From: Bacillota bacterium
Lineage (GTDB): Bacteria; Bacillota; Negativicutes; Sporomusales; Sporomusaceae
Reading direction: 5' to 3'
DNA length: 64,000 bases
Assembly: GCA_017889705.1 (NCBI GenBank)
Contig: JAGGAB010000019.1
Coordinates: forward strand, 1-64,000
Part shown: piece by piece, positions 1 to 64,000 of the stretch
How positions within the stretch are numbered: the first letter of the stretch is position 1
Layout of the letters: every line of letters starts with the position of its first letter
The notes under the pieces: generated by a model
Databases searched by the model: none
What the model was told of the DNA's origin: nothing
Seen by the model: only the letters and a program-made list of their open reading frames with translations
Made by a program: the position numbers and the translations under genes

Positions 1-708
1 AAACAAGAAACCGAAAGTGCCGAAAGCCAAGCGTTTACCTTTATGGATCTCTGGTCTTCGCGGTATATCCGGCGTACCATTTGTCTATGGGTATTGTGGT
101 TTGGTATGGTTTATTCCTATTATGGCATATTCACGTGGCTGCCGTCCTTATTGGTAAAAAGCGGGCATACCCTTATTCGCTCCTTTGAATTCTTGTTGTA
201 TATGACGTTGGCCCAAATCCCCGGTTATTTTGCCGCTGCCTATTTTGTGGACAAGATTGGGCGCAAGGCGACTATGGGGTCGTTGTTGGCTGTCTGTGCC
301 GTGTCTGCTTATATGTTTGGCAATGCAAAATCTGCGGAAGATATTGTGCTGTGGGGTTGCGTCATGTCCTTTTGTAACTTAGGTGCATGGGGAATAACGC
401 ACGCTTATTCTGCAGAGCAATATCCTACTCATGCAAGGGCTGCCGGTGTGGGTTGGGCTGCGGCCTGCGGCCGGATAGGCGGCATTGTTGCGCCGATTGC
501 TGTGGGGGCGCTGATGACAGGATCAGACCAGTACGGTACAGTATTCACCATGTTTACTGTTGTACTGGCAATCATTGCAATGGACATCCTGTTTTTGGGC
601 AAAGAAACGATGAATAAATCACTAGACGAACTGACAGAGAAGCAGCTTGTCTCTTCCCCGGTGGTGGCGGCTACCAGCAGTGTTGCTTTGGAGGATACAA
701 AAAACTAA
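1..708 (+). CDS. MFS transporter, C-terminal part (5' truncated)
   Basis: The frame is open from base 1, so the gene starts upstream of the window; about 235 C-terminal residues are visible. They form roughly six hydrophobic segments, consistent with the second half of a 12-TM major facilitator. The loop DKIGRKATMG matches the D-x-x-G-R-R/K motif of the family, and SAEQYPTHARAAG resembles the E-x-x-P-x-x-x-R motif of sugar/aromatic-acid porters. The tail is soluble and short. The substrate cannot be read from the sequence. The FAD oxidoreductase 60 bp downstream on the same strand suggests import of a metabolite for oxidation or reduction, which is inference. Confidence 0.85.
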   Translation, partial: KQETESAESQAFTFMDLWSSRYIRRTICLWVLWFGMVYSYYGIFTWLPSLLVKSGHTLIRSFEFLLYMTLAQIPGYFAAAYFVDKIGRKATMGSLLAVCAVSAYMFGNAKSAEDIVLWGCVMSFCNLGAWGITHAYSAEQYPTHARAAGVGWAAACGRIGGIVAPIAVGALMTGSDQYGTVFTMFTVVLAIIAMDILFLGKETMNKSLDELTEKQLVSSPVVAATSSVALEDTKN

Positions 709-768
709 TTTGCCTGGTGCAAAGGATAATAGCAATAGGTACAGCAGTTGTAATAAGGAGGTGCAAGC

Positions 769-2070
769 TTGACGAAGAAAATAATAATTGTCGGTGGCGG
801 CTGGGCTGGGTGTGCCGCTGCATTAGCCGCGCGGAACACGGGTTGTGAAGTAGAACTGTTTGAACGGACAGATATGCTGCTTGGCACCGGATTGGTCGGC
901 GGGATTATGCGTAATAATGGTCGCTTTACTGCTACTGAGGAAATGATTGCCATGGGTGGCGGGGAGTTATTTAAGATTTGTGATGCCTGCTCACGCCATA
1001 AAAACATTGATTTTCCCGGCCATAAGCATGCCAGTTTATATGATGTATCAAGTATTGAACCGGCAGTTCGCAATGCCTTGCTGCAGGCTGGCATAAGAGT
1101 ACATCTAATGGCTCGCATCCAGGATGTTATCATAGAGGCCGGGAAAATTGTCAAAGTGATTGCCGGTGTGCTGCACAAAGAAGAGCAGGTCGAGGTTTGT
1201 GGTGACAGCTTTGTTGATGCAACAGGTACAGCAGGTCCCCAGGGCAATTGCATGAAGTACGGCAATGGTTGTGCCATGTGTATTTATCGCTGTCCGAGCT
1301 TTGGACCGCGTCTCAGTATTGCTGCGAAGGCCGGTATCAAAGAGCTTGTCGGGAAAAAGGCTGATGGTACCTTAGGGGCAATGAGTGGCTCCTGTAAACT
1401 CCACAAAGATTCTCTTGCTCCTGCGGTTAAAGAAGAACTCGAAAGAGCGGGTGTTTGCGTTATTGCGGTTCCGCCGCATTTGCAAAAAAGCCTGGAATCA
1501 CTTGGACAAAAGGCTTGTCAGCAGTATGCACTCAAAGAGTTTGCCGAGAACATTGTATTGTTAGATACCGGTCACGCCAAACTCATGTCGGCGTATTATC
1601 CGCTTAATTTGCTGCGGCAAATACCGGGTTGTGCCAATGCCCGGTTTGAAGACCCCTATGCCGGTGGGATAGGCAACTCTATGCGCTATTTTGGTATGTT
1701 GCCCAGGGATAATACCTTGCAGGTAAACGGGTTGACCGATGTTTTTTGCGCCGGTGAAAAAGCAGGATTGCTTGTGGGACATACGGAAGCCATTGTAACC
1801 GGAACGCTGGCAGGGCATAATGCGGCAAGAACGGCGCTAGGACTCGCTCCAACTGAAATCTCGCCAGAATTGGCTTGCGGTGATGCAATTGCGTATGTAA
1901 ATGAAAAAATGCAGACCGAAGAAGGTTTAACTAAGAAGTACACCTTCTCTGGTTCTGTGTATTTTGAGAGCATGAAAAAGAAAAATCTTTATAATACCAG
2001 TATTGAAGCAATAAAGCGAAAGGTTACACAGACAAATATGAGTGGGATCTTTTCAAAGCGCCTGGTCTAG
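769..2070 (+). CDS. FAD-dependent oxidoreductase (FAD_oxidored-like)
   Basis: The 433-residue protein opens with a Rossmann dinucleotide fold (IIIVGGGWAGCAAA, residues 5-18, then an acidic strand end VELFER). A second FAD contact is seen in the C-terminal half (TDVFCAGEKAGLLVGHTEA). Mid-protein it carries a cysteine cluster, GNGCAMCIYRCPSFGPR, suggestive of redox-active or metal-bound thiols. Start is TTG at 769, preceded by AAGGAGGTG at 755-763; the nearby GTG at 761 runs into a stop. It resembles FAD-dependent oxidoreductases of anaerobic Firmicutes whose substrate is unknown. The MFS gene lies just upstream in the same direction. Confidence 0.8.
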   Translation: MTKKIIIVGGGWAGCAAALAARNTGCEVELFERTDMLLGTGLVGGIMRNNGRFTATEEMIAMGGGELFKICDACSRHKNIDFPGHKHASLYDVSSIEPAVRNALLQAGIRVHLMARIQDVIIEAGKIVKVIAGVLHKEEQVEVCGDSFVDATGTAGPQGNCMKYGNGCAMCIYRCPSFGPRLSIAAKAGIKELVGKKADGTLGAMSGSCKLHKDSLAPAVKEELERAGVCVIAVPPHLQKSLESLGQKACQQYALKEFAENIVLLDTGHAKLMSAYYPLNLLRQIPGCANARFEDPYAGGIGNSMRYFGMLPRDNTLQVNGLTDVFCAGEKAGLLVGHTEAIVTGTLAGHNAARTALGLAPTEISPELACGDAIAYVNEKMQTEEGLTKKYTFSGSVYFESMKKKNLYNTSIEAIKRKVTQTNMSGIFSKRLV

Positions 2071-2141
2071 TTTAAGCCTTCACTGGTAAGTAGAGAGTTT
2101 TTATTAATCTACCAGAATTTATAACAAAATTCTGTTGACAT

Positions 2142-2200
2142 AAGAACGACTAAGGCTTCTGCCTACGTCCTGAGGGACTTGGCACAAGCCAAGTCTTTTC
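2142..2200 (+). promoter_or_regulatory. Structured leader with overlapping hairpins, possible attenuator
   Basis: Three short stems sit back to back: AGGC/GCCT, GTCC/GGAC with a TGAG loop, then GACTTGGC, ACAA, GCCAAGTC followed by TCTTTTCTTA. The last is a good intrinsic-terminator shape and shares GAC with the preceding stem, so the two are mutually exclusive. The Shine-Dalgarno and GTG of the aminotransferase follow 15-25 bases later. I do not recognise a named riboswitch class. Confidence 0.4.
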
Positions 2201-2220
2201 TTATCGAAAGGAGGTTGTTT

Positions 2221-3408
2221 GTGGAAAATGCAGTAGCAAAGAGACTGGAGAAGATTGCATTTGCCGGAATCCGCAAGGTCTTTGAAAAAGCCAATCAATT
2301 AGAAGCGCAGGGGAAAAAAGTCATTCACTTTGAAATAGGGCGACCTGATTTTGATACGCCAGATCATATTAAAGAAGCTGCCAAGCAGGCATTAGACAAA
2401 GGCTTTGTTCACTATGCGCCAAATAGTGGAATTCCGGCATTACGAGAAGCAATCGCAGGACGGCTAAAGGCCGATAAAAATCTGACATATAACCCTAATT
2501 CTGAGATCATAGCCACAGCCGGAGGGCAAGAAGCGTTGTATCTAAGCTTTTTAAGCATTCTTAACGAGGGTGACGAAGTAATTTTGCCTGATCCTTGTTT
2601 TGGACCGTTTTCCCTAGCCGTGAGTCTGGCTGGCGGTGTTCCCGTAAAAATTGGATTACAGCCCAAACAAAACTACAGTTATGATTGGGAGGCCGTTAAA
2701 CAAGCGCTGTCTCCTAGGACTAAGGCCATTGTGGTAAATTCACCTCATAACCCTACAGGCGGTGTTTTGTCAGAAGACCAGCTAAAAGCAGTGGCTGCTT
2801 TTGCCTGTGAGCATAAGCTATGGCTAATCTGCGATGACGCGTATGATCATTTGGTTTATGAAGGCTGCCGGCTGTCACCGGCTGCGCTCCAAGGAATGCG
2901 GGAACGAACCATACTGTGCGGTTCCCTCTCGAAAACATATGCCATGACAGGCTGGCGTATTGGCTATATTGCAGCCAGCGAGCTAATCATCGGCGCCGCC
3001 GTCCGCCTGCAGCAAAATATCATGTTATCTTTGTGTACGTTCGCTCAGCATGGGGCGGTAGCGGGACTTACCGGTCCGCAAGATTGTATCCACGCCATGG
3101 CTGGAGAATTTGACCGGCGTCGCCAACTGGTGGTGGAAACGATTCGCCAAATCCCGGGATTGGAGCTGGAAGGAGAGCCTAAAGGTGCGTTTTATGTTTT
3201 TCCCCGCATTATCCTACCAGGTATTACTTCAGCGCAGTTAGCCGACTATTTACTGGACTATGCAGGAGTTGCCGTAGTTGATGGCTCGGTTTTCGGTGAA
3301 AGCGGCAACGGACACTTCCGGCTATCCTACGCCGTGTCATACGAAGATTGCCGTGACGGGCTGGAACGTATCGCGTCAGCGATGAAAGCGCTTGTACAAA
3401 AACAATAG
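2221..3408 (+). CDS. Pyridoxal-phosphate aminotransferase, class I/II (fold type I)
   Basis: A 395-residue fold-type I aminotransferase. FEIGRPDFDTP near residue 30 is the substrate-binding N-terminal motif. NSPHNPTGGV holds the Asn and Pro of the PLP site, CDDAYDHLVY the Asp that pairs with the pyridine N, SLSKTYAMTGWRIGY the Schiff-base Lys plus phosphate-binding Arg, and GHFRLSYA the carboxylate-binding Arg. I chose GTG 2221 because AAAGGAGG lies at 2207-2214 with a 6-base spacer; an in-frame TTG at 2179 falls inside the terminator-like hairpin. The next gene follows after 15 bases, so it is probably cotranscribed with the dehydrogenase and could supply it with 2-oxo acids. Confidence 0.9.
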   Translation: MENAVAKRLEKIAFAGIRKVFEKANQLEAQGKKVIHFEIGRPDFDTPDHIKEAAKQALDKGFVHYAPNSGIPALREAIAGRLKADKNLTYNPNSEIIATAGGQEALYLSFLSILNEGDEVILPDPCFGPFSLAVSLAGGVPVKIGLQPKQNYSYDWEAVKQALSPRTKAIVVNSPHNPTGGVLSEDQLKAVAAFACEHKLWLICDDAYDHLVYEGCRLSPAALQGMRERTILCGSLSKTYAMTGWRIGYIAASELIIGAAVRLQQNIMLSLCTFAQHGAVAGLTGPQDCIHAMAGEFDRRRQLVVETIRQIPGLELEGEPKGAFYVFPRIILPGITSAQLADYLLDYAGVAVVDGSVFGESGNGHFRLSYAVSYEDCRDGLERIASAMKALVQKQ

Positions 3409-3423
3409 TTGGGAGGGACTGAC

Positions 3424-4407
3424 ATGACTGTCGTAATAAGTGCCATGCCCAAATGGCGGTTTGCTGCGTCACAGGTTGCGCTGCCTGAAGACTGGGACAT
3501 CCGGTTTATTCAGCCGTCAACAGACCAAGAACTGATTGCGGCCTGCAAACAAGCTGAGTACTTGTTGGTGCCGGCCAGTACTCCCGAGATTAACGCCCAT
3601 ATCTTGAAAAACATTAGGCATATTAAATTAATTCAGTCTGTAGGGGCAGGCTTTGACCGCATTGACACGCAAGCAGCAGCGGCGTTAAACATTCCGGTAG
3701 CTAATGTTCCCGGAAAAAATGCGAGATCAGTAGCCGAATTTACCGTGGGCCTGATGATTGCGCTGCAACGCCAGATACTCTTGGCTGATCAGGAGATAAA
3801 GGCCGGCAAGTACCAAGAAATACGAAAAAGCATGTTTGAGCAGGGACTGGGAGAAATAGCAGGCAGCAAAATCGGACTGATTGGTTTTGGGGCGATTGGT
3901 CAGCAGGTAGCAAGAATTCTAACTGTCCTTGGAGCGTCAGTCAGTTACTATACTCACAGGCAAAAATCGCCGGAGACAGAAGCGCAATTGCAGGTAACAT
4001 ATACTCCATTAGCGGTTTTATTGGCGCAAAGTGATATCGTAAGTCTGCATGTGCCACTTGATGAGACTACCCGTGGGCTTATTGGGCAGCAAGAACTAAA
4101 ACGTATGTCTCCTGGCAGTTTTCTGATTAATACCGCCAGAGGTGAAATCGTTGATCAGGTAGCTTTAGCGCAGATGCTGGAAAATGGGTGCATTGGGGGT
4201 GCGGCACTTGATGTGTTTGCGCCAGAACCACCAGAACCGGAAAATCCGCTGTTGAAGCTTTCACCGGCTGCTAAAAAACGGCTGTTAGTTACACCACATA
4301 TTGCGGGTGTTACCGTCAGGGCCATGCATGATATGCTGCAGGCTGGCTTAGAAAATATTGCAAGAAGTATCTGTGGTCAACAGCCGGAAAATATAGTGAA
4401 TATGTAA
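3424..4407 (+). CDS. D-isomer-specific 2-hydroxyacid dehydrogenase
   Basis: The 327-residue protein has the full family layout: a split catalytic domain, NAD-binding motif GLIGFGAIGQQ near the middle, the Arg-containing INTARGEIVD signature, the Glu in APEPPEPENP and the catalytic His in TPHIAG. It should interconvert a 2-oxo acid and a D-2-hydroxy acid with NAD(P). ATG 3424 is preceded by GGGAGGG at 3411-3417; the gene starts 15 bases after the aminotransferase stop. The substrate (glycerate, hydroxypyruvate or another 2-oxo acid) is not deducible. Confidence 0.9.
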   Translation: MTVVISAMPKWRFAASQVALPEDWDIRFIQPSTDQELIAACKQAEYLLVPASTPEINAHILKNIRHIKLIQSVGAGFDRIDTQAAAALNIPVANVPGKNARSVAEFTVGLMIALQRQILLADQEIKAGKYQEIRKSMFEQGLGEIAGSKIGLIGFGAIGQQVARILTVLGASVSYYTHRQKSPETEAQLQVTYTPLAVLLAQSDIVSLHVPLDETTRGLIGQQELKRMSPGSFLINTARGEIVDQVALAQMLENGCIGGAALDVFAPEPPEPENPLLKLSPAAKKRLLVTPHIAGVTVRAMHDMLQAGLENIARSICGQQPENIVNM

Positions 4408-4563
4408 AAAACAAAGAATTTGGTTATAGTTGCATAGTGAAGATAGAATCTGACCCTATTCGACTTATTGAAAGTATCCTCAAACCGGTTAAGTGTGTTG
4501 CTGTACTTTGGCAGCGTGACATACCGGAACGATACTATGCGAGAGCGGAAAGGATTGGATATT

Positions 4564-5520
4564 TTGAAAACAGTTTTGATCACATCAAAAGAATTTGGCA
4601 GCCAACTCGATGGCCAACACAGGAAAAATTTGGAGCAATATTTTACTGTAAACGGCTGGCAGATCGTGTGGAACCCGGCGGGTTCAGCGATGAGTGCCGG
4701 AGACATCATCAGGCAAGATATTCGTAATAGACTTGATGCTATTTTGGTGTATTCCAGTTCCGATGAAATTAGCCGGGAGGTTTTTAAGCACTGCCGAAAC
4801 CTAAAGATAATATCACGGCACGGCGTAGGTATTGAAAACATTGATGTCACGGCAGCTCAGCAAGCAGGTGTGGCCGTTAAAACAACCGTTACAATGCCAG
4901 GATATGAGACGGTTGCAGATTTAACCTTTGCGCTCTTGCTGGCATTGGCAAGAAAGGTACCGCAAATTGACTCTACCTTGCGAAAAAACGATTGGTATCG
5001 CCCGGTTAGCAGTGATGTTTGGGGAAAAACACTTGGCATATTTGGATTAGGGCGTATCGGAAAAGCAGTTGCTAAGCGAGCAAAGGGCTTTGATATGAAT
5101 ATTCTGGTGGCCACGCGGCATCCGGATGAGGCATTTGTTGCTGCAAATGGTATAACTGTATGTTCCAAGGCAGAACTGCTGGATAAAGCCGACTTTGTCA
5201 GTTTGCATTGCACGTTGCAGCAAGAAACAAAACATATGATTGGCGCTGCAGAGTTTGCCTTGATGAAGCCAAACGCATATTTAATTAACACAGCCCGAGC
5301 CGGTCTGGTAAATCAGGGTGAGCTTCTGGCTGCGCTCAAAAACAAAACAATTGCCGGCGCAGCCATTGATGTATTTGAAAAAGAACCGGCAGTCAATGAT
5401 CCTCTTATCACAGGTGGACTAGATAATGTGGTGGCTACTGCGCATGTTGGTTCCTATACCCTGGAATCTCTCAGGAGGATGGATTTTTTGGTGGCAGAGA
5501 ACATTGTGGAAGTAATATAA
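4564..5520 (+). CDS. D-3-phosphoglycerate dehydrogenase-like 2-hydroxyacid dehydrogenase
   Basis: This is a second, divergent member of the same family beside the one at 3424. It shows GVGIENIDVTAAQ, the NAD motif GIFGLGRIGKAVA, Arg in INTARAGLVNQ, Glu in FEKEPAVNDP and His in ATAHVGSYT. The His lies in AHVG rather than PHIG, as in several phosphoglycerate-dehydrogenase-like enzymes. The start is uncertain: TTG 4564 gives a natural N-terminus (KTVLITSKEF) with AAAGG about 10 bases upstream; ATG 4537 is in frame but lacks a good ribosome site. A 156-base gap separates it from the previous dehydrogenase. Confidence 0.85.
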   Translation: MKTVLITSKEFGSQLDGQHRKNLEQYFTVNGWQIVWNPAGSAMSAGDIIRQDIRNRLDAILVYSSSDEISREVFKHCRNLKIISRHGVGIENIDVTAAQQAGVAVKTTVTMPGYETVADLTFALLLALARKVPQIDSTLRKNDWYRPVSSDVWGKTLGIFGLGRIGKAVAKRAKGFDMNILVATRHPDEAFVAANGITVCSKAELLDKADFVSLHCTLQQETKHMIGAAEFALMKPNAYLINTARAGLVNQGELLAALKNKTIAGAAIDVFEKEPAVNDPLITGGLDNVVATAHVGSYTLESLRRMDFLVAENIVEVI

Positions 5521-5587
5521 GTAATATAAGTAATACCCGAAAAGGTTGCTTGATTTCTGGACAACAGAAAGTGAATAATTTGAAAAT

Positions 5588-5753
5588 GGTATGGTAGAGG
5601 CGCGAGACGCAAGAGTACTTACAGGGAGCTTGCTGTGATGAGCTGTAAGAAAAGGGTGGCTTGCCGAAGTGGCGGAGGACTGCTAATTCCCGGCACTGGG
5701 GCCGTATTGAATAGGTACGGTACTGTCATCTTCGGATGGTGAGCTATCGCACT
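5588..5753 (+). ncRNA. Lysine riboswitch (L box)
   Basis: The RNA carries the L-box landmarks in order: GGTAGAGGCGCGA, AAGAGTAC, GGGAG, AAAAGGG, GCCGAAG, and at the 3' side ACTGTCA then GGTGAGCTATC. The 5' GGTAG pairs with the 3' CTATC to close P1. Lysine binding in this class stabilises P1 and lets the downstream terminator form, switching the gene off. The output gene is the DUF441 membrane protein at 5916. Confidence 0.94.
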
Positions 5754-5779
5754 AGGGGAAGACTCCTCTTCACTATGCC

Positions 5780-5817
5780 GGTAGCCGCTAACTATATGGT
5801 GGCTGCCATTTTTTTTT
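5780..5817 (+). terminator. Intrinsic terminator, expression platform of the lysine riboswitch
   Basis: GGTAGCCGC pairs with GTGGCTGCC around a 10-base loop, followed by nine T residues. It lies directly after the aptamer and about 100 bases before the DUF441 start, as expected for transcriptional control. Confidence 0.93.
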
Positions 5818-5915
5818 GCGCAAGGATTATATCTGCATGTTCTAACAACAAAGGAATTGCAGAGACTTATCTCTGTAACGATAGAATTATATAGAACTTA
5901 GGATGTGAAAAAAAC

Positions 5916-6374
5916 ATGAACTGGGACAATATGCCGTTAGTAGTTATTCTTGTACTGTCGGTTATTGGCAACAATCATTCGGTATCCTTAGCGGTTTCGG
6001 CGCTGCTAATACTAAAATTAATGGGTTTGGCAACCTGGTTGCCTAGCATCGAAACCTATGGACTAAATATTGGCATTACCATTTTGACAATGGCAGTATT
6101 AACGCCGCTGGCACAGGGACGGATTTCCATAGGAGACATGATGGTGGCTATCAAAACCCAGACAGGCCTAATTGCTATTATCGTCGGGGTACTTGTATCT
6201 TGGGTGGCAACACAAGGTATGTATTTTTTGAAAGCGTCACCGGAGGCTACGACTGCCCTGATAGTCGGCACAATCGGTGGTGTTTGCTTTTTGCATGGTT
6301 TAGCAATCGGACCACTGATTGCAGGCGGCGTGGTCGCAATGATAATAAATGTATTGAACTCATTCAAACAGTAG
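5916..6374 (+). CDS. DUF441 (UPF0756, YeaL-like) integral membrane protein under lysine control
   Basis: The 152-residue protein is almost entirely hydrophobic with four to five helices, a small polar loop (TPLAQGRISIGDMMVAIKT) and a Gly-rich end (TIGGVCFLHGLAIGPLIAGGVVAMI). Length and motifs match the DUF441/UPF0756 family, whose function is not established. The only gene behind the lysine riboswitch, it is predicted to fall when lysine is plentiful, which argues for a role in lysine uptake or metabolism rather than export. ATG follows AGGATGTG. Confidence 0.85.
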   Translation: MNWDNMPLVVILVLSVIGNNHSVSLAVSALLILKLMGLATWLPSIETYGLNIGITILTMAVLTPLAQGRISIGDMMVAIKTQTGLIAIIVGVLVSWVATQGMYFLKASPEATTALIVGTIGGVCFLHGLAIGPLIAGGVVAMIINVLNSFKQ

Positions 6375-6408
6375 GTGATACCCTAATTGGATTATAGGTA
6401 AGAGATTA

Positions 6409-7143
6409 TTATGAAGAAATTTGGGACAAATAACCTGTCCCCTTGTCCCGGATTTCGCGCTTTTCTTCAAAAACCAGGCCGTTCCGTATCCGGTAGATGC
6501 GTTTAAAGATCGGGATAATGACTTCGTCATGGGTCACGACAATGATGGCTGTGTCATATTGTTTAGCTAGTTCATTCAATAAGTTGATTACTGACAGGGA
6601 ACGCTGGCTGTCAAGCGGGGCTGTCGGTTCATCCGCCAATATTACCGGGGGGTTATTAGCCAGTGCCCGGGCGATAGAAACCCGCTGGGCCTGTCCGCCG
6701 GAGAGCTGGTAAGCTTTAAAGTCGGATTTATCGGCAATATCAAGGGTGGTTAAGAGTTCGAGCGCTCGCTGCCGTGCTTTTTCGTAGGGCTGACCTGCGA
6801 GTAACAGGGGCATAGCGACATTTTCAATGTTTGTCAGGAAGGGAATCAGGTAAGGAGCTTGAAACATAAAGCCAATTTTATCGCGTCTGAGTGTGCGTAT
6901 GTCGTCAATCAGCCAGCCATTATTAAAGATTACATTGCCGCCTAGCTCTATTCGGCCGGAGGTTGGGTCAATAATTGCGCCCAGACATTGCAGCAAAGTT
7001 GTTTTGCCTGAGCCGCTGGCACCGATAAGGCCAATTACTTCGCCGGGGTAAACCGTCATGTTTACGCCGCGCAGGGCATCAACGGCCTTGTCGCCTTTGC
7101 CATATCGCTTGGTGATTGCTTCCATTACTATCGCGGGTTTCAT
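6409..7143 (-). CDS. ABC transporter ATP-binding protein (MacB/LolD type)
   Basis: A 244-residue ATPase with Walker A GASGSGKTT near residue 42, Q-loop FMFQAPYLIPFL, signature LSGGQAQRVSIARAL and Walker B VILADEPTAPLDS. The Pro-Leu-Asp D-loop in place of the usual Gly-Leu-Asp is a small oddity. It is the last gene of an operon with a FtsX/MacB-type permease and a membrane-fusion protein, starting 2 bases after the permease stop. The set resembles MacAB-like tripartite systems that move substrates out of the periplasm in diderms, not classical importers. Confidence 0.92.
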   Translation of the reverse strand: MKPAIVMEAITKRYGKGDKAVDALRGVNMTVYPGEVIGLIGASGSGKTTLLQCLGAIIDPTSGRIELGGNVIFNNGWLIDDIRTLRRDKIGFMFQAPYLIPFLTNIENVAMPLLLAGQPYEKARQRALELLTTLDIADKSDFKAYQLSGGQAQRVSIARALANNPPVILADEPTAPLDSQRSLSVINLLNELAKQYDTAIIVVTHDEVIIPIFKRIYRIRNGLVFEEKREIRDKGTGYLSQISS

Positions 7144-7145
7144 AT

Positions 7146-8297
7146 TTAGCCTCCAATTGCCGCTGCCGGCTCAATCTTGATTGCCGCCCTGATGCTGATA
7201 AGACTGGCGAGTGTGCAGATTCCCATTGTTAATGCAAACGTAAATACGCGGATATCGGTGCTATAGGCAATATATCGCGGAAAAATCGGTACCCAGAGGT
7301 CAGATACAACCGAGGCGATCAAATAGCCGATTATGCCGATGCCCCAGGCTTCCTGCAAGATCATTAAGGTAATCAGGGAGTTGCTGGCGCCAATCAGCTT
7401 TAGGACGGCGATTTCTTTTAGTTTGCTCATGGTCATGGTGTAAATCAGGAGCGCCACAATGGCGGCACTGACAATTTCCAGGATGACCAGGAAAAAGGCA
7501 ATCTGCTTGGCGGCTTTGTTGATAATCTTGGACAGCAGCAGATGTTCCATGTCAGCGTAGGTGTAGGCTTCAAAGTGTTTCCACTGTTTGATATTATCCG
7601 CTACCTGGTTTATGTCCCAGCCGGGTGCCACCTTAACCAGGACGGCATTGGTTTTATATTTAGCGAATTGATTGGTATCGTCTGACGCATTTTTGCGTTT
7701 GCGATCATTGTACACCGAGGTAGTGTCTTTTTTTAATTGAAGCTCCTGGGCGTCCTTTAAGCGAACAAACAGGGCGGGATCGCCGGAGGGACTGACCATC
7801 CGCTCGGTTAATCCCACAACGGTGTATTCATAATCGCGAATTTTAATTTTGTCGCCTACGCTAAAGCCGCTTTTTTTATCGGCGATGGCCTCATATTTGG
7901 ACTGAATAATAGGCCGACCGGCGATGATGGTTGGTGGCTGGCCCATTTTGCCATCCTCATAGCCGGTAATCATTACCCGGACATCACTAGTTCCCACTTG
8001 CACCTGCCGAGAGAAATTAATTAAATTAGCTACGTCGGCAACGCCGGGAAACCCGGCTAAACCGCGGTATTCATCAGCATACAGGGAAGATCCTTCCGCA
8101 TAAGGCCCCAACGTATCTTTCTGCACAACCCAAATATCTGCGCCTGAGGTTGAAGGCAGTGACAGGGCGTCGGCAATCATGCCGCGATAAATTCCACACA
8201 GCGTAATTGTGGCTGCAATGAGTAAGCCTAACACCATGCCGGTAAGAGAGTAGCGCCACCAGCTATAGCGAATATCCCGAACTGCCAAATTAATCAC
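7146..8297 (-). CDS. ABC transporter permease (FtsX/MacB/DevC-like)
   Basis: The 383-residue protein has one N-terminal membrane helix (after RDIRYSWWRYSL), a large extracytoplasmic domain (about residues 45-260) and three C-terminal helices, the layout of MacB_PCD/FtsX permeases. GTG 8297 overlaps the TGA of the upstream fusion-protein gene by four bases (GTGA), a sign of translational coupling; a longer in-frame ORF reaching 8348 would lie wholly inside the upstream gene. It acts with the ATPase at 6409. Confidence 0.88.
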   Translation of the reverse strand: MINLAVRDIRYSWWRYSLTGMVLGLLIAATITLCGIYRGMIADALSLPSTSGADIWVVQKDTLGPYAEGSSLYADEYRGLAGFPGVADVANLINFSRQVQVGTSDVRVMITGYEDGKMGQPPTIIAGRPIIQSKYEAIADKKSGFSVGDKIKIRDYEYTVVGLTERMVSPSGDPALFVRLKDAQELQLKKDTTSVYNDRKRKNASDDTNQFAKYKTNAVLVKVAPGWDINQVADNIKQWKHFEAYTYADMEHLLLSKIINKAAKQIAFFLVILEIVSAAIVALLIYTMTMSKLKEIAVLKLIGASNSLITLMILQEAWGIGIIGYLIASVVSDLWVPIFPRYIAYSTDIRVFTFALTMGICTLASLISIRAAIKIEPAAAIGG

Positions 8298-9457
8298 AAG
8301 GCAGTCACCAGCCTTACGCGAGCCCCGGCGGTGAGCGGCGACTTGCAATTGACAATGACAGTTTCATCCTGGGCAAGGCCACTGATAATTTGGACGTTGC
8401 CGTCCCTGGTTCGTACGCCAGTTGTGACCGGTCGATACTGCGCTCTGCCGCTTTGGATAACCCAGACGCCATACTGACTATTGGTGGTTTTAACGGCTGT
8501 AGCCGGAATATACAAAGTATTGGCGGCTTCAGGCAAATAGATAGTTACATTGGCCAAATCGGCCAGGAAAACTGAGGTAGGAGTCACTGCAAATTTTACG
8601 TCAACAAATCGTTCTTCGGTAACGGTGTCGCCCTGGACTTCAAGGCGGGCAACAATGCCCTTGACGGTCTCGTTTTGGTTGGAGCGAAGGACAATGTCAG
8701 CGGTTTGTCCCAGTGCGATCCCACTAAAGCGGGTTTGGTCAATACGGGTTTGCACCCAGAGCGTTTGGGGATCAATAATAGTAAAAACACTTTGGCCGGC
8801 AGCCACTGTGCTGCCGGCTTCACCCTGACGGGTAACGACAATGCCATCTGCCGGGCTGATAAGCAACAGACTTTTTTGCTGTTCAAGCTGGCCTTGGTAG
8901 TCGGCAGCAGCTTGCACTACTTTGCTTTGTGACGACTGAAAACTGGCAACCGCAGCGGCTAATGCAGCCTGCGCTACTTCGGCATCATGTTGTTTGGCTT
9001 CTAATAACTCTTTGCTGACAGCGCCGCTGGCAAACAGCTTAGTATAGCGGACAGCTGTCAGTTGGGCCAGGTCGTTTCGACTCCGGGCATCCTCAATTTG
9101 TGCCCTGGCTGCTATGGTGTTATGCTGACTGCCGGCTAGGGCGGCGTCGCTGGCCGAGATACGCTGCTCGAGGTCAACCGGGTCAATTTCCCCTAACACT
9201 TGTCCGGTCTTCACCATATCGCCCTGATCGGCATAGACTTTTAGCAGTCTGCCAGTTTGCGTGGGGCCTACAGTATAACTGATTTTTGCCTGAACGGTAC
9301 CTACGCCGAACACGGTGGGGGAGAGAGTACCAGTTGTGACTTTGGCGGCAACCACTTTTGGCGGCCCCAGCCCGCCCCACTCATAGAGCGCAAAACCGAG
9401 CAGGCAGCTTAGCGCCAGTACTGCCCCAAAGAGCTTTATATTCTTAGTGAACTTCAT
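8294..9457 (-). CDS. HlyD/MacA-family periplasmic membrane-fusion protein
   Basis: The 387-residue protein has a single N-terminal anchor (FGAVLALSCLLGFALYEWG). It is followed by a lipoyl/barrel-sandwich half motif (VGPTQTGRLLKVYADQGDMVKTGQVLGEIDP), a coiled-coil hairpin (about 95-195), the second lipoyl half (LLISPADGIVVTRQGEAGSTVAAGQSVFTI) and beta-barrel domains. This is the adaptor of a tripartite efflux system. No TolC-like gene is in the window, so an outer-membrane partner would be elsewhere. It overlaps the permease by 4 bases. Confidence 0.9.
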   Translation of the reverse strand: MKFTKNIKLFGAVLALSCLLGFALYEWGGLGPPKVVAAKVTTGTLSPTVFGVGTVQAKISYTVGPTQTGRLLKVYADQGDMVKTGQVLGEIDPVDLEQRISASDAALAGSQHNTIAARAQIEDARSRNDLAQLTAVRYTKLFASGAVSKELLEAKQHDAEVAQAALAAAVASFQSSQSKVVQAAADYQGQLEQQKSLLLISPADGIVVTRQGEAGSTVAAGQSVFTIIDPQTLWVQTRIDQTRFSGIALGQTADIVLRSNQNETVKGIVARLEVQGDTVTEERFVDVKFAVTPTSVFLADLANVTIYLPEAANTLYIPATAVKTTNSQYGVWVIQSGRAQYRPVTTGVRTRDGNVQIISGLAQDETVIVNCKSPLTAGARVRLVTAL

Positions 9458-9497
9458 GTAAAACCATCTCCAACGTTATTAATTAGTAGTTGTACGC

Positions 9498-9662
9498 TTA
9501 CCAATACAGGTGGTAGGGTGTAGAGAACAAGTTTTTTACAATAACGCCACTTAGAACAAAGATAGAGTACAGCAATAAGGTTATAAGAAAAAACAACAGA
9601 CTATACATCACCTGCGCATGGTTTAACAGTAACTCTACATTTTTGGCAATTTTGATAAGCAT
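9498..9662 (-). CDS. 54-aa single-pass membrane peptide upstream of the efflux operon
   Basis: On the minus strand ATG 9662 is preceded by AGGAGG with an 8-base spacer. The product has a charged/amphipathic start (MLIKIAKNVELLLNH), one long hydrophobic helix (about residues 19-43) and a short aromatic tail ending YHLYW. It lies 40 bases ahead of the fusion-protein gene on the same strand, so it could be the operon's first gene. I do not recognise a family. Confidence 0.55.
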   Translation of the reverse strand: MLIKIAKNVELLLNHAQVMYSLLFFLITLLLYSIFVLSGVIVKNLFSTPYHLYW

Positions 9663-9757
9663 TGCAGTTTCCTCCTGTGTAATAAGAAATCATACAAATA
9701 CAGTATAATCTGCTAAAGTGTCATGAATATGGCAAAGATAACCTGAATTTGCTACAG

Positions 9758-9798
9758 ACAAAAGCTGCAGGCTAACTTCATTAGCTTGCAGCTTTTGT
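9758..9798. terminator. Hairpin terminator after the histidine kinase gene
   Basis: A nearly perfect stem (ACAAAAGCTGCAGGCTAA against TTAGCTTGCAGCTTTTGT, loop CTTCA) lies 18 bases beyond the kinase stop on the minus strand. It separates the two-component genes from the efflux operon. Confidence 0.75.
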
Positions 9799-9815
9799 TT
9801 GTAGGTAGGTTATAT

Positions 9816-11186
9816 TTACTTTTGCCAGGGCAGGCAGATTTTGAATGTAGTTCCTTGGTCTTTTTGGCTTTCTACCGAGAGCGTTCCGCCCATTGCTTCA
9901 ATTAAGCCGCGGCTTATAGTCAGGCCTAGGCCGCTGCCGCCGGTAGCGCGGTTGCGGGATTTGTCAATACGATAAAAACGTTCCCAGATCAAGGGTAACT
10001 CAGCTTGGTCAATGCTCTCACCCTGATCAGTTACACTGACTTGGAGCCAGTTGTTTTCCTCTGTTAGCGCCAGCCCAATCCGGGAATTAGGTGGAGCATA
10101 ACGGCTGGCATTGCTCACGAGATTATCCAGTACCTGTGATAACCGGTCGGTATCGCCCAAAACAAAACGTTTATCGGTTTCCAGGCGTAGTGTCAGCGAA
10201 AGATTTTTTTGCTTTAACAATAGTTCCAGCTTGTCGGCTTGGTTTAGCAGCAGGGCGGCTAAATCAAGCCGTTCCTGTTTGATCAGCATTTTGCCGGACT
10301 CCAGTTGTTCGGTATCGGTAATGTCATGCACCAGGCGCGACATTCGGTCAGTTTCAGTTAATATTTTCTCCAGATAGTGGGTTCTTGCCTGGTCGGTGAC
10401 TGCAATACCGTCAATAAGCGCTTCGGCAGTGGCCTTTACACAACTGAGCGGCGTTTTTAACTCATGCGAAATATTGGCGAAAAAATCACGTCTGGTTTGC
10501 TGGGTATGAAGAATGGCGTCAGCCATGGAGTTAAATGTTTTGCCCAGTGCGCCGATTTCATCTTTGCCGGTAGAGCTGGTACGGCTGGCATAGTCGCCGG
10601 CTGAGAAACGTTTGGCGGCAGCAGCAATGTCGGCAATGGAGTGGGTTAATTTGCGCGACAACAGTAGTGCCAGTAAAAAGGCGGCAATCAGGCCGGTAAT
10701 AAACGGGAACAGCGATAAACGGAGTACCCGCTCAAAAATAAAATAGACAGAGTTTCCTGAGTAATAAGCAAACAGTCGTCCCGGTGTATCTTTTATTGTT
10801 ACCGGCACGGAAATAAGGATGGCATTCTGTTTTTCGGGAGAAATCAGGACTTGTCGGGAAAATTCCAGCGGAGTATTGACCTGGTAGGAGTCGGCGTCTA
10901 ACTGTTCAGGCGGGCTTCCCTGGAGAACTTGTCTATCGCCGTTTTCCAGCCAGAGTATTGCGCCAGCCGCTTGACTTGCTAACTGCCATTCGTGCAGAGT
11001 AGGGATGTTTCCGGCCTGTAAATCCTCTGCCCAAAAGTCGGCAATACTGCTAATCCGTATTGCCAGAGCTCCTTTATTGCCCTGATAGGCGAAATGCATA
11101 ACCGAAAGTAGCAAGGTTAGTGCCATAAAGAGAATAATGGCCAGATGACTAGCTACCTGGCGGAAAAACAGCGAACGGGTGATCAT
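9816..11186 (-). CDS. Sensor histidine kinase (HAMP, HisKA, HATPase), CpxA-like arrangement
   Basis: The 456-residue protein has TM1 (about 14-34), a periplasmic sensor of about 120 residues, TM2 (about 155-180), a HAMP linker, HisKA with the phospho-acceptor in NISHELKTPLS (about 240), and a HATPase with N-box DNLVSNASRYAP and G-box GGSGLGLTISRG. Its ATG overlaps the regulator stop by 4 bases. It should autophosphorylate and signal to the OmpR-type regulator. The divergent Spy-like gene and the efflux operon downstream suggest envelope-stress sensing, which is inference from context. Confidence 0.93.
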   Translation of the reverse strand: MITRSLFFRQVASHLAIILFMALTLLLSVMHFAYQGNKGALAIRISSIADFWAEDLQAGNIPTLHEWQLASQAAGAILWLENGDRQVLQGSPPEQLDADSYQVNTPLEFSRQVLISPEKQNAILISVPVTIKDTPGRLFAYYSGNSVYFIFERVLRLSLFPFITGLIAAFLLALLLSRKLTHSIADIAAAAKRFSAGDYASRTSSTGKDEIGALGKTFNSMADAILHTQQTRRDFFANISHELKTPLSCVKATAEALIDGIAVTDQARTHYLEKILTETDRMSRLVHDITDTEQLESGKMLIKQERLDLAALLLNQADKLELLLKQKNLSLTLRLETDKRFVLGDTDRLSQVLDNLVSNASRYAPPNSRIGLALTEENNWLQVSVTDQGESIDQAELPLIWERFYRIDKSRNRATGGSGLGLTISRGLIEAMGGTLSVESQKDQGTTFKICLPWQK

Positions 11187-11854
11187 TGGTTATCCACCTC
11201 AAACTTGTAGCCGGTGCCGCGCACTGTTTTTATAAAATCGCCGGCCAGGCCGATTTTCCTGCGAATTCTTTTAATCGTAGTATCAACGGTTCGCTCATCA
11301 CCTTCAAAGTCGTAGCCCCACAAATTGACTGTCAGACTTTCTCTGGTAAAAATAGTTTGAGGATGACGGGCCAAAAAGTATAGTAATTCAAACTCCTTAG
11401 TAGACAATTCAATAGATTCGCCGGCAACCACAACTTTTTGTGTTCCCGGCTCAAGGGAAACCGACGGAAAATGCAAGACATCGCCGGTCAATGCAAGTTT
11501 GCCATTGCGGCGTAAAATCGCGCGTACTCGGGCAACTAATTCACGTGGACTGAAGGGTTTAGGAATATAATCATCGGCTCCTAGATTAAAGCCGGTGATT
11601 TTGTCATTTTCTTCGCTTAAGGCTGTCAAAAATACAATCGGCACATGACGCTTAACGCTTTTGGCAACTTTCCAGCCTGATAAGCGGGGCATCATTACAT
11701 CCAGCAGTAAAAGATCGGGTGAATGGGAAGTCTCTATATCCAGAGCGGCTTCGCCGTCTGCTGCCGCAAAAACCTGAAAGCCTTCACGGCTGAGATACCA
11801 GGTAACAATGTCACGTATATCCTGTTCGTCGTCAGCGATAAGAATTTTTAACAT
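11183..11854 (-). CDS. OmpR/PhoB-family response regulator
   Basis: A 223-residue regulator. The receiver has the acidic pair ADDEQD, phospho-acceptor Asp in LLLLDVMMP, Thr in VFLTALSE and Lys in PKPFSP. The C-terminal winged helix carries the RTVDTTIKRIRRKIG recognition region. ATG 11854 is chosen because AAGGGTG lies 9 bases upstream; an in-frame GTG at 11866 overlaps that ribosome site. It is followed with a 4-base overlap by its kinase and is divergent from the Spy-like gene, an obvious candidate target. Confidence 0.92.
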   Translation of the reverse strand: MLKILIADDEQDIRDIVTWYLSREGFQVFAAADGEAALDIETSHSPDLLLLDVMMPRLSGWKVAKSVKRHVPIVFLTALSEENDKITGFNLGADDYIPKPFSPRELVARVRAILRRNGKLALTGDVLHFPSVSLEPGTQKVVVAGESIELSTKEFELLYFLARHPQTIFTRESLTVNLWGYDFEGDERTVDTTIKRIRRKIGLAGDFIKTVRGTGYKFEVDNQ

Positions 11855-12088
11855 GCGGTTGTTCACCCTTTTTTCACAAGTTTAGTAAAAGATTAAGCCT
11901 TTATTTATCCAGTATAATACAAAAACATGGCACAGATATGGCAAGATTTTATATTTCGCGGATAATTAATAAAAAAATTTTAGCAGGGTGTTTGCCTTCT
12001 TGCTGCCATAATAGCTCTTTATACTGATAATTGATGCTGAGGATAAATTGCCAAGGCATGAGTATGTAAGCTAAAGGAGGTAATATCC

Positions 12089-12748
12089 ATGCTGAAAACA
12101 GGGAAAAAATTGATGGTTAAAGTAGCGACTGTGTTTGCCGGAATTATTATGTTGGTGGGGATCATGGCTGCGGGCGGTGATAACCGCTTGCCTGGAACGC
12201 TCAAAATAGTGCAGGCAAGTCCGGTAGAAGATTTGAATATAACCAGCCAGCAAAAAACAGAAATTGAGGCAATCTTTCGCCAGGCTAGTGGAGAGATCAA
12301 AGAGCTAAAGAAAAATACACGTGGCCAGATTAAGCAAAATCCCTTTGGTGGCAAACAAAGAAACCAGCAAATACGGGAGCTGCGGGAGCAAATCCAGACA
12401 ATACGAACCAATGCGCTGGAAAATGTACGCAAAGAGTTAACTCCAAGTCAACAGACAACATTTGGTCAGTTTATCGCGAATAGGAAGGGAGCCGGTGAAA
12501 ACCGGAAAGAACTGTTGAAAAACTTAGAACTAACACGCCAGCAAAAGCAGGAAATAGCGAAAATTAATGAAAAATCAAAGGTTCAAATCTGGGATGTTTT
12601 TGGTGACAGTGCGATTTCAATCGAGCAAAAGGTTACGCAAATAAAAAAGATAAAGCAAGCTTCAGCAAAGACTGTGCGTGAGCAACTTACTGCCAATCAA
12701 CAAACCCAATTTGATGCATGGCAGCAGCGTAAAGTCTCTGCATTCTAA
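12089..12748 (+). CDS. Spy/CpxP-like LTxxQ periplasmic protein
   Basis: The 219-residue protein has an N-terminal hydrophobic export segment (TVFAGIIMLVGIMAAGG) and a highly charged helical body. LTxxQ-type motifs recur at LNITSQQ, LTPSQQ, LTRQQ and LTANQQ, giving two tandem Spy-like units. Spy and CpxP in Proteobacteria are periplasmic chaperones/feedback inhibitors of envelope-stress kinases. AAAGGAGG precedes ATG 12089. Its position, divergent from an OmpR/CpxA-like pair, parallels cpxP-cpxRA. Confidence 0.8.
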   Translation: MLKTGKKLMVKVATVFAGIIMLVGIMAAGGDNRLPGTLKIVQASPVEDLNITSQQKTEIEAIFRQASGEIKELKKNTRGQIKQNPFGGKQRNQQIRELREQIQTIRTNALENVRKELTPSQQTTFGQFIANRKGAGENRKELLKNLELTRQQKQEIAKINEKSKVQIWDVFGDSAISIEQKVTQIKKIKQASAKTVREQLTANQQTQFDAWQQRKVSAF

Positions 12749-12764
12749 TATTGAAGAAGCTAAA

Positions 12765-12798
12765 ACAACCCCTTCCGGATCTATACGGAAGGGGTTGT
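12765..12798. terminator. Bidirectional terminator
   Basis: ACAACCCCTTCCG pairs with CGGAAGGGGTTGT. On the minus strand it is followed by TTTTAG, fitting the end of the metal-exporter gene; it may also end the Spy-like gene. Confidence 0.8.
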
Positions 12799-12804
12799 CT
12801 GGTG

Positions 12805-13704
12805 TCAGGAAGGTAATGCGGAAAGTGTGGCTTCAAAATCCTGAGGTTCCAGCTGTAGGGTAGAGTAGTTAATTTTGAAGCCATCCTGTAATTGGCAGGT
12901 TGCATTTCGCAGGATAGTTTGATAGTCAGCATTATCGTCAATAAGCAAGTGACAGTTTAAGGAATATACTCCCGAGGTAATTGTCCAAATCCGCAGGTCA
13001 TGGATACCAATAACGCCATCTATGGTTTCAAGCATGGCTATGACCTTGTTTGCGTCGATTGTTTGAGGGGCTCCCTCCATAAGGATATGAACTGCTTGCC
13101 GGATGACCCCGAAAGCCCCTTTTAGGATAACTACGGCTACCACTGCGCTTATTATAGGGTCGGCAATATACCAGTTTCTAAAGTACATCAGCAGCCCTGC
13201 CACAATGGCTCCGAGAGAGCCAAGGGCATCCCCAATAATGTGCAAATAGGCACTGCGCATGTTGATATTATCCTTGATATCGCCTTGGCGCACCAAGGCC
13301 CAGGCGCTTATTATATTGGCAGCCATTCCCACTGTGGCGATTACCATCATCGAAATACTGCTAACCGGCTGGGGAACTAATAACCGTTTATAGGCTTCAA
13401 ACAGGATGAGTCCGGCAATGACAAAAAGCGTTACTCCATTAAATAAAGCAGCTAAAATTTCAACCCGGTGAAACCCGAAATGCTTAGTTGCTGTGGGCGG
13501 TTTTACGGCAAGCCACATAGCAAGAAGACTGAAAACCAGTGAACTTACATCACTAAGCATGTGGCCTGCGTCCGAAAGCAGTGCTAAACTGTTTGTTGCC
13601 AAACCGCCGAAGAATTCAAGGAACATAATAATAGCGGTAATAAAGATAGCGATCTTCAGCCCCTGTTTATTGTTCAGTGTTTTGCCATGAGTATGATCAC
13701 TCAT
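12805..13704 (-). CDS. CDF-family cation efflux protein (CzcD/ZitB-like)
   Basis: The 299-residue protein has six membrane helices. TM2 carries SLALLSDAGHMLSDVSSL (the HxxxD half of the Zn site) and TM5 carries YLHIIGDALGSLG (the second HxxxD). A cytoplasmic ferredoxin-like domain (about 215-290) closes it, and the N-terminus holds two His residues. CDF proteins export Zn(II), Co(II) or Cd(II) by proton exchange. The MarR gene ends 14 bases upstream on the same strand, so the two form a likely operon. Confidence 0.92.
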   Translation of the reverse strand: MSDHTHGKTLNNKQGLKIAIFITAIIMFLEFFGGLATNSLALLSDAGHMLSDVSSLVFSLLAMWLAVKPPTATKHFGFHRVEILAALFNGVTLFVIAGLILFEAYKRLLVPQPVSSISMMVIATVGMAANIISAWALVRQGDIKDNINMRSAYLHIIGDALGSLGAIVAGLLMYFRNWYIADPIISAVVAVVILKGAFGVIRQAVHILMEGAPQTIDANKVIAMLETIDGVIGIHDLRIWTITSGVYSLNCHLLIDDNADYQTILRNATCQLQDGFKINYSTLQLEPQDFEATLSALPS

Positions 13705-13718
13705 TTATTCGCTCCTCC

Positions 13719-14138
13719 TTAGAACGCTTCCTGATTTAGTTTCTTCAAGATGTGTAGCAATTGTTCGCTTTCTTCACTGGTAAGAACAGATAAGATCTGA
13801 GCAGTTAAGTCTGTATGGTATTGATGGTGTTCGGTAAAAGCCGCCTGGCCTTTTTCTGTCAGTGTAATTAAGTATACCCGCCTATCTTCTTTTACAGGCT
13901 GCCTGTAGGCGTACTCTTTTTTTTCCAGGCGGTCGACCGTTACCGTGGTTGTGCCTGTTGTGACACCTAGTTTGGCTGCTAAATTTTTCATATTCACTTG
14001 CCCATACTTCCCAAGGACTTCGATGGCGTGAACTTCTGAAACGGTTAAATCACTTGCCCGAATGACTGAGTTTTCCCAGGATGCAAAACCGTCAAAAAAG
14101 GTAAACAATTCTTCAGTCATTTCATGTACTATCGGCAA
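13719..14138 (-). CDS. MarR-family regulator, possible metal sensor of the CDF operon
   Basis: A 139-residue winged-helix protein with MarR features: VSEVHAIEVLGKYG, recognition helix TTGTTTVTVDRLEKKEY, and the wing VKEDRRVYLITLTEKG. The C-terminal helix holds EHHQYHTD, an HxxxH pair at the place where the zinc sensor AdcR has metal-binding His residues, and SEVH supplies another His near the N-terminus; metal sensing is inference. I favour TTG 14138, seven bases after AGAGGT; GTG 14147 is an alternative. A perfect inverted repeat overlaps its promoter region. Confidence 0.85.
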   Translation of the reverse strand: MPIVHEMTEELFTFFDGFASWENSVIRASDLTVSEVHAIEVLGKYGQVNMKNLAAKLGVTTGTTTVTVDRLEKKEYAYRQPVKEDRRVYLITLTEKGQAAFTEHHQYHTDLTAQILSVLTSEESEQLLHILKKLNQEAF

Positions 14139-14153
14139 AATAAACACCTCTGA

Positions 14154-14171
14154 GTTAATTATTTGATTAAC
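14154..14171. promoter_or_regulatory. Inverted repeat, putative MarR operator
   Basis: GTTAAT, six bases, ATTAAC: a perfect 18-bp dyad just upstream of the MarR gene's ribosome site. Position and size suit autoregulation of the marR-CDF operon. Confidence 0.55.
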
Positions 14172-14394
14172 TTATTGTTTGAATATCTAACTAAATTGTA
14201 ACGTTAAATTGATGTTACGTCAATTGGTTTTTGCATAGGTGTTAACATTTAATAAAAACTTTACCTGTTCTTTGTCAAAAAAATCAATAATTGACAGGTA
14301 AAGCGAAGAATTATATGTTATGATGTCTACATAGGCAATAAACTGATAAAATCATACAAAGAATAACAGTAGGCACTAGTCGGGGGGCTGGAAA

Positions 14395-16380
14395 ATGAGA
14401 AAAAATTTGGGAATAAAGCAGAAATTAGTCGTTTACACTACTTTGTTCATCGCTATTGCTGTTTTGGCTGTTGCGGTGCCCGCACTATATTTCTTTACTA
14501 CTAATATGGAAAAACAAATGGAAGTAGAGACAAATGAGGGATTAGAAGGTCTAAATAGTATTTTGGAAAGTTATAAAAATGATGCAGCCATTTATGCCAT
14601 GATTTTTAGCCGTCACCCTGAGGTTATTAAAGCTATGGAAGCAGGGGATTCGGCTGCCATCGTAAGAATCCTTGGACCATTGGCAAAAGAAGCTAAGCTT
14701 GATTCGGTTACCGTGTCAGACGCGAAAGGCGTGGTCATTGCCAGAACGCATGATGCCAAAAAAGGTGATAGTGTGATGAATCAGGCTAATGTGCAAAAGG
14801 CGCTTAAAGGCACGACATCTGCGGCCATTGAATCGGGTACGGTTGTTAAGCTGTCGGTTCGCGCCGGTGCGCCGGTATATAATGCGGCAGGACAGATTGT
14901 TGGCGTAATAACACCAGGTTATACTGCCAGCCGGGATGAAATTGTTGACAAGGTCAAGCAGATGTTTGGTGTTGATGCCACATTATTTCTGGATGACGAG
15001 CGGATTGCCACAACAATTATGAAAGATGGTAAACGAGTAGTCGGAACTAAACTTGACCCGGTAATTGCCGAAAAGGTATTAAAGCAAAATCAAAAATATA
15101 TGGGTCATGCGAACATTGTCGGCAAGGAATATATAACCTCCTATCTGCCGCTGCTGGGGCCGGAAGATAAGCCTATCGGAATTTTGTTTTCCGGACAGGA
15201 TGTTTCGGTACTTAATGCAGAAAAAAACAAGATGATGCTGACAATTGGCGCAATTGCACTTTGTGCGTTGGGAGTGGGCGTGGTGTTAACTTTCTTCTTG
15301 GCCAAGGGAATTACAACTCCTATCGGCCGCTTGGTGGAAGGGGTTGGCAAAGTGGCGGCCGGTGATCTTACGCAACGAGTAGCGATTACCTCAGGTGATG
15401 AGATTGGTGTGTTGGCAGGTCACTTCAATGCAATGGTGGATCACCTTAAAGCTTTGGTTAGACAGGTGAGCGCAATCGCGGAGAATTTATCTGCATCAAG
15501 CCAAGAACTTACAGCCAGTGCGGAACAGACCGCTCAGGCTGCCAATCAGGTTGCTATTACTATTACCGAAGTCGCCAATGGTGCTGAACAGCAGTTAAAA
15601 GCGGTTGACAACACAGCCTCTGTGGTAGAACAAATGTCGACAGGGATGCAGCAGATCGCGGTTAACATTAATACGGCTGCAGATACCTCGAAAAAATCTA
15701 CCGGTTCAGCGCAAGCAGGCAGTAGCGCGGTGGAAAAGGCTATGAATCAGATGAAGCTGATTGAAAATACTGTTACCAATTCGGCTCAGGTTGTTACAAC
15801 GCTGGGGGAACGGTCTAAAGAAATCGGGCAAATCGTGGACACCATCTCCGGCATTGCAGGTCAGACCAACCTGTTGGCGTTAAATGCTGCCATAGAAGCA
15901 GCCCGGGCGGGAGAACAGGGGAGAGGTTTTGCTGTTGTTGCAGATGAAGTCCGGAAATTAGCGGAGCAATCTAATGATGCAGCAAAGCAGATTGCTGAAT
16001 TAATTGCGATAATTCAACAAGATACTGATGGGGCGGTAGTGGCCATGGCTGAAGGAACCAAAGAAGTTCGCATTGGGACCGAAGTAGTGAATGATGCCGG
16101 TCATACCTTTAAAGAAATATTCCAATCCATAACTGAAGTAACTACCCAAATCGGCGGGATATCAGATGTTATCCGGCAAATGGTAACCGGCAGTCAGAAA
16201 ATTGTAGACTCCGTACATGATATTAATGTCATCAGCAAGGAGGCAGCAGGGCAGACACAAACTGTCTCGGCCGCTTCCGAAGAACAGTCAGCCACCATGG
16301 AAGAAATTGCGTCTTCCAGTCAGGCATTGGCTAAAATGGCGGAAGAACTGACAATTGCTGTCAGCAAGTTTAAGATATAA
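14395..16380 (+). CDS. Methyl-accepting chemotaxis protein with periplasmic Cache domain
   Basis: A 661-residue chemoreceptor. TM1 is at about 13-35, the extracytoplasmic Cache-type sensor at about 36-280 ([23 protein letters not shown] and [19 protein letters not shown] are typical), TM2 at about 282-303, HAMP follows, and the MCP signalling domain ends it. The hairpin tip [28 protein letters not shown] is intact and EVRKLAEQS follows. It lacks the C-terminal CheR-docking pentapeptide. The ligand is unknown; Cache domains usually bind small organic molecules. The gene stands alone and ends at a strong terminator. Confidence 0.95.
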
Positions 16381-16383
16381 AAT

Positions 16384-16425
16384 AAAGACGGGAAATCCTG
16401 TAATATAAGGATTTTCCGTCTTTTT
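16384..16425 (+). terminator. Intrinsic terminator of the chemoreceptor gene
   Basis: AAGACGGGAAATCCT pairs with AGGATTTTCCGTCTT around a short loop and runs into a T tract. Confidence 0.9.
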
Positions 16426-16468
16426 GAGTTACATAAGCGCCTTATAATGAGGTTAAGGAGAGAACAGG

Positions 16469-16861
16469 ATGGTAAAACACAAATTAACTTTTGAGATCCT
16501 GCCAACTACACTTGGAGTTTGCAAATTGAGCGCAAGCCAGGTTGTGCCACTGTGGGCTTGCCAGGGAGAGTTTTTTTCAGTTACCAAAACAACTGAGGAG
16601 TTGTCTATTGTATGCTCGGAAGCTGTTATTCCTGATGAGGCGCTCTGCGAAAGAGGGTGGCGGGCTCTCAAAATAGCCGGAATACTGGATTTTAGTCTGG
16701 TTGGTATATTATCGGTGGTGTCAGAGGTGCTGGCAAACGTCGGTGTAAGTATTTTTGCAATTTCCACTTACAATACCGATTATATTCTTGTTAGAGATAA
16801 CGATCTTGATGCTGCCGTAAAGGCGCTTGCCGGTAAGGGATATACCATACTGAAGGCCTAG
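16469..16861 (+). CDS. ACT-domain protein
   Basis: A 130-residue protein with two ACT-like halves: residues 1-60 (LTFEILPTTLGVCKLSASQ and ELSIVCSEAVIP) and 64-130 (GILDFSLVGILSVVSEVLANVGVSIFAISTYNTDYILV). The second half has the Gly-rich turn between beta1 and alpha1 where amino acids bind. The layout matches short stand-alone ACT proteins of Firmicutes. ATG 16469 follows AGGAGAG. No enzyme domain is present, so it is probably an amino-acid-binding regulatory subunit; partner unknown. Confidence 0.8.
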   Translation: MVKHKLTFEILPTTLGVCKLSASQVVPLWACQGEFFSVTKTTEELSIVCSEAVIPDEALCERGWRALKIAGILDFSLVGILSVVSEVLANVGVSIFAISTYNTDYILVRDNDLDAAVKALAGKGYTILKA

Positions 16862-16926
16862 AGTACATTGTATCTGACTGGCATGGATTTTAATAGCTGC
16901 CACTTAAGTCAAAAGCATGCAGCCGG

Positions 16927-18867
16927 TTAGAGGTGAGTCATTTTAAAACTTACTGAAAAGACCGTTCCCTGCTCACCGGTGGTAATATCAATAGAGGCTC
17001 GATGGCGTTCGGCTATACGAAAACAGATAGATAAACCGATGCCAGTTCCGGCATCTTTCGTTGTCACAAAAGGAGTGCCCAATTTCTCCAGGACTTCCGG
17101 CGGGATGCCTGAACCGGTATCTTTAACGCTTAAAATCACATGGTGACCGCTATACTTTGTGCTAATAACCAATACGCCTCTGGCGTGCATGGCTTCAAAG
17201 CCGTTGCGTACCAGATTAACAATAAGCTGGCGAATTTCTTTATCATCAAAATCAAAATCCGGCGTGTCTTCCAGTGTTAAAAGAATTTCATGACCATGTT
17301 GAACGGCATCGGCCTGGAGCAGTGGGAACAGGCTGTTTAGCACGCTATTTATATTGCCTAATTTCATTTCCACCCGTTTGTGTTTAGAGAGCGATAGAAA
17401 CTCGGTAATAATTAAGTTAGCTCTGTCCAGTTCTTCAATCATTACGGCAAGTTGGTGGTGATAGGCAGCAAACTCTTCTTTTTTCTGAAACATTTGCAAA
17501 TAGCCCCGAACGGTTGTCATAGGATTACGTACTTCATGACCAATACCGGCTGCCATTTCACCAATAACATTGTATTGAAGCTTGGCTTGGGTTTGCTCCA
17601 ATTCGCTGATTACGGTATTTACCAAGTGTGTTAACGCTCTAAAGACCCCAACGTCCTTTGCGGCTATGGGGTCTTTAGCTGTTTCAGTGTCAGGTTGGCA
17701 ATTATTCTTAAAAAGCTGTATTACTCCGGAACTTCTGGTTGCACAGGCATCGTGCTGCTCTGATAAGGCTAGAGTAGTTATTGTGGCATTGAATAGATGG
17801 TTCTGATTGTCATAGTGGAAAAACTCGCCACTTGCACAAAAACCGGCAGTTGGGGCGATAGCCTGAAATGGTTTGGTTTCGAGACTGCATAAGCTTTGTA
17901 AATACCCGCGGCGGCAGGCGCAGGAATATACAAACAAGCTTTCCACCGGCTGGCGTTTAATTGTTGTGCACAGGCTTTCTACACCATCAAGAATTATCCC
18001 GATATTGCCAAAGCTTAGCCGGACAACCTCGCCTGTTCGTAGATCACCGGCAAAGGTAATAGAACCGTCCTCGTAGTGAATAACAGGCACCCTGGCCAGT
18101 TGGATTCCATCCCTAATAACGATAAGCGGATATTCGACGGCATTGCTAAAGGGACCGGTCCTGGTCAAGCCAAGATATTTTTTGTATATTTCAAAAGCAG
18201 GCATGTGGTCGATGGTATATACCCGCAAGCCTGCCGCCTTGGTCACCGTCATTGCTTTGCCGATTGGCTGCCAGCCCAAATGCCAGTAACGGTTGACTGT
18301 CAATTTTTCCCCCTCAAGGACAACCCCAACAACCCCAACTTCAGTAATTTCGTCATTACAGCTGATGATGGCATTAATACCATGACAGGGATCGCCGGAT
18401 CTGCCGCCGGCAACCGGTAAAAAGGGATTAATACTGCTAATGCCTGACAACAGTTCATTAGCGTTTATTAATTGACTGGCGGTAAATACCAGGAGCACTT
18501 TCGCCGTATTGCTGTTTAGGGATGAAGCCAGTGCCGCTCCTAAATCAAAGTCACTGTTGCCATCCTTTGCTAGCAAAGCGCAGCGCACGTTACTATGATA
18601 AAATGTTGTGAAAGATATAACTGTTTTTTCTCCGCCAACAGTGCCATTCATGATTACACTGCCTGCTGAAGAACCAATAACACAGGCAGTAGGAATTAGC
18701 ATAGACACTTCAGCGGTAACTTTAGCAAGAAAATCACGATCGTCGTAGCAGGTAAAGACTTGTACTAAAATTGCGGAAGGTTTAGATTCATAAAGGGTAT
18801 TATGGTTTTCTGAAAGAAAATTCTGTAAGTTTTCAAAGGTCTCATAGTAGAAATTAATGCTTTTCAA
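16927..18867 (-). CDS. FIST-domain sensor histidine kinase
   Basis: The N-terminal 370 residues form FIST N and C domains (CVIGSSAGSVIMNGTVG, PVAGGRSGDP, and in the C part EIYKKYLGL and SCACRRGYLQ), a small-ligand sensor. A HisKA domain follows with acceptor His in GIGHEVRNPMTTVRGYLQ, then a HATPase with N-box LIVNLVRNGFEAM and G-box GTGIGLSICFRI. No membrane helix is visible, so it should be cytoplasmic. I chose TTG 18867, six bases after GGAGAGGA; TTG 18873 is too close to it. No partner regulator is adjacent. Confidence 0.88.
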   Translation of the reverse strand: MKSINFYYETFENLQNFLSENHNTLYESKPSAILVQVFTCYDDRDFLAKVTAEVSMLIPTACVIGSSAGSVIMNGTVGGEKTVISFTTFYHSNVRCALLAKDGNSDFDLGAALASSLNSNTAKVLLVFTASQLINANELLSGISSINPFLPVAGGRSGDPCHGINAIISCNDEITEVGVVGVVLEGEKLTVNRYWHLGWQPIGKAMTVTKAAGLRVYTIDHMPAFEIYKKYLGLTRTGPFSNAVEYPLIVIRDGIQLARVPVIHYEDGSITFAGDLRTGEVVRLSFGNIGIILDGVESLCTTIKRQPVESLFVYSCACRRGYLQSLCSLETKPFQAIAPTAGFCASGEFFHYDNQNHLFNATITTLALSEQHDACATRSSGVIQLFKNNCQPDTETAKDPIAAKDVGVFRALTHLVNTVISELEQTQAKLQYNVIGEMAAGIGHEVRNPMTTVRGYLQMFQKKEEFAAYHHQLAVMIEELDRANLIITEFLSLSKHKRVEMKLGNINSVLNSLFPLLQADAVQHGHEILLTLEDTPDFDFDDKEIRQLIVNLVRNGFEAMHARGVLVISTKYSGHHVILSVKDTGSGIPPEVLEKLGTPFVTTKDAGTGIGLSICFRIAERHRASIDITTGEQGTVFSVSFKMTHL

Positions 18868-18873
18868 TGACAA

Positions 18874-19140
18874 TCCTCTCCTATGACTAGCCCGAGGCTA
18901 ACATCTTTGTCACGTTATAATTCTAGCGGATAATGTAAAATTCTTCAAGTAAATTCATAAATTTCCTGTATAAAAATAATTATATTAAAATATGCAAAAT
19001 AATAAGCTTTATGAAGATTACGAATGATAAACGCTTTATAAATTTGCTCCTTTGCTAATTTGCCGCTTTTTTATTTTAGCTAACTAAAGTAAAATATAAT
19101 TGTCAATGAGGAGATTGATAATTTGGGGTGGAGGGTTTTT
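18874..19140. other. Divergent intergenic region
   Basis: This AT-rich stretch between the FIST kinase and the binding-protein gene must hold both promoters. I see no clear hairpin or ORF in it. Confidence 0.4.
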
Positions 19141-19926
19141 ATGAAGAAAGTTATTGGATTGATTCTGTTATTTGTGATGGTAGGCGTTATTTTTACCGGG
19201 TGCAGCAGCACAAACACAAATACGAAAGCACCTGCCAAGAAGATTGTAATTGGTTTGGATGACAGTTTTCCGCCGATGGGCTTTAAAGATGACAAAAATA
19301 ATATTGTTGGTTTTGATATAGACATGGCAAAAGAAGCTGCTAAACGTTTAGGGATGGAAGTAGAATTCAAAGGCATTGACTGGAGCAGCAAGGAAGCCGA
19401 ATTGAATGGCAAGCGTATTGATGCTCTGTGGAATGGTATGAATATCACCGAAGAACGTAAGAAAAACGTACTCTTTAGTGACCCATATATGGAAAGTAAG
19501 CAGCTTATCTTTGTACTGGCAGGGTCGCCAATTAAAGGTGTGGCCGATTTAGCCGGCAAGGTTGTGGGCGTACAGCAAGCCAGTATTGGTGAAGAAGTTG
19601 TGGCTAAAGATGAAAAACTGAAAGCATCGTTAAAAGACTTCAAAAAATATCCTGACTGCATTGCGGCCTTTATGGATCTTAAAGCCGGGCGGGTAGATGC
19701 TGTTGTTACCGACGAAATCCTTGGCAGATATTATATGTCAAAAGAAGCAGGCAAATATGTGGCTATTGAAAAGCCGCTGGGCGAGGTTGGTACATATGGT
19801 GTTGGCTTTAGAAAAGAGGATAAAGAACTGCGTGACAAGGTGCAAAAAGCACTTGATGAAATGAAAAAAGACGGAACTTCGGCAAAAATCTCCAAGCAGT
19901 GGTTTGGTGCAGATATTGTGAAGTAA
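19141..19926 (+). CDS. Amino-acid ABC transporter substrate-binding lipoprotein (orphan)
   Basis: The 261-residue precursor has a lipoprotein signal (MKKVIGLILLFVMVGVIFTGC) with Cys about residue 21. The mature part is a family 3 periplasmic-binding protein: IVIGLDDSFPPMGFKDDKNNIVGFDIDMAK, the Arg-containing MNITEERKKN region, and VDAVVTDEILGRYY. ATG 19141 follows GGAGGG with a 5-base spacer. No permease or ATPase is adjacent; the neighbours are on other strands or unrelated, so it depends on a transporter elsewhere or on a signalling partner. Confidence 0.92.
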   Translation: MKKVIGLILLFVMVGVIFTGCSSTNTNTKAPAKKIVIGLDDSFPPMGFKDDKNNIVGFDIDMAKEAAKRLGMEVEFKGIDWSSKEAELNGKRIDALWNGMNITEERKKNVLFSDPYMESKQLIFVLAGSPIKGVADLAGKVVGVQQASIGEEVVAKDEKLKASLKDFKKYPDCIAAFMDLKAGRVDAVVTDEILGRYYMSKEAGKYVAIEKPLGEVGTYGVGFRKEDKELRDKVQKALDEMKKDGTSAKISKQWFGADIVK

Positions 19927-19932
19927 AAATAA

Positions 19933-19966
19933 ATGAGGCTAACGGTTCGCCGTTAGCCTCATTTTT
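19933..19966. terminator. Bidirectional terminator between convergent genes
   Basis: ATGAGGCTAACGG, TTCG, CCGTTAGCCTCAT with flanking A and T runs on both sides. Confidence 0.93.
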
Positions 19967-19974
19967 GTTGGCCT

Positions 19975-20967
19975 TTATTTAAGATGAACGGTTGCTTCTT
20001 GCGGGCGCAATGTCCGTTTTTCCTCAATGTATTTAAAAATATTGGGGATTGATGCGGCAATCGGCTGCTGGAATAACATGAGCAGCGCAATTGGAACAGC
20101 CACTGCCGGTGAGAAATAGGTAATGGCAATAACCAGGCCGCAAGTGGCGTTGCGCATGCCGACACTGTAAATCATGGCCATGGTGGTCTCGCGGGAACGG
20201 TTAGGTATGCAGAACGAACCTACATATCCCAGGCCATAGGCCGACACCACCATAATCAAGGCGACGGCTACCATTTGGAGAGTGTCCCAGGACAACTGGA
20301 TGGCAGGGGCGACAAAGGCGCCGTTAAAAAAGATTACTACAAATAGGGCCAGTTTGGACGTTAGGCCGCCAAGACCCTTGGAAAAGGACACAGTTTTGCC
20401 GCCGGTCCAATCATACAGCAGCATGCCAGCGATACTTGGCAGTGTTACCATTAACACCAGTTGGATAACCAACGCTGTGTAATCCATGGTGACTGTCTGG
20501 CCGACAATAAGTTTATAGTAAGCCGGGAGCAAAGCCGGAACAATTAGAGTATCAAGTGTAACTGCCACAAGGGCTATAGGGATATTGCCCTGAGTAAGTG
20601 CTGTCCACATGACTGAGGTCACTCCTACCGGAATGGCTGCTGCCACTAATAAACCAAGCTGCATTTCCGGGGAGTTGACATAAAATATGTTGCCTAAAAT
20701 CCAGGCGGTAAGAGGTGTCACAATATGAATAAGCAGTAATATCCATAAAGGAATCCAGGGTTTGCCCATAACCTGGATAAAGCTTTTTAAACTGGTGCCA
20801 AGTGAAGTTACGAAAGTCATGTAAGCAAATAATACAATAAGGAGAGACCGGATAAATTGGTTATCCGGAACTCTCATGGCAAAACCTATTAGGAGTGCTG
20901 ACAAAACTACTAAAAACATTCTTTTTCCCAACCAGTTGTTTATGGCTGTAATATCTAGCTTCATCAT
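19975..20967 (-). CDS. Bile acid:sodium symporter family (BASS/SBF) transporter
   Basis: A 330-residue, roughly ten-helix membrane protein of the SBF fold. AAAIPVGVTSVMWTALTQGN and YSVGMRNATCGLVIAITYF resemble the two crossover motifs that bind Na+ in BASS proteins. Members carry organic anions such as 2-oxo acids (pyruvate, pantoate). An RraA-type aldolase gene lies 22 bases upstream on the same strand, suggesting uptake and cleavage of a 2-oxo or hydroxy-oxo acid. Two tandem ATGs follow GGAGGG; the first was kept. Confidence 0.87.
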   Translation of the reverse strand: MMKLDITAINNWLGKRMFLVVLSALLIGFAMRVPDNQFIRSLLIVLFAYMTFVTSLGTSLKSFIQVMGKPWIPLWILLLIHIVTPLTAWILGNIFYVNSPEMQLGLLVAAAIPVGVTSVMWTALTQGNIPIALVAVTLDTLIVPALLPAYYKLIVGQTVTMDYTALVIQLVLMVTLPSIAGMLLYDWTGGKTVSFSKGLGGLTSKLALFVVIFFNGAFVAPAIQLSWDTLQMVAVALIMVVSAYGLGYVGSFCIPNRSRETTMAMIYSVGMRNATCGLVIAITYFSPAVAVPIALLMLFQQPIAASIPNIFKYIEEKRTLRPQEATVHLK

Positions 20968-20989
20968 AATTCCCTCCTCGATTGGTTCG

Positions 20990-21667
20990 TTACTTTACAA
21001 TTTCCACGCCGCGCTCTTGCAGCGCTTTATCAACCCAGGTGCGATCCCAGGCCATATTAGTAATATCTTCTACATCTTTATGCTCTTTGCGGGATTTTGC
21101 CTTGGATTTTTCCAGCAGCGCTTCAGCATCGCGTGGATTGATGACCACAATGCCGTCTTCATCGCCGACCAAAATATCGCCGGGGTGAACAACAACGCCG
21201 CCGCAAACGACAGGAACATTGATTTCGCCAGGGCCGTCCTTGTAGGGGCCGGCAGGGGTTACTCCGGCTGCGTAGATCGGCATACCCATTTTTTTCAGTG
21301 CACCAACATCACGGATGGCACCATCCACGATAAAACCGCCAAGGCCGCGCTGCTTGGCCCATAACGCCATTAGTTCACCCATAATGGAATTGGACAAATC
21401 ACCTTGGGCGTCAACGACGACAATGTCGCCAGGCTGAGCAAGGTCAAGGGCTTTGTGAAGCATAAGGTTGTCGCCGGGACGAGATTTTACAGTAAACGCC
21501 GGCCCAAGTAAAGGAATGTCATTAAGGGGACGAAGTTTGGCATCCATGCAGGACATGCGGTTCATATTATCGGCGATGTTGGCTACCGGCAGACCGGCAA
21601 AACTCTCAATTAACGCTGGCGCTGGCCTGTTGATATGCGAGAAAATACGCATTCCGACATTTGACAT
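20990..21667 (-). CDS. RraA-family aldolase (HMG aldolase/oxaloacetate decarboxylase-like)
   Basis: A 225-residue member of the RraA/dimethylmenaquinone-methyltransferase-like family. The active-site region IMGELMALWAKQRGLGGFIVDGAIRD holds the Gly-Glu-Leu, Arg and Arg-Asp residues used for Mg2+ and oxo-acid binding in HMG/CHA aldolases. HPGDILVGDEDGIVVI is the other family motif. It probably cleaves or decarboxylates an oxo acid; the original annotation as a menaquinone methyltransferase is known to be wrong for this family. It is in an operon with the BASS transporter. Confidence 0.85.
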   Translation of the reverse strand: MSNVGMRIFSHINRPAPALIESFAGLPVANIADNMNRMSCMDAKLRPLNDIPLLGPAFTVKSRPGDNLMLHKALDLAQPGDIVVVDAQGDLSNSIMGELMALWAKQRGLGGFIVDGAIRDVGALKKMGMPIYAAGVTPAGPYKDGPGEINVPVVCGGVVVHPGDILVGDEDGIVVINPRDAEALLEKSKAKSRKEHKDVEDITNMAWDRTWVDKALQERGVEIVK

Positions 21668-21780
21668 TATGCATCACTCCATTCGTAGTATTTTCTATTG
21701 CAGCAAGACGGCTCTGTGATAAGAAGCCTGTCTATTAGCCGGTAGGGGAAAACGTGGGGGAAACGTTTTTCTCAGTTGGT

Positions 21781-23730
21781 CTATATCGAAAATTTAGTAA
21801 TGGCACCTTGGAGTTTATCAGCTGTTTCTACTAAAGACTGACTTGCTTTTTTAATTTCTTCTACAGAGGCAACTTGCTCCTGGGTAGCAGCCGAAACTTG
21901 CAGTGTCTGGTTGGCGTTATTTCGGCTTAGCGTATCCATTGCCTTGATGGCTGTTTCGATTTTTTGGCTGTTTGCTGCTGCATTTTCTATTGATGCCGAG
22001 ATACTTTGAATTTGTTCGGATACTTGAGTTGTCATGGCAATGATTTCTTTAAATGTCTGTCCGGCCTCACTGACAATACCGGTCCCGGTTTTAACTTCGT
22101 CAGTGCCTTTGTTCATAGCGACAACAGCTTTATTAGTATCTGTCTGTATTTCACCGATAAGCTCAGAAATTTGCTTAGTTGCGTTTTCCGACTGCTCGGC
22201 CAGTTTGCGTACTTCTTCGGCCACTACGGCAAAGCCGCGGCCTTGTTCGCCAGCACGGGCTGCTTCAATGGCCGCATTGAGTGCCAACAGGTTGGTCTGA
22301 TTGGCAATGCCGGAAATCGTGTCAATGATTTGACCGATTTCTGCAGAGCGTTCTGCTAATTTTGTCACTACTTTGGCCGAAGTTGTGACCCCTGTTTCAA
22401 TATTGCGCATTTGCACCACGACATTTTCTATGGCAATGCCGCCACTGGTAGCTAACTGCGCCGTTCCTTCCGATACTGATGCGACTGTAGTGGAATCAGC
22501 AACAATTTGCTCGATATCGGCAACAACCTGGGTGACAAGCGATGCAGTCTCTTCGGCAGAGGCTACCTGTTTTTCCGCACTGTCGGCAATTACGTCAATG
22601 GAGGTTGTTACTTGTTCGGCGGTAGCTGCCGACTGCTCGGCACCGGCACTTAACTGTTGGGCAGCTGCTGAAACAACTTCAGAGGAACTGTTGACTTGGC
22701 GCAAGAGGTCCTTGAGTCCGGCAACCATGGCATTGAAGTTCTGGGCGAGTTTGCCGATTTCGTCATTACTATCACTTGTAATAGTTACATTGAGATTCCC
22801 ATTTTTGATGGTTTCGGTGGCTGTCACCAATTGAATAAGCGGTTTGGTTAACTTGTTGGAGAATACAAGGCTGATGAGAATGACCACAGTCATCGTAATA
22901 GCCAGGACTAGGAAATTGCTAAGCAGCATTTTTTGGGTGATGGCATTATATTCTTCGTAATTTTTTTCCATACAAATTGTCCAGTGGGTCTGTGGATCAT
23001 ACACATAGCTGACAAGTTTACGAACGCCGTTTTCGCTGGCAATTTCTTCGGTGCCGCTTTCGCCGCGCAGGGCTTTTTGAACAAACGGAACATGACTCAT
23101 ATTTTTGGCTTCGCCGGATAATTGATCATTAGGATGTACAATTATATTGCCTTCCTGATCCAGTATGTAAGCGGTAATGCCATTGACCGATATTTTTGTA
23201 ACAAAATCCTTGAAGGCATCAAGATTAATCGCTCCCTGTAGTACCCCGACAATATTACCGGTATCGGTACGCACTGGTGTAGCAAGAATGACAATGGGTT
23301 TGTTTGTGGTAGTGCTTACAAGCCATTTAGAGGCAACCTCATCTTTGCCGCTCATGGCTTCTTTATAAAAATCCCGGTCAGCGACTTTACCAAGTTTGGT
23401 GTCATCGCCGCGTACGACTTGGAAGCCTTTATCATTTGAAAGCGCCATGCCGACATCAGTATATACCTTTTGTACATCGGCAATTTCTTGTTTGGCAGCG
23501 TTCAGATCAAAGGTTTTTATCGGCGCGGTGCGGGATACGGCTTTAATAATTTCCATGTGTTTGTTGATGTAGGATTTGATTTCTGTTTTGAAAACTTCCA
23601 CCTTGCCGGCATTAACTGCATAATAGTCGGCTTCCAGCGGCTTGGTAAACAGAAAATGAGAAATAAACATGGACACAAGTAAGGGGATGCCGCTGATGAG
23701 TGTGAGTAAGATGATAATTTTTTTCTTCAT
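21781..23730 (-). CDS. Methyl-accepting chemotaxis protein with dCache sensor, c-di-GMP riboswitch controlled
   Basis: A 649-residue chemoreceptor. TM1 lies at about 5-28, then a dCache_1 sensor at about 35-275 ([23 protein letters not shown] and [20 protein letters not shown] are diagnostic), TM2 near 285-307, HAMP, and the MCP domain with tip [26 protein letters not shown] 23730 is preceded by AGGAGG; a longer ORF to 23859 would run into the leader. The leader on the same strand holds a c-di-GMP-I aptamer and terminator, so receptor production should follow c-di-GMP level. Confidence 0.95.
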
Positions 23731-23873
23731 AGAATATTGCCTCCTACAGAAATTTGATAGAACCAGATCCCCACAATAACAAACTGCCATAGCTGCAACA
23801 ATTTTTTGCCAATAGCATAGTGTGGCTGTGGTCATGGGCAAGACTGCTGTAGGAAGCATACCTTACATAAATA

Positions 23874-23897
23874 CAAAAACCCTGAAATGCCAGGGCT
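23874..23897 (-). terminator. Intrinsic terminator after the c-di-GMP aptamer
   Basis: Minus strand: CCCTG, GCATTT, CAGGG, then TTTTTG. It lies immediately after the aptamer and about 145 bases before the chemoreceptor start. Confidence 0.85.
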
Positions 23898-23907
23898 TAT
23901 ATACCTA

Positions 23908-23995
23908 TTTTAAGGGCAACCTGGCAATCATAGACCAATAGTCCTTAGACCCATAGCTTTGCGTCCTTACTTTTCAGTAAGTTTGCCACATATTT
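23908..23995 (-). ncRNA. c-di-GMP-I riboswitch (GEMM-I)
   Basis: Read on the minus strand the RNA has GGCAAACTTAC, a GAAAAG loop, GTAAGGACGCAAAGCTA, GGGTCTAAGG, then ATGATTGCCAGGTTGCC. These are the conserved GEMM-I landmarks (GCAAAC, ACGCAAAGC, GGNCUAA, GCCAGGUUGCC). The base row just before CAAAC reads GTGG, so the ligand-contact G of this class should be checked by alignment. Confidence 0.9.
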
Positions 23996-23999
23996 TTTT

Positions 24000-24262
24000 G
24001 ATATTGTTGGTTGCAATCAATTATTTACCAATTGATTACAGTAAAAGTGTAGCATAGTACGGTAAAAAGTATTTTAAGAGTAGATGAAGACTCTGTTAAG
24101 TTTTTACAATTAATTAAAGTATTGTAAGTCGCTTTGTATCGCGATTTGTCAGTGGTAGGCAGTAATTATTACTCTTGTCGCGGCAGCGTGAGAAGCTGCA
24201 GGGATTGATTGTTTTCGTGACGAAAAGGTTAGAAATTTGGTAAAAGAGAGGTATCTTGGGGT
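24000..24262. other. Intergenic region between riboswitch and next gene
   Basis: It should contain the minus-strand promoter for the riboswitch transcript and a plus-strand promoter for the ORF at 24263. I see no further ORF. Confidence 0.35.
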
Positions 24263-24661
24263 ATGAGTATTTGTGTTCAAGTTGCTCAGATAGCTGGCGT
24301 AAATGCTGTTGAAGTTTCCGGTATTAAAGAAATTGCCGGGTTATGTCTAGACAGTGCAGATATAGCTATCTCTGTGTTCTGTGTAACCGAGGGGGCAGAC
24401 AAAAAAATAAAGTTATCATTTGCACCTAGCGGCAGTAAAACATTCGCACCATTTTCGTTTACTGTTTCTATTCTTGCGCAAAGAATCATCATTGCCCACC
24501 TGATGGATGACAGTAAAGTAATCATTGTGCCGGAAAGTATTGAAGAAGAATTAAAGGATGCCCAGGAAGTACAGGCTTTCCTGCAAAGAACCGGCGGCGT
24601 GTGGCTTGACGGACTGCCTAGCGAAAATATCAAAGAAATTATTGCGTGCTGCTGTTCGTAG
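24263..24661 (+). CDS. Hypothetical 132-aa protein
   Basis: Soluble, with a hydrophobic first half (ICVQVAQIAGVNAVEVSGIKEIAGLCLDSADIAISVFCV), a central VSILAQRIIIAHL segment, a VIIVPESIEEELKDAQEVQAFLQ helix and a terminal CCC cluster. AGAGAGG lies about 10 bases before ATG. I do not recognise the family. The ORF is long for chance in this context but antisense frames are also open, so confidence is moderate. Confidence 0.5.
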   Translation: MSICVQVAQIAGVNAVEVSGIKEIAGLCLDSADIAISVFCVTEGADKKIKLSFAPSGSKTFAPFSFTVSILAQRIIIAHLMDDSKVIIVPESIEEELKDAQEVQAFLQRTGGVWLDGLPSENIKEIIACCCS

Positions 24662-24814
24662 TGAACAAACCTGCAGAGTTTTTGCAATAATAGCTTTAGG
24701 ACTAGGACTAGGACTTTCGGCCAAGAAACTAGGACTTTAGTCTTAAGAAAAATCGAGATCTTTACGATACTATAAATAAGCAACAATATTATGAGCCAAG
24801 GAGGGCGAGTAATT

Positions 24815-24949
24815 ATGGACTTAAAAGTAACAGGTATTCAATCTATTCCCAATTATAAGCAAGATTCAACTTCGCCCAAGGAAGGGTCAAGGAAGAAGGA
24901 AAAAGCGGTTTCTTTCAGTGAAGTATTAAAGAATGCGATGAAACAATGA
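24815..24949 (+). CDS. 44-aa small basic protein, paralogue of the 49-aa protein at 45143
   Basis: ATG 24815 has a strong site CCAAGGAGGGCG. The product is charged and probably disordered (KEGSRKKEKA) with a short amphipathic tail SFSEVLKNAMKQ. Upstream ACGATACTATAA and the ribosome-site context CCAAGGAGGGCG are both repeated at 45143, and the two proteins share layout (M-x-x-KV near the start, a KK centre, F-x-E near the end). Function unknown. Confidence 0.65.
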   Translation: MDLKVTGIQSIPNYKQDSTSPKEGSRKKEKAVSFSEVLKNAMKQ

Positions 24950-24966
24950 GCAGATTGAGCCAAAGC

Positions 24967-25018
24967 GAAAGTGCACCGCAAGTGCTAGATACCTATCTAA
25001 CACTTGCGGTGCACTTTC
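24967..25018. repeat. Long near-perfect hairpin
   Basis: An 18-bp perfect stem (GAAAGTGCACCGCAAGTG at one end), one C/A mismatch, then TAGATA against TATCTA. It may end the small gene at 24815 but lacks a T run. Confidence 0.8.
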
Positions 25019-25107
25019 CTATAGATACATATTCTTACAGGACTAACGCAAGCGGGTAGCTTTTGCGTTGGCCGAGTGTAGGTGGTCATTCCGGATTTAC
25101 AATTTTA

Positions 25108-25136
25108 TTGACAAAAGAAATATAATTGCAGATAAT
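25108..25136 (+). promoter_or_regulatory. Sigma-A promoter of the nitroreductase/OhrR module
   Basis: TTGACA at 25108-25113, 17 bases, GATAAT at 25131-25136, with the OhrR-like operator overlapping the -10. Confidence 0.8.
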
Positions 25137-25157
25137 TAAATTGTATAAAATTTAATT
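25134..25157. promoter_or_regulatory. OhrR operator
   Basis: A perfect dyad: AATTAAATT, six bases (GTATAA), AATTTAATT. It closely resembles the Bacillus subtilis OhrR site, sits on the -10 and transcription start of the nitroreductase gene, and the ohrR gene itself is the second gene downstream. Binding would block transcription. Confidence 0.8.
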
Positions 25158-25242
25158 GTGCAAGAGATGTTATTGGTGATGTAATAAACTTTTTGTTGGT
25201 AACGCTAACAGAAGGTAGAAGAACAACTGGAGGATGAAAAGT

Positions 25243-26058
25243 ATGGATTTAATTCAAGTGGATCAAGAAAAATGTACACGTTGCAGCCTGTGTGTTCAGG
25301 TCTGTCCGTCAAGGGTTATTAGCATGGGAAGTCAGGGGCCTGAAGCTGGAAATCCCAGTTGTATTGCCTGTGGACATTGTGTGGCAGTCTGTCCGCACGC
25401 TGCTCTGGATAATAGGAAAGCGCCGCTTGCCAAGCAATTGCCGATGGACAATGAGCCTGTGCTTGATGCTGAGACTGCAGCCCGCTTTATGCGCACTCGC
25501 CGCTCAATTCGTTGTTATAAAAAGACCGCCGTTCCGCGGGAAAAGGTTTTGCAGATGCTGGAGATTGCACGCTTGGCACCAACTGGCGGCAATTCGCAGG
25601 GCGTGGCCTACCATGTTATTGACAATGCTACAGTCTTACGTAAAATTTCAGCCGTCACTGTTGATTGGATGGAAGGGCAAGTAGAGCAAGGCACTGCCTG
25701 GGCCAAATACTTTGACGGTTTAGTTGACGTGTATCGTAAAACTGCGGAAGACGTCATCTTACGGGAAGCACCTTGCTTGGTGATAGCTGTTACCAATAAG
25801 CGTTTTCTTGATCGCGGCCGGGATAATACACATTTTTCCCTAGCATATGCCGAGCTATATGCGCCAACACTTGGTTTAGGGACCTGTTGGGCTGGTTTCT
25901 TCGGGGCGTGTGCAGCAAGTGGCTATCAGCCTTTGCTGGAATTGCTGAATTTGCCACCCCAGTTAGCTGTAACCGGTGGCTTGATGGTAGGCTTCCCGAA
26001 ATATTTCTATAAACGGCTGGTAGAGAGAAATCCGCTGCAAGTAACCTGGCATAGCTAA
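25243..26058 (+). CDS. Ferredoxin-nitroreductase fusion
   Basis: The 271-residue protein begins with two 4Fe-4S clusters (CTRCSLCVQVCPSRV and CIACGHCVAVCPHAA, residues 10-50), followed by an FMN nitroreductase domain (TRRSIRCYKKTAVPREKVLQMLE, LAPTGGNSQG, GLGTCWAGFF). It can pass electrons from the clusters to FMN and reduce nitro, quinone or similar substrates. ATG 25243 stands 9 bases after GGAGG; an ATG at 25234 abuts it. The promoter carries an OhrR operator, which ties the enzyme to peroxide stress. Confidence 0.9.
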   Translation: MDLIQVDQEKCTRCSLCVQVCPSRVISMGSQGPEAGNPSCIACGHCVAVCPHAALDNRKAPLAKQLPMDNEPVLDAETAARFMRTRRSIRCYKKTAVPREKVLQMLEIARLAPTGGNSQGVAYHVIDNATVLRKISAVTVDWMEGQVEQGTAWAKYFDGLVDVYRKTAEDVILREAPCLVIAVTNKRFLDRGRDNTHFSLAYAELYAPTLGLGTCWAGFFGACAASGYQPLLELLNLPPQLAVTGGLMVGFPKYFYKRLVERNPLQVTWHS

Positions 26059-26098
26059 CCGACAAGCGTTAATCAAACAGTGAAAAGGGTAAATACGA

Positions 26099-26554
26099 AT
26101 GATGGATAAAGACAACCTGTTAAAACTGGATAATCAGCTGTGTTTTGCAATCTACGCCTGCTCTAAGGAAGTTGTCAGGTTATATCGCCCCTTTTTAGAT
26201 GCCTTGGGAATTACTTATACACAATATATTACGCTATTGGCTCTTTGGGATAAAGACAACCTGGCATTAAAGGAACTTGGGGAAAAGCTGTTTCTGGATT
26301 CGGGAACGTTAACGCCGCTCTTAAAAAAAATGGAAGCTGCCGGTTTGGTTTGCAGGCAGCGCAGCAAAGACGATGAGCGGATTTTATGTATAAGACTGAC
26401 TGATAAAGGCAAAGCACTAAAGGATGACGCCTATGAGGTTGCGCAAAAAGTTTTTTGTGCTTCCCAATTATCAATAAAAGAAGCAGTTGATATGCGAAAT
26501 CAACTGCGCGGGATGCTGGCAAGACTAACTGCAGCCCAAGAGAAGGAAAAATGA
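26099..26554 (+). CDS. ohrR: OhrR-type MarR-family peroxide sensor
   Basis: A 151-residue MarR protein with the OhrR hallmark LDNQLCFAIYACSKEV; the Cys near residue 15 is the reactive thiol that sulfenylates with organic peroxide. The tyrosine-rich stretch PFLDALGITYTQYITLLALW and winged helix (LFLDSGTLTPLLKKMEAAGLVCR, SKDDERILCIRLTDKG) follow. It lies between the nitroreductase and glutathione peroxidase genes, all on one strand. Start 26099 or 26102 (tandem ATGs) is undecided. Confidence 0.9.
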   Translation: MMDKDNLLKLDNQLCFAIYACSKEVVRLYRPFLDALGITYTQYITLLALWDKDNLALKELGEKLFLDSGTLTPLLKKMEAAGLVCRQRSKDDERILCIRLTDKGKALKDDAYEVAQKVFCASQLSIKEAVDMRNQLRGMLARLTAAQEKEK

Positions 26555-26715
26555 AAATCGGATTTATGCAGTTGCTCATAGACGCAACTGGCAGCAATAT
26601 ATGTTGACTAAAAAACATTCCGGCATCTAAAAATAATAAAGAAGAAACAGGCTGTTATGCCAAATTTTACTACCATAAAACCGAGAATAATCACTAAAAA
26701 TTTAGGAGGGGTAAT

Positions 26716-27261
26716 ATGAGTATCTACGACTATAATGTAAAAACCATCAGTGGTAAAGAAATCACGCTTGCTGAGTACCAGGGGAAAGTGATAATCATTG
26801 TTAACACTGCCAGCAAATGTGGCTTTACTCCGCAGTATGAAGAACTGCAGCAATTGTATGATGACTATGCGGCCAGAGGGCTGGAGATTCTTGGTTTTCC
26901 AAGCAACCAATTTGCTGAACAGGAGCCGGGAAGTAATGCTGAGGTGGAACAATTTTGCCGGATTAATTACGGCGTTAGTTTTTCCATGTTTGAAAAGACA
27001 GAGGTGCGCGGAGAAAATGCACATCCTTTATTTACATATTTGACTGCAAAAATGCCATTCAAAGGCTTTGACTTAAACCATCCTATTGGTAGCAAGCTGC
27101 AAACCGTATTGCAGGAAAATTTCCCGGAGATGCTTGAAGGCGACTCTATAAAATGGAACTTTACCAAGTTCTTAGTTAATCGGCAAGGGGAAGTGGTAGG
27201 CCGATATGAACCAACAACTTCACCATTGGCAATGAAAGCAGACATTGAAAAGCTGCTGTAA
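26716..27261 (+). CDS. Glutathione peroxidase family (thiol peroxidase, BsaA-like)
   Basis: A 181-residue thioredoxin-fold peroxidase. Peroxidatic Cys lies in NTASKCGFTPQYEEL, the Gln in FPSNQFAEQEPG, the Asn/Trp pair in IKWNFTKFLVNRQG, completing the Cys-Gln-Trp-Asn tetrad. Bacterial members with Cys generally use thioredoxin rather than glutathione. GGAGGGG precedes ATG. It follows ohrR by 160 bases and fits the peroxide-defence module. Confidence 0.93.
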   Translation: MSIYDYNVKTISGKEITLAEYQGKVIIIVNTASKCGFTPQYEELQQLYDDYAARGLEILGFPSNQFAEQEPGSNAEVEQFCRINYGVSFSMFEKTEVRGENAHPLFTYLTAKMPFKGFDLNHPIGSKLQTVLQENFPEMLEGDSIKWNFTKFLVNRQGEVVGRYEPTTSPLAMKADIEKLL

Positions 27262-27271
27262 TTTGGAGAGT

Positions 27272-27814
27272 ATGGATAATACGAAGAAAATAGTTGCCAT
27301 TGGCGACTCGATTACGTATGGGTTTCCCTATTTGCCGACCGCTTCCTGGGTGCAGTTAACAAGTGAAACACTGGGTATTCCTATCATTAATAAAGGCATC
27401 AACGGCAACACCACCGGTGAAATGGTAGCGCGGTTTGAACGCGATGTTCTCCGGCTTTTGCCATCGCATGTAATTATTATGGGCGGTACGAATGATGCTT
27501 GTGGCGGGATGGAAGCCGAAGTAGTGGCCGCGAATATCTGCTATATGATAGAAGCTGCGCAGCAGCGGGCAGTCACGCCAATAATCGGGCTGCCGATACC
27601 CTGTAATTATCAGCAGGATGAATATATGTTAGCGCTGTATCGTGAAGATATGCGGGAATATGCGCTGGCTAACCAGTTGCCTGTGATTGATTTTCATGCT
27701 GCTTTTCTGCGGTCAGGAAGCAGGCAGTCAGAGCTTACCTATTATGCTGATGTGCTGCATCCGAATGAACGCGGCTATCAGGTGATGGCAGCGGCTGCGG
27801 CCAAAGTACTATAA
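27272..27814 (+). CDS. SGNH/GDSL-family hydrolase
   Basis: A 180-residue esterase/lipase fold. Block I GDSITYGFPYLP carries the Ser, block II GINGNTTGEM the Gly, block III GGTNDACGG the Asn, and block V DVLHPNERGY the Asp-x-x-His dyad. There is no signal peptide, so it is cytoplasmic. ATG 27272 follows TTGGAGAG, 10 bases after the peroxidase stop, so it may share that transcript. Substrate unknown (acyl or acetyl esters). Confidence 0.9.
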   Translation: MDNTKKIVAIGDSITYGFPYLPTASWVQLTSETLGIPIINKGINGNTTGEMVARFERDVLRLLPSHVIIMGGTNDACGGMEAEVVAANICYMIEAAQQRAVTPIIGLPIPCNYQQDEYMLALYREDMREYALANQLPVIDFHAAFLRSGSRQSELTYYADVLHPNERGYQVMAAAAAKVL

Positions 27815-27826
27815 GCGTAGACACGT

Positions 27827-27864
27827 TAAAAACTCCGGAATTGTCCGGAGTTTTTAATTTTTTT
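27827..27864 (+). terminator. Intrinsic terminator
   Basis: AAAACTCCGG, AATTGT, CCGGAGTTTTT, then further T residues. Confidence 0.92.
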
Positions 27865-27988
27865 GCACGTTTACCAAGCGATTTCTAATAAATGCCTTAT
27901 ATAATTATAACATTTAAGAGGTTTTTGTTGAGAATTGTCAATAAGATGGTTATAAGTTGAAAACCAAAGTAAAGCTGGTGACAAGGAA

Positions 27989-28891
27989 ATGAATAATAAA
28001 CAATTTATGTATAAGGCCTATGGCTTAACCTTTGCCGCTGATTTTTGCATACCTGGACTGCCTGAGTCGCAAGGGCTGCCTGATGTAATTATTCGCTATA
28101 GCGCAGTACCGGAGTCGCTGGAAGATGCCATTATTACTGCAATTGTATTTCAGGTTGCGCCAGCAAAATTTCTTCTCAATGTAGAGGGCATTGCCCGTTA
28201 CCTCATTGTCGGGCGCCATGAAATTATTATTGAGCCTTGTGCAACTGCTGATGAGACAGATGTGCAAGCCTTTTTGCTGGGAACGGTATTGGGGGTGCTG
28301 CTGCAGGCGCGCGGTGGATTTGTTTTGCATGGCGCGGCAGTGAATATAAATGGGCAAGCTCTTATAGCCACCGGCGTTTCGGCGGTCGGCAAATCTACGC
28401 TGGCAGCTGCTCTGTGTCGGCAAGGACATGAGCTGTTGGCTGATGATATGTGTTTGGTCAGTTTTGACGGAAAGGGGAAGCCGGAGCTTATTTCCGGTTA
28501 TCCCCTTGTTAAATTGTGGACGGATGCTGTGGAAGTGTTGGGAGAAAAGACAAGCTTATTACGGCGGGTGCGCAATAGGCTGGAGAAATACCAAGTGCCT
28601 GTAGGCAAGAAAGTTTCGGGAGCTGCTGTGCCGCTGCGCTGGTGCGTTGAGCTTAGACGTGATAATAGCAAACAAGTTAGTATTGCCAAACTGCCAGATG
28701 CTGAGAAAGTTACCTCAATTGAAACAAACGCCCACCGTTACTGGTTTTTGTCGGGCCGGGACCAAGTGCATCAGGCGAAGTGCTGTAAACAAATTGCTGC
28801 CGCAGTTAATGGTTTCCGCATGTCTTGGCCGTTAGAAGGCTTTTGGCTTGAGGATATGGTAAAGAAAATTGAGGGGGTTATTGACAAATGA
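27989..28891 (+). CDS. HPr-kinase-like P-loop protein
   Basis: The 300-residue protein has an HPrK C-terminal-like fold: ARGGFVLHGAAVNINGQALIATGVSAVGKSTLAAAL holds the strand-loop and Walker A, and HELLADDMCLV the Asp pair. Real HPr kinases also have an N-terminal domain and a HxN/KxP signature, which I do not see, so this is one of the divergent members found in natural-product and polysaccharide loci. It overlaps the sulfotransferase by 4 bases. AAGGA sits very close to ATG 27989. Confidence 0.8.
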   Translation: MNNKQFMYKAYGLTFAADFCIPGLPESQGLPDVIIRYSAVPESLEDAIITAIVFQVAPAKFLLNVEGIARYLIVGRHEIIIEPCATADETDVQAFLLGTVLGVLLQARGGFVLHGAAVNINGQALIATGVSAVGKSTLAAALCRQGHELLADDMCLVSFDGKGKPELISGYPLVKLWTDAVEVLGEKTSLLRRVRNRLEKYQVPVGKKVSGAAVPLRWCVELRRDNSKQVSIAKLPDAEKVTSIETNAHRYWFLSGRDQVHQAKCCKQIAAAVNGFRMSWPLEGFWLEDMVKKIEGVIDK

Positions 28892-29748
28892 AGGGTATCT
28901 TCTGGTTAGCTTCTTATCCGAAATCAGGTAATACCTGGTTTCGGGCCTTTCTGAGTCGGCTGTTATCCCAAAACAAGGAAGCTTTAGATATAAACTGTTT
29001 AAGGACAGACGGAATTGCCAGTTCCCGCAATATCTTTGATTATATAACAGGCCTTGAGGCCTCTGATTTGAGTGCTGCGGAAATTGATGAGTTGCGGCCT
29101 AAGGTATATGCCTATATGGCTGCTCAGGCCCCCAAACCGTTACATATTAAAATCCATGATGCATATACCTTGCTGCCAGGAGGGCAGCCTTTAATTCCTG
29201 CCGGCGGCAGCCGAGGGGCAGTTTATATTATTCGTAATCCACTAGATATCGCGGTGTCGCTGGCCTTTCACCTGGGATGCAATTTGGATACGGCCATTGC
29301 TCACATGGGAGATTCTGAATATTGTTTTTCCGGAAGTTCGCGCCACTTGCACAGTAAACTGCGGCAAAAATTGCTGTCCTGGAGCGAGCATGTGGAAAGC
29401 TGGACAAAGGGACCTAAGTTTCCGGTAAAAATAATCCGTTATGAAGATATGCATGCCAGCCCCGTGGAAACTTTCACCGCCGTAGCAGCTTTTATGGAGC
29501 TGGCGGCAAAGCCGGCAGAAATTGAACAGGCAGTAGCCGCTGCCGCCTTTAAAAATTTGCAACAACAAGAAAAACAAGCGGGTTTTCAAGAGAAACCGGC
29601 AAATATGGCAGCCTTTTTCCGGGAAGGCAAGGTCGGCAGTTGGTGCTCGGCATTAACGCAGGAGCAGGTTTTGCGCCTGGTAAGTGAGCACAGGCGTGTT
29701 ATGCGGCAGTTTGGCTACCTTTCTGAACAGGGTGAACCTGTTTTTTAA
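28888..29748 (+). CDS. PAPS-dependent sulfotransferase
   Basis: The 286-residue protein has the 5'-phosphosulfate loop LASYPKSGNTWFRAFLSRLL at its start, the 3'-phosphate-binding region VYIIRNPLDIAVSLAFH and RYEDM, plus GKVGSWCSALTQEQ near the C-terminus (GxxGxWK-like). It transfers sulfate from PAPS to a hydroxyl or amine of a small molecule, glycan or peptide. ATGA overlap with the HPr-kinase-like gene indicates coupled expression. The acceptor is unknown. Confidence 0.9.
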   Translation: MKGIFWLASYPKSGNTWFRAFLSRLLSQNKEALDINCLRTDGIASSRNIFDYITGLEASDLSAAEIDELRPKVYAYMAAQAPKPLHIKIHDAYTLLPGGQPLIPAGGSRGAVYIIRNPLDIAVSLAFHLGCNLDTAIAHMGDSEYCFSGSSRHLHSKLRQKLLSWSEHVESWTKGPKFPVKIIRYEDMHASPVETFTAVAAFMELAAKPAEIEQAVAAAAFKNLQQQEKQAGFQEKPANMAAFFREGKVGSWCSALTQEQVLRLVSEHRRVMRQFGYLSEQGEPVF

Positions 29749-29921
29749 TATTGGTAGAGTACAGGAGCAAGGAAGATAATGCTTATTGCTGCTGCCTTAT
29801 ACATTGAGACAGTCGGTTTTGGATCGGCGTGAATTGACGGTCCAAAGGCGAGGCACTTTTTTATTCAACAAATCTGATTCCGGGCATACTATATACTATT
29901 ATGTTCGGAGGAGGGACTACG

Positions 29922-30005
29922 TTGCTGGAAATTGTTTATGGCCTGATGGCTGTGGGAATTATTACATTGAGTTCGCTGGTTTACATGTACTACCGGCAGC
30001 CATGA
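29922..30005 (+). CDS. 27-aa single-pass membrane peptide
   Basis: TTG 29922 stands behind a strong GGAGGAGGG. The product is one membrane helix (IVYGLMAVGIITLSSLVYMY) with a short basic tail. It ends before a terminator at 30013. A CATACTATA element upstream resembles the sigma-K -10. No family recognised. Confidence 0.5.
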   Translation: MLEIVYGLMAVGIITLSSLVYMYYRQP

Positions 30006-30012
30006 TTCTTAT

Positions 30013-30035
30013 CCCTCGGCAATCGGGGGATTTTT
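30013..30035 (+). terminator. Intrinsic terminator
   Basis: CCCTCG, GCAAT, CGGGGG followed by ATTTTT. Confidence 0.75.
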
Positions 30036-30046
30036 ACTGAGCGAAC

Positions 30047-30187
30047 CTAGGCCGCAGAATCATCACAGTCTAGTAATGCCTTGTTAATATCTACGCCGGT
30101 AATTTCCAGAATGATGGCGGGAAACTCTTTTAAGATTTCTTCTATTTCAGTGATGCAATCCTGAGATGGTGATTGGTTGTTGCTCAT
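30047..30187 (-). CDS. 46-aa acidic small protein
   Basis: On the minus strand ATG 30187 is preceded by GAAGGTGAG. The product is helical and acidic (CITEIEEILKEFPAIILEITGVDINKALLDCDDS) with two Cys. It could be a small regulator or a peptide substrate; nothing in it is diagnostic. Confidence 0.5.
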   Translation of the reverse strand: MSNNQSPSQDCITEIEEILKEFPAIILEITGVDINKALLDCDDSAA

Positions 30188-30415
30188 AAGCTCACCTTCT
30201 TTCCGTCAAATAGTTACTTCAATAATACCGAAAAATTTACTTGTTTTTGTTTATATTTGTTAAAGATTTTGTTAACGATAGCGGCGAAGGGAACCATTAT
30301 AGATTGTTTGCATAGTATATAGCAGGTGCTTTATTAGTTGATGACTATTATTCAGGGGGCGTTAAGAGATCGTCTGAATCAAGTCTTCATTTATTTGCTG
30401 AAAGGAGTAAACTAT

Positions 30416-30652
30416 ATGGCTCACGATCAAGCATTTGCATTTCCTTTTGGGCAGGCGGTTACTGCTGTTACCCAGTCAGGAAACGTATTTGCAGGTACTT
30501 TGCTGGGTATTAGACATCATAATGAATCCAGCCAGAGAATTCAATTATTATTTATCCGATTAACAACCGCGGTTGGCCCGTATACGATAGGGGAAGTTGT
30601 TGCACTAAATACAGCGCAAATTGAATCCATTGGTCCGATCGCTATCACCTAA
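30416..30652 (+). CDS. Hypothetical 78-aa protein
   Basis: ATG 30416 follows GAAAGGAG. A compact beta-rich protein (FPFGQAVTAVTQSGNVFAGTLLGIRHH, then RIQLLFIRLTTAVGPYTIGEVVALNTAQIESIGPI). The pattern of short strands resembles Sm/SH3-like small barrels, but I cannot assign a family. It has its own terminator. Confidence 0.65.
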   Translation: MAHDQAFAFPFGQAVTAVTQSGNVFAGTLLGIRHHNESSQRIQLLFIRLTTAVGPYTIGEVVALNTAQIESIGPIAIT

Positions 30653-30683
30653 GTTGGTGGTTGTAATTTAAAAGATAGTATTC

Positions 30684-30720
30684 TGCCGGGAAGTAAGTTT
30701 TTCCGGCATCTTTTTATTTT
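30684..30720 (+). terminator. Intrinsic terminator
   Basis: TGCCGGGAA against TTTCCGGCA with a following T-rich tail. Confidence 0.88.
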
Positions 30721-30745
30721 GCGTGAATTGTAGTATAATAATTTT

Positions 30746-30858
30746 GGTGCAACGGAGTGGTGGGTCTGCTGGGTTTGGGGAAACCCAGTTGATTTGGTGG
30801 GGCTCCGTTGCTCGGAACGATAATCTAAATCTCTCAAGGGAAACTTGGGAGATTTTTT
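30746..30858 (+). ncRNA. Structured small RNA of unknown family
   Basis: TATAAT at 30734-30739 puts the start at about 30746. The RNA then folds as a 9-bp outer stem (GCAACGGAG with CTCCGTTGC), a G-rich internal loop with GGTGGG on both sides, and an 8-bp inner hairpin (CTGGGTTT, GGGG, AAACCCAG). A separate 12-bp terminator with loop GGAAA and six Ts follows. It lies between the terminator of one gene and the promoter of the next, so it is a free-standing transcript. I do not recognise a known family. Confidence 0.7.
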
Positions 30859-30885
30859 ATTTGCAATTACCAGATAAAATTATAA

Positions 30886-30914
30886 TTGACAGGTATTATA
30901 ACATTTGGTACATT
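30886..30914 (+). promoter_or_regulatory. Promoter of the AbrB-like gene
   Basis: TTGACA at 30886-30891, 17 bases, TACATT at 30909-30914. Confidence 0.65.
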
Positions 30915-30963
30915 TAACTTGTAGCAATTTGTCGAATAAAGTAAAAACGAAGGGGAAATACAG

Positions 30964-31212
30964 ATGAAAGCAACTGGGATTGTAAGAAGAGTGGACGAAC
31001 TTGGCAGAGTAGTAATACCTATCGAGTTACGGCGCGTTTTTGGTATTGAAGAAAAAGATGGTCTTGAAATATACACGGATAGTGACCAGATCATTTTACG
31101 GAAGTACGAGCCTGCCTGCCTGTTTTGCGGAAGTGCTGTTGAGGTAAGCATTTTTAAAGGTAAAAATGTGTGTAAAGAATGCTTCACTGCCATGAGTGAA
31201 AAAGTTGTCTAA
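30964..31212 (+). CDS. AbrB/SpoVT-family transition-state regulator with zinc ribbon
   Basis: The 82-residue protein starts with the swapped-hairpin AbrB DNA-binding domain (ATGIVRRVDELGRVVIPIELRRVFGI, DGLEIYTDSDQIILRKYEP). The C-terminal third has CLFCGS and CKEC, a likely zinc ribbon seen in Clostridial AbrB proteins. AbrB proteins bind AT-rich promoters during the growth-to-stationary transition. The gene is monocistronic with its own promoter and terminator. Confidence 0.93.
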   Translation: MKATGIVRRVDELGRVVIPIELRRVFGIEEKDGLEIYTDSDQIILRKYEPACLFCGSAVEVSIFKGKNVCKECFTAMSEKVV

Positions 31213-31237
31213 TATTGTTGCGTCTGAGTAGATGTTT

Positions 31238-31268
31238 GCCGTATCTTAGCGATACGGCTTTTTATTTT
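31238..31268 (+). terminator. Intrinsic terminator of the AbrB-like gene
   Basis: GCCGTATC, TTAGC, GATACGGC followed by a T-rich tail. Confidence 0.93.
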
Positions 31269-31476
31269 TTAAAAAATTGTTAGGCAGCTTGTAAATACTG
31301 GTTTCTGTAGTATTATAGTAATAAGAAAATAAAACCAAGTGTTTTGTGCTGCAAAGAATTTTCGGTTTGTACGGGGGGAGCAGGCAATTTTTGAAAAGTA
31401 TGCTGTTCTTAGCCTGTCGTTAAGAAAGTCAAGTTTCGTTGTTGTGAAAATAACCTGCTGAGGGAGGGGAATTGCC

Positions 31477-31701
31477 ATGGAACGGAAACTTAAGACAGCT
31501 TTACTGAATACGATTGAAGATTACAATGTCATTGTTAAGCAAATCAATGATCCAACTACGCCGCCAGCCCGAAAATTAGAATTGATTACCGCCAAGGAAG
31601 CCTTGCAGCAGGTTCTGCAGAATTTTGCCGATGCGGAATATGTTGAAAACATTGATGGCAGATGGCAAATTAAAGTGATCGTCATTATGGAGCATGGTTA
31701 G
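31477..31701 (+). CDS. Hypothetical 74-aa protein
   Basis: ATG 31477 follows GGGAGGGGAA. Helical N-terminal two thirds (LLNTIEDYNVIVKQIND and KLELITAKEALQQVLQNFADAEYV) and a terminal strand (WQIKVIVIME). It lies 36 bases before the RraA-like gene. Family not recognised. Confidence 0.65.
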   Translation: MERKLKTALLNTIEDYNVIVKQINDPTTPPARKLELITAKEALQQVLQNFADAEYVENIDGRWQIKVIVIMEHG

Positions 31702-31737
31702 TTTGCCGTAATACGGAAACAAGCTAGGAGGTCAGGG

Positions 31738-32403
31738 ATGACAGAGTGGAACAATGATAATGAACTTTTTCACATTATGCGCGAGGAACTTTATACACCG
31801 GTAATCGGCGATATTCTTGATAAATTAGGCCGCTATCACCAGTTTTTGCCGCAGGCCGTGCAGCCCATGAGAGAAGATATGGTGCTTGTCGGCAGGGCTA
31901 TGCCGGTATTGATGATTGATGTATATGGTGAGCAGAAAAAACCGTTTGGTTTGTTGACCGAAGCGCTTGACCAACTGCAGCCGGGAGAAATCTACATCGC
32001 CAGCGGCGGCGAAATGCGTTGTGCGTATTGGGGCGAGCTGCTGACAGCTACAGCCAAAACCCGGGGTGCTAATGGTGCTGTGGTCAATGGCTTTCATCGC
32101 GATACGCCAATGGTGCTGGAACAGAATTGGCCGGTATTTTCCCGTGGCCGGTATGCTCAAGATTCGGGAGTCAGAACCCAGGTTGCCAATTACCGCTGCC
32201 CCATTGAGATTGGGGATGTCTGGGTCAACCCCGGAGATTTGGTGTTTGCTGATCTTGACGGGGTGGTAATTATTCCGCAGGAATTGGAACGGGAAGTTGT
32301 TGTACAGGCCTTGGCAAAAGCCCGGGCAGAAAAAGTGGTGCGCACGGATATTGAGAATGGACTTTCCAGCACGGCTGCTTTCGAAAAATATGGAATACTG
32401 TAA
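31738..32403 (+). CDS. RraA-family protein (second paralogue)
   Basis: A 221-residue RraA-like protein distinct from the one at 20990. It has the N-terminal [12 protein letters not shown], the site [27 protein letters not shown] with Gly-Glu-Leu and Arg-Asp conserved, and [18 protein letters not shown]. It should bind a divalent metal and a 2-oxo acid as an aldolase or decarboxylase. AGGAGG precedes ATG 31738. No transporter is adjacent. Confidence 0.82.
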
Positions 32404-32412
32404 TAGTTGTTT

Positions 32413-32440
32413 AACACCGTCGCGGCAGCGGCGGTGTTTT
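32413..32440 (+). terminator. Intrinsic terminator
   Basis: AACACCG against CGGTGTT with TTTTG after it. Confidence 0.75.
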
Positions 32441-32498
32441 GTTATACGGAGAGCCAACGGCAACTAGAGTGCCTTTTGGCCTGACATTAATAAATAGA

Positions 32499-32540
32499 GA
32501 CTTGATTCAGACGGCGTTTGCACAAAGCTTGAATCAAGTC
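32499..32540. repeat. 11-bp perfect inverted repeat upstream of the CoA-disulfide reductase
   Basis: GACTTGATTCA and TGAATCAAGTC are separated by 20 bases. It may be an operator or an RNA hairpin in the leader; no T run follows. Confidence 0.55.
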
Positions 32541-32702
32541 GAGTTTATTCGTGAAATTAGAGGAAATAAATCTTCTTTACCGAACTGAAATTATTAATCA
32601 GAAAAACGTGCTGCTCTTGTCTGGAAACCTATAAGCAATTGGGGTGGTAAGCTGGTTAAACTGAAAGACCGTATTGCAAATAATATTGAAGGAGGTCTTT
32701 TC

Positions 32703-34364
32703 ATGAGCAAAAAAGTTTTGATCGTAGGCGGTGTTGCCGGTGGCGCGTCGGCTGCAGCGAGACTTAGACGCCTGGATGAAACCGCTGAAATCATTATGTT
32801 TGAACGGGATGAGCATATTTCGTTTGCCAACTGCGGTTTGCCCTATTATATTGGCGAAAGCATCAAAGACCGAAACAAGCTGCTGGTGCAGACACCGCGG
32901 AGCATGAAAGCACGGTTTAATATTGATGTCCGCAATCACAGCGAGGTAACAGGCATAGATCCTAACCGCAAAACCGTGACAGTTAACAGCAAAGAAAAGG
33001 GAATCTATGAAGAAAGCTTCGACTACCTGATTCTTTCGCCGGGAGCCAAAGCCATAAAGCCGCCGATTCCCGGCATTGACGGCAAGCGGATTTTTACCCT
33101 GCGCAATATTCCGGACACCGACAGGATTAAAAGCTTTGTGGATAAAGAGGAAGTGCAACGGGCGGTAGTTATCGGCGGTGGCTTTATCGGTGTCGAAATG
33201 GCTGAGAACCTAAAAGACAGAGGCCTGGCAGTTACCCTGATTGAAGCTGCACCTCACATCTTGCCGCCGTTTGATTCCGAAATGGCAGCCGTAATCGAAA
33301 GTGAGCTTCAGGGTAATGGAGTGCAGCTGCTAGTTGAGGACGGCGTCAAGGCCTTCAATGAAGCCGCTAACGGAATTGAAGTTGTAACCAGTAGCGGCAA
33401 AACAATTAGTGCCGACCTGGTGCTGCTGGCGATTGGCGTTATTCCTGATACCGGCTTTATCAGAGCTAGCGGGATTAAATTAGGAGCCAAAGGACACATC
33501 CTTGTCAATGAAAGAATGGAAACTTCTTATCCAGGGATCTATGCAGTCGGTGATGCCGTTGAAGTTATTGATTTTGTCAGCAAACAAAACACGGCGATTC
33601 CCTTAGCGGGGCCAGCCAACAAGCAGGGAAGAATTGCGGCAGATAACATTGCCGGGTTGACGTCTAGCTATAAGGGGACACAGGGCAGTGCCATTCTTAA
33701 GGCCTTTAGGCTGACAGCAGCCTGCACCGGCAATAATGAACGGACACTTAAAAAATTGAATATGCCGCACAAAGTGATTTATGTCCATCCCGAATCCCAT
33801 GCTTCCTATTACCCGGGCGCACTGCCACTGTCGCTCAAGCTGATTTTCGCGGCAGACGGCAAAATATTGGGAGCGCAGGGAGTTGGCTCTGAGGGTGTTG
33901 ATAAACGCCTTGATGTTATTGCTACCGTGATGCGTCTTAATGGTAAGGTTTCAGATTTGGCCGAACTTGAGCTTTGTTATGCGCCGCCGTATTCTTCGGC
34001 CAAAGATCCTGTTAATCTTGCCGGGTATGTGGCGGAAAATATCCTGGCAGGGCGCACCGATACCTATACCTTTGACGAATTGACAACCTACAACCGAGAA
34101 GACATTTTGCTGCTTGATGTGCGGACAGAGCTTGAATTCAACAAAGGTCATTTGCCAGGAGCTGTAAATATTCCAGTTGATCAGCTGCGGGACAGACTGC
34201 AGGAACTTGATAAAAGCAAATTGATCATGGGTTATTGCCAGGTTGGTTTGCGCGGTTATATTGCCTCCAGAATCTTGTCCCAGCACGGCTTCACAGTGAA
34301 AAACATGACTGGCGGCTACAAATCGGCTAGTACTTGGGAGTATAGGCCGGAAAAGCTGAAATAA
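32703..34364 (+). CDS. CoA-disulfide reductase with C-terminal rhodanese domain
   Basis: The 553-residue flavoprotein has a pyridine-nucleotide-disulfide oxidoreductase fold: FAD motif VGGVAGGASAAA at the start, the single active Cys in SFANCGLPYYIG (about residue 43), NAD motif VIGGGFIGVEMAENL, and GDAVEV. The C-terminal rhodanese domain (about 465-553) has active Cys in GYCQVGLRG. CoADR-rhodanese fusions reduce CoA disulfide/polysulfide with NAD(P)H, linking thiol balance and sulfur metabolism. GGAGG precedes ATG. Confidence 0.93.
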   Translation: MSKKVLIVGGVAGGASAAARLRRLDETAEIIMFERDEHISFANCGLPYYIGESIKDRNKLLVQTPRSMKARFNIDVRNHSEVTGIDPNRKTVTVNSKEKGIYEESFDYLILSPGAKAIKPPIPGIDGKRIFTLRNIPDTDRIKSFVDKEEVQRAVVIGGGFIGVEMAENLKDRGLAVTLIEAAPHILPPFDSEMAAVIESELQGNGVQLLVEDGVKAFNEAANGIEVVTSSGKTISADLVLLAIGVIPDTGFIRASGIKLGAKGHILVNERMETSYPGIYAVGDAVEVIDFVSKQNTAIPLAGPANKQGRIAADNIAGLTSSYKGTQGSAILKAFRLTAACTGNNERTLKKLNMPHKVIYVHPESHASYYPGALPLSLKLIFAADGKILGAQGVGSEGVDKRLDVIATVMRLNGKVSDLAELELCYAPPYSSAKDPVNLAGYVAENILAGRTDTYTFDELTTYNREDILLLDVRTELEFNKGHLPGAVNIPVDQLRDRLQELDKSKLIMGYCQVGLRGYIASRILSQHGFTVKNMTGGYKSASTWEYRPEKLK

Positions 34365-34460
34365 CCAATAATTTAAAATAAGTGTCACAGCTAAAGCAAT
34401 TTGAGAGAGAACAAAAAACGAGCGAAAAGCATTCAGACACCTAACCGAAAAGCTAGTAAA

Positions 34461-34505
34461 ATAGTGGCGTCAGCATGGTCCGTTGCTGGCGTCACTATCA
34501 TTTTT
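34461..34505 (+). terminator. Intrinsic terminator
   Basis: ATAGTGGCGTCAGCA against TGCTGGCGTCACTAT, followed by CATTTTT. Confidence 0.88.
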
Positions 34506-34567
34506 AAAGGGATTTTGCTCCTGCTGGGGAATTATATACTAAATGGTAAAAAGAGGTGAACTGGTGG

Positions 34568-34765
34568 ATGAGTAGTATAGCTGATGTGAAGCGCTGGATT
34601 AGCAAAGACGAAAAAGAAGCCATAGTAGTATTATCAGGAGAATTCTGGCTTGTCCATATAGAAACCAAGAGCAGCAAAATGATTGGCCGGTCAATTGAAG
34701 AGGCCAGGGAAATCCTGAAAGAGCTAGACAAACATAATGATTTTATTGATTTGCAAGGTAATTAA
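34568..34765 (+). CDS. Hypothetical 65-aa protein
   Basis: ATG 34568 lies after AGAGGTGAA. A small mixed alpha/beta protein (EAIVVLSGEFWLVHIETKSSKMIGRSIEEAREILKEL) of unknown family. A GTG at 34556 sits inside the ribosome site and is unlikely. Confidence 0.6.
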   Translation: MSSIADVKRWISKDEKEAIVVLSGEFWLVHIETKSSKMIGRSIEEAREILKELDKHNDFIDLQGN

Positions 34766-34853
34766 AAATCGGCAATAACGCAGTTTTTATCCGTATGCCT
34801 GTCTACCCAAAAAGAAACGGACATGTAGATAAAAATTGACTTGCAGGCAAGGC

Positions 34854-34888
34854 AAAGATCCTGATACCGTAATCAGGGTCTTTTTTTG
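34854..34888 (+). terminator. Intrinsic terminator
   Basis: AGATCCTGAT, ACCGTA, ATCAGGGTCT with a run of Ts. Confidence 0.9.
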
Positions 34889-34973
34889 TTCTTGTTAATT
34901 ATTATTTGCAATTTCCAAAGATAGGAAAATCTGCTATAATAGAAATGAAAGTACGATAGGAGGAGTAATGTCT

Positions 34974-35210
34974 ATGAACAGGGCAACTTTTATCCGAATC
35001 TTAACAGCGATAAAATTGATCTCCAATAATGTAAGTGTCATTGAGAACTTTAATAATAAGGCACTGGTAACTATTCAAGTTCCCGAGATAGTCGGAGACT
35101 CCACCAAACAGTTGCGCTCCTTAAGCAAAATGCTGTCATATTGTTCGTATGTCAGCATAAAAGCAGAAGCTGGGGGACTTGTAATTACGCTGGAATTCGA
35201 TTGGGATTAA
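34974..35210 (+). CDS. Hypothetical 78-aa protein
   Basis: A promoter with TATAAT at 34935 and AGGAGGAG at 34958-34965 support it; ATG 34974 has the better spacing than ATG 34968. Helix-strand-helix-strand pattern (LTAIKLISNNVSVIENFNNKALVTIQVPE and SKMLSYCSYVSIKAEAGGLVITLEF). Family not recognised. Confidence 0.65.
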   Translation: MNRATFIRILTAIKLISNNVSVIENFNNKALVTIQVPEIVGDSTKQLRSLSKMLSYCSYVSIKAEAGGLVITLEFDWD

Positions 35211-35222
35211 AGGAAGGTAGCT

Positions 35223-35291
35223 ATGGCTGGCACTAAGTATTATGATGTTAAAATTGTTATGCTGTATAAATTAGAAAGAGTGGAAGCGTGA
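35223..35291 (+). CDS. Possible 22-aa peptide
   Basis: ATG 35223 follows AGGAAGG with good spacing and starts 13 bases after the previous stop. Product begins MAGTKYYDVKIVMLY. Too short to judge; it could be a decayed remnant. Confidence 0.25.
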   Translation: MAGTKYYDVKIVMLYKLERVEA

Positions 35292-35428
35292 AGGCTTGGC
35301 GTTAGGGAAAAGCGTCAGGTCTTTTTGTTTAACACCTGAACTCCTGCTTGGAACTACAGAGTATGCAAGTTAAACATCTTCAGGTATAATTAAAATATAT
35401 ATGCTAGCTGCAGAGAGGGCGTGTAAGA

Positions 35429-35617
35429 ATGGAAAGGAAATCTTCGCAATCTGTTGAAAAATTAAGCAGAATATCGCCGGTACTTCCCATTCGTTTTTTT
35501 AAACCGCTGCCTGATCAAAGTGACCTGCGAAAAAGAAAACAAAAAAATCCGCAGTTCGGCAAAGAAGATAAGCCGGCTGTGAAGCAGCAAGAAGGAGTAA
35601 TTGATCTTAAGGTGTAG
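35429..35617 (+). CDS. Hypothetical 62-aa basic protein
   Basis: GAGAGGGCG lies upstream of ATG 35429. A basic, Pro-rich, probably disordered protein (VLPIRFFKPLPDQSDLRKRKQKN). Family not recognised; it precedes the hydrolase gene by 49 bases. Confidence 0.5.
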   Translation: MERKSSQSVEKLSRISPVLPIRFFKPLPDQSDLRKRKQKNPQFGKEDKPAVKQQEGVIDLKV

Positions 35618-35666
35618 CAATATAGAAAATGTAAGTATTTGCCGTAATTAATATGGAGAGATTTTG

Positions 35667-36650
35667 ATGTACCAGGATACTGAATTACAAGCATTAAAAA
35701 GGAAGGTTTGGCTGCAAAGCAGTCTGGTGGCGCTCGCAATTGTGCTGGTTTTCTTCAGCCTTGTTAATGTTGGCGGCTTAGTGGCGGGAAATGCTTTTTA
35801 TAAGGAATTCTGCGTATGGCATACCCGGTATGGTTTGCAGAGATTTCAGCCGCTGAAGGCAGTTTTGGATGAGGGTATTCGGACCAAGAACTGGCAAAAT
35901 GTCAGTATCGAATCTAGGCTTGGTTATACCTTGCAAGGAACTTACCTGCCTAATCCCAGGCCGACCAAGCATACGGTTGTGTTTGTCCACGGCATTGCGG
36001 CAAATCGACTGATGGGACTGTGGTATGCACCGTTATACTGGCAGCTGGGCTACAACGTTTTGGTGTATGACTCCAGGGCATCAGGGGAAAGCGGGGGCGA
36101 CTCGGTAACCTGGGGATTTTACGAAAGATATGACCTTGACCAATGGATTGACTGGGTGCAGCAGCATAACCCCGGCGGCGTCATTGGTGTTCATGGGATG
36201 TCAATGGGAGCTGCCACCGCGCTCATGCATGCTGAACTGAATGAAAGTACGCACAAAGTGCGGTTTTATATTGCCGACAGTGCCTATTCTGATCTTGAAG
36301 AATTACTCGTTCAGCAGATTGATGCTGCGGTTCGGCTACATAATCCTACCTGGGTAAAACTTCTTTTATGGTATGCCGGCATTGCCGCTAACTGGCAATC
36401 GGGGTTTCGTTTTACAGATGTTTCACCTGTGCAGGCCGTACAGACGGTGACTACTCCGGTTTTGTATTTGCATGGAGGGGCAGATGTGCTGGTGCCTGCA
36501 GCCATGTGTGAGCAGCTGTATGCTGCTACCGGCGGCTATAAGGCCAAGCAGATATTTCCTAATGACGCTCATGTTATGGGCTATTTTAAGCATCAAGCCG
36601 AATACCGGCAGCAGATACTTAGTTTTATTAACCATATACCAAAGTCATAA
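35667..36650 (+). CDS. Membrane-anchored alpha/beta hydrolase
   Basis: The 327-residue protein has an N-terminal anchor (LVALAIVLVFFSLVNVGGLVAG), then an alpha/beta hydrolase domain. The oxyanion motif is VHGIAANR, the nucleophile Ser lies in GVHGMSMGAA, the Asp in HGGADVLVP and the His in NDAHVMGY. It resembles the YqkD/ABHD13-type extracytoplasmic serine hydrolases. The catalytic domain should face outside the cytoplasm; substrate unknown. GGAGAG precedes ATG. Confidence 0.88.
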   Translation: MYQDTELQALKRKVWLQSSLVALAIVLVFFSLVNVGGLVAGNAFYKEFCVWHTRYGLQRFQPLKAVLDEGIRTKNWQNVSIESRLGYTLQGTYLPNPRPTKHTVVFVHGIAANRLMGLWYAPLYWQLGYNVLVYDSRASGESGGDSVTWGFYERYDLDQWIDWVQQHNPGGVIGVHGMSMGAATALMHAELNESTHKVRFYIADSAYSDLEELLVQQIDAAVRLHNPTWVKLLLWYAGIAANWQSGFRFTDVSPVQAVQTVTTPVLYLHGGADVLVPAAMCEQLYAATGGYKAKQIFPNDAHVMGYFKHQAEYRQQILSFINHIPKS

Positions 36651-36727
36651 CATTTGATTCGCTTGATCTCGCTATCTTGCAGCTGTAAGCTGTTGAAATT
36701 ATTCAAAAAAGTAGAGGAGAATTGCCG

Positions 36728-38509
36728 ATGAAGAAGTTATTAACCGGGAATGAGGCTATCGCCCGCGGTGCCTATGAAGCTGGTGTGAAATATGCTTCCG
36801 CCTATCCGGGGACACCAAGCACTGAGATTCTTGAGAATATCGCAACCTACCAGGATGATATTCTGGCAGAATGGGCACCTAATGAAAAAGTTGCATTAGA
36901 AGCAGTTATTGGTGCGTCAGTAGCCGGTGCGAGATCAATTGCCTCCATGAAACATGTCGGGGTAAATGTGGCGGCAGATCCGCTATTTACTTACGCTTAT
37001 ACCGGGGTAAACGGCGGCATGGTGCTGGTTACCGCTGATGAGCCTGGTCAGCATTCTTCCCAAAACGAACAGGATAACCGCAATTATGCTAAATTTGCCA
37101 AGATCGCGATGCTAGAGCCGACAGACAGCCAGGAAGCTAAAGACATGACTAAGCTTGCCTTTGAAATCAGCGAAAAATATGACACCCCGGTACTTCTCCG
37201 GGTTACGACCAGGGTTTGCCATTCTAAGGCCATTGTCGAATGTGAAGACCGCAATGAGGTTGAAATAAAAACGTATGTAAAGAACACTAAGAAATATCTG
37301 ACTGTACCGATGCATGCGAGAATACTGCGCCTGAAAGTAGAAGAGCGGCTGCAAGCCCTTAAAAAGTTTTCCAATGAAACCAATCTTAATTATATTGAGT
37401 GGAATGATACCAAAATCGGCATTATCGCATCAGGCGGCTGCTGTAGTTATGCCAAAGAGGTGTTTGGCAATACGGCATCCTATTTAAAACTGGGTTTTAC
37501 CCATCCGCTGCCTGACGAGAAAATAAAAGAATTCTGCAGTAAAGTTGAAAAAGTTTATGTCATTGAAGAAAATGATCCGTATATTGAAGAGCAGGTGCGT
37601 ATTCTAGGTTTCAATTGTTTTGGCAAAGACCTGTTTCCATTCTGCGGTGAATTAACACCCGATGTTATTAGAAAAGCCGTTTTTGGCAAAGAAAATCCAG
37701 CGCTTGACTGTGATCAGGATAAGGTCGTTCCCAGGCCACCAACCCTGTGTGCCGGCTGTCCGCATCGCGGCTTCTTCTACACCATCGGCAAACGCAAAAA
37801 TCTCTTGATCTCCGGCGATATCGGTTGTTATACCTTGGGGTTTGCCGAGCCGTATAATGCCATGGATTATAATATTTGCATGGGTGCCAGTATTAGCGCC
37901 GGTCACGGAGCGCAGCAGGTGTTTGCCATGCAGAACCCCGCGCCGATGCGGACGGTTGCCGTCCTTGGGGACTCTACTTTCTTCCATACCGGCGTTAATT
38001 CTCTGCTACATGTAACCTATAATGGCAGCAACACTATCACCGTAATTCTTGACAACCGAATTACCGGGATGACAGGCCATCAGGAAAACCCAGGTTCAGG
38101 TTATACTTTGCAGGGCAAGCCAACCAAAGTCGTTGATATTGAAAAATTGGTAAGAGCCTGTGGTATTGACCAGGTAAAAGTCATAAACCCCAATGACCTC
38201 AAAGCCGTGGAAGACGCACTTGACTGGGCGCTCAGCCTGGACGAGCCGTCGGTAATCATCACCAGATGGCCATGTGTATTAAAGAAATTTTCTCCTGAAG
38301 ACAAAGAAGAATTTAAAGGCAGCTTTACCACCCGCTGTAAGATCGACCAGGACGCCTGCATTGGCTGTACGAAATGTGTTAAAACCGGCTGTCCGGCCAT
38401 ATATTTCGACAAAGCCAGCAAAAAATCGAGTATTGGCCTAGACTGCGTCGGTTGCGAAGTATGTCTGCAGGTTTGCCCGAAACTGGCTATTCAAAAGGAG
38501 GAAGCGTGA
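36728..38509 (+). CDS. iorA: Indolepyruvate:ferredoxin oxidoreductase, alpha subunit
   Basis: The 593-residue subunit starts with the pyrimidine-binding domain (LLTGNEAIARGAYEAGVKYASAYPGTPSTE) and has a TPP-binding domain in the C-terminal half (SGDIGCYTLG, GDSTFFHTG, ITGMTGHQENPG). Two 4Fe-4S clusters end it (CIGCTKCVKTGCP and CVGCEVCLQVCP). IorAB oxidatively decarboxylates aryl pyruvates to acyl-CoA and reduces ferredoxin, during aromatic amino-acid fermentation. ATG 36728 follows GAGGAGAA. iorB begins 2 bases downstream. Confidence 0.96.
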   Translation: MKKLLTGNEAIARGAYEAGVKYASAYPGTPSTEILENIATYQDDILAEWAPNEKVALEAVIGASVAGARSIASMKHVGVNVAADPLFTYAYTGVNGGMVLVTADEPGQHSSQNEQDNRNYAKFAKIAMLEPTDSQEAKDMTKLAFEISEKYDTPVLLRVTTRVCHSKAIVECEDRNEVEIKTYVKNTKKYLTVPMHARILRLKVEERLQALKKFSNETNLNYIEWNDTKIGIIASGGCCSYAKEVFGNTASYLKLGFTHPLPDEKIKEFCSKVEKVYVIEENDPYIEEQVRILGFNCFGKDLFPFCGELTPDVIRKAVFGKENPALDCDQDKVVPRPPTLCAGCPHRGFFYTIGKRKNLLISGDIGCYTLGFAEPYNAMDYNICMGASISAGHGAQQVFAMQNPAPMRTVAVLGDSTFFHTGVNSLLHVTYNGSNTITVILDNRITGMTGHQENPGSGYTLQGKPTKVVDIEKLVRACGIDQVKVINPNDLKAVEDALDWALSLDEPSVIITRWPCVLKKFSPEDKEEFKGSFTTRCKIDQDACIGCTKCVKTGCPAIYFDKASKKSSIGLDCVGCEVCLQVCPKLAIQKEEA

Positions 38510-38510
38510 G

Positions 38511-39080
38511 ATGGTGAAAAGCATTCTTTTGGTAGGAGTAGGCGGCCAGGGCACCATACTTGCCAGTAAGCTTCTGACAACCGGTTTGATGGAAGCCGGC
38601 TATGATGTGAAAATGAGCGAAATTCATGGTATGTCCCAGCGGGGCGGATCGGTATCTTCGCAAGTCCGCTATGGCGATAAAGTGGAAGCTTCGGTTATTG
38701 AGGTTGGCGGAGCTGATATCTTGGTGTCTTTTGAAAAAATGGAAGCCTTGCGCTGGTTGAAATATCTTAAGCCCTCAGGTAAAGTTGTGGTCAATGATTA
38801 TCAAATAAACTCAATGCCGATTCTTTCAGGAAAATTTGATTATCCGTCCGGAATATTGGAAGAGTTAGCAAGCAAGGCTCCGACAACAGTTGTTGATGCG
38901 GCGAAACATGCCACCGAAATTGGCAACCCTAAGGTAATGAACATTATTCTGCTTGGTACCATTATCAAAGCTATGGGACTCCAGGATATTGACTGGAAAA
39001 AAATTATCAGTGATAATGTTAAGGTGGAATTTGTGGAGTTAAACCTCAAAGCGCTTACGCTGGGCATGAGTTTAGTGTAA
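38511..39080 (+). CDS. iorB: Indolepyruvate:ferredoxin oxidoreductase, beta subunit
   Basis: The 189-residue gamma/beta-type 2-oxoacid oxidoreductase subunit has GVGGQGTILASKLLTTGLMEAGY near the start, SEIHGMSQRGGSVSSQVRYG and the DILVSFEKMEALR segment. It completes the IorAB enzyme with the gene immediately upstream. AAAGGAGGAAG precedes ATG 38511. Confidence 0.96.
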   Translation: MVKSILLVGVGGQGTILASKLLTTGLMEAGYDVKMSEIHGMSQRGGSVSSQVRYGDKVEASVIEVGGADILVSFEKMEALRWLKYLKPSGKVVVNDYQINSMPILSGKFDYPSGILEELASKAPTTVVDAAKHATEIGNPKVMNIILLGTIIKAMGLQDIDWKKIISDNVKVEFVELNLKALTLGMSLV

Positions 39081-39165
39081 ATGAGCGGCAGCCTGGCGAA
39101 GGAATTTGCTGGACAACGGCGAATAAATACTAACGGATAAATAGTTGACAGATGGAGGAAGTTAT

Positions 39166-39438
39166 ATGGTAATTGATGGAGTAAAAGTTACTGCAGATTC
39201 GGACATTACAGACCAGGAAATCCGGGACATTGTTGCTGAGGAGCTTAAGCTGTGGAAACGGCGGGGCAAAGACCTTGCTTCTGTCCAGTTAAGCATCCAG
39301 GATGACGAAATCGAGGTTAAGGCTATTGAGCGTTCCCCGATTAAACGGATACGCCGGATAACCGGATATCTAAGCACAGAAGATCGCTTCAATGCTTCTA
39401 AACAATCCGAATTATTAGACAGAGTTTCACATATGTAG
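39166..39438 (+). CDS. Hypothetical 90-aa protein with NrdD-like C-terminal motif
   Basis: ATG 39166 follows GGAGG with 7-base spacing. N-terminal two thirds is a small alpha/beta unit (DITDQEIRDIVAEELKLWKRRGKDLASVQLSIQDDEIEVKAIE). The end, RIRRITGYLSTEDRFNASKQSELLDRVSH, resembles a segment common to anaerobic ribonucleotide reductases, for which such short proteins are often named. It cannot be a functional reductase by size. Confidence 0.7.
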   Translation: MVIDGVKVTADSDITDQEIRDIVAEELKLWKRRGKDLASVQLSIQDDEIEVKAIERSPIKRIRRITGYLSTEDRFNASKQSELLDRVSHM

Positions 39439-39446
39439 CAAAGATT

Positions 39447-39490
39447 TCCGCGGTATCTGCACTATAGGCTATGCCGCGGATTTATTTGTT
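39447..39490 (+). terminator. Intrinsic terminator
   Basis: TCCGCGGTAT against ATGCCGCGGA followed by TTTATTTG. Confidence 0.8.
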
Positions 39491-39511
39491 CTGTAAGGAG
39501 CGAGGACAGTT

Positions 39512-40750
39512 ATGTTGTTTACAATCCATCCCAGTAATTTAGTGAGCGCATTATCGACAGCGCTGGAATTGTCGACAGACGGCATTTCTAAACACCATTG
39601 GCGAACAGCACTGATTGCCGGCCGGATTGCCCAGCATATTGGCCTGGAGGAATCACAGCAGCAAATACTGGTATATGCTGCCTTACTGCATGATATAGGC
39701 GCTGTGTCCAATTGGGCGGAAAGAAGGAAGCTGCAGGAGTTTAAGGTGGCGCAGGACATTTATCGCCATGCGGAAGAAGGCTATGAGCTATTAAAAGATT
39801 CACAGCAATTAGGCATGCTGGCTGAAACCATCAGACATCATCATGATCACTGGGAAGGCGCCAATCCATCCGGACTGGCGGGTAAAGATATTCCTATTAC
39901 CAGCCGAATAATCAACCTGGCTGACCGCCTGGAAATTTTGCTCAAAGACAATGTTTACATATTTGAACAGCGCCCTAACGTCTTATCTGCAATACGGGAG
40001 TTAAGCGGCCAGATGTTTGATCCTGATTTGGTCAAAGCTTTACATGAGTTTGCCCGTCAGGAAAGCTTTTGGCTGGATTTAATTAATCCCAGTTATTATC
40101 AGGACTTTTTCCGGCAGATTGATGGCTATGGCCGGATGGTATTCAATATGGACGATGTGATGAACATTGCCGGGATTTTTGCCACTATCATTGACCGGAC
40201 TAGCAGCTTTACTGGGATGCATTCCCGGGGCGTTGCGCAGGTTTCCGCACTACTCGCCAAAGCCAGAGGCTATAGCATGGAAGAAGTGAAATTAATTAAA
40301 ATTGCCGGATTGTTTCATGATTTGGGCAAATTGGCAATACCTAATGAACTCTTAGAAAATCCCAACAAGCTGACAGATAAAGAGTTTTCCATAATCAAGC
40401 AGCACCCTTATTACACCTACCGGATTCTTGAAAAAATCGACGGATTTTCCGTTGTTGCCGAATGGGCGGCTTTTCATCATGAGACCCTTGACGGCGCGGG
40501 TTATCCCTTCCGTATACCGGAAGCATCGCTGCGCTTGGGCTCAAGAATTGTCAGTGTGGCTGATGTTTTTGTGGCGCTAAGTGAAAACCGGCCATATCGC
40601 CAACCACTTGCCCTGGCTCAAGTCCAAAAAATCATGAAAGGCATGGCTGACAACCGGAAATTAGATGGAAGCGTTGTCGCCGATTTGTTTAGTGATATTG
40701 ATACCTTAAGCAGTGTGAGCGAGCAGGTTGTGCAAAGGAGCTGGCGGTAG
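39512..40750 (+). CDS. Tandem HD and HD-GYP phosphodiesterase-like protein
   Basis: The 412-residue protein has two HD domains. The first (about 20-170) shows LLHDIGAVSNWAERRKL and HHHDHWEGANPSG, with the GYP motif degenerate. The second (about 215-400) is a canonical HD-GYP: LFHDLGKLAIPNELLENPNKLT, IIKQHPYYTYRIL and FHHETLDGAGYPF. Such domains hydrolyse c-di-GMP or 3',3'-cGAMP. No receiver or sensor domain is present, so control must be intrinsic, perhaps by the first domain. AAGGAG precedes ATG. Confidence 0.9.
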   Translation: MLFTIHPSNLVSALSTALELSTDGISKHHWRTALIAGRIAQHIGLEESQQQILVYAALLHDIGAVSNWAERRKLQEFKVAQDIYRHAEEGYELLKDSQQLGMLAETIRHHHDHWEGANPSGLAGKDIPITSRIINLADRLEILLKDNVYIFEQRPNVLSAIRELSGQMFDPDLVKALHEFARQESFWLDLINPSYYQDFFRQIDGYGRMVFNMDDVMNIAGIFATIIDRTSSFTGMHSRGVAQVSALLAKARGYSMEEVKLIKIAGLFHDLGKLAIPNELLENPNKLTDKEFSIIKQHPYYTYRILEKIDGFSVVAEWAAFHHETLDGAGYPFRIPEASLRLGSRIVSVADVFVALSENRPYRQPLALAQVQKIMKGMADNRKLDGSVVADLFSDIDTLSSVSEQVVQRSWR

Positions 40751-40810
40751 CCAAGCACGCGGTCTGGTTGACTTTTCTAATGTCAAGGGGTAAAATGATA
40801 GTGTTCATTT

Positions 40811-40886
40811 GCCGGTATAGCTCAGCTGGTAGAGCAACGCTTTCGTAAAGCGTGGGTCACAGGTTCGAATCCTGCTATCGGCTCCA
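40811..40886 (+). tRNA. tRNA-Thr (anticodon CGT)
   Basis: 76 bases with 7-bp acceptor stem (GCCGGTA/TATCGGC), D arm AGCTCAGCTGGTAGAGC, anticodon stem ACGCT/AGCGT around loop TTCGTAA, T arm CAGGTTCGAATCCTG and encoded CCA. A strong terminator follows. Two decayed copies of its 3' half lie downstream at 41327 and 42343. Confidence 0.97.
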
Positions 40887-40896
40887 AAAGATGTAG

Positions 40897-40938
40897 TAAA
40901 ATCAAGCCTCCGCATTTCTGCGGGGGCTTGATTTTACG
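40897..40938 (+). terminator. Terminator after tRNA-Thr
   Basis: AAAATCAAGCC stem against GGCTTGATTTT, with an inner CCGC/GCGG extension. Confidence 0.88.
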
Positions 40939-41133
40939 TTAATGTGTGTCCAAAACTATGTGCAAGAAGTTTTAATACTACATATATTTGCCGAATTGCA
41001 AATAAGCGTGTATACCTGTCTTGCGATGGAGGAAATGGTTTATCGGAGAATTAACTATTGAATTACGCTTATAAATCTCTTTTTAATCATGATATAATTT
41101 ACTTAATAAATTTTGAAGAGAGGAGGGGCTTTT
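40939..41133. other. Upstream region of the leader-peptide gene
   Basis: AT-rich; GATATAAT at 41090 may be the -10 for the GG-leader peptide. No ORF seen. Confidence 0.4.
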
Positions 41134-41292
41134 GTGAGTGCCAAATCAACTAAGGAAAAGGTAGAGCAAGAAATAGCTCAAGAAGAATCAAATCAAGCAA
41201 ATAAGGATTTGCTTGATAGTGAGTTAAACAACGTAACCGGCGGTGCTTTTCCAACATCAGTAAATGATCAAATAACCGATTCAGTAACCTAA
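41134..41292 (+). CDS. Double-glycine leader peptide (bacteriocin/RiPP/pheromone-like precursor)
   Basis: GTG 41134 follows a strong AGGAGGGG. The 52-residue product has a charged helical leader (KSTKEKVEQEIAQEESNQANKD) ending in LLDSELNNVTGG, which matches the L-x(6)-E-L-x-x-V/I-x-G-G class recognised by PCAT/C39 peptidase-ABC exporters. The core after GG is 15 residues, AFPTSVNDQITDSVT, rich in Ser/Thr and free of Cys. No exporter or modifying enzyme is within the window. It lies between an intact tRNA-Thr and a tRNA remnant, suggesting acquisition. Confidence 0.7.
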   Translation: MSAKSTKEKVEQEIAQEESNQANKDLLDSELNNVTGGAFPTSVNDQITDSVT

Positions 41293-41326
41293 ATATGATA
41301 TTTGTTGTAAATGAATTTTGCGTTTA

Positions 41327-41377
41327 AGCACGTTCGTAAAGCGCGAGTCACAGCTCCAAAGCCTGCTAGCGACTTTA
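41327..41377 (+). pseudogene. Decayed 3' fragment of tRNA-Thr
   Basis: Ungapped alignment to the last 51 bases of the tRNA-Thr at 40811 gives 38 matches, including TTCGTAAAGCG, GTCACAG and CCTGCTA. The CCA end has drifted. A terminator follows directly. It is not a functional tRNA because the 5' half is absent. Confidence 0.8.
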
Positions 41378-41381
41378 GGAA

Positions 41382-41424
41382 AAATCAGGTTGGCAGATTG
41401 ATTGCAAACCTGATTTTTTATTTT
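41382..41424 (+). terminator. Terminator after the first tRNA remnant
   Basis: AAATCAGGTT and AACCTGATTT stem with an inner GCA/TGC pair and T tail. Its sequence is homologous to the terminator at 42390. Confidence 0.85.
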
Positions 41425-41631
41425 TGGTTTGTACGATTTTATAACCGTTTTTCTGTTGGGTTAATGTTTGTTTTAGCTAGTCCCGGCAGACTCAGGTTAA
41501 AACTAACAGGTTTTTACGTCTTGCTCTAGGGTGTAAATACAAGAAGGTATAGCTTATAGTCTTTATTAATTCTAAATAAAAAACAAATAAATCTATACGA
41601 TTTATTTGAAAAATGTTACTGGAGGGGAAAT

Positions 41632-42312
41632 ATGAACATATCATCGATAAGTAACAAATGGGCATCGGAATTAATAACTTCTATGAGAAATAACGCAAAA
41701 AATAATACTAATGATACATCAACTAATAATTTGGATGGGGTAGTCTACAGTAATGCTGATGGTGATACCTTTCAAATAACTACAAGAATGTATAAGGAAC
41801 CTGGCGAGCTAGCAGCATATCTGTATAACAAATTGGACACTAATGAAGATGATTCACTGACGATAGAGGAATTTTCATCTGCATTTGGCAATGTTATTAC
41901 TGACGAAATGTCCGAAAAAATTTACGAAAGTATGGATGCCGAAGGTGATGGTTTAGTGAGCATAACTGAATTTAGCACAGCTTTTGTAACTGCGTTGGAA
42001 TCTGAGCATCCTCCGTTTGAGGAGCAGTTAAAAGAAGAAGAAAAAGGTACGATAACCACAATAAACAGTTCAAAGGTGATGTTGGCACATTTGAAAAGCT
42101 TTATTAGCATGGACACCGATGGTGATGGTTTATTGAGCGTAGCGGAGTTTTCGGCAGCACGTCCTAGTGATATTACAGAGGCAATGTCCCAAAAACTCTT
42201 TGATAGTTTTGATACAGATGCTTCAAGTTCATTGACTGAATCTGAATATGAAACGGCTATGAGTAATGCTCCCTCTGACAAAGTGACTGTTTCTTCTACG
42301 ACTAAGGTTTAG
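41632..42312 (+). CDS. Four-EF-hand calcium-binding protein
   Basis: A 226-residue protein with four EF-hand loops: DTNEDDSLTIEEF (about 68), DAEGDGLVSITEF (about 100), DTDGDGLLSVAEF (about 162) and a weaker DTDASSSLTESEY (about 194). The first three hold the 1, 3, 5 and 12 oxygen ligands; the last has Ser replacing Gly. There is no signal peptide. Asn/Thr-rich N-terminus is disordered. GGAGGGG precedes ATG. Calcium-bound regulator or buffer; partner unknown. Flanked by tRNA remnants, AT-rich, likely acquired. Confidence 0.9.
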   Translation: MNISSISNKWASELITSMRNNAKNNTNDTSTNNLDGVVYSNADGDTFQITTRMYKEPGELAAYLYNKLDTNEDDSLTIEEFSSAFGNVITDEMSEKIYESMDAEGDGLVSITEFSTAFVTALESEHPPFEEQLKEEEKGTITTINSSKVMLAHLKSFISMDTDGDGLLSVAEFSAARPSDITEAMSQKLFDSFDTDASSSLTESEYETAMSNAPSDKVTVSSTTKV

Positions 42313-42342
42313 GTATTTGGTTTATTGGAGACTCTTAGCATA

Positions 42343-42380
42343 TTCGTTAAAAATATCAGGTTAAATTGTTGTTCGCTCCA
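42343..42380 (+). pseudogene. Second decayed tRNA-Thr 3' fragment
   Basis: TTCGTTAAA, then ATCAGGTT, then CGCTCCA preserve the order of the anticodon loop, T arm and CCA end of the tRNA-Thr, with two short deletions. The following terminator matches the one after the remnant at 41327. The match is weaker than for the first copy. Confidence 0.6.
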
Positions 42381-42389
42381 TAAAATAAC

Positions 42390-42420
42390 GGGTTTGCAGA
42401 TTGTCTGCAAACCTGTTTTT
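42390..42420 (+). terminator. Terminator after the second tRNA remnant
   Basis: GGTTTGCAGA, TTG, TCTGCAAACC with TGTTTTTATT. Confidence 0.88.
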
Positions 42421-42538
42421 ATTGATGACTTACTAAGTGCTATGGATTTTGAAACATTGCTATAATATTAATGCAGTATTATTAGGTAATTAGTAAAATT
42501 CTGCTGATTTCATACTAAGGATAAGAGAGGCGATTGTT

Positions 42539-43117
42539 TTGAAGAAATGGAATTTGTTATTTATAGTATTATTAGGGAGTTGCTGCTTTTTTAACAATGC
42601 ATTTGCGTCGTCTTTTCAAAAATTTGTTGATCGTCCAATTGAGCTTATTCCTGGTAAAATTACAGGATGTTTTCTGTGGCAGGATACAGAAGGCGTACAT
42701 CTACGAATGACAACCGACGGTAGTGTACATAGTTTCAGTGGAACTATAAGTACTGACGGCAAATTTGAGGATGTTTTTGGAAAATATGGAGACGATGGCG
42801 ACACATGCATTCAGGTGAATGATAAATATACGGAAATAACCTATGAAATTACAACTTCGGGCGATGAGCGAGCAATTGATTTTCATATAAGAAACGGAAA
42901 GAAAGTGACCTTCAAATTAATGATGGATGATAATGATATAAACCCGCAATATATAATTATTGGCAAAGAAGGATGGCATCCTACCGGTAATGAAGTTATT
43001 CTAAAGTATAAGAAGAACAATGAGGATAATATGCAAAATGTAGTTTCGCTTGAACGGCAAAGTTGGGGCACCAATCGGTATCCCGATAACAGATACTGGC
43101 ATGGGCCACGATGGTAG
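42539..43117 (+). CDS. Secreted hypothetical protein
   Basis: The 192-residue protein has a signal peptide (KKWNLLFIVLLGSCCFFNNAFA, cleavage near residue 23) and a beta-rich mature domain (GCFLWQDTEGVHLRMTTDGSVHSFSGTISTDGKF) with an Arg/Trp-rich tail (RYPDNRYWHGPRW). TTG start follows AGAGAGGCG. No family recognised. It lies downstream of the tRNA remnants. Confidence 0.75.
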   Translation: MKKWNLLFIVLLGSCCFFNNAFASSFQKFVDRPIELIPGKITGCFLWQDTEGVHLRMTTDGSVHSFSGTISTDGKFEDVFGKYGDDGDTCIQVNDKYTEITYEITTSGDERAIDFHIRNGKKVTFKLMMDDNDINPQYIIIGKEGWHPTGNEVILKYKKNNEDNMQNVVSLERQSWGTNRYPDNRYWHGPRW

Positions 43118-43141
43118 TAAGTGTAAAGAAAAACAAATAAG

Positions 43142-43182
43142 CAAGGCCGTGCTGAAACCTTGTGTTTCAACACGGCCTTGTT
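43142..43182. terminator. Bidirectional terminator between convergent genes
   Basis: CAAGGCCGTGCTGAAA against TTTCAACACGGCCTTG. Confidence 0.88.
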
Positions 43183-43233
43183 AACGTTATATAAAATTAC
43201 ATAATTTGTTGTACTATCAGACAAGTCCTTAGT

Positions 43234-43455
43234 CTAATGAATATGATGCTGTTTGTGAGAATGAAAACCATCAATAATATCAATGATTGTAAAGAGCAAG
43301 AAGAACCCGCAGACAACTTTTACGATAAACTTGATACTGCTTAGCATCGCGCTAACAAGGGCCATCTCTTTTACCAAGGGGGTAAGCAAAACCAGCGCTA
43401 GCAAAACAGCTGCTGAAATAAGAAATAGTTGAGTCGCAGGATAATCTTTAAGCAT
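43234..43455 (-). CDS. Two-helix membrane protein, 73 aa
   Basis: ATG 43455 on the minus strand follows GGGGGAGGATG. Two membrane helices (LFLISAAVLLALVLLTPLV and VKVVCGFFLLFTIIDIID) and a His-rich tail (HSHKQHHIH). Family not recognised. Confidence 0.65.
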   Translation of the reverse strand: MLKDYPATQLFLISAAVLLALVLLTPLVKEMALVSAMLSSIKFIVKVVCGFFLLFTIIDIIDGFHSHKQHHIH

Positions 43456-43602
43456 GGTACCATCCTCCCCCACTTATTCTTATTTTCATTATATTCTGTT
43501 TTTTCAATTATGTCCATGCTGAATACTGGATAATATTGAATTAATTTACAAGGAAGGAAAATATTTATTTCGCGCGAATGTAGTTTTTAGGAGGTGGTAT
43601 AA

Positions 43603-43764
43603 TTGAAATGTATGCTTTGCGACGAAGAGATGCCATTTGATTGTACTTGTGCCGATATGGGAAAACGAATTCAGCTTGCGCGTGATGTTAAGGATATGGC
43701 TGTTTCTACGGAAGCTTTTAAAGAATTTGTTAAACAAAAACTCAATATTGATATTGATAATTGA
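43603..43764 (+). CDS. 53-aa Cys-rich zinc-finger-like protein
   Basis: TTG 43603 lies 5 bases after AGGAGGTGG. The N-terminus CMLCDEEMPFDCTC has four Cys suited to a metal site; the rest is helical (RIQLARDVKDMAVSTEAFKEFVKQKL). Overlapping longer frames on this strand lack a ribosome site. Family not recognised. Confidence 0.6.
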   Translation: MKCMLCDEEMPFDCTCADMGKRIQLARDVKDMAVSTEAFKEFVKQKLNIDIDN

Positions 43765-43822
43765 TGCAGGAAATACATCCTTTTTTCCTACTCAGCAAAC
43801 CTTGCAGAAGGAGATGGCATAC

Positions 43823-44041
43823 ATGTGTGGTATGAATTGGTATCGGGAAGAAATGGAACGTGCAGATGAGAATCTAAACCGGCTGGATGAACTCTTAGAG
43901 ATGATGAAACAGCGCTACAAACTGACGCCAGATGCCGATCCTAAAGTTTTGGATAGTCTCAGTGCAGATATTATTGCAATTTACAAGGAAATCCTAGTTC
44001 GGAAAAATGACCTGCTAACGCCAGCAGCCCCTAACGATTAG
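43823..44041 (+). CDS. Hypothetical 72-aa helical protein
   Basis: ATG 43823 follows GAAGGAG. The product is helical (WYREEMERADENLNRLDELLEMMKQRYKL and KVLDSLSADIIAIYKEILV), probably coiled coil. Family not recognised. Confidence 0.6.
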   Translation: MCGMNWYREEMERADENLNRLDELLEMMKQRYKLTPDADPKVLDSLSADIIAIYKEILVRKNDLLTPAAPND

Positions 44042-44077
44042 TGCTTGTGGGGATGCTGTCATTAGCAGGTCTGGTTG

Positions 44078-44293
44078 TTAGGAAATAGATTCATCCAGGC
44101 TGCTATTGACCGGGCTGCCGGCTGGGGTATCAATAGAGGAGTTAGTTTCAGTGCGGTTTGGACTGGGATCAGTGCCGCTACCGCCAAACTTATCGGAGGC
44201 ATCTTCAGGTGCATCTTCTTCATAGCCAGAGGTGGCAATCAGCAGCTGGGCATCAGGTACACTGGAAAACATGCCGGAAATAAGATTTTTCAT
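44078..44293 (-). CDS. Hypothetical 71-aa acidic protein
   Basis: ATG 44293 on the minus strand follows GAGGAGGG. N-terminal short helix (MKNLISGMFSSVPDAQLLIA), then a disordered acidic Ser/Thr/Pro-rich tail. Family not recognised. Confidence 0.55.
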   Translation of the reverse strand: MKNLISGMFSSVPDAQLLIATSGYEEDAPEDASDKFGGSGTDPSPNRTETNSSIDTPAGSPVNSSLDESIS

Positions 44294-44375
44294 CAAATCC
44301 CTCCTCATGTAAAGAATTTTAATGCTTATGAGGTAGTGTGCCCAAATCATATTGTTTCAATAATTGCTTGTAAAA

Positions 44376-44408
44376 AATAATAGAGCAGCATTATGCCACT
44401 CTATTATT
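44376..44408. terminator. Hairpin terminator
   Basis: AATAATAGAG against CTCTATTATT; it lies beyond the 3' end of the minus-strand gene at 44427. Confidence 0.7.
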
Positions 44409-44426
44409 AGTGGGGTTAAGTAATTT

Positions 44427-44573
44427 TTAATTTTGGGAAGATTTTATACTGGTAAGGGATTCCTGTTTGGACTGGGTGTTGCTGGCTGACGAGAATTGCT
44501 GTGAGGCGTTCTTGTCAGAAGAAGGCTGGCCTTGTTTGGCGAGTTTGGCGCCAGGCAGATCTTTAAATCCCAT
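44427..44573 (-). CDS. Hypothetical 48-aa disordered protein
   Basis: ATG 44573 on the minus strand follows GGAGGTGAG. Product MGFKDLPGAKLAKQG then a Ser/Gln/Asn-rich, disordered tail. Length and composition recall small spore proteins but no diagnostic motif is present. Confidence 0.55.
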   Translation of the reverse strand: MGFKDLPGAKLAKQGQPSSDKNASQQFSSASNTQSKQESLTSIKSSQN

Positions 44574-44650
44574 TCCACTCACCTCCACAATTAGTATTCC
44601 ACCTGTGTGGATAAATATACCACTGGATTCTTGTTTCTTCAAAAAAATAC

Positions 44651-44672
44651 AAGGGTGGAATTTCCACCCTTG
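44651..44672 (-). terminator. Intrinsic terminator
   Basis: Minus strand: CAAGGGTGGAA, TTCCACCCTTG, then TATTTTTTT. Confidence 0.85.
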
Positions 44673-44676
44673 ATAA

Positions 44677-44796
44677 CTATTTGCGGCATTTTTCTTCTTT
44701 TTTATCGACTTTTGCCGCAGGGCAGATTTCTTTACCGAATTCTACATTCTTCTGCTCTTTGCAGTTACCGCAGCCTTTTTCCTGCTTTTTAGCCAT
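44677..44796 (-). CDS. 39-aa Cys/Lys-rich small protein
   Basis: ATG 44796 follows AAAGGAGGTG. Product MAKKQEKGCGNCKEQKNVEF... has Cys at CGNC, EIC and EKC, suggesting metal binding. Own terminator on the same strand. Family not recognised. Confidence 0.65.
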   Translation of the reverse strand: MAKKQEKGCGNCKEQKNVEFGKEICPAAKVDKKEEKCRK

Positions 44797-44831
44797 AATA
44801 TCACCTCCTTTGCCGATGTTGGGAGGCGTTT

Positions 44832-44981
44832 TTAGTCGTCGATCATTTCGGTAATCATAAATCTAGCGGCATGGTACATAATTGCGCCGACGGCTACGAC
44901 TTTTAACATGGAGGGCATGTCAAAATCCATATTCATATCCATGCCAAGCAGTGAATTGCGTCTTTTTTTATGAAACAACAT
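44832..44981 (-). CDS. 49-aa amphipathic/membrane small protein
   Basis: ATG 44981 follows AGGAGGTGG. Basic start (MLFHKKRRNSLLG), a Met/Asp-rich middle and one hydrophobic helix (MLKVVAVGAIMYHAARFMI). Start-site sequence resembles that of the 39-aa gene 36 bases downstream; the two may be one operon. Confidence 0.6.
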   Translation of the reverse strand: MLFHKKRRNSLLGMDMNMDFDMPSMLKVVAVGAIMYHAARFMITEMIDD

Positions 44982-45087
44982 AAATACCACCTCCTTATTT
45001 GCTAGTTTAACCAGGACATATGAGCGCAACACGAAGTAAGAATTGGATTGAAAACCAAAGAATTTTTACCTCCTTAATATTGGGGAA

Positions 45088-45100
45088 AAATAGCACGATA
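45088..45100 (+). promoter_or_regulatory. Shared promoter-like element ACGATACTATAA
   Basis: The same 12 bases occur about 40 bases before each of the two paralogous small genes (24815 and 45143). GATACTATA is one base from the sigma-K -10 (CATANNNTA), but no matching -35 is clear. Confidence 0.45.
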
Positions 45101-45142
45101 CTATAATAACAGGAAAATTTTAGGCCAAGGAGGGCGGGCAGG

Positions 45143-45292
45143 ATGGTAACAAAAGTAATGCCGATTTTTCATGTAGAACTTACTAATCGCGACCCGCGGA
45201 ATACTTCAGATGGCGCGAAGAAAAAGTCGCAGGAGAATAGTGCTTTTAAAGAAATTTTTATTAAACAACTGGCAACTGTAACTAGACGTTAG
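45143..45292 (+). CDS. 49-aa small protein, paralogue of the 44-aa protein at 24815
   Basis: ATG 45143 has CCAAGGAGGGCG upstream, the same as at 24815. Product MVTKVMPIFHVELTNRD, a GAKKKSQEN centre, then AFKEIFIKQLATV. It shares with its paralogue an early KV, a basic middle and F-x-E. Function unknown. Confidence 0.62.
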   Translation: MVTKVMPIFHVELTNRDPRNTSDGAKKKSQENSAFKEIFIKQLATVTRR

Positions 45293-45496
45293 TGCTTTAA
45301 AAATAGAGGGCTTTGTCCTGTGCTCACCGCGCGGTAAGAAAGGCAAGAAAATAGGCTGATTACAACAACAGCTTTCGCCAAGGATTTGGTGCAGGCTGTT
45401 GTTTGCTTTCTTAGGAACTGACAAAATATTGTGAGTCAGGCAAACAATAATGGGGCATACTGTAGCTATAGATTATGCACGGTGTGGTGATAAAGG

Positions 45497-45724
45497 ATGC
45501 ATGTAAAGTCAGGTCTGGAAATTGTCCGAATTCATCAGGAATATGTTGATAAAATTAATGAACTTACTAGTGCCGCTCACAAGCTGGAGGAGTTTGGCTA
45601 TACAAAGACCGTTCTTAAAGAAGAAATAGGCAGGCTGACTGCTGAACTGCAGACCCTCGAAAATACGCGGTTTCAGGCTCTTGATCCCGTGATTATCACA
45701 ACTTCACTGCTTGGTGGCAGGTAA
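45497..45724 (+). CDS. Hypothetical 75-aa coiled-coil protein
   Basis: Heptad-like helical protein (VRIHQEYVDKINELTSAAHKLEEFGYTKTVLKEEIGRLTAELQTLE) with a terminal GGR. The ribosome site is weak (GGTGATAAAGG). CATACTGTA upstream fits the sigma-K -10 pattern. Family not recognised. Confidence 0.6.
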   Translation: MHVKSGLEIVRIHQEYVDKINELTSAAHKLEEFGYTKTVLKEEIGRLTAELQTLENTRFQALDPVIITTSLLGGR

Positions 45725-45728
45725 TGTA

Positions 45729-45771
45729 GAAAATAGAAAATCCGCACAAAAGCTGTGCGGATTTTCTATTT
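45729..45771. terminator. Bidirectional terminator
   Basis: GAAAATCCGCAC against GTGCGGATTTTC between convergent small genes. Confidence 0.9.
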
Positions 45772-45772
45772 T

Positions 45773-45934
45773 CTACAGTTCGTCGGCACAGACTGTTTCG
45801 GTGCCCTCTACACAGGTAAATTCACATTGACTGCAGTTTTGGCTGCTGCCGCGGTAATCAAAGCATTGGTTAGTACCGTTTAAGTTTTTTCCATTCCAAA
45901 AGCTATAGATCAAGCAATCTTCCTTATTGGACAT
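45773..45934 (-). CDS. 53-aa Cys-rich small protein
   Basis: ATG 45934 on the minus strand follows GCAGGAGGTGATAG. Six Cys at about 7, 24, 34, 37, 41 and 49, including CSQCEFTC, suit disulfides or a metal site. No signal peptide. Family not recognised. Confidence 0.65.
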   Translation of the reverse strand: MSNKEDCLIYSFWNGKNLNGTNQCFDYRGSSQNCSQCEFTCVEGTETVCADEL

Positions 45935-46154
45935 GCTATCACCTCCTGCTTTGTGTGATAGTGTTAGTTTGCCCGATGAGTAGCCGCACTAATACTCCAG
46001 CTTTATTTTCCCCTGCCCCATTTATATATTGCATGCAAAGACTGCAAAATTTGTAATTTTTTTAGAGGAAAACATCAAAGCCAGCTCGAATAATACAAAA
46101 GAATAATTATTTCCAACGAAACACAATACTTTTTGGATTATGGGAGTGGATTTG

Positions 46155-47951
46155 ATGAAGGGGACGGTTGTTGGGACATGGGTCAACACGGCCCGGAAGA
46201 TATGGGGCGACTCATTAACAAGCGAAGCAATGCAGTATGCCGGTTGGCAACCGGATAAAATGTTTTTGCCCACAGAAGAAGTTGATGATGCCAAGCCTAA
46301 AGCATTTGTAAAGTATTTGGCCGAAAAAACCGGCAAAAGTCAGGATGAAGTATGGCTGAACATTGGTAAAGATAATGTTAGGACTTTTTCGCAGGCTTAT
46401 CCGGCCTTCTTTCGTCAGGAAAGTCTGTATTCTTTTCTGCGGTCGATGTATGATGTCCATGTTGTTATGGTTAAACGGATACCGGGGGCTAAACCGCCTG
46501 AACTTTTAATTGATCCGGTATCAGAATATAGTGCGATATTAAGTTACCGCTCCAAACGCGGCATGTTTGGCTACATGAAAGGCCTGTTGTCAGGTGCTGC
46601 CGAGTTTTTCAAGGAAGACATCAAGACCGAGATTATCGAGTCGTCGGCTGAGCATTTGAAAATGAAGATTACTTTCGCGAAGCCTATTACACATACCAGG
46701 GTATATCGCGTTAACAAGCTGTTTGCCTTGGGTGTAGTTAAGAGTATACCGGTCAAAATCGGGGTGGGTGTGGCGGCCGCTTCTCTAGTGGTAGACGGGG
46801 CACTTGTGGCTGCCGGGGTCAATGTACCGCTGTGGACGGCTTTGGTTAGTGGTGCAGTGGCGGCCGGTAGTGCCGGGCTCTTGTTACAGCCGTTTACCGC
46901 TATCAAACAAGAACTGGCCTCCATTCAGGAACGGAAGTATTTTACCGAGACCAAACTGGAGTCCAGCGATGAATTTGAAGACATTATGGAGATGCTGTCC
47001 GATTATAAAAAGCGGGTTAAAAGCGAATTCATCGGGTTTAAAGGGATAACCGATGAAATGAATAAATATGGCGATGATTTTAACACTTTGGCGTCACGCA
47101 TGAAAGACACCTCAGATGAAATTTCCGGGGTTGTGAATGATGTGGCAACTGCCGCCACCAATCAGGCCACTGAAACCGAAACCGCTGTTGGTATTTTGAA
47201 CGGTAACCTGGAAACCTTGCGGACAGTGGTAACTGAGCAAAGCCAAAATAAGGAACAACTAGAAGCCGCGGTGGAAGAAATCAACAAAGGTTTTGCCGAA
47301 GTTCAGGCCTCCAGCCGAAAACTAGAGCATAGCCTGGAGCAGTTTGCCGAGGTAAAATCGTCAGCCGGACATCTGCAGAATCAGGCTACGAAAATTAATG
47401 AGATAACCGGCATGGTAGCGGCAATTGCCGGGCAGACTAACCTACTGGCACTTAATGCCGCCATCGAAGCGGCGCGCGCCGGTGAACAGGGACGCGGCTT
47501 TGCCGTTGTTGCTGAAGAGGTGCGCAAGTTGGCAGAACAGTCGCAGAATCACTCGGAAAGCATAACCGGCGACCTCAAGATATTGATGGACATTATCGAC
47601 AATGTTGTTAAGATGATTGAGGCTGAGTTTGATATATTAGATTCTGAGAGCAAACAATTGAATGAAGTGGTGGTTGCCAATACCCGCCATGTAGATAATA
47701 TTCATTTGGTGGCTGAAAACATCGTGGATATGATTACCAAGCTGGAAGGGGAAATGACCGGTCTTAACGAAGTATATGGCAAGATCGAATCGCTGGCCGC
47801 TATTTCTGAAGAAAACTCGGCTGCCAGTGAGGAAGTCAGTGCTTCCGTGCATATCTACAATGAGAAATTGCAGGATATGATGGGCAAAATCACTGAGTTT
47901 AAGACAGTTATTCAGCACTTTAGCGAGGATATCAACACATATCGTACCTAA
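46155..47951 (+). CDS. H-NOX (heme) methyl-accepting chemotaxis protein
   Basis: The 598-residue protein starts with a heme-binding H-NOX domain (1-185), then two membrane helices (about 200-255) and an MCP signalling domain with tip [27 protein letters not shown]. In the H-NOX part, the proximal His102 and the YRSKR (Tyr131, Ser133, Arg135) motif are conserved. So are Trp9, Asn74 and Tyr140, which hydrogen-bond O2 in Caldanaerobacter Tar4. Pro115 and Leu144 match too. It should sense O2 or NO and drive taxis. ATG 46155 follows GGGAGTGG; an upstream ATG at 46140 is in frame but inferior. Confidence 0.94.
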
Positions 47952-47972
47952 GCTACTAAGTAAGCTACAGCA

Positions 47973-48000
47973 GAGGCGGGGAGGGAACCCCGCCTCCATT
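47973..48000 (+). terminator. Intrinsic terminator
   Basis: GAGGCGGGG, AGGGAA, CCCCGCCTC with a short T-rich tail. Confidence 0.8.
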
Positions 48001-48076
48001 TGTGTGTAGGGCTAAGGCTAATCGAGCAGAAAAAAGTAAAATCCCATTACATTTAAGAACTTGTGGGAGGGATCTT

Positions 48077-49984
48077 ATGATTCGTGAGCGTCGTAATAAA
48101 GCCAAACTGGAAATGTATTATGAAAAATTTGTGCGCGATGGCGTAATTGACCCCAATATTCACCCCTGGGTGGCAGAATCGTGGCAGCGCAGTCAAAGCT
48201 TGGGGGTAGGCAAAGACAGCTTTCACCTTAATGTGAAACTGTCAGCTGAGGAACTTGCCCAGCGTCAGGCTAAATATAGTACGGCCATCGGTTTTCTTGA
48301 CGGACTGTATGAAGAGATTAAAGAACATTTTACCACTTATAATCTGAGCATGCTGCTGTTTGACCAGGATATATATGTACTAAAAAACTATGCCATGCCT
48401 TTTTATCAAAAGACAGCAGGTGAGCTGGAAGGCGCGCGCATGCGGGAGGACGATGTCGGCACCTCCAGTGTGAGTATTGCGTATCGGCATAAAGTTCCTT
48501 TTTTAATGTTCGGACCGGAAATGTGGATAAAGGACTGCCAGGGCGGTGATGCTTGCTCGGCGCCGATTATCGTTGATAATCAGGTAAAGTATGTTATAAC
48601 AGTCGTGTCTGTCCAGCAAAATGAGCTGCCTTACAGCGCGGTGGTGGCGCTGGTGCTTAGCATTAAATACGCTATGGAGCAGCATCTTAAGTTAATGGCA
48701 AGTCTTACTGCCAAACACACCATTCTTGATGCTGTGCCGCTGGCGGTATATCACATTTTGCCTGGCGGTGAAGTAGCCTATGCCAATAAACTGGGGCAAA
48801 GCCGTTTGTCAGGGATTGTGCCGCCTGGCAGTGAGGATGAAGGCCCTAAATTAAGCAATGTACTCCTAAACTACCGGCATACGCCGCTATATAAAGGATT
48901 TTTGGGGATTCCATCCTATAACCGGGAAGTAACCTGGATAACGCCGCGGAAAACCTATGAGGATATTACTACCGTAGTGCCGCTTGCCGGCGATGATGAA
49001 GATATCGACAGTATTGTTGCTGTATCACTGCCAATAGAAGATTTGCGTACCCTTGTTGCCCACACGGCAGGCTATACATCCCGGTACAGTTTGTCCAGCA
49101 TGATTGGGACAAGTACGGTCTTTACTGCGATGCAGGATAAGGCCAGCCGTACGGCGCGCCATGATTATCATTTGCTGCTGCAAGGCGAGCCGGGAACCGG
49201 CAAGCAACGGTTAGCTCATGGTATTCATCAGGCAAGTTCTCGGGCGGCCGGACCGTTGATTGCGGTAAAAGGCGGTGATTTGCCGCCTGAGGTTTTGGAA
49301 ATTGAACTATTTGGCCGGGGCGGCAGTGAAGCCGAAGGTCGTCCGGGCAAACTGGAACTGGCCAGTGGAGGCACCCTCTTTCTTGATGAGGTTGAGAAAT
49401 TTTCTGCAGCGCTTCAGGAAAAGTTGGCAGAAGCACTGGAAACCAAACAGCTGTCACGCGTGGGAGAAACTGTTGTCAGACCAATTGATGTCCGGGTGAT
49501 TGCCGCCTGTGACAGTGATTTAAAGCGTCTTGTGGAAAAAGGAGTATTTTCTCCAAGGTTTTACGAGATTATTTCCCGGGCGGTTGTCCGGGTGCCGTCG
49601 CTTAGAGCGCGGCGGGATGATCTGCCTGGTTTGGCTAATCATATTATTGAAGAATTGGCAGCCTTGCATAATTTGCCGGTCAAGCAGTTAGAGGCGGCAG
49701 CGGCAGCGCTTATTATGGAGTATGATTGGCCAGGCAACATTAAACAACTGCAGGGAGTTGTTGAGCAAGCCTTTTTCCGCACCAATGGCTCGATTATTAC
49801 CTGCGCGGACATTGTGATGCCTGGGGAACAGGGCATCAGCAAGGCGTGGAAAGAAGATAAAACTGCCTTTATCGATGCCTGGAAGGCGGCTGGCGGCAAT
49901 ATCAGCCGGTTGGCGAATATGCTGGATGTAAGCCGGGTAACCTTGTATCGATACTTGAAAAAATATGGACTCGATAAAGAGTAA
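48077..49984 (+). CDS. AcoR-like AAA+ transcriptional activator lacking GAFTGA
   Basis: The 635-residue protein has an AcoR-type GAF domain (about 40-200), a PAS-like region, an AAA+ domain with Walker A GEPGTGKQ and Walker B GGTLFLDEV, and a Fis-type HTH at the end (NISRLANMLDVSRVTLYRYLKKYG). The loop that normally reads GAFTGA is instead GSEAEGRPG after ELFGRG, so contact with sigma-54 is unlikely. Such TyrR-like proteins act on sigma-70-type promoters. GGGAGGG precedes ATG 48077. It follows the O2/NO chemoreceptor. Confidence 0.85.
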   Translation: MIRERRNKAKLEMYYEKFVRDGVIDPNIHPWVAESWQRSQSLGVGKDSFHLNVKLSAEELAQRQAKYSTAIGFLDGLYEEIKEHFTTYNLSMLLFDQDIYVLKNYAMPFYQKTAGELEGARMREDDVGTSSVSIAYRHKVPFLMFGPEMWIKDCQGGDACSAPIIVDNQVKYVITVVSVQQNELPYSAVVALVLSIKYAMEQHLKLMASLTAKHTILDAVPLAVYHILPGGEVAYANKLGQSRLSGIVPPGSEDEGPKLSNVLLNYRHTPLYKGFLGIPSYNREVTWITPRKTYEDITTVVPLAGDDEDIDSIVAVSLPIEDLRTLVAHTAGYTSRYSLSSMIGTSTVFTAMQDKASRTARHDYHLLLQGEPGTGKQRLAHGIHQASSRAAGPLIAVKGGDLPPEVLEIELFGRGGSEAEGRPGKLELASGGTLFLDEVEKFSAALQEKLAEALETKQLSRVGETVVRPIDVRVIAACDSDLKRLVEKGVFSPRFYEIISRAVVRVPSLRARRDDLPGLANHIIEELAALHNLPVKQLEAAAAALIMEYDWPGNIKQLQGVVEQAFFRTNGSIITCADIVMPGEQGISKAWKEDKTAFIDAWKAAGGNISRLANMLDVSRVTLYRYLKKYGLDKE

Positions 49985-49996
49985 GGAGGATGCTGG

Positions 49997-50638
49997 TTGC
50001 GACTGCGGAAAAAACCATGGGTAGCGGAAGCATTAACAGGCTTTAGTGATATAGTAGTACAGAATTCCGGAGAAGAATTGGCAGGAAAATGGCAAGGTTT
50101 ATTCAAAAAAAACTTACCGCTGCATGTGGAGTTAGGGACTGGCAAAGGCCGGTTTATTGTCGGCATGGGCGAACAGCATCGGGAGCTTGCTAATTTTGTT
50201 GGCATTGAAGCTAAAGAAGAGGTACTGTATGCAGCCGCGCAGAAAGTGCGTGAACAGGAGTTAACGAATGTTCAGTTGGTGGTATTTGATATTAATAACA
50301 TCCTGAATATTTTTGCGCCGGGAGAGATTGACCGGCTATATATTAATTTTTGTGATCCCTGGCCCAAAAACCGCCATGCTAAACGGCGGCTTACTCATAT
50401 TGAGTTTTTGAAGAAATACCGGCTATTGTTACAGCCGGGAGGCCAAATATGGTTTAAAACCGACAATCGAGAGTTGTTTGAGTTTTCCTTAGAGCAGTTT
50501 AGCGAGTTTGGTCTAACTGTCACCAAGGTGACCTATGATTTGCTGCACAGCGGTTTTGACGGCAATATTATGACTGAATATGAAACCAAGTTTAGTTCTC
50601 TGGGGCAACCCATCTACCGTTGTGAAGTAAATTTTTGA
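49997..50638 (+). CDS. trmB: tRNA (guanine-N7-)-methyltransferase
   Basis: A 213-residue Rossmann methyltransferase. SAM-binding motif LHVELGTGKGRFIVGMGEQ, acidic strand end VGIEAKEEVL, and the TrmB-specific INFCDPWPKNRHAKRRLTH and TDNRELFEF signatures are all present. It makes m7G46 in tRNA. TTG start follows AAGGAGGAT, 12 bases after the AcoR-like stop. Confidence 0.96.
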   Translation: MRLRKKPWVAEALTGFSDIVVQNSGEELAGKWQGLFKKNLPLHVELGTGKGRFIVGMGEQHRELANFVGIEAKEEVLYAAAQKVREQELTNVQLVVFDINNILNIFAPGEIDRLYINFCDPWPKNRHAKRRLTHIEFLKKYRLLLQPGGQIWFKTDNRELFEFSLEQFSEFGLTVTKVTYDLLHSGFDGNIMTEYETKFSSLGQPIYRCEVNF

Positions 50639-50639
50639 T

Positions 50640-50675
50640 GTAACTTACCGGCAGAGCGCGCATACAATACACTAA
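50640..50675 (+). promoter_or_regulatory. Sigma-E-like promoter of the DUF2935 gene
   Basis: CATACAAT at 50661-50668 matches the sigma-E -10. GTAACTT lies 14 bases upstream, roughly GHATATT. The following ACACTAA is repeated at the cotJ promoter. Confidence 0.65.
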
Positions 50676-50704
50676 AATCCTTTTTGGTATAGGAGTGTGT
50701 TATT

Positions 50705-51940
50705 ATGCCGCGTCATTCAGTTGGTACAGGCAATGTCCGACCCGTGGCGCCGCTTGATCTGGAGGAGGTCAAGTTTTGGCTGCATATTATGGAGGAACAT
50801 GCGCTGTTCATTAGAACCGGATTACCAGTTGATAAAGCTGATTTGATTGAAGAAGCTGCTGCTTTTGAGCGCGAATTTAAGGCTTTGCGGGTACGGGCCG
50901 ATAAAATTTCAGGTGAAAAAAAGTTTGCAGAACTGATTGCCGATACAATGGGTTCATTACGGGAGTTTCTCCGTTATAAACGCTTGTTGTTAGGATTATC
51001 TATGACCAATAAGCTGGGTAGTGCTTTTCCGCCTTTGTTTTTTGATCATCTTATCCGTGAAGCTGAGTATTTCATGGTTATATTGGAAAGAATCTGTGCC
51101 GATAAAAAACTGGCTGTTGTCAGAGCGCTGGAAGCGGATTTTTGGTTGCGCCTGATGGCAGACCATACCAAGTTTATAGCTGCCAGGCTTGATCCCTCTG
51201 AGCGCAGCCTGATGAATGTTGTTCAAGATTATGAAGCTGAGTTTGATGATTTATCCATGCAAGCGCGTGATTATGTCAGCTTTCTTACTCATAGGCCTAT
51301 GGAACTGCCGGCGTTTGACCGGTTTTTGCAAGACAGCCGGGTTGCGACTACGCGGTTGCGGGACTTTAAGCAAGCCGCGTATGACATGATTATTGCTAAT
51401 CGAATGTTAAGCACCATTCCGGCAGCTATGGCTGATCACGTTCGCCGGGAGGCCGATCATTTTCTGTTAATGCTGTCCATGATGGAAAAGGGTGTTGTCA
51501 AAATCGAAAAAGATGTTACGGCTTTTACGCACAAATATTTTCCCGCGTTGGACGAAGCGGCAGACGAAGAGCTTAGTGACGACCTGGTGGCTGCAGCTAA
51601 GTTAATGGGAGGCGGGCGTGAACCTGTACCTCAGTCGAAATCTCAAATCGAAGCTGCTATTGATGATATGGAACTTGATTATACCCCGGGCAGTGACCGG
51701 GAAAAGCAGCTGTCTGGCGAAGTGACTGGCGCTAAATGGGAAGTCGGTGAAGCTCTCGAACAGCCGGTAATACCTGACAATAAGGAAAAGCAGGACGACG
51801 CTGTTGTTGTTGCGGCTAAAATCGTGGCAACAGAAAAAGTGGTATTTCCGGCCAAGCAGCAAGCTGATCCCAAAGCCAAACAGGGTAAATACAAATGGGG
51901 CGGCAATTGGCCGCGGCAATTGGGAAAGATAATAAAGTAG
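50705..51940 (+). CDS. DUF2935 protein
   Basis: The 411-residue protein has two DUF2935 repeats (about 18-135 and 140-260): EVKFWLHIMEEHALFIRTGL and DFWLRLMADHTKFIAARLDP show the H-x3-F pattern of this helical, possibly metal-binding family; later DHLIREAEYFMVILER and DHVRREADHFLLMLS repeat similarly. The C-terminal 130 residues are charged and disordered, ending basic (GKYKWGGNWPRQLGKI). Function unknown; the promoter suggests mother-cell sporulation expression. Confidence 0.85.
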   Translation: MPRHSVGTGNVRPVAPLDLEEVKFWLHIMEEHALFIRTGLPVDKADLIEEAAAFEREFKALRVRADKISGEKKFAELIADTMGSLREFLRYKRLLLGLSMTNKLGSAFPPLFFDHLIREAEYFMVILERICADKKLAVVRALEADFWLRLMADHTKFIAARLDPSERSLMNVVQDYEAEFDDLSMQARDYVSFLTHRPMELPAFDRFLQDSRVATTRLRDFKQAAYDMIIANRMLSTIPAAMADHVRREADHFLLMLSMMEKGVVKIEKDVTAFTHKYFPALDEAADEELSDDLVAAAKLMGGGREPVPQSKSQIEAAIDDMELDYTPGSDREKQLSGEVTGAKWEVGEALEQPVIPDNKEKQDDAVVVAAKIVATEKVVFPAKQQADPKAKQGKYKWGGNWPRQLGKIIK

Positions 51941-52000
51941 ACTTAGCTTCAGTGGGGTTTTAACCCTATCTGAAGATTAGTCGCCCAACTTCCAGGGATG

Positions 52001-52042
52001 CCGCTCTAATGCTCTCGCTTAAAAAGCGGGAGTATTAGAGCG
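52001..52042 (+). terminator. Hairpin downstream of the DUF2935 gene
   Basis: A long stem, CCGCTCTAATGCTC against its complement around TTAAAA, but with a poor T run. Confidence 0.6.
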
Positions 52043-52078
52043 GGTTGGTCATCGGGTAAAGTAGACAGTGGAAAATTA

Positions 52079-52105
52079 CCCCTCCTGCGATTGCGGGAGG
52101 GGTTT
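52079..52105. terminator. Intrinsic terminator
   Basis: CCCCTCCTGC, GATT, GCGGGAGGGG followed by TTTT, between the convergent DUF2935 and beta-propeller genes. Confidence 0.9.
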
Positions 52106-52124
52106 TGGCTGGATATAGAGAATA

Positions 52125-53075
52125 TTACCCCAGGATAGCTATGGTAGAAAGAATTTGCCGCTTGGTGCTTGTGACTGCAAGTAGTGAGCCGGTGTTTAGA
52201 TCAACTAGGCTTAAGTCGGCAAACAAATTGCTTGTGCCTATAGCCAACTGACTATCAGGCAGTAAGTACAGGCGGGACAAGGATCGACCCAGTGTCAGGC
52301 GATCAACTACCTGGGCGGTTGCCAAATCAATAACACAGATGGAGGCGCTGTCTTCATTGACAACATATGCTGTCCGGTTGTCGGCGGCAAGTACGGCATG
52401 ACAGGGATAGGCGGCAAGTCCGCTGGGACAACTAGGGCATTGGATGGTTACAACCGCGGGGACGGGATTCTTTTTGCTGATATTAAACAAAGCTACGCCT
52501 TCGCCAGTAAACGCCGTGTTGGTAAAGGGGACAAGCAGGCGCTGATCTGCTAAAATAATATTTGTGGGGATTCCGGCAATATCATATTGCCAATGGATAT
52601 CGCCGTTAGTACTTAGTTCCATCACCGTGCCGCCTGCGGCGTGTTCCCAAGCGGTATAAATAGCTTCGCTGTCAGCAGCCAGGCCGACACAGCTGGCTTT
52701 GACCGCAGGTGTGCCCAACCGTTCGATAGACATAGTTGTCAGATCCAGCCGATGCAGGCTGCCGCCTGGATCGGCAAGATAAGCAACAGAAGTTGGTGCC
52801 TCTGGTACAATGAATTGAGCCGGATAGGGAACGGTTAGGGGCAGCTTATATAGCGACGAACTTGCCAGGTTGACTGTCAATATGCAGTTTTGACCGCTGG
52901 TAGCGGCGCAGGGCAGATAGATCTTGGTCGCATCGCTGGAAACGGCTAACTCGGTAGGTGTTAATTCAGAGGCAAATCGTAGTTCCTGAAGAATCTCGCC
53001 GCTGGGTCCGTCGACAATAATTACGGCAGGGGTGGCTGCATCGATAGCTATGATTTTATATGGTTTTACCCCCAT
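52125..53075 (-). CDS. YncE-like beta-propeller protein
   Basis: The 316-residue protein is built of repeated about 40-residue blades (for example TPTELAVSSDATKIYLPCAA, GLAAYPCHAVLAADNRTAYVVNEDSASICVIDLATAQVV, LSRLYLLPDSQLAIGTSN), like the YVTN/YncE propeller family. No signal peptide is visible. ATG 53075 follows AGAGGTGATCCC; a longer ORF to 53198 would enter the divergent promoter. Ligand unknown; scaffold or binding role likely. Confidence 0.78.
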   Translation of the reverse strand: MGVKPYKIIAIDAATPAVIIVDGPSGEILQELRFASELTPTELAVSSDATKIYLPCAATSGQNCILTVNLASSSLYKLPLTVPYPAQFIVPEAPTSVAYLADPGGSLHRLDLTTMSIERLGTPAVKASCVGLAADSEAIYTAWEHAAGGTVMELSTNGDIHWQYDIAGIPTNIILADQRLLVPFTNTAFTGEGVALFNISKKNPVPAVVTIQCPSCPSGLAAYPCHAVLAADNRTAYVVNEDSASICVIDLATAQVVDRLTLGRSLSRLYLLPDSQLAIGTSNLFADLSLVDLNTGSLLAVTSTKRQILSTIAILG

Positions 53076-53231
53076 GGGATCACCTCTTTTTACCCGAAGT
53101 TTTGGACTTGGTCTGTAGGTTGTTATTAAGTGACAGGTAAAAATGCAGATATGCATTTTTGGTTGCACTATAATATATACTATTGGTCTTGCGGCCAATT
53201 GGTTAACGTGTTTTGGAGGGAGTGTCAGCTT

Positions 53232-54425
53232 GTGAGTGAGAGGAGAGCCAAAGGCTTCCCCAAGCTGTGGGTTAGTCCGGCAGAGGCTGTGTTTTTTATT
53301 GCCGGGATTTTATTTCTCATTGGTACACTTAATGTTTTTAGCGCAAGTTTTGTGTTGGGTGGACAGTTATTCAACGACGGTTATTTTTTTCTGACAAGAC
53401 ATTTAATTTCGTTTATAATTGGTTTTTTGGTTCTGATAACAACTGCCGTTATTGATTACCGGCGGCTTAAAGGGAACTGGCTGCTGCTAGCAATTGTAAC
53501 GACACTGGGGTTGCTCCTGGCTGTTCATGTTGCCGGTGTGGATGCCAATGGAGCAAGACGCTGGCTTAGTTTGGGCGGGTTTAAATTCCAGCCGTCTGAG
53601 CTTGCTAAGCTTACTGCCATTATAATTACCGCCGCTTATTTAGGAACACTGCTTGACCGGGGACGGGCCATTTCGCTGCAGTCGCTGCCGCTCGGTATAA
53701 CGCTGGTAATGGGAGCGTTCGTGCTTAAACAGCCTGATATGGGGACTGCGGCAGTTATTGTTGGTCTAAGTCTGGTACTGTATGTTTTGGCCGGAATACC
53801 CAGAAAAGAACAGTGCTTTTTGGCAATGACGGCAGTCTTTATGGTAGTGTACTTGGTTTATGCGGCTTCCTATAGAGCCGAACGTATTTGGGCCTGGCTT
53901 GATCCCTGGGCATATCAACAGACAACCGGATACCAAACTGTGCAGTCGCTGCTAGCGATTGGTTCAGGGGGGATGTTTGGTTCAGGCTTGGGGATGGGAA
54001 CAAGCAAATTTAACTATCTGCCGGAAGCGCATACTGATTTTGCTTTTGCAGTGCTATGCCAGGAAATGGGCTTTGTCGGCGCTGCTTTGGTACTGATACT
54101 ATTGGGTGCACTGGCTTGGTATGGTATTCAGATTGCCAGCCGGGCAACAGACGGGTACGGGTTCATGTTGGCGGCCGGTATAACCACGTTGATAGTTGGG
54201 CAGGCTGTTGGCAATATTGCCATGGTATCAGGTATTATTCCAGTTACTGGTGTGCCGCTGCCGTTCATTAGCTTTGGCGGCACTTCGCTTATTGTTAATT
54301 GCGCGGCTGTCGGATTATTAATTAGTGTTGGCCGGCGAATGACGTCTAAAGTATTCCATCCGGGTGAGGGAACCAGCAGCCCTGACCGTCCCCGGCTGAA
54401 ACTTGTAAAAAAGAGCGCGCGCTGA
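53232..54425 (+). CDS. SEDS-family cell-wall glycosyltransferase (FtsW/RodA/SpoVE)
   Basis: The 397-residue protein has about ten helices and the SEDS signatures: GANGARRWLSLGGFKFQPSELAKL, the Gly-rich KQPDMGTAAVI, YQTVQSLLAIGSGGMFGSGLGMGTSKFNYLPEAHTDFAFAVLCQE and GIIPVTGVPLPFISFGGTSL. It polymerises peptidoglycan with a partner class B PBP. The gene stands alone rather than in a division cluster, so it could be a sporulation paralogue. GTG 53232 follows GGAGGG. Confidence 0.9.
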   Translation: MSERRAKGFPKLWVSPAEAVFFIAGILFLIGTLNVFSASFVLGGQLFNDGYFFLTRHLISFIIGFLVLITTAVIDYRRLKGNWLLLAIVTTLGLLLAVHVAGVDANGARRWLSLGGFKFQPSELAKLTAIIITAAYLGTLLDRGRAISLQSLPLGITLVMGAFVLKQPDMGTAAVIVGLSLVLYVLAGIPRKEQCFLAMTAVFMVVYLVYAASYRAERIWAWLDPWAYQQTTGYQTVQSLLAIGSGGMFGSGLGMGTSKFNYLPEAHTDFAFAVLCQEMGFVGAALVLILLGALAWYGIQIASRATDGYGFMLAAGITTLIVGQAVGNIAMVSGIIPVTGVPLPFISFGGTSLIVNCAAVGLLISVGRRMTSKVFHPGEGTSSPDRPRLKLVKKSAR

Positions 54426-54433
54426 CTATGTTT

Positions 54434-54523
54434 AAAGGTCTCCTTTTACGGTAATAATTACTAATGAACTTGTAATTATTATTACGGAAACTGGTACTAA
54501 CCAATTTCCTGAAGGAGGCCTTT
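54434..54523 (+). promoter_or_regulatory. Leader with a stem that occludes the PspC ribosome site
   Basis: AAAGGTCTCC (54434-54443) pairs with GGAGGCCTTT (54514-54523), which contains the Shine-Dalgarno. An inner hairpin (GTAATAATTA and its complement) sits between. It may alternatively act as the SEDS-gene terminator, since TTTTT follows. Confidence 0.5.
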
Positions 54524-54527
54524 TTCT

Positions 54528-54803
54528 ATGCTTTGGCTTATCCGGACAGGTGCCTATCTTTTTAGTGGTTTAACAATCTGGCAGTTTTTTCAGGGAACGG
54601 GTTCACCGGATGTGGCTGCAATTGGCAGACATCTAGCACTTGACCAGTCTCATGGCATGGTTTTTGGCGTATGTGCTGGGTTTAGCACCTATACCGGGCT
54701 GGATGTTACTTTGATTCGGCTGGCTTGGGCGCTATCGGTTCTATACCGTGGAGCAGGCTTGGCTCTGTATATTATTGCTTTTCTAGTTATGCCTGCATCT
54801 TAA
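54528..54803 (+). CDS. PspC-domain protein
   Basis: The 91-residue protein has an N-terminal hydrophobic segment and a PspC domain (MVFGVCAGFSTYTGLDVTLIRLAWALSVLYRGAGLALYIIAFLVMP). PspC proteins sit in the membrane and respond to envelope stress, sometimes as partner of PspB or LiaI-type proteins. GGAGG precedes ATG. Its leader may be structured. Confidence 0.88.
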   Translation: MLWLIRTGAYLFSGLTIWQFFQGTGSPDVAAIGRHLALDQSHGMVFGVCAGFSTYTGLDVTLIRLAWALSVLYRGAGLALYIIAFLVMPAS

Positions 54804-54823
54804 TATATATTTTGAAAGTAACG

Positions 54824-54854
54824 TCGATAGGTTTTTGCCTATCGATTTTTTTTT
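54824..54854 (+). terminator. Intrinsic terminator
   Basis: CGATAGG, a short loop, CCTATCG and nine Ts. Confidence 0.93.
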
Positions 54855-54865
54855 ATTGCAAGAAG

Positions 54866-54901
54866 TAGCATTTGCCCTGGGATTCACATAAAATACACTA
54901 A
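54866..54901 (+). promoter_or_regulatory. Sigma-E-like promoter of cotJABC
   Basis: CATAAAAT at 54887-54894, 14 bases after TAGCATT. ACACTAA at 54895-54901 is identical to the DUF2935 promoter. B. subtilis cotJ is sigma-E dependent, which agrees. Confidence 0.65.
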
Positions 54902-54923
54902 GTCAATGAGAGGAGGCTTCGCT

Positions 54924-55271
54924 ATGAGGAAAAAAACCAGACACCAGATGTATAAGCCTGAAAAAAGTAAAGTCATGAAAATGAAGGACGAATTTCAAGA
55001 TATGGAAGATATGTGCGATATAGATGATATGGATGAGGACATGGATGAAATGGAAGATATGGAGAATATGGCTCCCCAAAAGCACTATATGGAAAGCATG
55101 AAGATGCATCACCATATGAGTGAAATGGGGGCGATTTTTCCTGAATGTATCCAATTAGCCCATTCCTACGTGCCTTGGCAAACCTATGAAAAAGCCTTTA
55201 CCCCACCGGAAGCGCTTATGAAAGGTACCCTGTTTCCCGAACTTTGGGGTGTTTATAGAATTCCTAAATAG
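54924..55271 (+). CDS. cotJA: Spore-coat protein CotJA with Met/Asp-rich extension
   Basis: The C-terminal 45 residues (LAHSYVPWQTYEKAFTPPEALMKGTLFPELWGVYR) are the CotJA family core. The N-terminal 70 residues are unusually rich in Met, Asp, Glu and His (DMEDMCDIDDMDEDMDEMEDM, then KMHHHM), roughly twice the family's usual length and likely metal-binding. ATG 54924 follows GAGAGGAGG. It is the first gene of a three-gene cotJ operon, 22 bases before cotJB. Confidence 0.9.
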   Translation: MRKKTRHQMYKPEKSKVMKMKDEFQDMEDMCDIDDMDEDMDEMEDMENMAPQKHYMESMKMHHHMSEMGAIFPECIQLAHSYVPWQTYEKAFTPPEALMKGTLFPELWGVYRIPK

Positions 55272-55293
55272 ATTGTAATGGAGGCGTCAATAA

Positions 55294-55551
55294 GTGAAAC
55301 ATGAAAAACAGACAGCGCTTCTAAAAAAGGTGCAGGAGATGGAATTTGTCGCTATTGAGCTTAATCTCTATCTTGACACCCATCCGTGCGACCAGGACGC
55401 GCTGCATGATTTTAACTGCGCAGTTGAGATGCTGAAAAAATATAAAGAAAAATATGAATCTGAATATGGACCACTATTAAACTTTGGTTTTGGTGGAATG
55501 TCCGGAGAGCCTTGGCAATGGGTGCAAGGACCTTGGCCCTGGGAATTATAA
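55294..55551 (+). CDS. cotJB: Spore-coat protein CotJB
   Basis: The 85-residue protein has the CotJB core, LLKKVQEMEFVAIELNLYLDTHPCDQDALHDFN, ending in a Trp/Pro-rich tail (GEPWQWVQGPWPWEL). GTG 55294 follows GGAGGCG. CotJB lies in the spore inner coat and joins CotJC in one operon. Confidence 0.93.
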   Translation: MKHEKQTALLKKVQEMEFVAIELNLYLDTHPCDQDALHDFNCAVEMLKKYKEKYESEYGPLLNFGFGGMSGEPWQWVQGPWPWEL

Positions 55552-55592
55552 AATAAGACTCCGGGAAACTCTTCAATAAAGGAGCAGTGAAT

Positions 55593-56192
55593 ATGTGGAT
55601 ATATGAAAAAAAACTTGAGCATCCCGTGCGTGTTACCTGCCCGGACGTAAAATTCGCCAAAATGGTAATAACTCAGTATGGCGGTCCTGACGGCGAACTG
55701 GGTGCTTCGCTCAGATACTTAAACCAACGCTATAGTATGCCGACCGATAATGCAAAAGCGTTACTTACAGATATTGGTACTGAAGAACTGGCTCATATGG
55801 AAATGATTGCTGCCTTGGTATATAAACTGGTTGACGGTGCCAGTTGTGAAGATTTCAAAGCCGCAGGCTGGGAAGGACAGTATGTCCAGCATAATCATGG
55901 ACTGTTTTGGACAGATGCCAACGGTGTGCCCTGGTGTGCCTCCTATATTGCCTGTCTTGGTGACCCGATTGCCGATTTAACCGAAGATATGGCGGCCGAG
56001 CAAAAAGCACGTGTAACTTACGAACATTTAATTGCATGTACCGAAGACCCCTGTGTTAAAGATACCCTACGGTTTTTATGGCAGCGGGAAGTCATTCATT
56101 TCCAACGGTTTGGTGAGGCACTTAATGAGATTCAGGAATGGATGTGCAAGTGTAAGCATGTTTGGCATGGACATAAGTGCGGGTGTGAGTAA
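55593..56192 (+). CDS. cotJC: Spore-coat manganese-catalase-like protein CotJC
   Basis: The 199-residue Mn-catalase family protein has the metal-binding Glu/His helices (MVITQYGGPDGELGASLRYL, DIGTEELAHMEMIAALV, AEQKARVTYEHLI, QREVIHFQRFGEAL). It probably protects the spore from peroxide or stores Mn. ATG 55593 is chosen since AAAGGAG lies 9 bases upstream. The C-terminal tail CKCKHVWHGHKCGC is Cys/His-rich and unusual. Confidence 0.95.
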   Translation: MWIYEKKLEHPVRVTCPDVKFAKMVITQYGGPDGELGASLRYLNQRYSMPTDNAKALLTDIGTEELAHMEMIAALVYKLVDGASCEDFKAAGWEGQYVQHNHGLFWTDANGVPWCASYIACLGDPIADLTEDMAAEQKARVTYEHLIACTEDPCVKDTLRFLWQREVIHFQRFGEALNEIQEWMCKCKHVWHGHKCGCE

Positions 56193-56480
56193 CGGCAGAT
56201 ATGTTTAGGGGTTTGAATTGCGCTCAATAGTAAGTTAGTAAATTGAGCCCCGATAAGATATTTCATTATCCATTATCGGGGTTCGGTTTGGCGAATGGGT
56301 AATATCTTATTAGAAAAAGCTATTTGCAGTTAAACAAGGTGGATATTAGCCCAGAAATAAGAATGACGACGAACACCGACTACGCTCCTGAGAGTAGAGA
56401 CTGTAGTCTTGCATTTTTATTGACGGATAGAGTAACTTAATGTAAGATTATAACTAAGATACCATTTTGTAGATGATTAA
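56193..56480. other. Intergenic region upstream of the c-di-GMP riboswitch
   Basis: It holds a hairpin near 56245-56284 (GCCCCGATAA against TTATCGGGGTTC), the likely cotJ terminator, and then AT-rich sequence with the riboswitch promoter. No ORF seen. Confidence 0.5.
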
Positions 56481-56567
56481 ATGCATAGGGCAAACTTATC
56501 GAAAGATAAGTTTGCAAAACTATGGGTCTTAGGACAGATAGGTCTACGACTGCCAAGCTGCAATTCG
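56481..56567 (+). ncRNA. c-di-GMP-I riboswitch (GEMM-I)
   Basis: ATAGGGCAAACTTATC, a GAAA tetraloop, GATAAGTTTGCAAAACTATGG, GGTCTTAGG and ACTGCCAAGCTGC match the GEMM-I order (P2 with GAAA loop, then the GGNCUAA-like and GCCANGYUGC elements). The usual GGACGCAAAGC reads GTTTGCAAAAC here, a mild variant. The G preceding GGCAAAC is present. It controls the histidine-kinase operon at 56712. Confidence 0.88.
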
Positions 56568-56585
56568 GTAAAGGTCTTGTATATG

Positions 56586-56628
56586 TTGGCATCAGTCTAT
56601 TAATTGACTGGTGCCATCTATTTTTTTC
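56586..56628 (+). terminator. Intrinsic terminator, expression platform of the c-di-GMP riboswitch
   Basis: GGCATCAGTC against GACTGGTGCC with a TATTAATT loop, then ATCTATTTTTTT. It ends 84 bases before the kinase start. Confidence 0.88.
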
Positions 56629-56711
56629 AATAAAGTATTGGACCAATAATATAATTATTCATAAAAAATAAGTGTTGACCCCGTAATCTATAAGCAAAGA
56701 AGTGATGGTTT

Positions 56712-58394
56712 ATGGCAATTGGATATTACCAGCCTCTGGGGAATATTCCTTTTTATATATTTGCGACAGCGGCAATACTGGTGTTGGCCACTTATATCTG
56801 GCAGTTTAGAGAAAGCCCTGGAGCCAAAATACAGGTATATGCCTTGCTTTGTAAAGTAACCTGGCTGTTATCCCATGTGTTAATTGCTTATAGTCAAACC
56901 TTCTCTGGAAAAATATTTTGGATCTACGTGGGATATTTATCGGGATTGCTTTTACCCTATTGCTGGTATATTTTTGTTTTAGAAATCAGTAACCAAAAAA
57001 ATCGGATAACCGCCATTATAGAAGTGGGAATAATGGCAATTATCGGTGTTGAGTTTTTGGCGGCTATTTGTAATCCCTGGCATATATTTTGCCGGGATGT
57101 TTTTTTTGATGGTTCTGTCGTAAATTTAGTTGCGGGGCCATTGGTGACGATAAACCAAATAAGCAGCTACTTGATATGTATTCTGCCATTGGGGTTAAGT
57201 GTTCGCTGGATTTGGCAGTCTTCAGGGCTGCGCCGTAAACAGGCACTATTGTTTACGTTTGCTGGTTTAATTACTCTGTTAGGAACAATATTTTTGGTCT
57301 TTTTGCCCCAAGTAAGCTGGATGCATCCACTTCCTTTGTTTTCCATATTATCCGCGCTCATCATGACTTGGGGCTTTTACCGCTGGCATGTATATGACAT
57401 TTTGCCAATAGCCATGGATACGGTGACGAAGACTATGATAGATGGTTTCCTTATTGTAGATGAAGATGGCTATATTATCGAAATCAATTCGGTTGCGAAG
57501 CGTGTTCTTGCCGGATTGCCGGTTTTTATTGGTGGCAAATTTACAGATGTGATTAATACCTGGCCGGCATTAGGTAATCTTAGTGAGGTTGAGCGATTTT
57601 CTATCATTGAGGTTATCCGGGAATATAACAATAAAACGTATTATTATCAAGTAGAGCAAATCTTATTGCTACCGAAAAGGAATATCTTAGGCAAGATACT
57701 TCTCTTTGAAGATATTACTCAGCAAAAGCAAGATGAGAGTAAATCAATGGAACAGCAACGAGCCTTGGCGGTCTTGACTGAAAGGAATCGTCTCAGCCGG
57801 GAAATTCATGACAGCCAAGGGCAAATTCCCGGCTATGTAAAAGTACAAACCCAAATTATTGAACTGTTTTTACAAAAGGGACAACTGACCGAGGCCGTTG
57901 ACCAATTAGAGCAACTAGGCGAAGTGGCGGATGTTGCGCTTAATGAAGTGCGGGAATCTATTACTGGTCTTAAACTAAATTCGGCAGAATGGAACTTTTA
58001 TAAAACTTTGCAGGAATGGTTGAAGCATTTTCAGCGAATCTCGGGTATTGCTGTTATCTATAACGAACCCAATTATATACCGCCAAGTGCAATGTTGCCA
58101 GGTTCTGAGGTTCAGCTATTACGTATGATTCAAGAGGTTTTGACAAATGCCAGAAAGCATTCGGGTGCTAGTCAAGTAAAAGTCGTACTAGCTTTTTTGG
58201 ATAATTGGATACAGGTAACTGTAACCGATAATGGATGTGGTTTTGACGTTGAAGATCATAGTCGACTTGCCAAGTTTGGCCTTACTATTTTGCAGGAGCG
58301 TGCTGCGGAAATTGGTGGTACTTTAAAGATAAGATCGGGATTAGCGCAAGGAACAATGGTTAGTATAGGAGTTCCGTTGGTACAGTCCGTCTAA
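56712..58394 (+). CDS. 7TM sensor histidine kinase with PAS (HisKA_3 type)
   Basis: The 560-residue protein has seven N-terminal helices (to about residue 225) of the histidine-kinase 7TM type, a PAS domain (MIDGFLIVDEDGYIIEINSVAKRVL), then HisKA_3 with phospho-acceptor His366 in LSREIHDSQ. The HATPase has N-box IQEVLTNARKHSGAS and G-box VTDNGCGFDVEDHSRLAKFGLTILQERAAEIGG. It belongs to the NarX-type kinases that signal to NarL-type regulators, one of which closes the operon. Expression depends on the c-di-GMP riboswitch. Confidence 0.92.
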   Translation: MAIGYYQPLGNIPFYIFATAAILVLATYIWQFRESPGAKIQVYALLCKVTWLLSHVLIAYSQTFSGKIFWIYVGYLSGLLLPYCWYIFVLEISNQKNRITAIIEVGIMAIIGVEFLAAICNPWHIFCRDVFFDGSVVNLVAGPLVTINQISSYLICILPLGLSVRWIWQSSGLRRKQALLFTFAGLITLLGTIFLVFLPQVSWMHPLPLFSILSALIMTWGFYRWHVYDILPIAMDTVTKTMIDGFLIVDEDGYIIEINSVAKRVLAGLPVFIGGKFTDVINTWPALGNLSEVERFSIIEVIREYNNKTYYYQVEQILLLPKRNILGKILLFEDITQQKQDESKSMEQQRALAVLTERNRLSREIHDSQGQIPGYVKVQTQIIELFLQKGQLTEAVDQLEQLGEVADVALNEVRESITGLKLNSAEWNFYKTLQEWLKHFQRISGIAVIYNEPNYIPPSAMLPGSEVQLLRMIQEVLTNARKHSGASQVKVVLAFLDNWIQVTVTDNGCGFDVEDHSRLAKFGLTILQERAAEIGGTLKIRSGLAQGTMVSIGVPLVQSV

Positions 58395-58448
58395 TGTGTT
58401 AAATTGCTGTAAGATCAATAGTTGCATGGGGGTAAGAGGAGGGGGATT

Positions 58449-60161
58449 ATGGTCTATGGTATTTTGTATTCGGATATACCGTCTTATATATTTGTTTTAG
58501 TAGTGATGTTGATTTTAGCTGTTTATGTCTGGCAATATAAAAAAACCGCAGGAGCGAAGCCGCACGTGTATGGCTTGGTGTGTAAAGCAACATGGTTACT
58601 CTGTATAGTGCTGGCGCTTTATTACCGAGAGGCAGCATTAAGAGTGTTTTGGATATATATGTCATGCTTTTTTTTAATTATGATGCCTTATATTTGGTAT
58701 ATATTTATTTTGGAAATTAGCCAACAAAAAGAAAGTAGTGCGATGAGCTGGGGTGCTGTGGGTATTACCGTCTTTAATTTATTGGCTGTTGTCTCCAATC
58801 CCTGGCACCGGCTATGCTGGCAGGAAATTTTAGTCACTGACAGAGGTATAGTTATATATATGGGACCACTGATGGTTGTGGTTTGGATCAGCAGTTATTT
58901 GATATGTACTTTAATCCTGTTATTAAGTGTACGCTGGATAGTAATAGCCACCGGTGTGCGGCGAAAACAGGCTTTATGGATTTCTATTGCCAATATATCT
59001 TTGGCAATAGGAGGCATATTAGAAATTTTCAAAACGGATACAATTTCAGCGTTTCTAGTATCTCTTCTAGTATCTGCAGTATTTGTAAATTGGGCGTTTT
59101 ATCGTTGGCATGTATATGATATTTTGCCCTTTGCAAAAAATGCCGTTGTACGCAATATATGTGATGCTGTGTTAGTTGTAGACGAAGTAGGTAACATTGT
59201 CAAAATAAATACTGCTGCCGAAAGAGTGCTCAGTGGTTTACCGTGCCTTGTTGGTACTAATTTTGAAAAATTAACTACTATGTGGCCGGCATTACAGCAG
59301 CTCGACAAAAGTTTAAACCAGCAGACCCTAGCAGTGACGAGAAAGTTTCTTGGAAAAACTCATTATTTTCAACTGCGGAAAACCACATTGCAAAAAGAAG
59401 GGCAGGTGAGGGGTATGGTCATATTAATCAAAGAGATTACCTTGCAAAAGCAAAGGCAGGAAAAAATACTGGAACATCAAAAGGCGGTAGCTATTTTGAC
59501 TGAACGGGATCGAATTAGCCGTAAGGTTCAAAATAGTCAGGGGAAGTTCCTGCATGATGTAAAAAAACAGGTGCAGGGAATAAAATTACTGGTAGAAAAA
59601 GGACAATTGGCAGAAAGCTGTGAGCAGCTTAAAAATTTAAGTGATATGGCAGATGACGCATTTGCCGATGTACGGGAAGTGATTAGCAGTTTGAAAGTAT
59701 CCGCTGAAAACTGGAACTTTTTTAAAAACCTGGAAGAGTGGTTGTATGGCTTCCAAAAGAGCACAGGCATTGTAGTAACTTACGCAAAACTGGAGGTTAA
59801 TCGCGAACAATGGATTTTGCCTGCTGCTGAGGTGCAATTACTATGGATAATACAGGAAGCTTTAAGTATAATTACAAAACAGCTAAAAGTGATTCATTTG
59901 GGCATGACTTTTATTAATTCTTCCAGATGGTTGAATGTAACTACTATTGCTGAATGCGGGGATTTTGGCCTGGAAGCTAGGGCTAGTCACTTTGATAAGT
60001 TTGGCTTGTACATTATTGAGGAGCGGGCAAAGGAAATCGGAGGGAGTTGCACACTGAGGGCGGCTCAGACACAGAAAGTAATATTTAATGTAAGAATACC
60101 TCTTGCAAAGGCACAGGGGGAAATTCCATCAATGTTGTTGGCGGATACTGATTTTTGTTGA
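58449..60161 (+). CDS. Degenerate 7TM histidine-kinase paralogue (pseudokinase)
   Basis: The 570-residue protein has the same 7TM, PAS, HisKA_3 and HATPase order as the preceding gene, clearly a tandem duplicate. But the acceptor His is Gln361 in RISRKVQNSQ, the N-box is QEALSIITKQLKV without Asn, and the G1 Asp is lost (IAECGDFGLEA). It should be unable to autophosphorylate and probably acts as an allosteric or sensor partner of its neighbour. AGAGGAGGGGG precedes ATG 58449. Confidence 0.88.
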   Translation: MVYGILYSDIPSYIFVLVVMLILAVYVWQYKKTAGAKPHVYGLVCKATWLLCIVLALYYREAALRVFWIYMSCFFLIMMPYIWYIFILEISQQKESSAMSWGAVGITVFNLLAVVSNPWHRLCWQEILVTDRGIVIYMGPLMVVVWISSYLICTLILLLSVRWIVIATGVRRKQALWISIANISLAIGGILEIFKTDTISAFLVSLLVSAVFVNWAFYRWHVYDILPFAKNAVVRNICDAVLVVDEVGNIVKINTAAERVLSGLPCLVGTNFEKLTTMWPALQQLDKSLNQQTLAVTRKFLGKTHYFQLRKTTLQKEGQVRGMVILIKEITLQKQRQEKILEHQKAVAILTERDRISRKVQNSQGKFLHDVKKQVQGIKLLVEKGQLAESCEQLKNLSDMADDAFADVREVISSLKVSAENWNFFKNLEEWLYGFQKSTGIVVTYAKLEVNREQWILPAAEVQLLWIIQEALSIITKQLKVIHLGMTFINSSRWLNVTTIAECGDFGLEARASHFDKFGLYIIEERAKEIGGSCTLRAAQTQKVIFNVRIPLAKAQGEIPSMLLADTDFC

Positions 60162-60339
60162 AAAAAAGCAAAAAACCTATCTTTTTGGCTAGTAGATTTT
60201 TATTTTTCCGCTGGTATAATTAAAAATGCATATTAAAGGTTTTACTATAATTATACTAATATGATGGATTTTTGGAAAAAAGAAATATGTATTAATTTAA
60301 ATCTTTCGCGGAGAAATGATAGCAGACGAGGTGGTTTAT

Positions 60340-61398
60340 ATGGGAAGAACACTCCCCTTGGAGGAAATCAATCCAGGCATGGTCACCGCGGTTCCGGTCT
60401 TAACAGCTAATCAAAAGGTTGTATTGCAGGAAAACATTGAATTGACAAGTCATATGATTAACTTGCTGCATAGGTGGAACATTAAGGAAATTTGCATTAA
60501 GGGAGAAAGACACAGAAAACATTCAGAGTCGATAGGTAATCCTTCTCATGACGATTTTATTAAACCTTACGGTCAAGCGGTCCAAGAGGCTAAAAAGACA
60601 TTTGAATATATGAGGAGAAGTGAAAAAGTACCCTACTCTGATTTTTATAAATTGGCGTATGGTACTTTATATGAATTAACATGTCAAAAAAATGTGCTTT
60701 CCAATTTGTACCGTTTAAAGGCTCCTGTTGATTATATGTATCTTCATGCAGTCGATGTCGGTGTTATTGCTGGATTAATCGGAAGATGGTGTGCTTTGGG
60801 GGAAGCGGATATCAAGAAACTAATTCTGGCTGGTGTTATGCATGATGTTGGCAAATCGCAAAATCCGCTTTATATCTTAGAAAGGCCAGAGTTGCCTACC
60901 ACGGAACAAATGGATGCTCTTAAACTGCATCCCACTTACGGGTATTATATGGTTAAGAGTATTCCTGGTATTGAACTGGAAGTTCAACAGGCTATTTTGC
61001 AGCATCATGAGCGGGAAAATGGCTCTGGCTATCCTCTTGGTTCTACTGCTGACGGAATTCATGCTTTTGCTAAAATTCTTGCTATTGCCGATGTGTATGA
61101 TGCTATGACATCAAATCGCGTCTATAAAAGCAGTGTTACGCCGTTTGTTGCATTAGATACCTTAGCCAGTGAAATCGTTACTCACTTTGAACGAAAATAC
61201 TGTGAGATATTTATTGGAAACAGCCTGAAAACGTTAATTAACGCTACTGTTTTATTAAGTGATCACTCCCAAGCAAAAGTGGTGAGCTTTAACAGCTTTC
61301 TTTCTGTCAAACCGATTGTGCAGAAAAACGATGGTCAATTAATAGATTTGAATGAGCCGGGTACTGTTTCTATTGTGGAAATTGTAAATTTCCCCTAA
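60340..61398 (+). CDS. HD-GYP domain phosphodiesterase
   Basis: A 352-residue protein. N-terminal about 120 residues are a small DUF-like region (LPLEEINPGMVTAVPVLTANQKVVLQ), followed by an HD-GYP domain: VMHDVGKSQNPLYILERPELPTT, ALKLHPTYGYYMVKSIPG, and HHERENGSGYPLG, where the usual Asp is Asn. It is expected to hydrolyse c-di-GMP. It lies in the riboswitch-controlled transcript, a direct link from enzyme to the signal. ATG 60340 follows GACGAGGTGG. Confidence 0.9.
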   Translation: MGRTLPLEEINPGMVTAVPVLTANQKVVLQENIELTSHMINLLHRWNIKEICIKGERHRKHSESIGNPSHDDFIKPYGQAVQEAKKTFEYMRRSEKVPYSDFYKLAYGTLYELTCQKNVLSNLYRLKAPVDYMYLHAVDVGVIAGLIGRWCALGEADIKKLILAGVMHDVGKSQNPLYILERPELPTTEQMDALKLHPTYGYYMVKSIPGIELEVQQAILQHHERENGSGYPLGSTADGIHAFAKILAIADVYDAMTSNRVYKSSVTPFVALDTLASEIVTHFERKYCEIFIGNSLKTLINATVLLSDHSQAKVVSFNSFLSVKPIVQKNDGQLIDLNEPGTVSIVEIVNFP

Positions 61399-61469
61399 TG
61401 CTAGTGAACTTGGGAGAAATTAATTACTGAGGGACTCCACAGCAAGGGTGTGGTTTAGGAGGGGAGTGA

Positions 61470-62138
61470 ATGAGAGTATTACTGGCAGACGATCATTGCT
61501 TATTTAGCAGTGGTTTGCAAAAACTACTCGAGGCTAGTGGCATTACGGTGGTTGACACAGTAAAAAACGGATTTGCTGCTATTGAATCTGTACGAAATTA
61601 TCAACCAGACGTGGTATTGATGGATCTTGAGATGCCAGAATGTGACGGTCTAAAAGCTACGCAATTTATTAAAACGGAATTTCCTGCAATAAAGATTGTA
61701 ATACTGACAATGAATGTTGACGAGCGTGTATTCAGTGCGATAAAAAACGGAGCGTCAGGGTATTTATTAAAAAACCTCGAAATCGGGGAGTTGTTGACTT
61801 TGTTGGAAAGTTTAGAGCAAGGTCAAACCATTTTTTCTCCCGAGCTAGCCAACTGGCTGTTGCAAGAGTTTGATACTAACGATATAGGTGAAGCCTTCGA
61901 ACTTGCGGAAACTGTAAGTCATGTACATAGCCCTCTGACATCACGACAGAAAGAAATTTTACTGCATATTGCATCAGGAAAGACCTATAAGGAAGTAGGG
62001 GCTATTTGCAATATTACTGTTGCTACGGTGAAATTTCATATCAATGAGATTCTTGAACGGTTGCATTTAAAAAATCGGGCACAGGCTATCGCATATGCAA
62101 TACAGGCCAATTTGGTCAGCGACACAAATAAAAAGTGA
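61470..62138 (+). CDS. NarL/FixJ-family response regulator
   Basis: The 222-residue protein has a receiver with acidic pair ADDHCLF, phospho-acceptor Asp in VVLMDLEMP, Thr in VILTMN and Lys in LLKNLEIG, then a LuxR-type HTH (LTSRQKEILLHIASGKTYKEVGAICNITVATVKFHINEIL). It is the likely partner of the 7TM kinase three genes upstream. GGAGGGGAG precedes ATG 61470. Confidence 0.94.
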   Translation: MRVLLADDHCLFSSGLQKLLEASGITVVDTVKNGFAAIESVRNYQPDVVLMDLEMPECDGLKATQFIKTEFPAIKIVILTMNVDERVFSAIKNGASGYLLKNLEIGELLTLLESLEQGQTIFSPELANWLLQEFDTNDIGEAFELAETVSHVHSPLTSRQKEILLHIASGKTYKEVGAICNITVATVKFHINEILERLHLKNRAQAIAYAIQANLVSDTNKK

Positions 62139-62152
62139 CCTGGTAAGAAGAT

Positions 62153-62197
62153 AATAAGCTGGTTTGCAGAAATATCTGTGAATCAGCTTATTTTTTA
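62153..62197 (+). terminator. Intrinsic terminator of the c-di-GMP circuit operon
   Basis: AATAAGCTG against CAGCTTATT with an inner stem, followed by TTTTTTATTTT. Confidence 0.88.
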
Positions 62198-62515
62198 TTT
62201 TGTTAATAGAACATGAAATGACTTAAATATCACATAGAAAGTCATTTTGATTTAGTAAGTAGGTATATTTTGACGATACAATGTCAATTTTTCATTGATT
62301 AGCATAATATCTACAACTTGCGTCTTACCCTGTGTGAATATTTATAATTCGACAGGACTTCTCCTACTTTTAAAGAATAAAAAGTAATAGTTATATATCA
62401 AAAAAATATTGACATTATTGTAACAATAAGGTTTAAAATTTTTAGAAAAAGGTCAATGTCTTATTACGGGATTAACTAGTATTGTACGGTATGATTAATA
62501 CGAGGAGTTATTCTC
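62198..62515. other. Intergenic region with promoter of the MerR-family gene
   Basis: AT-rich, no ORF. The promoter TTGACA (62409), 17 bases, TTTAAA (62432) lies in its last third, with a perfect palindrome in the spacer. Confidence 0.55.
62409..62437 (+). promoter_or_regulatory. Promoter with internal palindromic operator
   Basis: TTGACA at 62409-62414, 17-base spacer and TTTAAA. The spacer contains TTATTGT A ACAATAA, a perfect 15-bp dyad (62415-62429), well placed for autorepression. Confidence 0.6.
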
Positions 62516-63313
62516 ATGAAAAAGTATTATACTATTGGAGAAACAGCGAAATTGCTTGGCGTTTCTACGCAAACGTTACGTCACTATGAAAAAATAGGCA
62601 TTCTTGCGCCTAAGCATACTTCGGATAAAAACGGATATCGCTATTATGAATTCAATCAGTTTCATATCATTGACCGTATAAAATATCTGCAATATTTAGG
62701 CTTATCGTTATCTGAAATTGGCAATATCATGAATAAAGGAACGGTTAATGGCCTGCTGCCGGCGTTGGAACAACAGTGGCAGGCTGCCAATCGGGCGTTG
62801 GAAGCTATCCATGCTAGGATTAAAGATGTTGAATGGTATATTGACTATTTTACTTATTTAAGCAAAATGGATGTATCTAAAGTGCTGTATCGCATGCATA
62901 TGGAAACGAGGCACTTGATTTATGTTCCTTGTTATGAGGATGATGAGCTGGCAGATATGGAAATCCGACTGGCTAAAACGCGTAGCCGGGCTGAATTACA
63001 TCACTTGGCGTATCGGCGTCAATACGGTTATGAATTAACCGCATCGAGCCTATTTCAAAGTAAATTTGAACCTAAAACATATTTTATTTATGTTAAAAAT
63101 AGACCTGAGTTCTTTACACACTACTATAAAGAGCTTCCTGCTGGTGAGTATTTGTGCTTTCGTACCAAATTGCTACAGGAAAAATGGGATACAACAATTT
63201 TGGAAAAATATTTTGATTCTCTTCCTAAACCATCAACTATTGTTGCGTTAGAGTTTGAGGATAATTTGGTTGAATATATGAATGCGGATTATGAAGTGCA
63301 AGTGCTACTATAG
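62516..63313 (+). CDS. MerR-family regulator with C-terminal effector domain (BmrR-like)
   Basis: A 265-residue protein: MerR winged-helix domain (YTIGETAKLLGVSTQTLRHYEKIGIL, NGYRYYEFNQFHIIDRIKYLQYLGLSLSEIGNIM), a coiled-coil dimer helix (about 75-110), and a GyrI/BmrR-like effector domain (about 115-265). It binds an unknown ligand. GAGGAG precedes ATG 62516. The PLP-enzyme gene downstream has a promoter with MerR-type 19-bp spacing. Confidence 0.88.
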   Translation: MKKYYTIGETAKLLGVSTQTLRHYEKIGILAPKHTSDKNGYRYYEFNQFHIIDRIKYLQYLGLSLSEIGNIMNKGTVNGLLPALEQQWQAANRALEAIHARIKDVEWYIDYFTYLSKMDVSKVLYRMHMETRHLIYVPCYEDDELADMEIRLAKTRSRAELHHLAYRRQYGYELTASSLFQSKFEPKTYFIYVKNRPEFFTHYYKELPAGEYLCFRTKLLQEKWDTTILEKYFDSLPKPSTIVALEFEDNLVEYMNADYEVQVLL

Positions 63314-63361
63314 GAATTGGTTTTGCGAAAGTAAGTACGATTATCGGCGTTGCCGAAAAAT

Positions 63362-63417
63362 AAGAAAAGATGTGTTTTCTGAAAAATAACAGAAAACACA
63401 TCTTTTCTTATTTTTTT
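63362..63417 (+). terminator. Intrinsic terminator of the MerR-family gene
   Basis: A 20-bp perfect stem (AAGAAAAGATGTGTTTTCTG) with seven Ts. Confidence 0.95.
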
Positions 63418-63467
63418 GTAAGTTTTGTGGTTGATTATTCTTTTTTTTTAGATTAAATAAATTATTC

Positions 63468-63509
63468 TTGACATTCATCCAAGGAGAAGGTTTACCTTGA
63501 GCATATAAC
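63468..63509 (+). promoter_or_regulatory. Putative MerR-type promoter of the PLP-enzyme gene
   Basis: TTGACA at 63468-63473 and TACCTT at 63493-63498 are 19 bases apart, the spacing of MerR-activated promoters. CAAGG and CCTTG form a dyad over it. Confidence 0.45.
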
Positions 63510-63537
63510 CCACTAAAACTATTTGGAGGAGATATTG

Positions 63538-64000
63538 ATGATGCCCAAGGAGTTAACTAGAGAGACGAACATTTTGTATACGGGAAGTGAGTCTAAGCTT
63601 CCGATTGAACAGCCGGAGACTCCCCCTATATATCATTCAACAGCGAATATCATTCGTGATATGGATGATTATGATTTTGCCAGCACTGGCGGTAAGTATT
63701 ACTATTGCCGGACTGCGAACCCGAATCGAGATGGTGTGGCTGAGGCTGTATCTTATTTAGAAAAAGGAGAACAATCGCTTGTATGTTCTTCGGGTATGGC
63801 GGCCATTTCTACTGCAGTTTTATCTCTTGTCAAGGCAGGTGATCACATTGTTGCCAGTCGCTCGATTTATGGAGAAACAATAGAGCTGTTCGATAATATT
63901 TTAAAAAAGCTTGATGTGGATGTCAGTTATATTGATTTTACAAATATTGATAGTGTCCGTAAGTCCTTACAACCTAACACCAAGATATTATATACAGAAA
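63538..64000 (+). CDS. Trans-sulfuration PLP enzyme (methionine gamma-lyase/cystathionine synthase-like), 3' truncated
   Basis: About 154 N-terminal residues are visible: the start (LYTGSESKLPIEQPETPPIYHSTANI), YYCRTANPNRDGVAEAVSYLEKGEQSLVCSSGMAAI with the Tyr/Arg of the PLP phosphate site and SSGMAA, and GDHIVASRSIYGET. The Schiff-base Lys lies beyond the window end. Tandem ATGs follow GGAGGAGAT. The family makes or cleaves C-S bonds in Cys/Met metabolism. Confidence 0.88.
   Translation, partial: MMPKELTRETNILYTGSESKLPIEQPETPPIYHSTANIIRDMDDYDFASTGGKYYYCRTANPNRDGVAEAVSYLEKGEQSLVCSSGMAAISTAVLSLVKAGDHIVASRSIYGETIELFDNILKKLDVDVSYIDFTNIDSVRKSLQPNTKILYTE

What the first reader, a model, noticed from the sequence alone, without database searches (positions are those of the whole stretch)
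56481..62138. Self-contained c-di-GMP circuit: riboswitch, kinase, pseudokinase, HD-GYP phosphodiesterase, regulator
A GEMM-I aptamer with terminator heads a same-strand series of a 7TM kinase, its degenerate twin, an HD-GYP enzyme that should destroy c-di-GMP, and a NarL regulator. An RNA sensor of c-di-GMP driving a gene that removes it would close a feedback loop, with a two-component output. I know of no described system with exactly this composition.
Basis: partly seen in the sequence, partly recalled or inferred. Interest (0 to 1): 0.8.

Follow-up and report, generated by a model that had tools for sequence, protein, structure and literature searches.

The report
Altered c-di-GMP riboswitch before pseudokinase operon

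Summary
The circuit reading weakens in four ways. (1) The aptamer has GAC->UUU at Vc2 positions 42-44 and CUAA->CUUA in the tetraloop receptor; C44 and CUAA are intact in the other 12 GEMM-I of this genome. The UUU complements AAA 23-25, giving a perfect 11-bp hairpin, as one template-switch mutation would. Disrupting the C44 contact abolished binding in Cd1 (PMC9262584), so this sensor is probably dead or retuned. (2) The platform is OFF-type: c-di-GMP would repress its own destroyer, which is positive feedback. (3) In 19 of 20 fetched loci of the kinase family the regulator gene follows the kinase gene directly; in none was a twin, an HD-GYP between them, or a GEMM-I in front seen. (4) A perfect extended -10 lies before the HD-GYP gene. 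The twin is a tandem paralogue (support 98/97) that lost six catalytic residues while its 7TM part stayed similar; it most likely acts on the intact kinase as a heterodimer. New variant of known kinds; moderate interest.

The parts
56420..56448 (+). candidate sigma-70-type promoter of the leader (TTGACG-17-TAAGAT)
   Evidence: consensus match only, scan not above chance overall
56479..56565 (+). GEMM-I-derived aptamer, core altered
   Evidence: RF01051 67.9 bits; loss of C44 and CTAA->CTTA found only here among 13 own-genome copies
56490..56515 (+). P2 turned into a perfect 11-bp hairpin with GAAA loop (GCAAACTTATC/GATAAGTTTGC)
   Evidence: -14.0 versus -6.9 kcal/mol for the GAC form found in L001
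56511..56513 (+). TTT in place of the conserved GAC (Vc2 42-44); exact complement of AAA 23-25
56587..56625 (+). intrinsic terminator; its 5' arm can instead pair with the 3' strand of the aptamer (antiterminator), OFF-type platform
56712..58394 (+). 7TM-PAS-HisKA_3-HATPase histidine kinase (KIN), catalytic residues present
   Evidence: PAS below Pfam cut-off
58449..60161 (+). pseudokinase twin (PSK), ATG 58449 behind AGGAGG; phospho-acceptor His, N-box and G1-box residues lost
   Evidence: start from reading (the ORF list gives TTG 58422)
60212..60220 (+). candidate extended -10 (TGGTATAAT) ahead of the HD-GYP gene
60316..61398 (+). HD-GYP phosphodiesterase; a start at 60340 (behind GAGGTGG) is an alternative
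   Evidence: alternative start from reading
61470..62138 (+). NarL/FixJ-type response regulator, acidic pair DD at 7-8 and MDLEMP at 51-56 of the receiver
62153..62192 (+). terminator-like hairpin after the regulator gene

Best explanation
This is an ordinary 7TM-kinase/NarL-type regulator pair that was expanded in one lineage: the kinase gene was duplicated in tandem, the second copy lost its catalytic residues, and an unrelated HD-GYP gene came to lie between the kinases and the regulator. The leader is related to OFF-type c-di-GMP-I riboswitches of the same genome, nearest to one ahead of an HD-GYP gene. Its aptamer has since been changed, most likely by one template-switch event that copied the AAA arm of P2 onto the GAC arm. 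This closed the internal loop that docks P2 to P3, so c-di-GMP probably no longer controls the terminator and the operon is read through at a more or less fixed level. The pseudokinase keeps its 7TM sensor and most likely heterodimerises with the kinase, adding a second input to, or damping, phosphorylation of the regulator. The HD-GYP enzyme lowers c-di-GMP, driven by the operon, its own promoter, or both. Shown: parts, altered residues, paralogy, the order not found elsewhere, possible antiterminator pairing. Inferred: loss of binding, mutational route, OFF logic in the cell, heterodimer, enzyme activity.
For: Own genome has 13 GEMM-I; C44 is kept in 12 of 13 and CTAA in 12 of 13, the window copy being the exception in both, and both are kept in 3 copies from relatives. 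Pattern counts in 380 class genomes: intact GACGCAAA form in 70 genomes, 124 copies in the 28 genomes of the order (my sum of the table); the TTTGCAAA form gave 21 matches in 20 genomes, of which only the window's lies in a GEMM-I, the other 20 having no Rfam match in their loci. Role of C44-G83 and of the tetraloop: PMC3764141 (passages); disrupting them abolished binding in Cd1: PMC9262584 (section 17, and a passage of section 20). Closest own leader by blastn is L001, 76.7% over 150 nt including the terminator, ahead of a 57-aa ORF and an HD-GYP gene. In prefix folds the terminator 5' arm pairs with aptamer positions about 66-78 in window, L001 and L003 before its 3' arm is made; at some lengths L001 uses positions 79-86 instead. 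KIN and PSK are sisters, support 98/97. H366, D367, N479, D506, G508, G510 are kept in 20 of 21 aligned members and lost only in PSK; 7TM identity KIN-PSK is 43% (KIN-Lucifera 45%), HATPase 34% (KIN with five others 53-55%). Regulator gene directly after the kinase gene in 19 of 20 loci.
Against: The aptamer still scores far above the cut-off, and three own-genome copies score lower (67.8, 66.0 and 47.1 bits). G20 and A47-A49, and by my reading C92, are kept, and U44 could still wobble-pair with G83. Cd1 tests used other mutations (C81A, A24-26U), not GAC->UUU. Template switching is inferred from three adjacent changes; nine other positions of the aptamer core also differ from L001. The full-length MFE of the leader favours the terminator, so read-through depends on folding during transcription; a dead aptamer could also leave the operon mostly off. 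PSK was flagged for odd letter make-up in the tree and has the longer branch. An assembly error cannot be excluded (154 contigs, 8.78% contamination). No expression or biochemical data.
Confidence: 0.55

Rival explanations
1. Working c-di-GMP OFF switch with lower affinity: the kept contact residues still bind c-di-GMP, and high c-di-GMP shuts off kinases, HD-GYP and regulator, a positive feedback that locks the high-c-di-GMP state.
For: 67.9 bits and kept G20, A47-A49; OFF-type pairing; paralogous leader L001 with intact core ahead of HD-GYP.
Against: C44 and the receptor CTAA changed only here; disrupting these contacts abolished binding in Cd1; P2 loop closed with a gain of about 7 kcal/mol.
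Confidence: 0.25
2. Retuned riboswitch: the changed aptamer is a natural variant that senses another ligand.
For: The leader keeps a promoter-like site, an aptamer-like fold and the platform, and ligand-contact residues.
Against: The changes hit docking, not base-recognition positions; no second example of this exact form in 380 class genomes.
Confidence: 0.08
3. Decaying operon: pseudokinase and aptamer are both wreckage on the way to loss.
For: Both have lost conserved core residues; the arrangement was not found in relatives.
Against: PSK is a full 570-aa open frame on an end branch of 1.06 changes per site with a 7TM part still 43% identical to KIN; KIN, HD-GYP and RR keep their signature residues.
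Confidence: 0.15
4. The reader's self-contained homeostatic c-di-GMP feedback circuit.
For: Composition and strand.
Against: OFF-type logic, altered aptamer, order not found elsewhere, possible own promoter for HD-GYP.
Confidence: 0.07

Closest known systems
c-di-GMP-I (GEMM-I) riboswitch, OFF type, Clostridioides difficile Cd1 (PMC9262584; passages and section 17 read)
   Same: aptamer model match, terminator platform with the aptamer 3' strand as antiterminator partner
   Different: C44-equivalent and tetraloop receptor changed, P2 internal loop closed
CmrRST, C. difficile (PMC8844915; passages read)
   Same: two-component genes behind a c-di-GMP riboswitch
   Different: class II, positively acting riboswitch followed by a phase switch; one kinase and two regulators; no phosphodiesterase in the operon name or in the passages I saw
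FasBCA three-component system, group A Streptococcus (PMC12675982; passages read)
   Same: two membrane kinase-like proteins and one regulator; heterodimer with unequal roles
   Different: six predicted TM segments, another family (recalled); no riboswitch or HD-GYP in the passages I saw
ChrS pseudokinase / HrrS heterodimer, Corynebacterium glutamicum (PMC9491836; abstract and outline read)
   Same: catalytically dead kinase acting with an active paralogue
   Different: arose by frameshift in laboratory evolution, not as a natural tandem copy
GEMM-I before an HD-GYP gene at G000:C64:22883 (L001)
   Same: related leader, OFF-type pairing, HD-GYP gene downstream
   Different: aptamer core intact; a 57-aa ORF follows the leader, no kinase gene seen in the 1.5 kb downstream

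Membership tests
c-di-GMP-I riboswitch (RF01051) | covariance-model match above gathering score | tested here: met
   67.9 bits vs 35
c-di-GMP-I riboswitch (RF01051) | ligand-contact residues G20, A47, A48, C92 | tested here: met
   read from the alignment; list from PMC3764141; the placing of C92 on the model is my own reading
c-di-GMP-I riboswitch (RF01051) | G42 and C44 in the P2 internal loop (C44-G83 docking pair) | tested here: not met
   UUU in the window; C44 present in the other 12 of 13 own copies, G42 in 11 of 13
c-di-GMP-I riboswitch (RF01051) | GNRA loop of P2 with its receptor in P3 (CUAA in relatives) | tested here: inconclusive
   GAAA kept, receptor CUUA; CUAA in the other 12 of 13 own copies
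c-di-GMP-I riboswitch (RF01051) | binds c-di-GMP | not testable with these tools
   needs in-line probing
HisKA_3 histidine kinase with 7TM sensor (KIN) | H-box His, N box, G boxes | tested here: met
HisKA_3 histidine kinase with 7TM sensor (PSK) | H-box His, N box, G1 box | tested here: not met
   H366Q, D367N, N479I, D506A, G508C, G510D by KIN numbering
HD-GYP phosphodiesterase | H...HDxGK...H...HH...GYP...D | tested here: met
   H144, H176-D177, K180, H205, H230-H231, GYP, D259, aligned to 4mcw
HD-GYP phosphodiesterase | hydrolyses c-di-GMP | not testable with these tools
   needs an enzyme assay
NarL/FixJ response regulator | receiver with phospho-acceptor Asp and LuxR-type HTH | tested here: met
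   Response_reg and GerE above cut-off; MDLEMP at 51-56

The most novel reading that the evidence does not exclude
A natural riboswitch was rewired in one step: a template switch within its own P2 stem perfected the hairpin, cut the sensor loose from c-di-GMP and gave a two-kinase, HD-GYP-bearing signalling operon a leader that is ligand-free or answers to something else, turning an operon controlled by c-di-GMP into one that controls c-di-GMP.
Probability: 0.2. Interest if true: 0.65.

Novelty: new variant of a known kind. Interest (0 to 1): 0.4.

Why it matters
Template switching has been proposed to create and maintain RNA stems (PMC8794818, abstract); a case where the same kind of event breaks a riboswitch, because its function needs an imperfect stem, would be an instructive counterpart and can be tested in vitro with two short RNAs. 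The natural pseudokinase twin beside its intact sister also offers a clean pair for the heterodimer model of kinase regulation.

Tried and rejected
Conserved-circuit idea: rejected after 20 loci of the kinase family, 13 further loci of which 11 lie around HD-GYP homologues, and 38 loci of genome contigs (at least four of these, L130, L131, L132 and L134, are the same places as loci already counted) showed none with the window's order. Two come part of the way and are told here: L083 has a distant HD-GYP (26% identity) about 4 kb 3' of the regulator on the same strand, and L167 (Chloroploca) has a distant HD-GYP (25%) divergent from an ORF that matches both kinase and regulator. L155 holds two kinase-regulator pairs in a row, L160 and L162 two pairs apart. 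Records of the window's own or a very near genome may be left out, as its answer says.

A conserved GEMM-I in front of the kinase: Rfam scans of the 20 kinase loci found GEMM-I in 3 (L074, L084, L087), each 3' of kinase and regulator, heading other genes.

A recurrent variant class of the aptamer: pattern search of 380 genomes (21 matches, and 7 for the reversed control pattern by my count, so chance matches are expected) plus Rfam on the other 20 found none. The patterns are narrow and would miss other changes at 42-44.

A promoter before the regulator gene: none above 6 of 12 matches. Rfam was run on only 4 of the 38 contig loci (L130, L131, L133, L138). Four rows of alignment A1 (L003, L004, L005, L012) were on the wrong strand; the counts used come, where they are turned round. 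A 57-aa ORF after L001 matched no Pfam family. No structure prediction was run.
Full report
What is there. A c-di-GMP-I match (56479-56565, 67.9 bits) stands behind a promoter-like site and before a terminator; then come a 7TM-PAS-HisKA_3-HATPase kinase, a twin, an HD-GYP protein and a NarL-type regulator on the same strand. The gaps are 54, 154 and 71 nt. The genome holds 13 c-di-GMP-I matches over the cut-off; the second one in the window (23912-23997, minus) heads a dCache-HAMP gene. G008, of the same genus as the window's genome, has contigs of the same lengths as Sporomusa silvacetica, so the genome is probably a Sporomusa.

The aptamer is not a normal one. In the other 12 copies of this genome, and in 3 from relatives, the residue equivalent to Vc2 C44 and the receptor CUAA are kept; the window copy alone has UUU in place of GAC (42-44) and CUUA. 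Less strictly, G42 is also A in L013 and A43 is G in L012. PMC3764141 (passages read) lists G42 and C44 among the highly conserved residues and describes the C44-G83 pair as mediating the parallel arrangement of P2 and P3. PMC9262584 (passages, section 17, and a passage of section 20) reports that disrupting the equivalent G79-C35 contact (by C81A), or the tetraloop contact (A24-26U), left Cd1 unable to bind. The UUU is the exact complement of AAA 23-25, so the internal loop becomes part of a perfect 11-bp hairpin, -14.0 instead of -6.9 kcal/mol. If three given bases change at random, all three become complementary in 1 of 27 cases (my calculation, equal rates assumed). Template switching within an imperfect hairpin makes just this kind of change (PMC8794818, abstract and outline). 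I therefore infer one event for these three bases; the core differs from L001 at nine more positions, mostly single (model positions 11-84), which need other events.

How rare it is. In 380 genomes of the class the intact pattern occurs in 70 genomes (124 copies in the 28 genomes of the order, summed by hand from the table), while the TTT pattern gave 21 matches in 20 genomes; the other 20 matches have no Rfam match in their loci, leaving only the window. By score alone the window copy is not the worst of its genome: three copies score lower.

Logic of the leader. The nearest own-genome leader by blastn is L001 (76.7% over 150 nt, terminator included), which precedes a 57-aa ORF and, further on, an HD-GYP gene. 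Folding growing prefixes, the 5' arm of the terminator pairs with the 3' strand of the aptamer (about positions 66-78) before its own 3' arm is made, in the window, L001 and L003; L001 uses 79-86 at some lengths. This is the OFF arrangement of Cd1. Under a working switch c-di-GMP would shut off an enzyme that removes it, which is positive feedback. The MFE of the whole leader holds the terminator, so what a dead aptamer does depends on folding during transcription; I think fixed read-through more likely than fixed silence, without proof.

The kinases. KIN and PSK are sisters in a 25-row tree (98/97) with end branches of 0.56 and 1.06; the program flagged PSK's letter make-up as unlike the rest. 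Six catalytic residues are kept in 20 of 21 aligned members and lost only in PSK; the four further rows of the tree, looked at for the H box alone, keep its His and Asp. The 7TM part of PSK is about as close to KIN (43%) as KIN is to its Lucifera relative (45%), but the ATPase part is not (34% against 53-55% for KIN with five others). This fits a retained sensor on a dead catalytic body. Heterodimers with unequal partners are described for FasB/FasC (PMC12675982, passages) and ChrS/HrrS (PMC9491836, abstract and outline).

Gene order. Of 20 loci fetched around kinase relatives (L074-L093, including one paralogue of this genome, L081, and one split kinase, L092), 19 have the regulator gene directly after the kinase gene and one (L089) has it about 1.3 kb upstream; none has a second kinase gene or an HD-GYP gene between. 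Of 38 loci in named genomes, the best are Lucifera butyrica and Sporomusa silvacetica; none shows the window's order. Two loci have a distant HD-GYP nearby in other arrangements (L083; L167). The 11 HD-GYP loci fetched (41-49% identity, one of them from this genome) show no kinase or regulator of this family within the stretches held.

Transcription. The 154-nt gap before HD-GYP holds TGGTATAAT, a perfect extended -10 with a weak -35 (TAGATT, spacing 16); 300 of 20,000 shuffles of the gap hold such a site, and the window has 7 on both strands together. The stricter scan did not list it. It is a candidate only.

The enzyme. HD-GYP residues align with 4mcw: H144, H176-D177, K180, H205, H230-H231, GYP and D259 (positions). 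The glutamate that 4mcw has shortly before the first His has no counterpart in that alignment; its role as a metal ligand is recalled, not from a call.

Literature. Searches showed, among the 10 to 15 rows listed for each, no paper on this gene set; this is weak evidence of absence.

Verdict. Observation confirmed. The self-contained circuit is not supported as conserved or as homeostatic. The unexpected result is the altered aptamer.

Noticed in passing
L008, L011, L013 (G000:C64:41667, C146:17655, C96:7809): These three own-genome GEMM-I copies have A at the G20 position, the change known from cGAMP-sensing GEMM-I RNAs (recalled); L008 heads a STAS-like ORF (by eye) and a REC-GGDEF gene.
   Followed up: no
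window 23912-23997 (-): Second GEMM-I of the window (77.7 bits, core intact) ahead of a dCache-HAMP gene.
   Followed up: partly
window 54906-56192: The kinase series lies just 3' of genes that look like the spore-coat cotJ cluster (by eye, no family search).
   Followed up: no
L075, L085 (tmRNA); L088, L091 (tRNA-Sec): Kinase-regulator pairs of this family lie within about 1.3 kb of tmRNA or selenocysteine-tRNA genes in four of 20 loci, which may mark insertion sites.
   Followed up: no
L074:9954-10041 (Lucifera butyrica): A GEMM-I with intact core starts about 120 nt after the regulator gene and heads a surface-protein-like gene and a UDP-sugar dehydrogenase-like gene (by eye).
   Followed up: partly
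L092 (G007:C1): A kinase of this family is split over two overlapping frames; only described.
   Followed up: no
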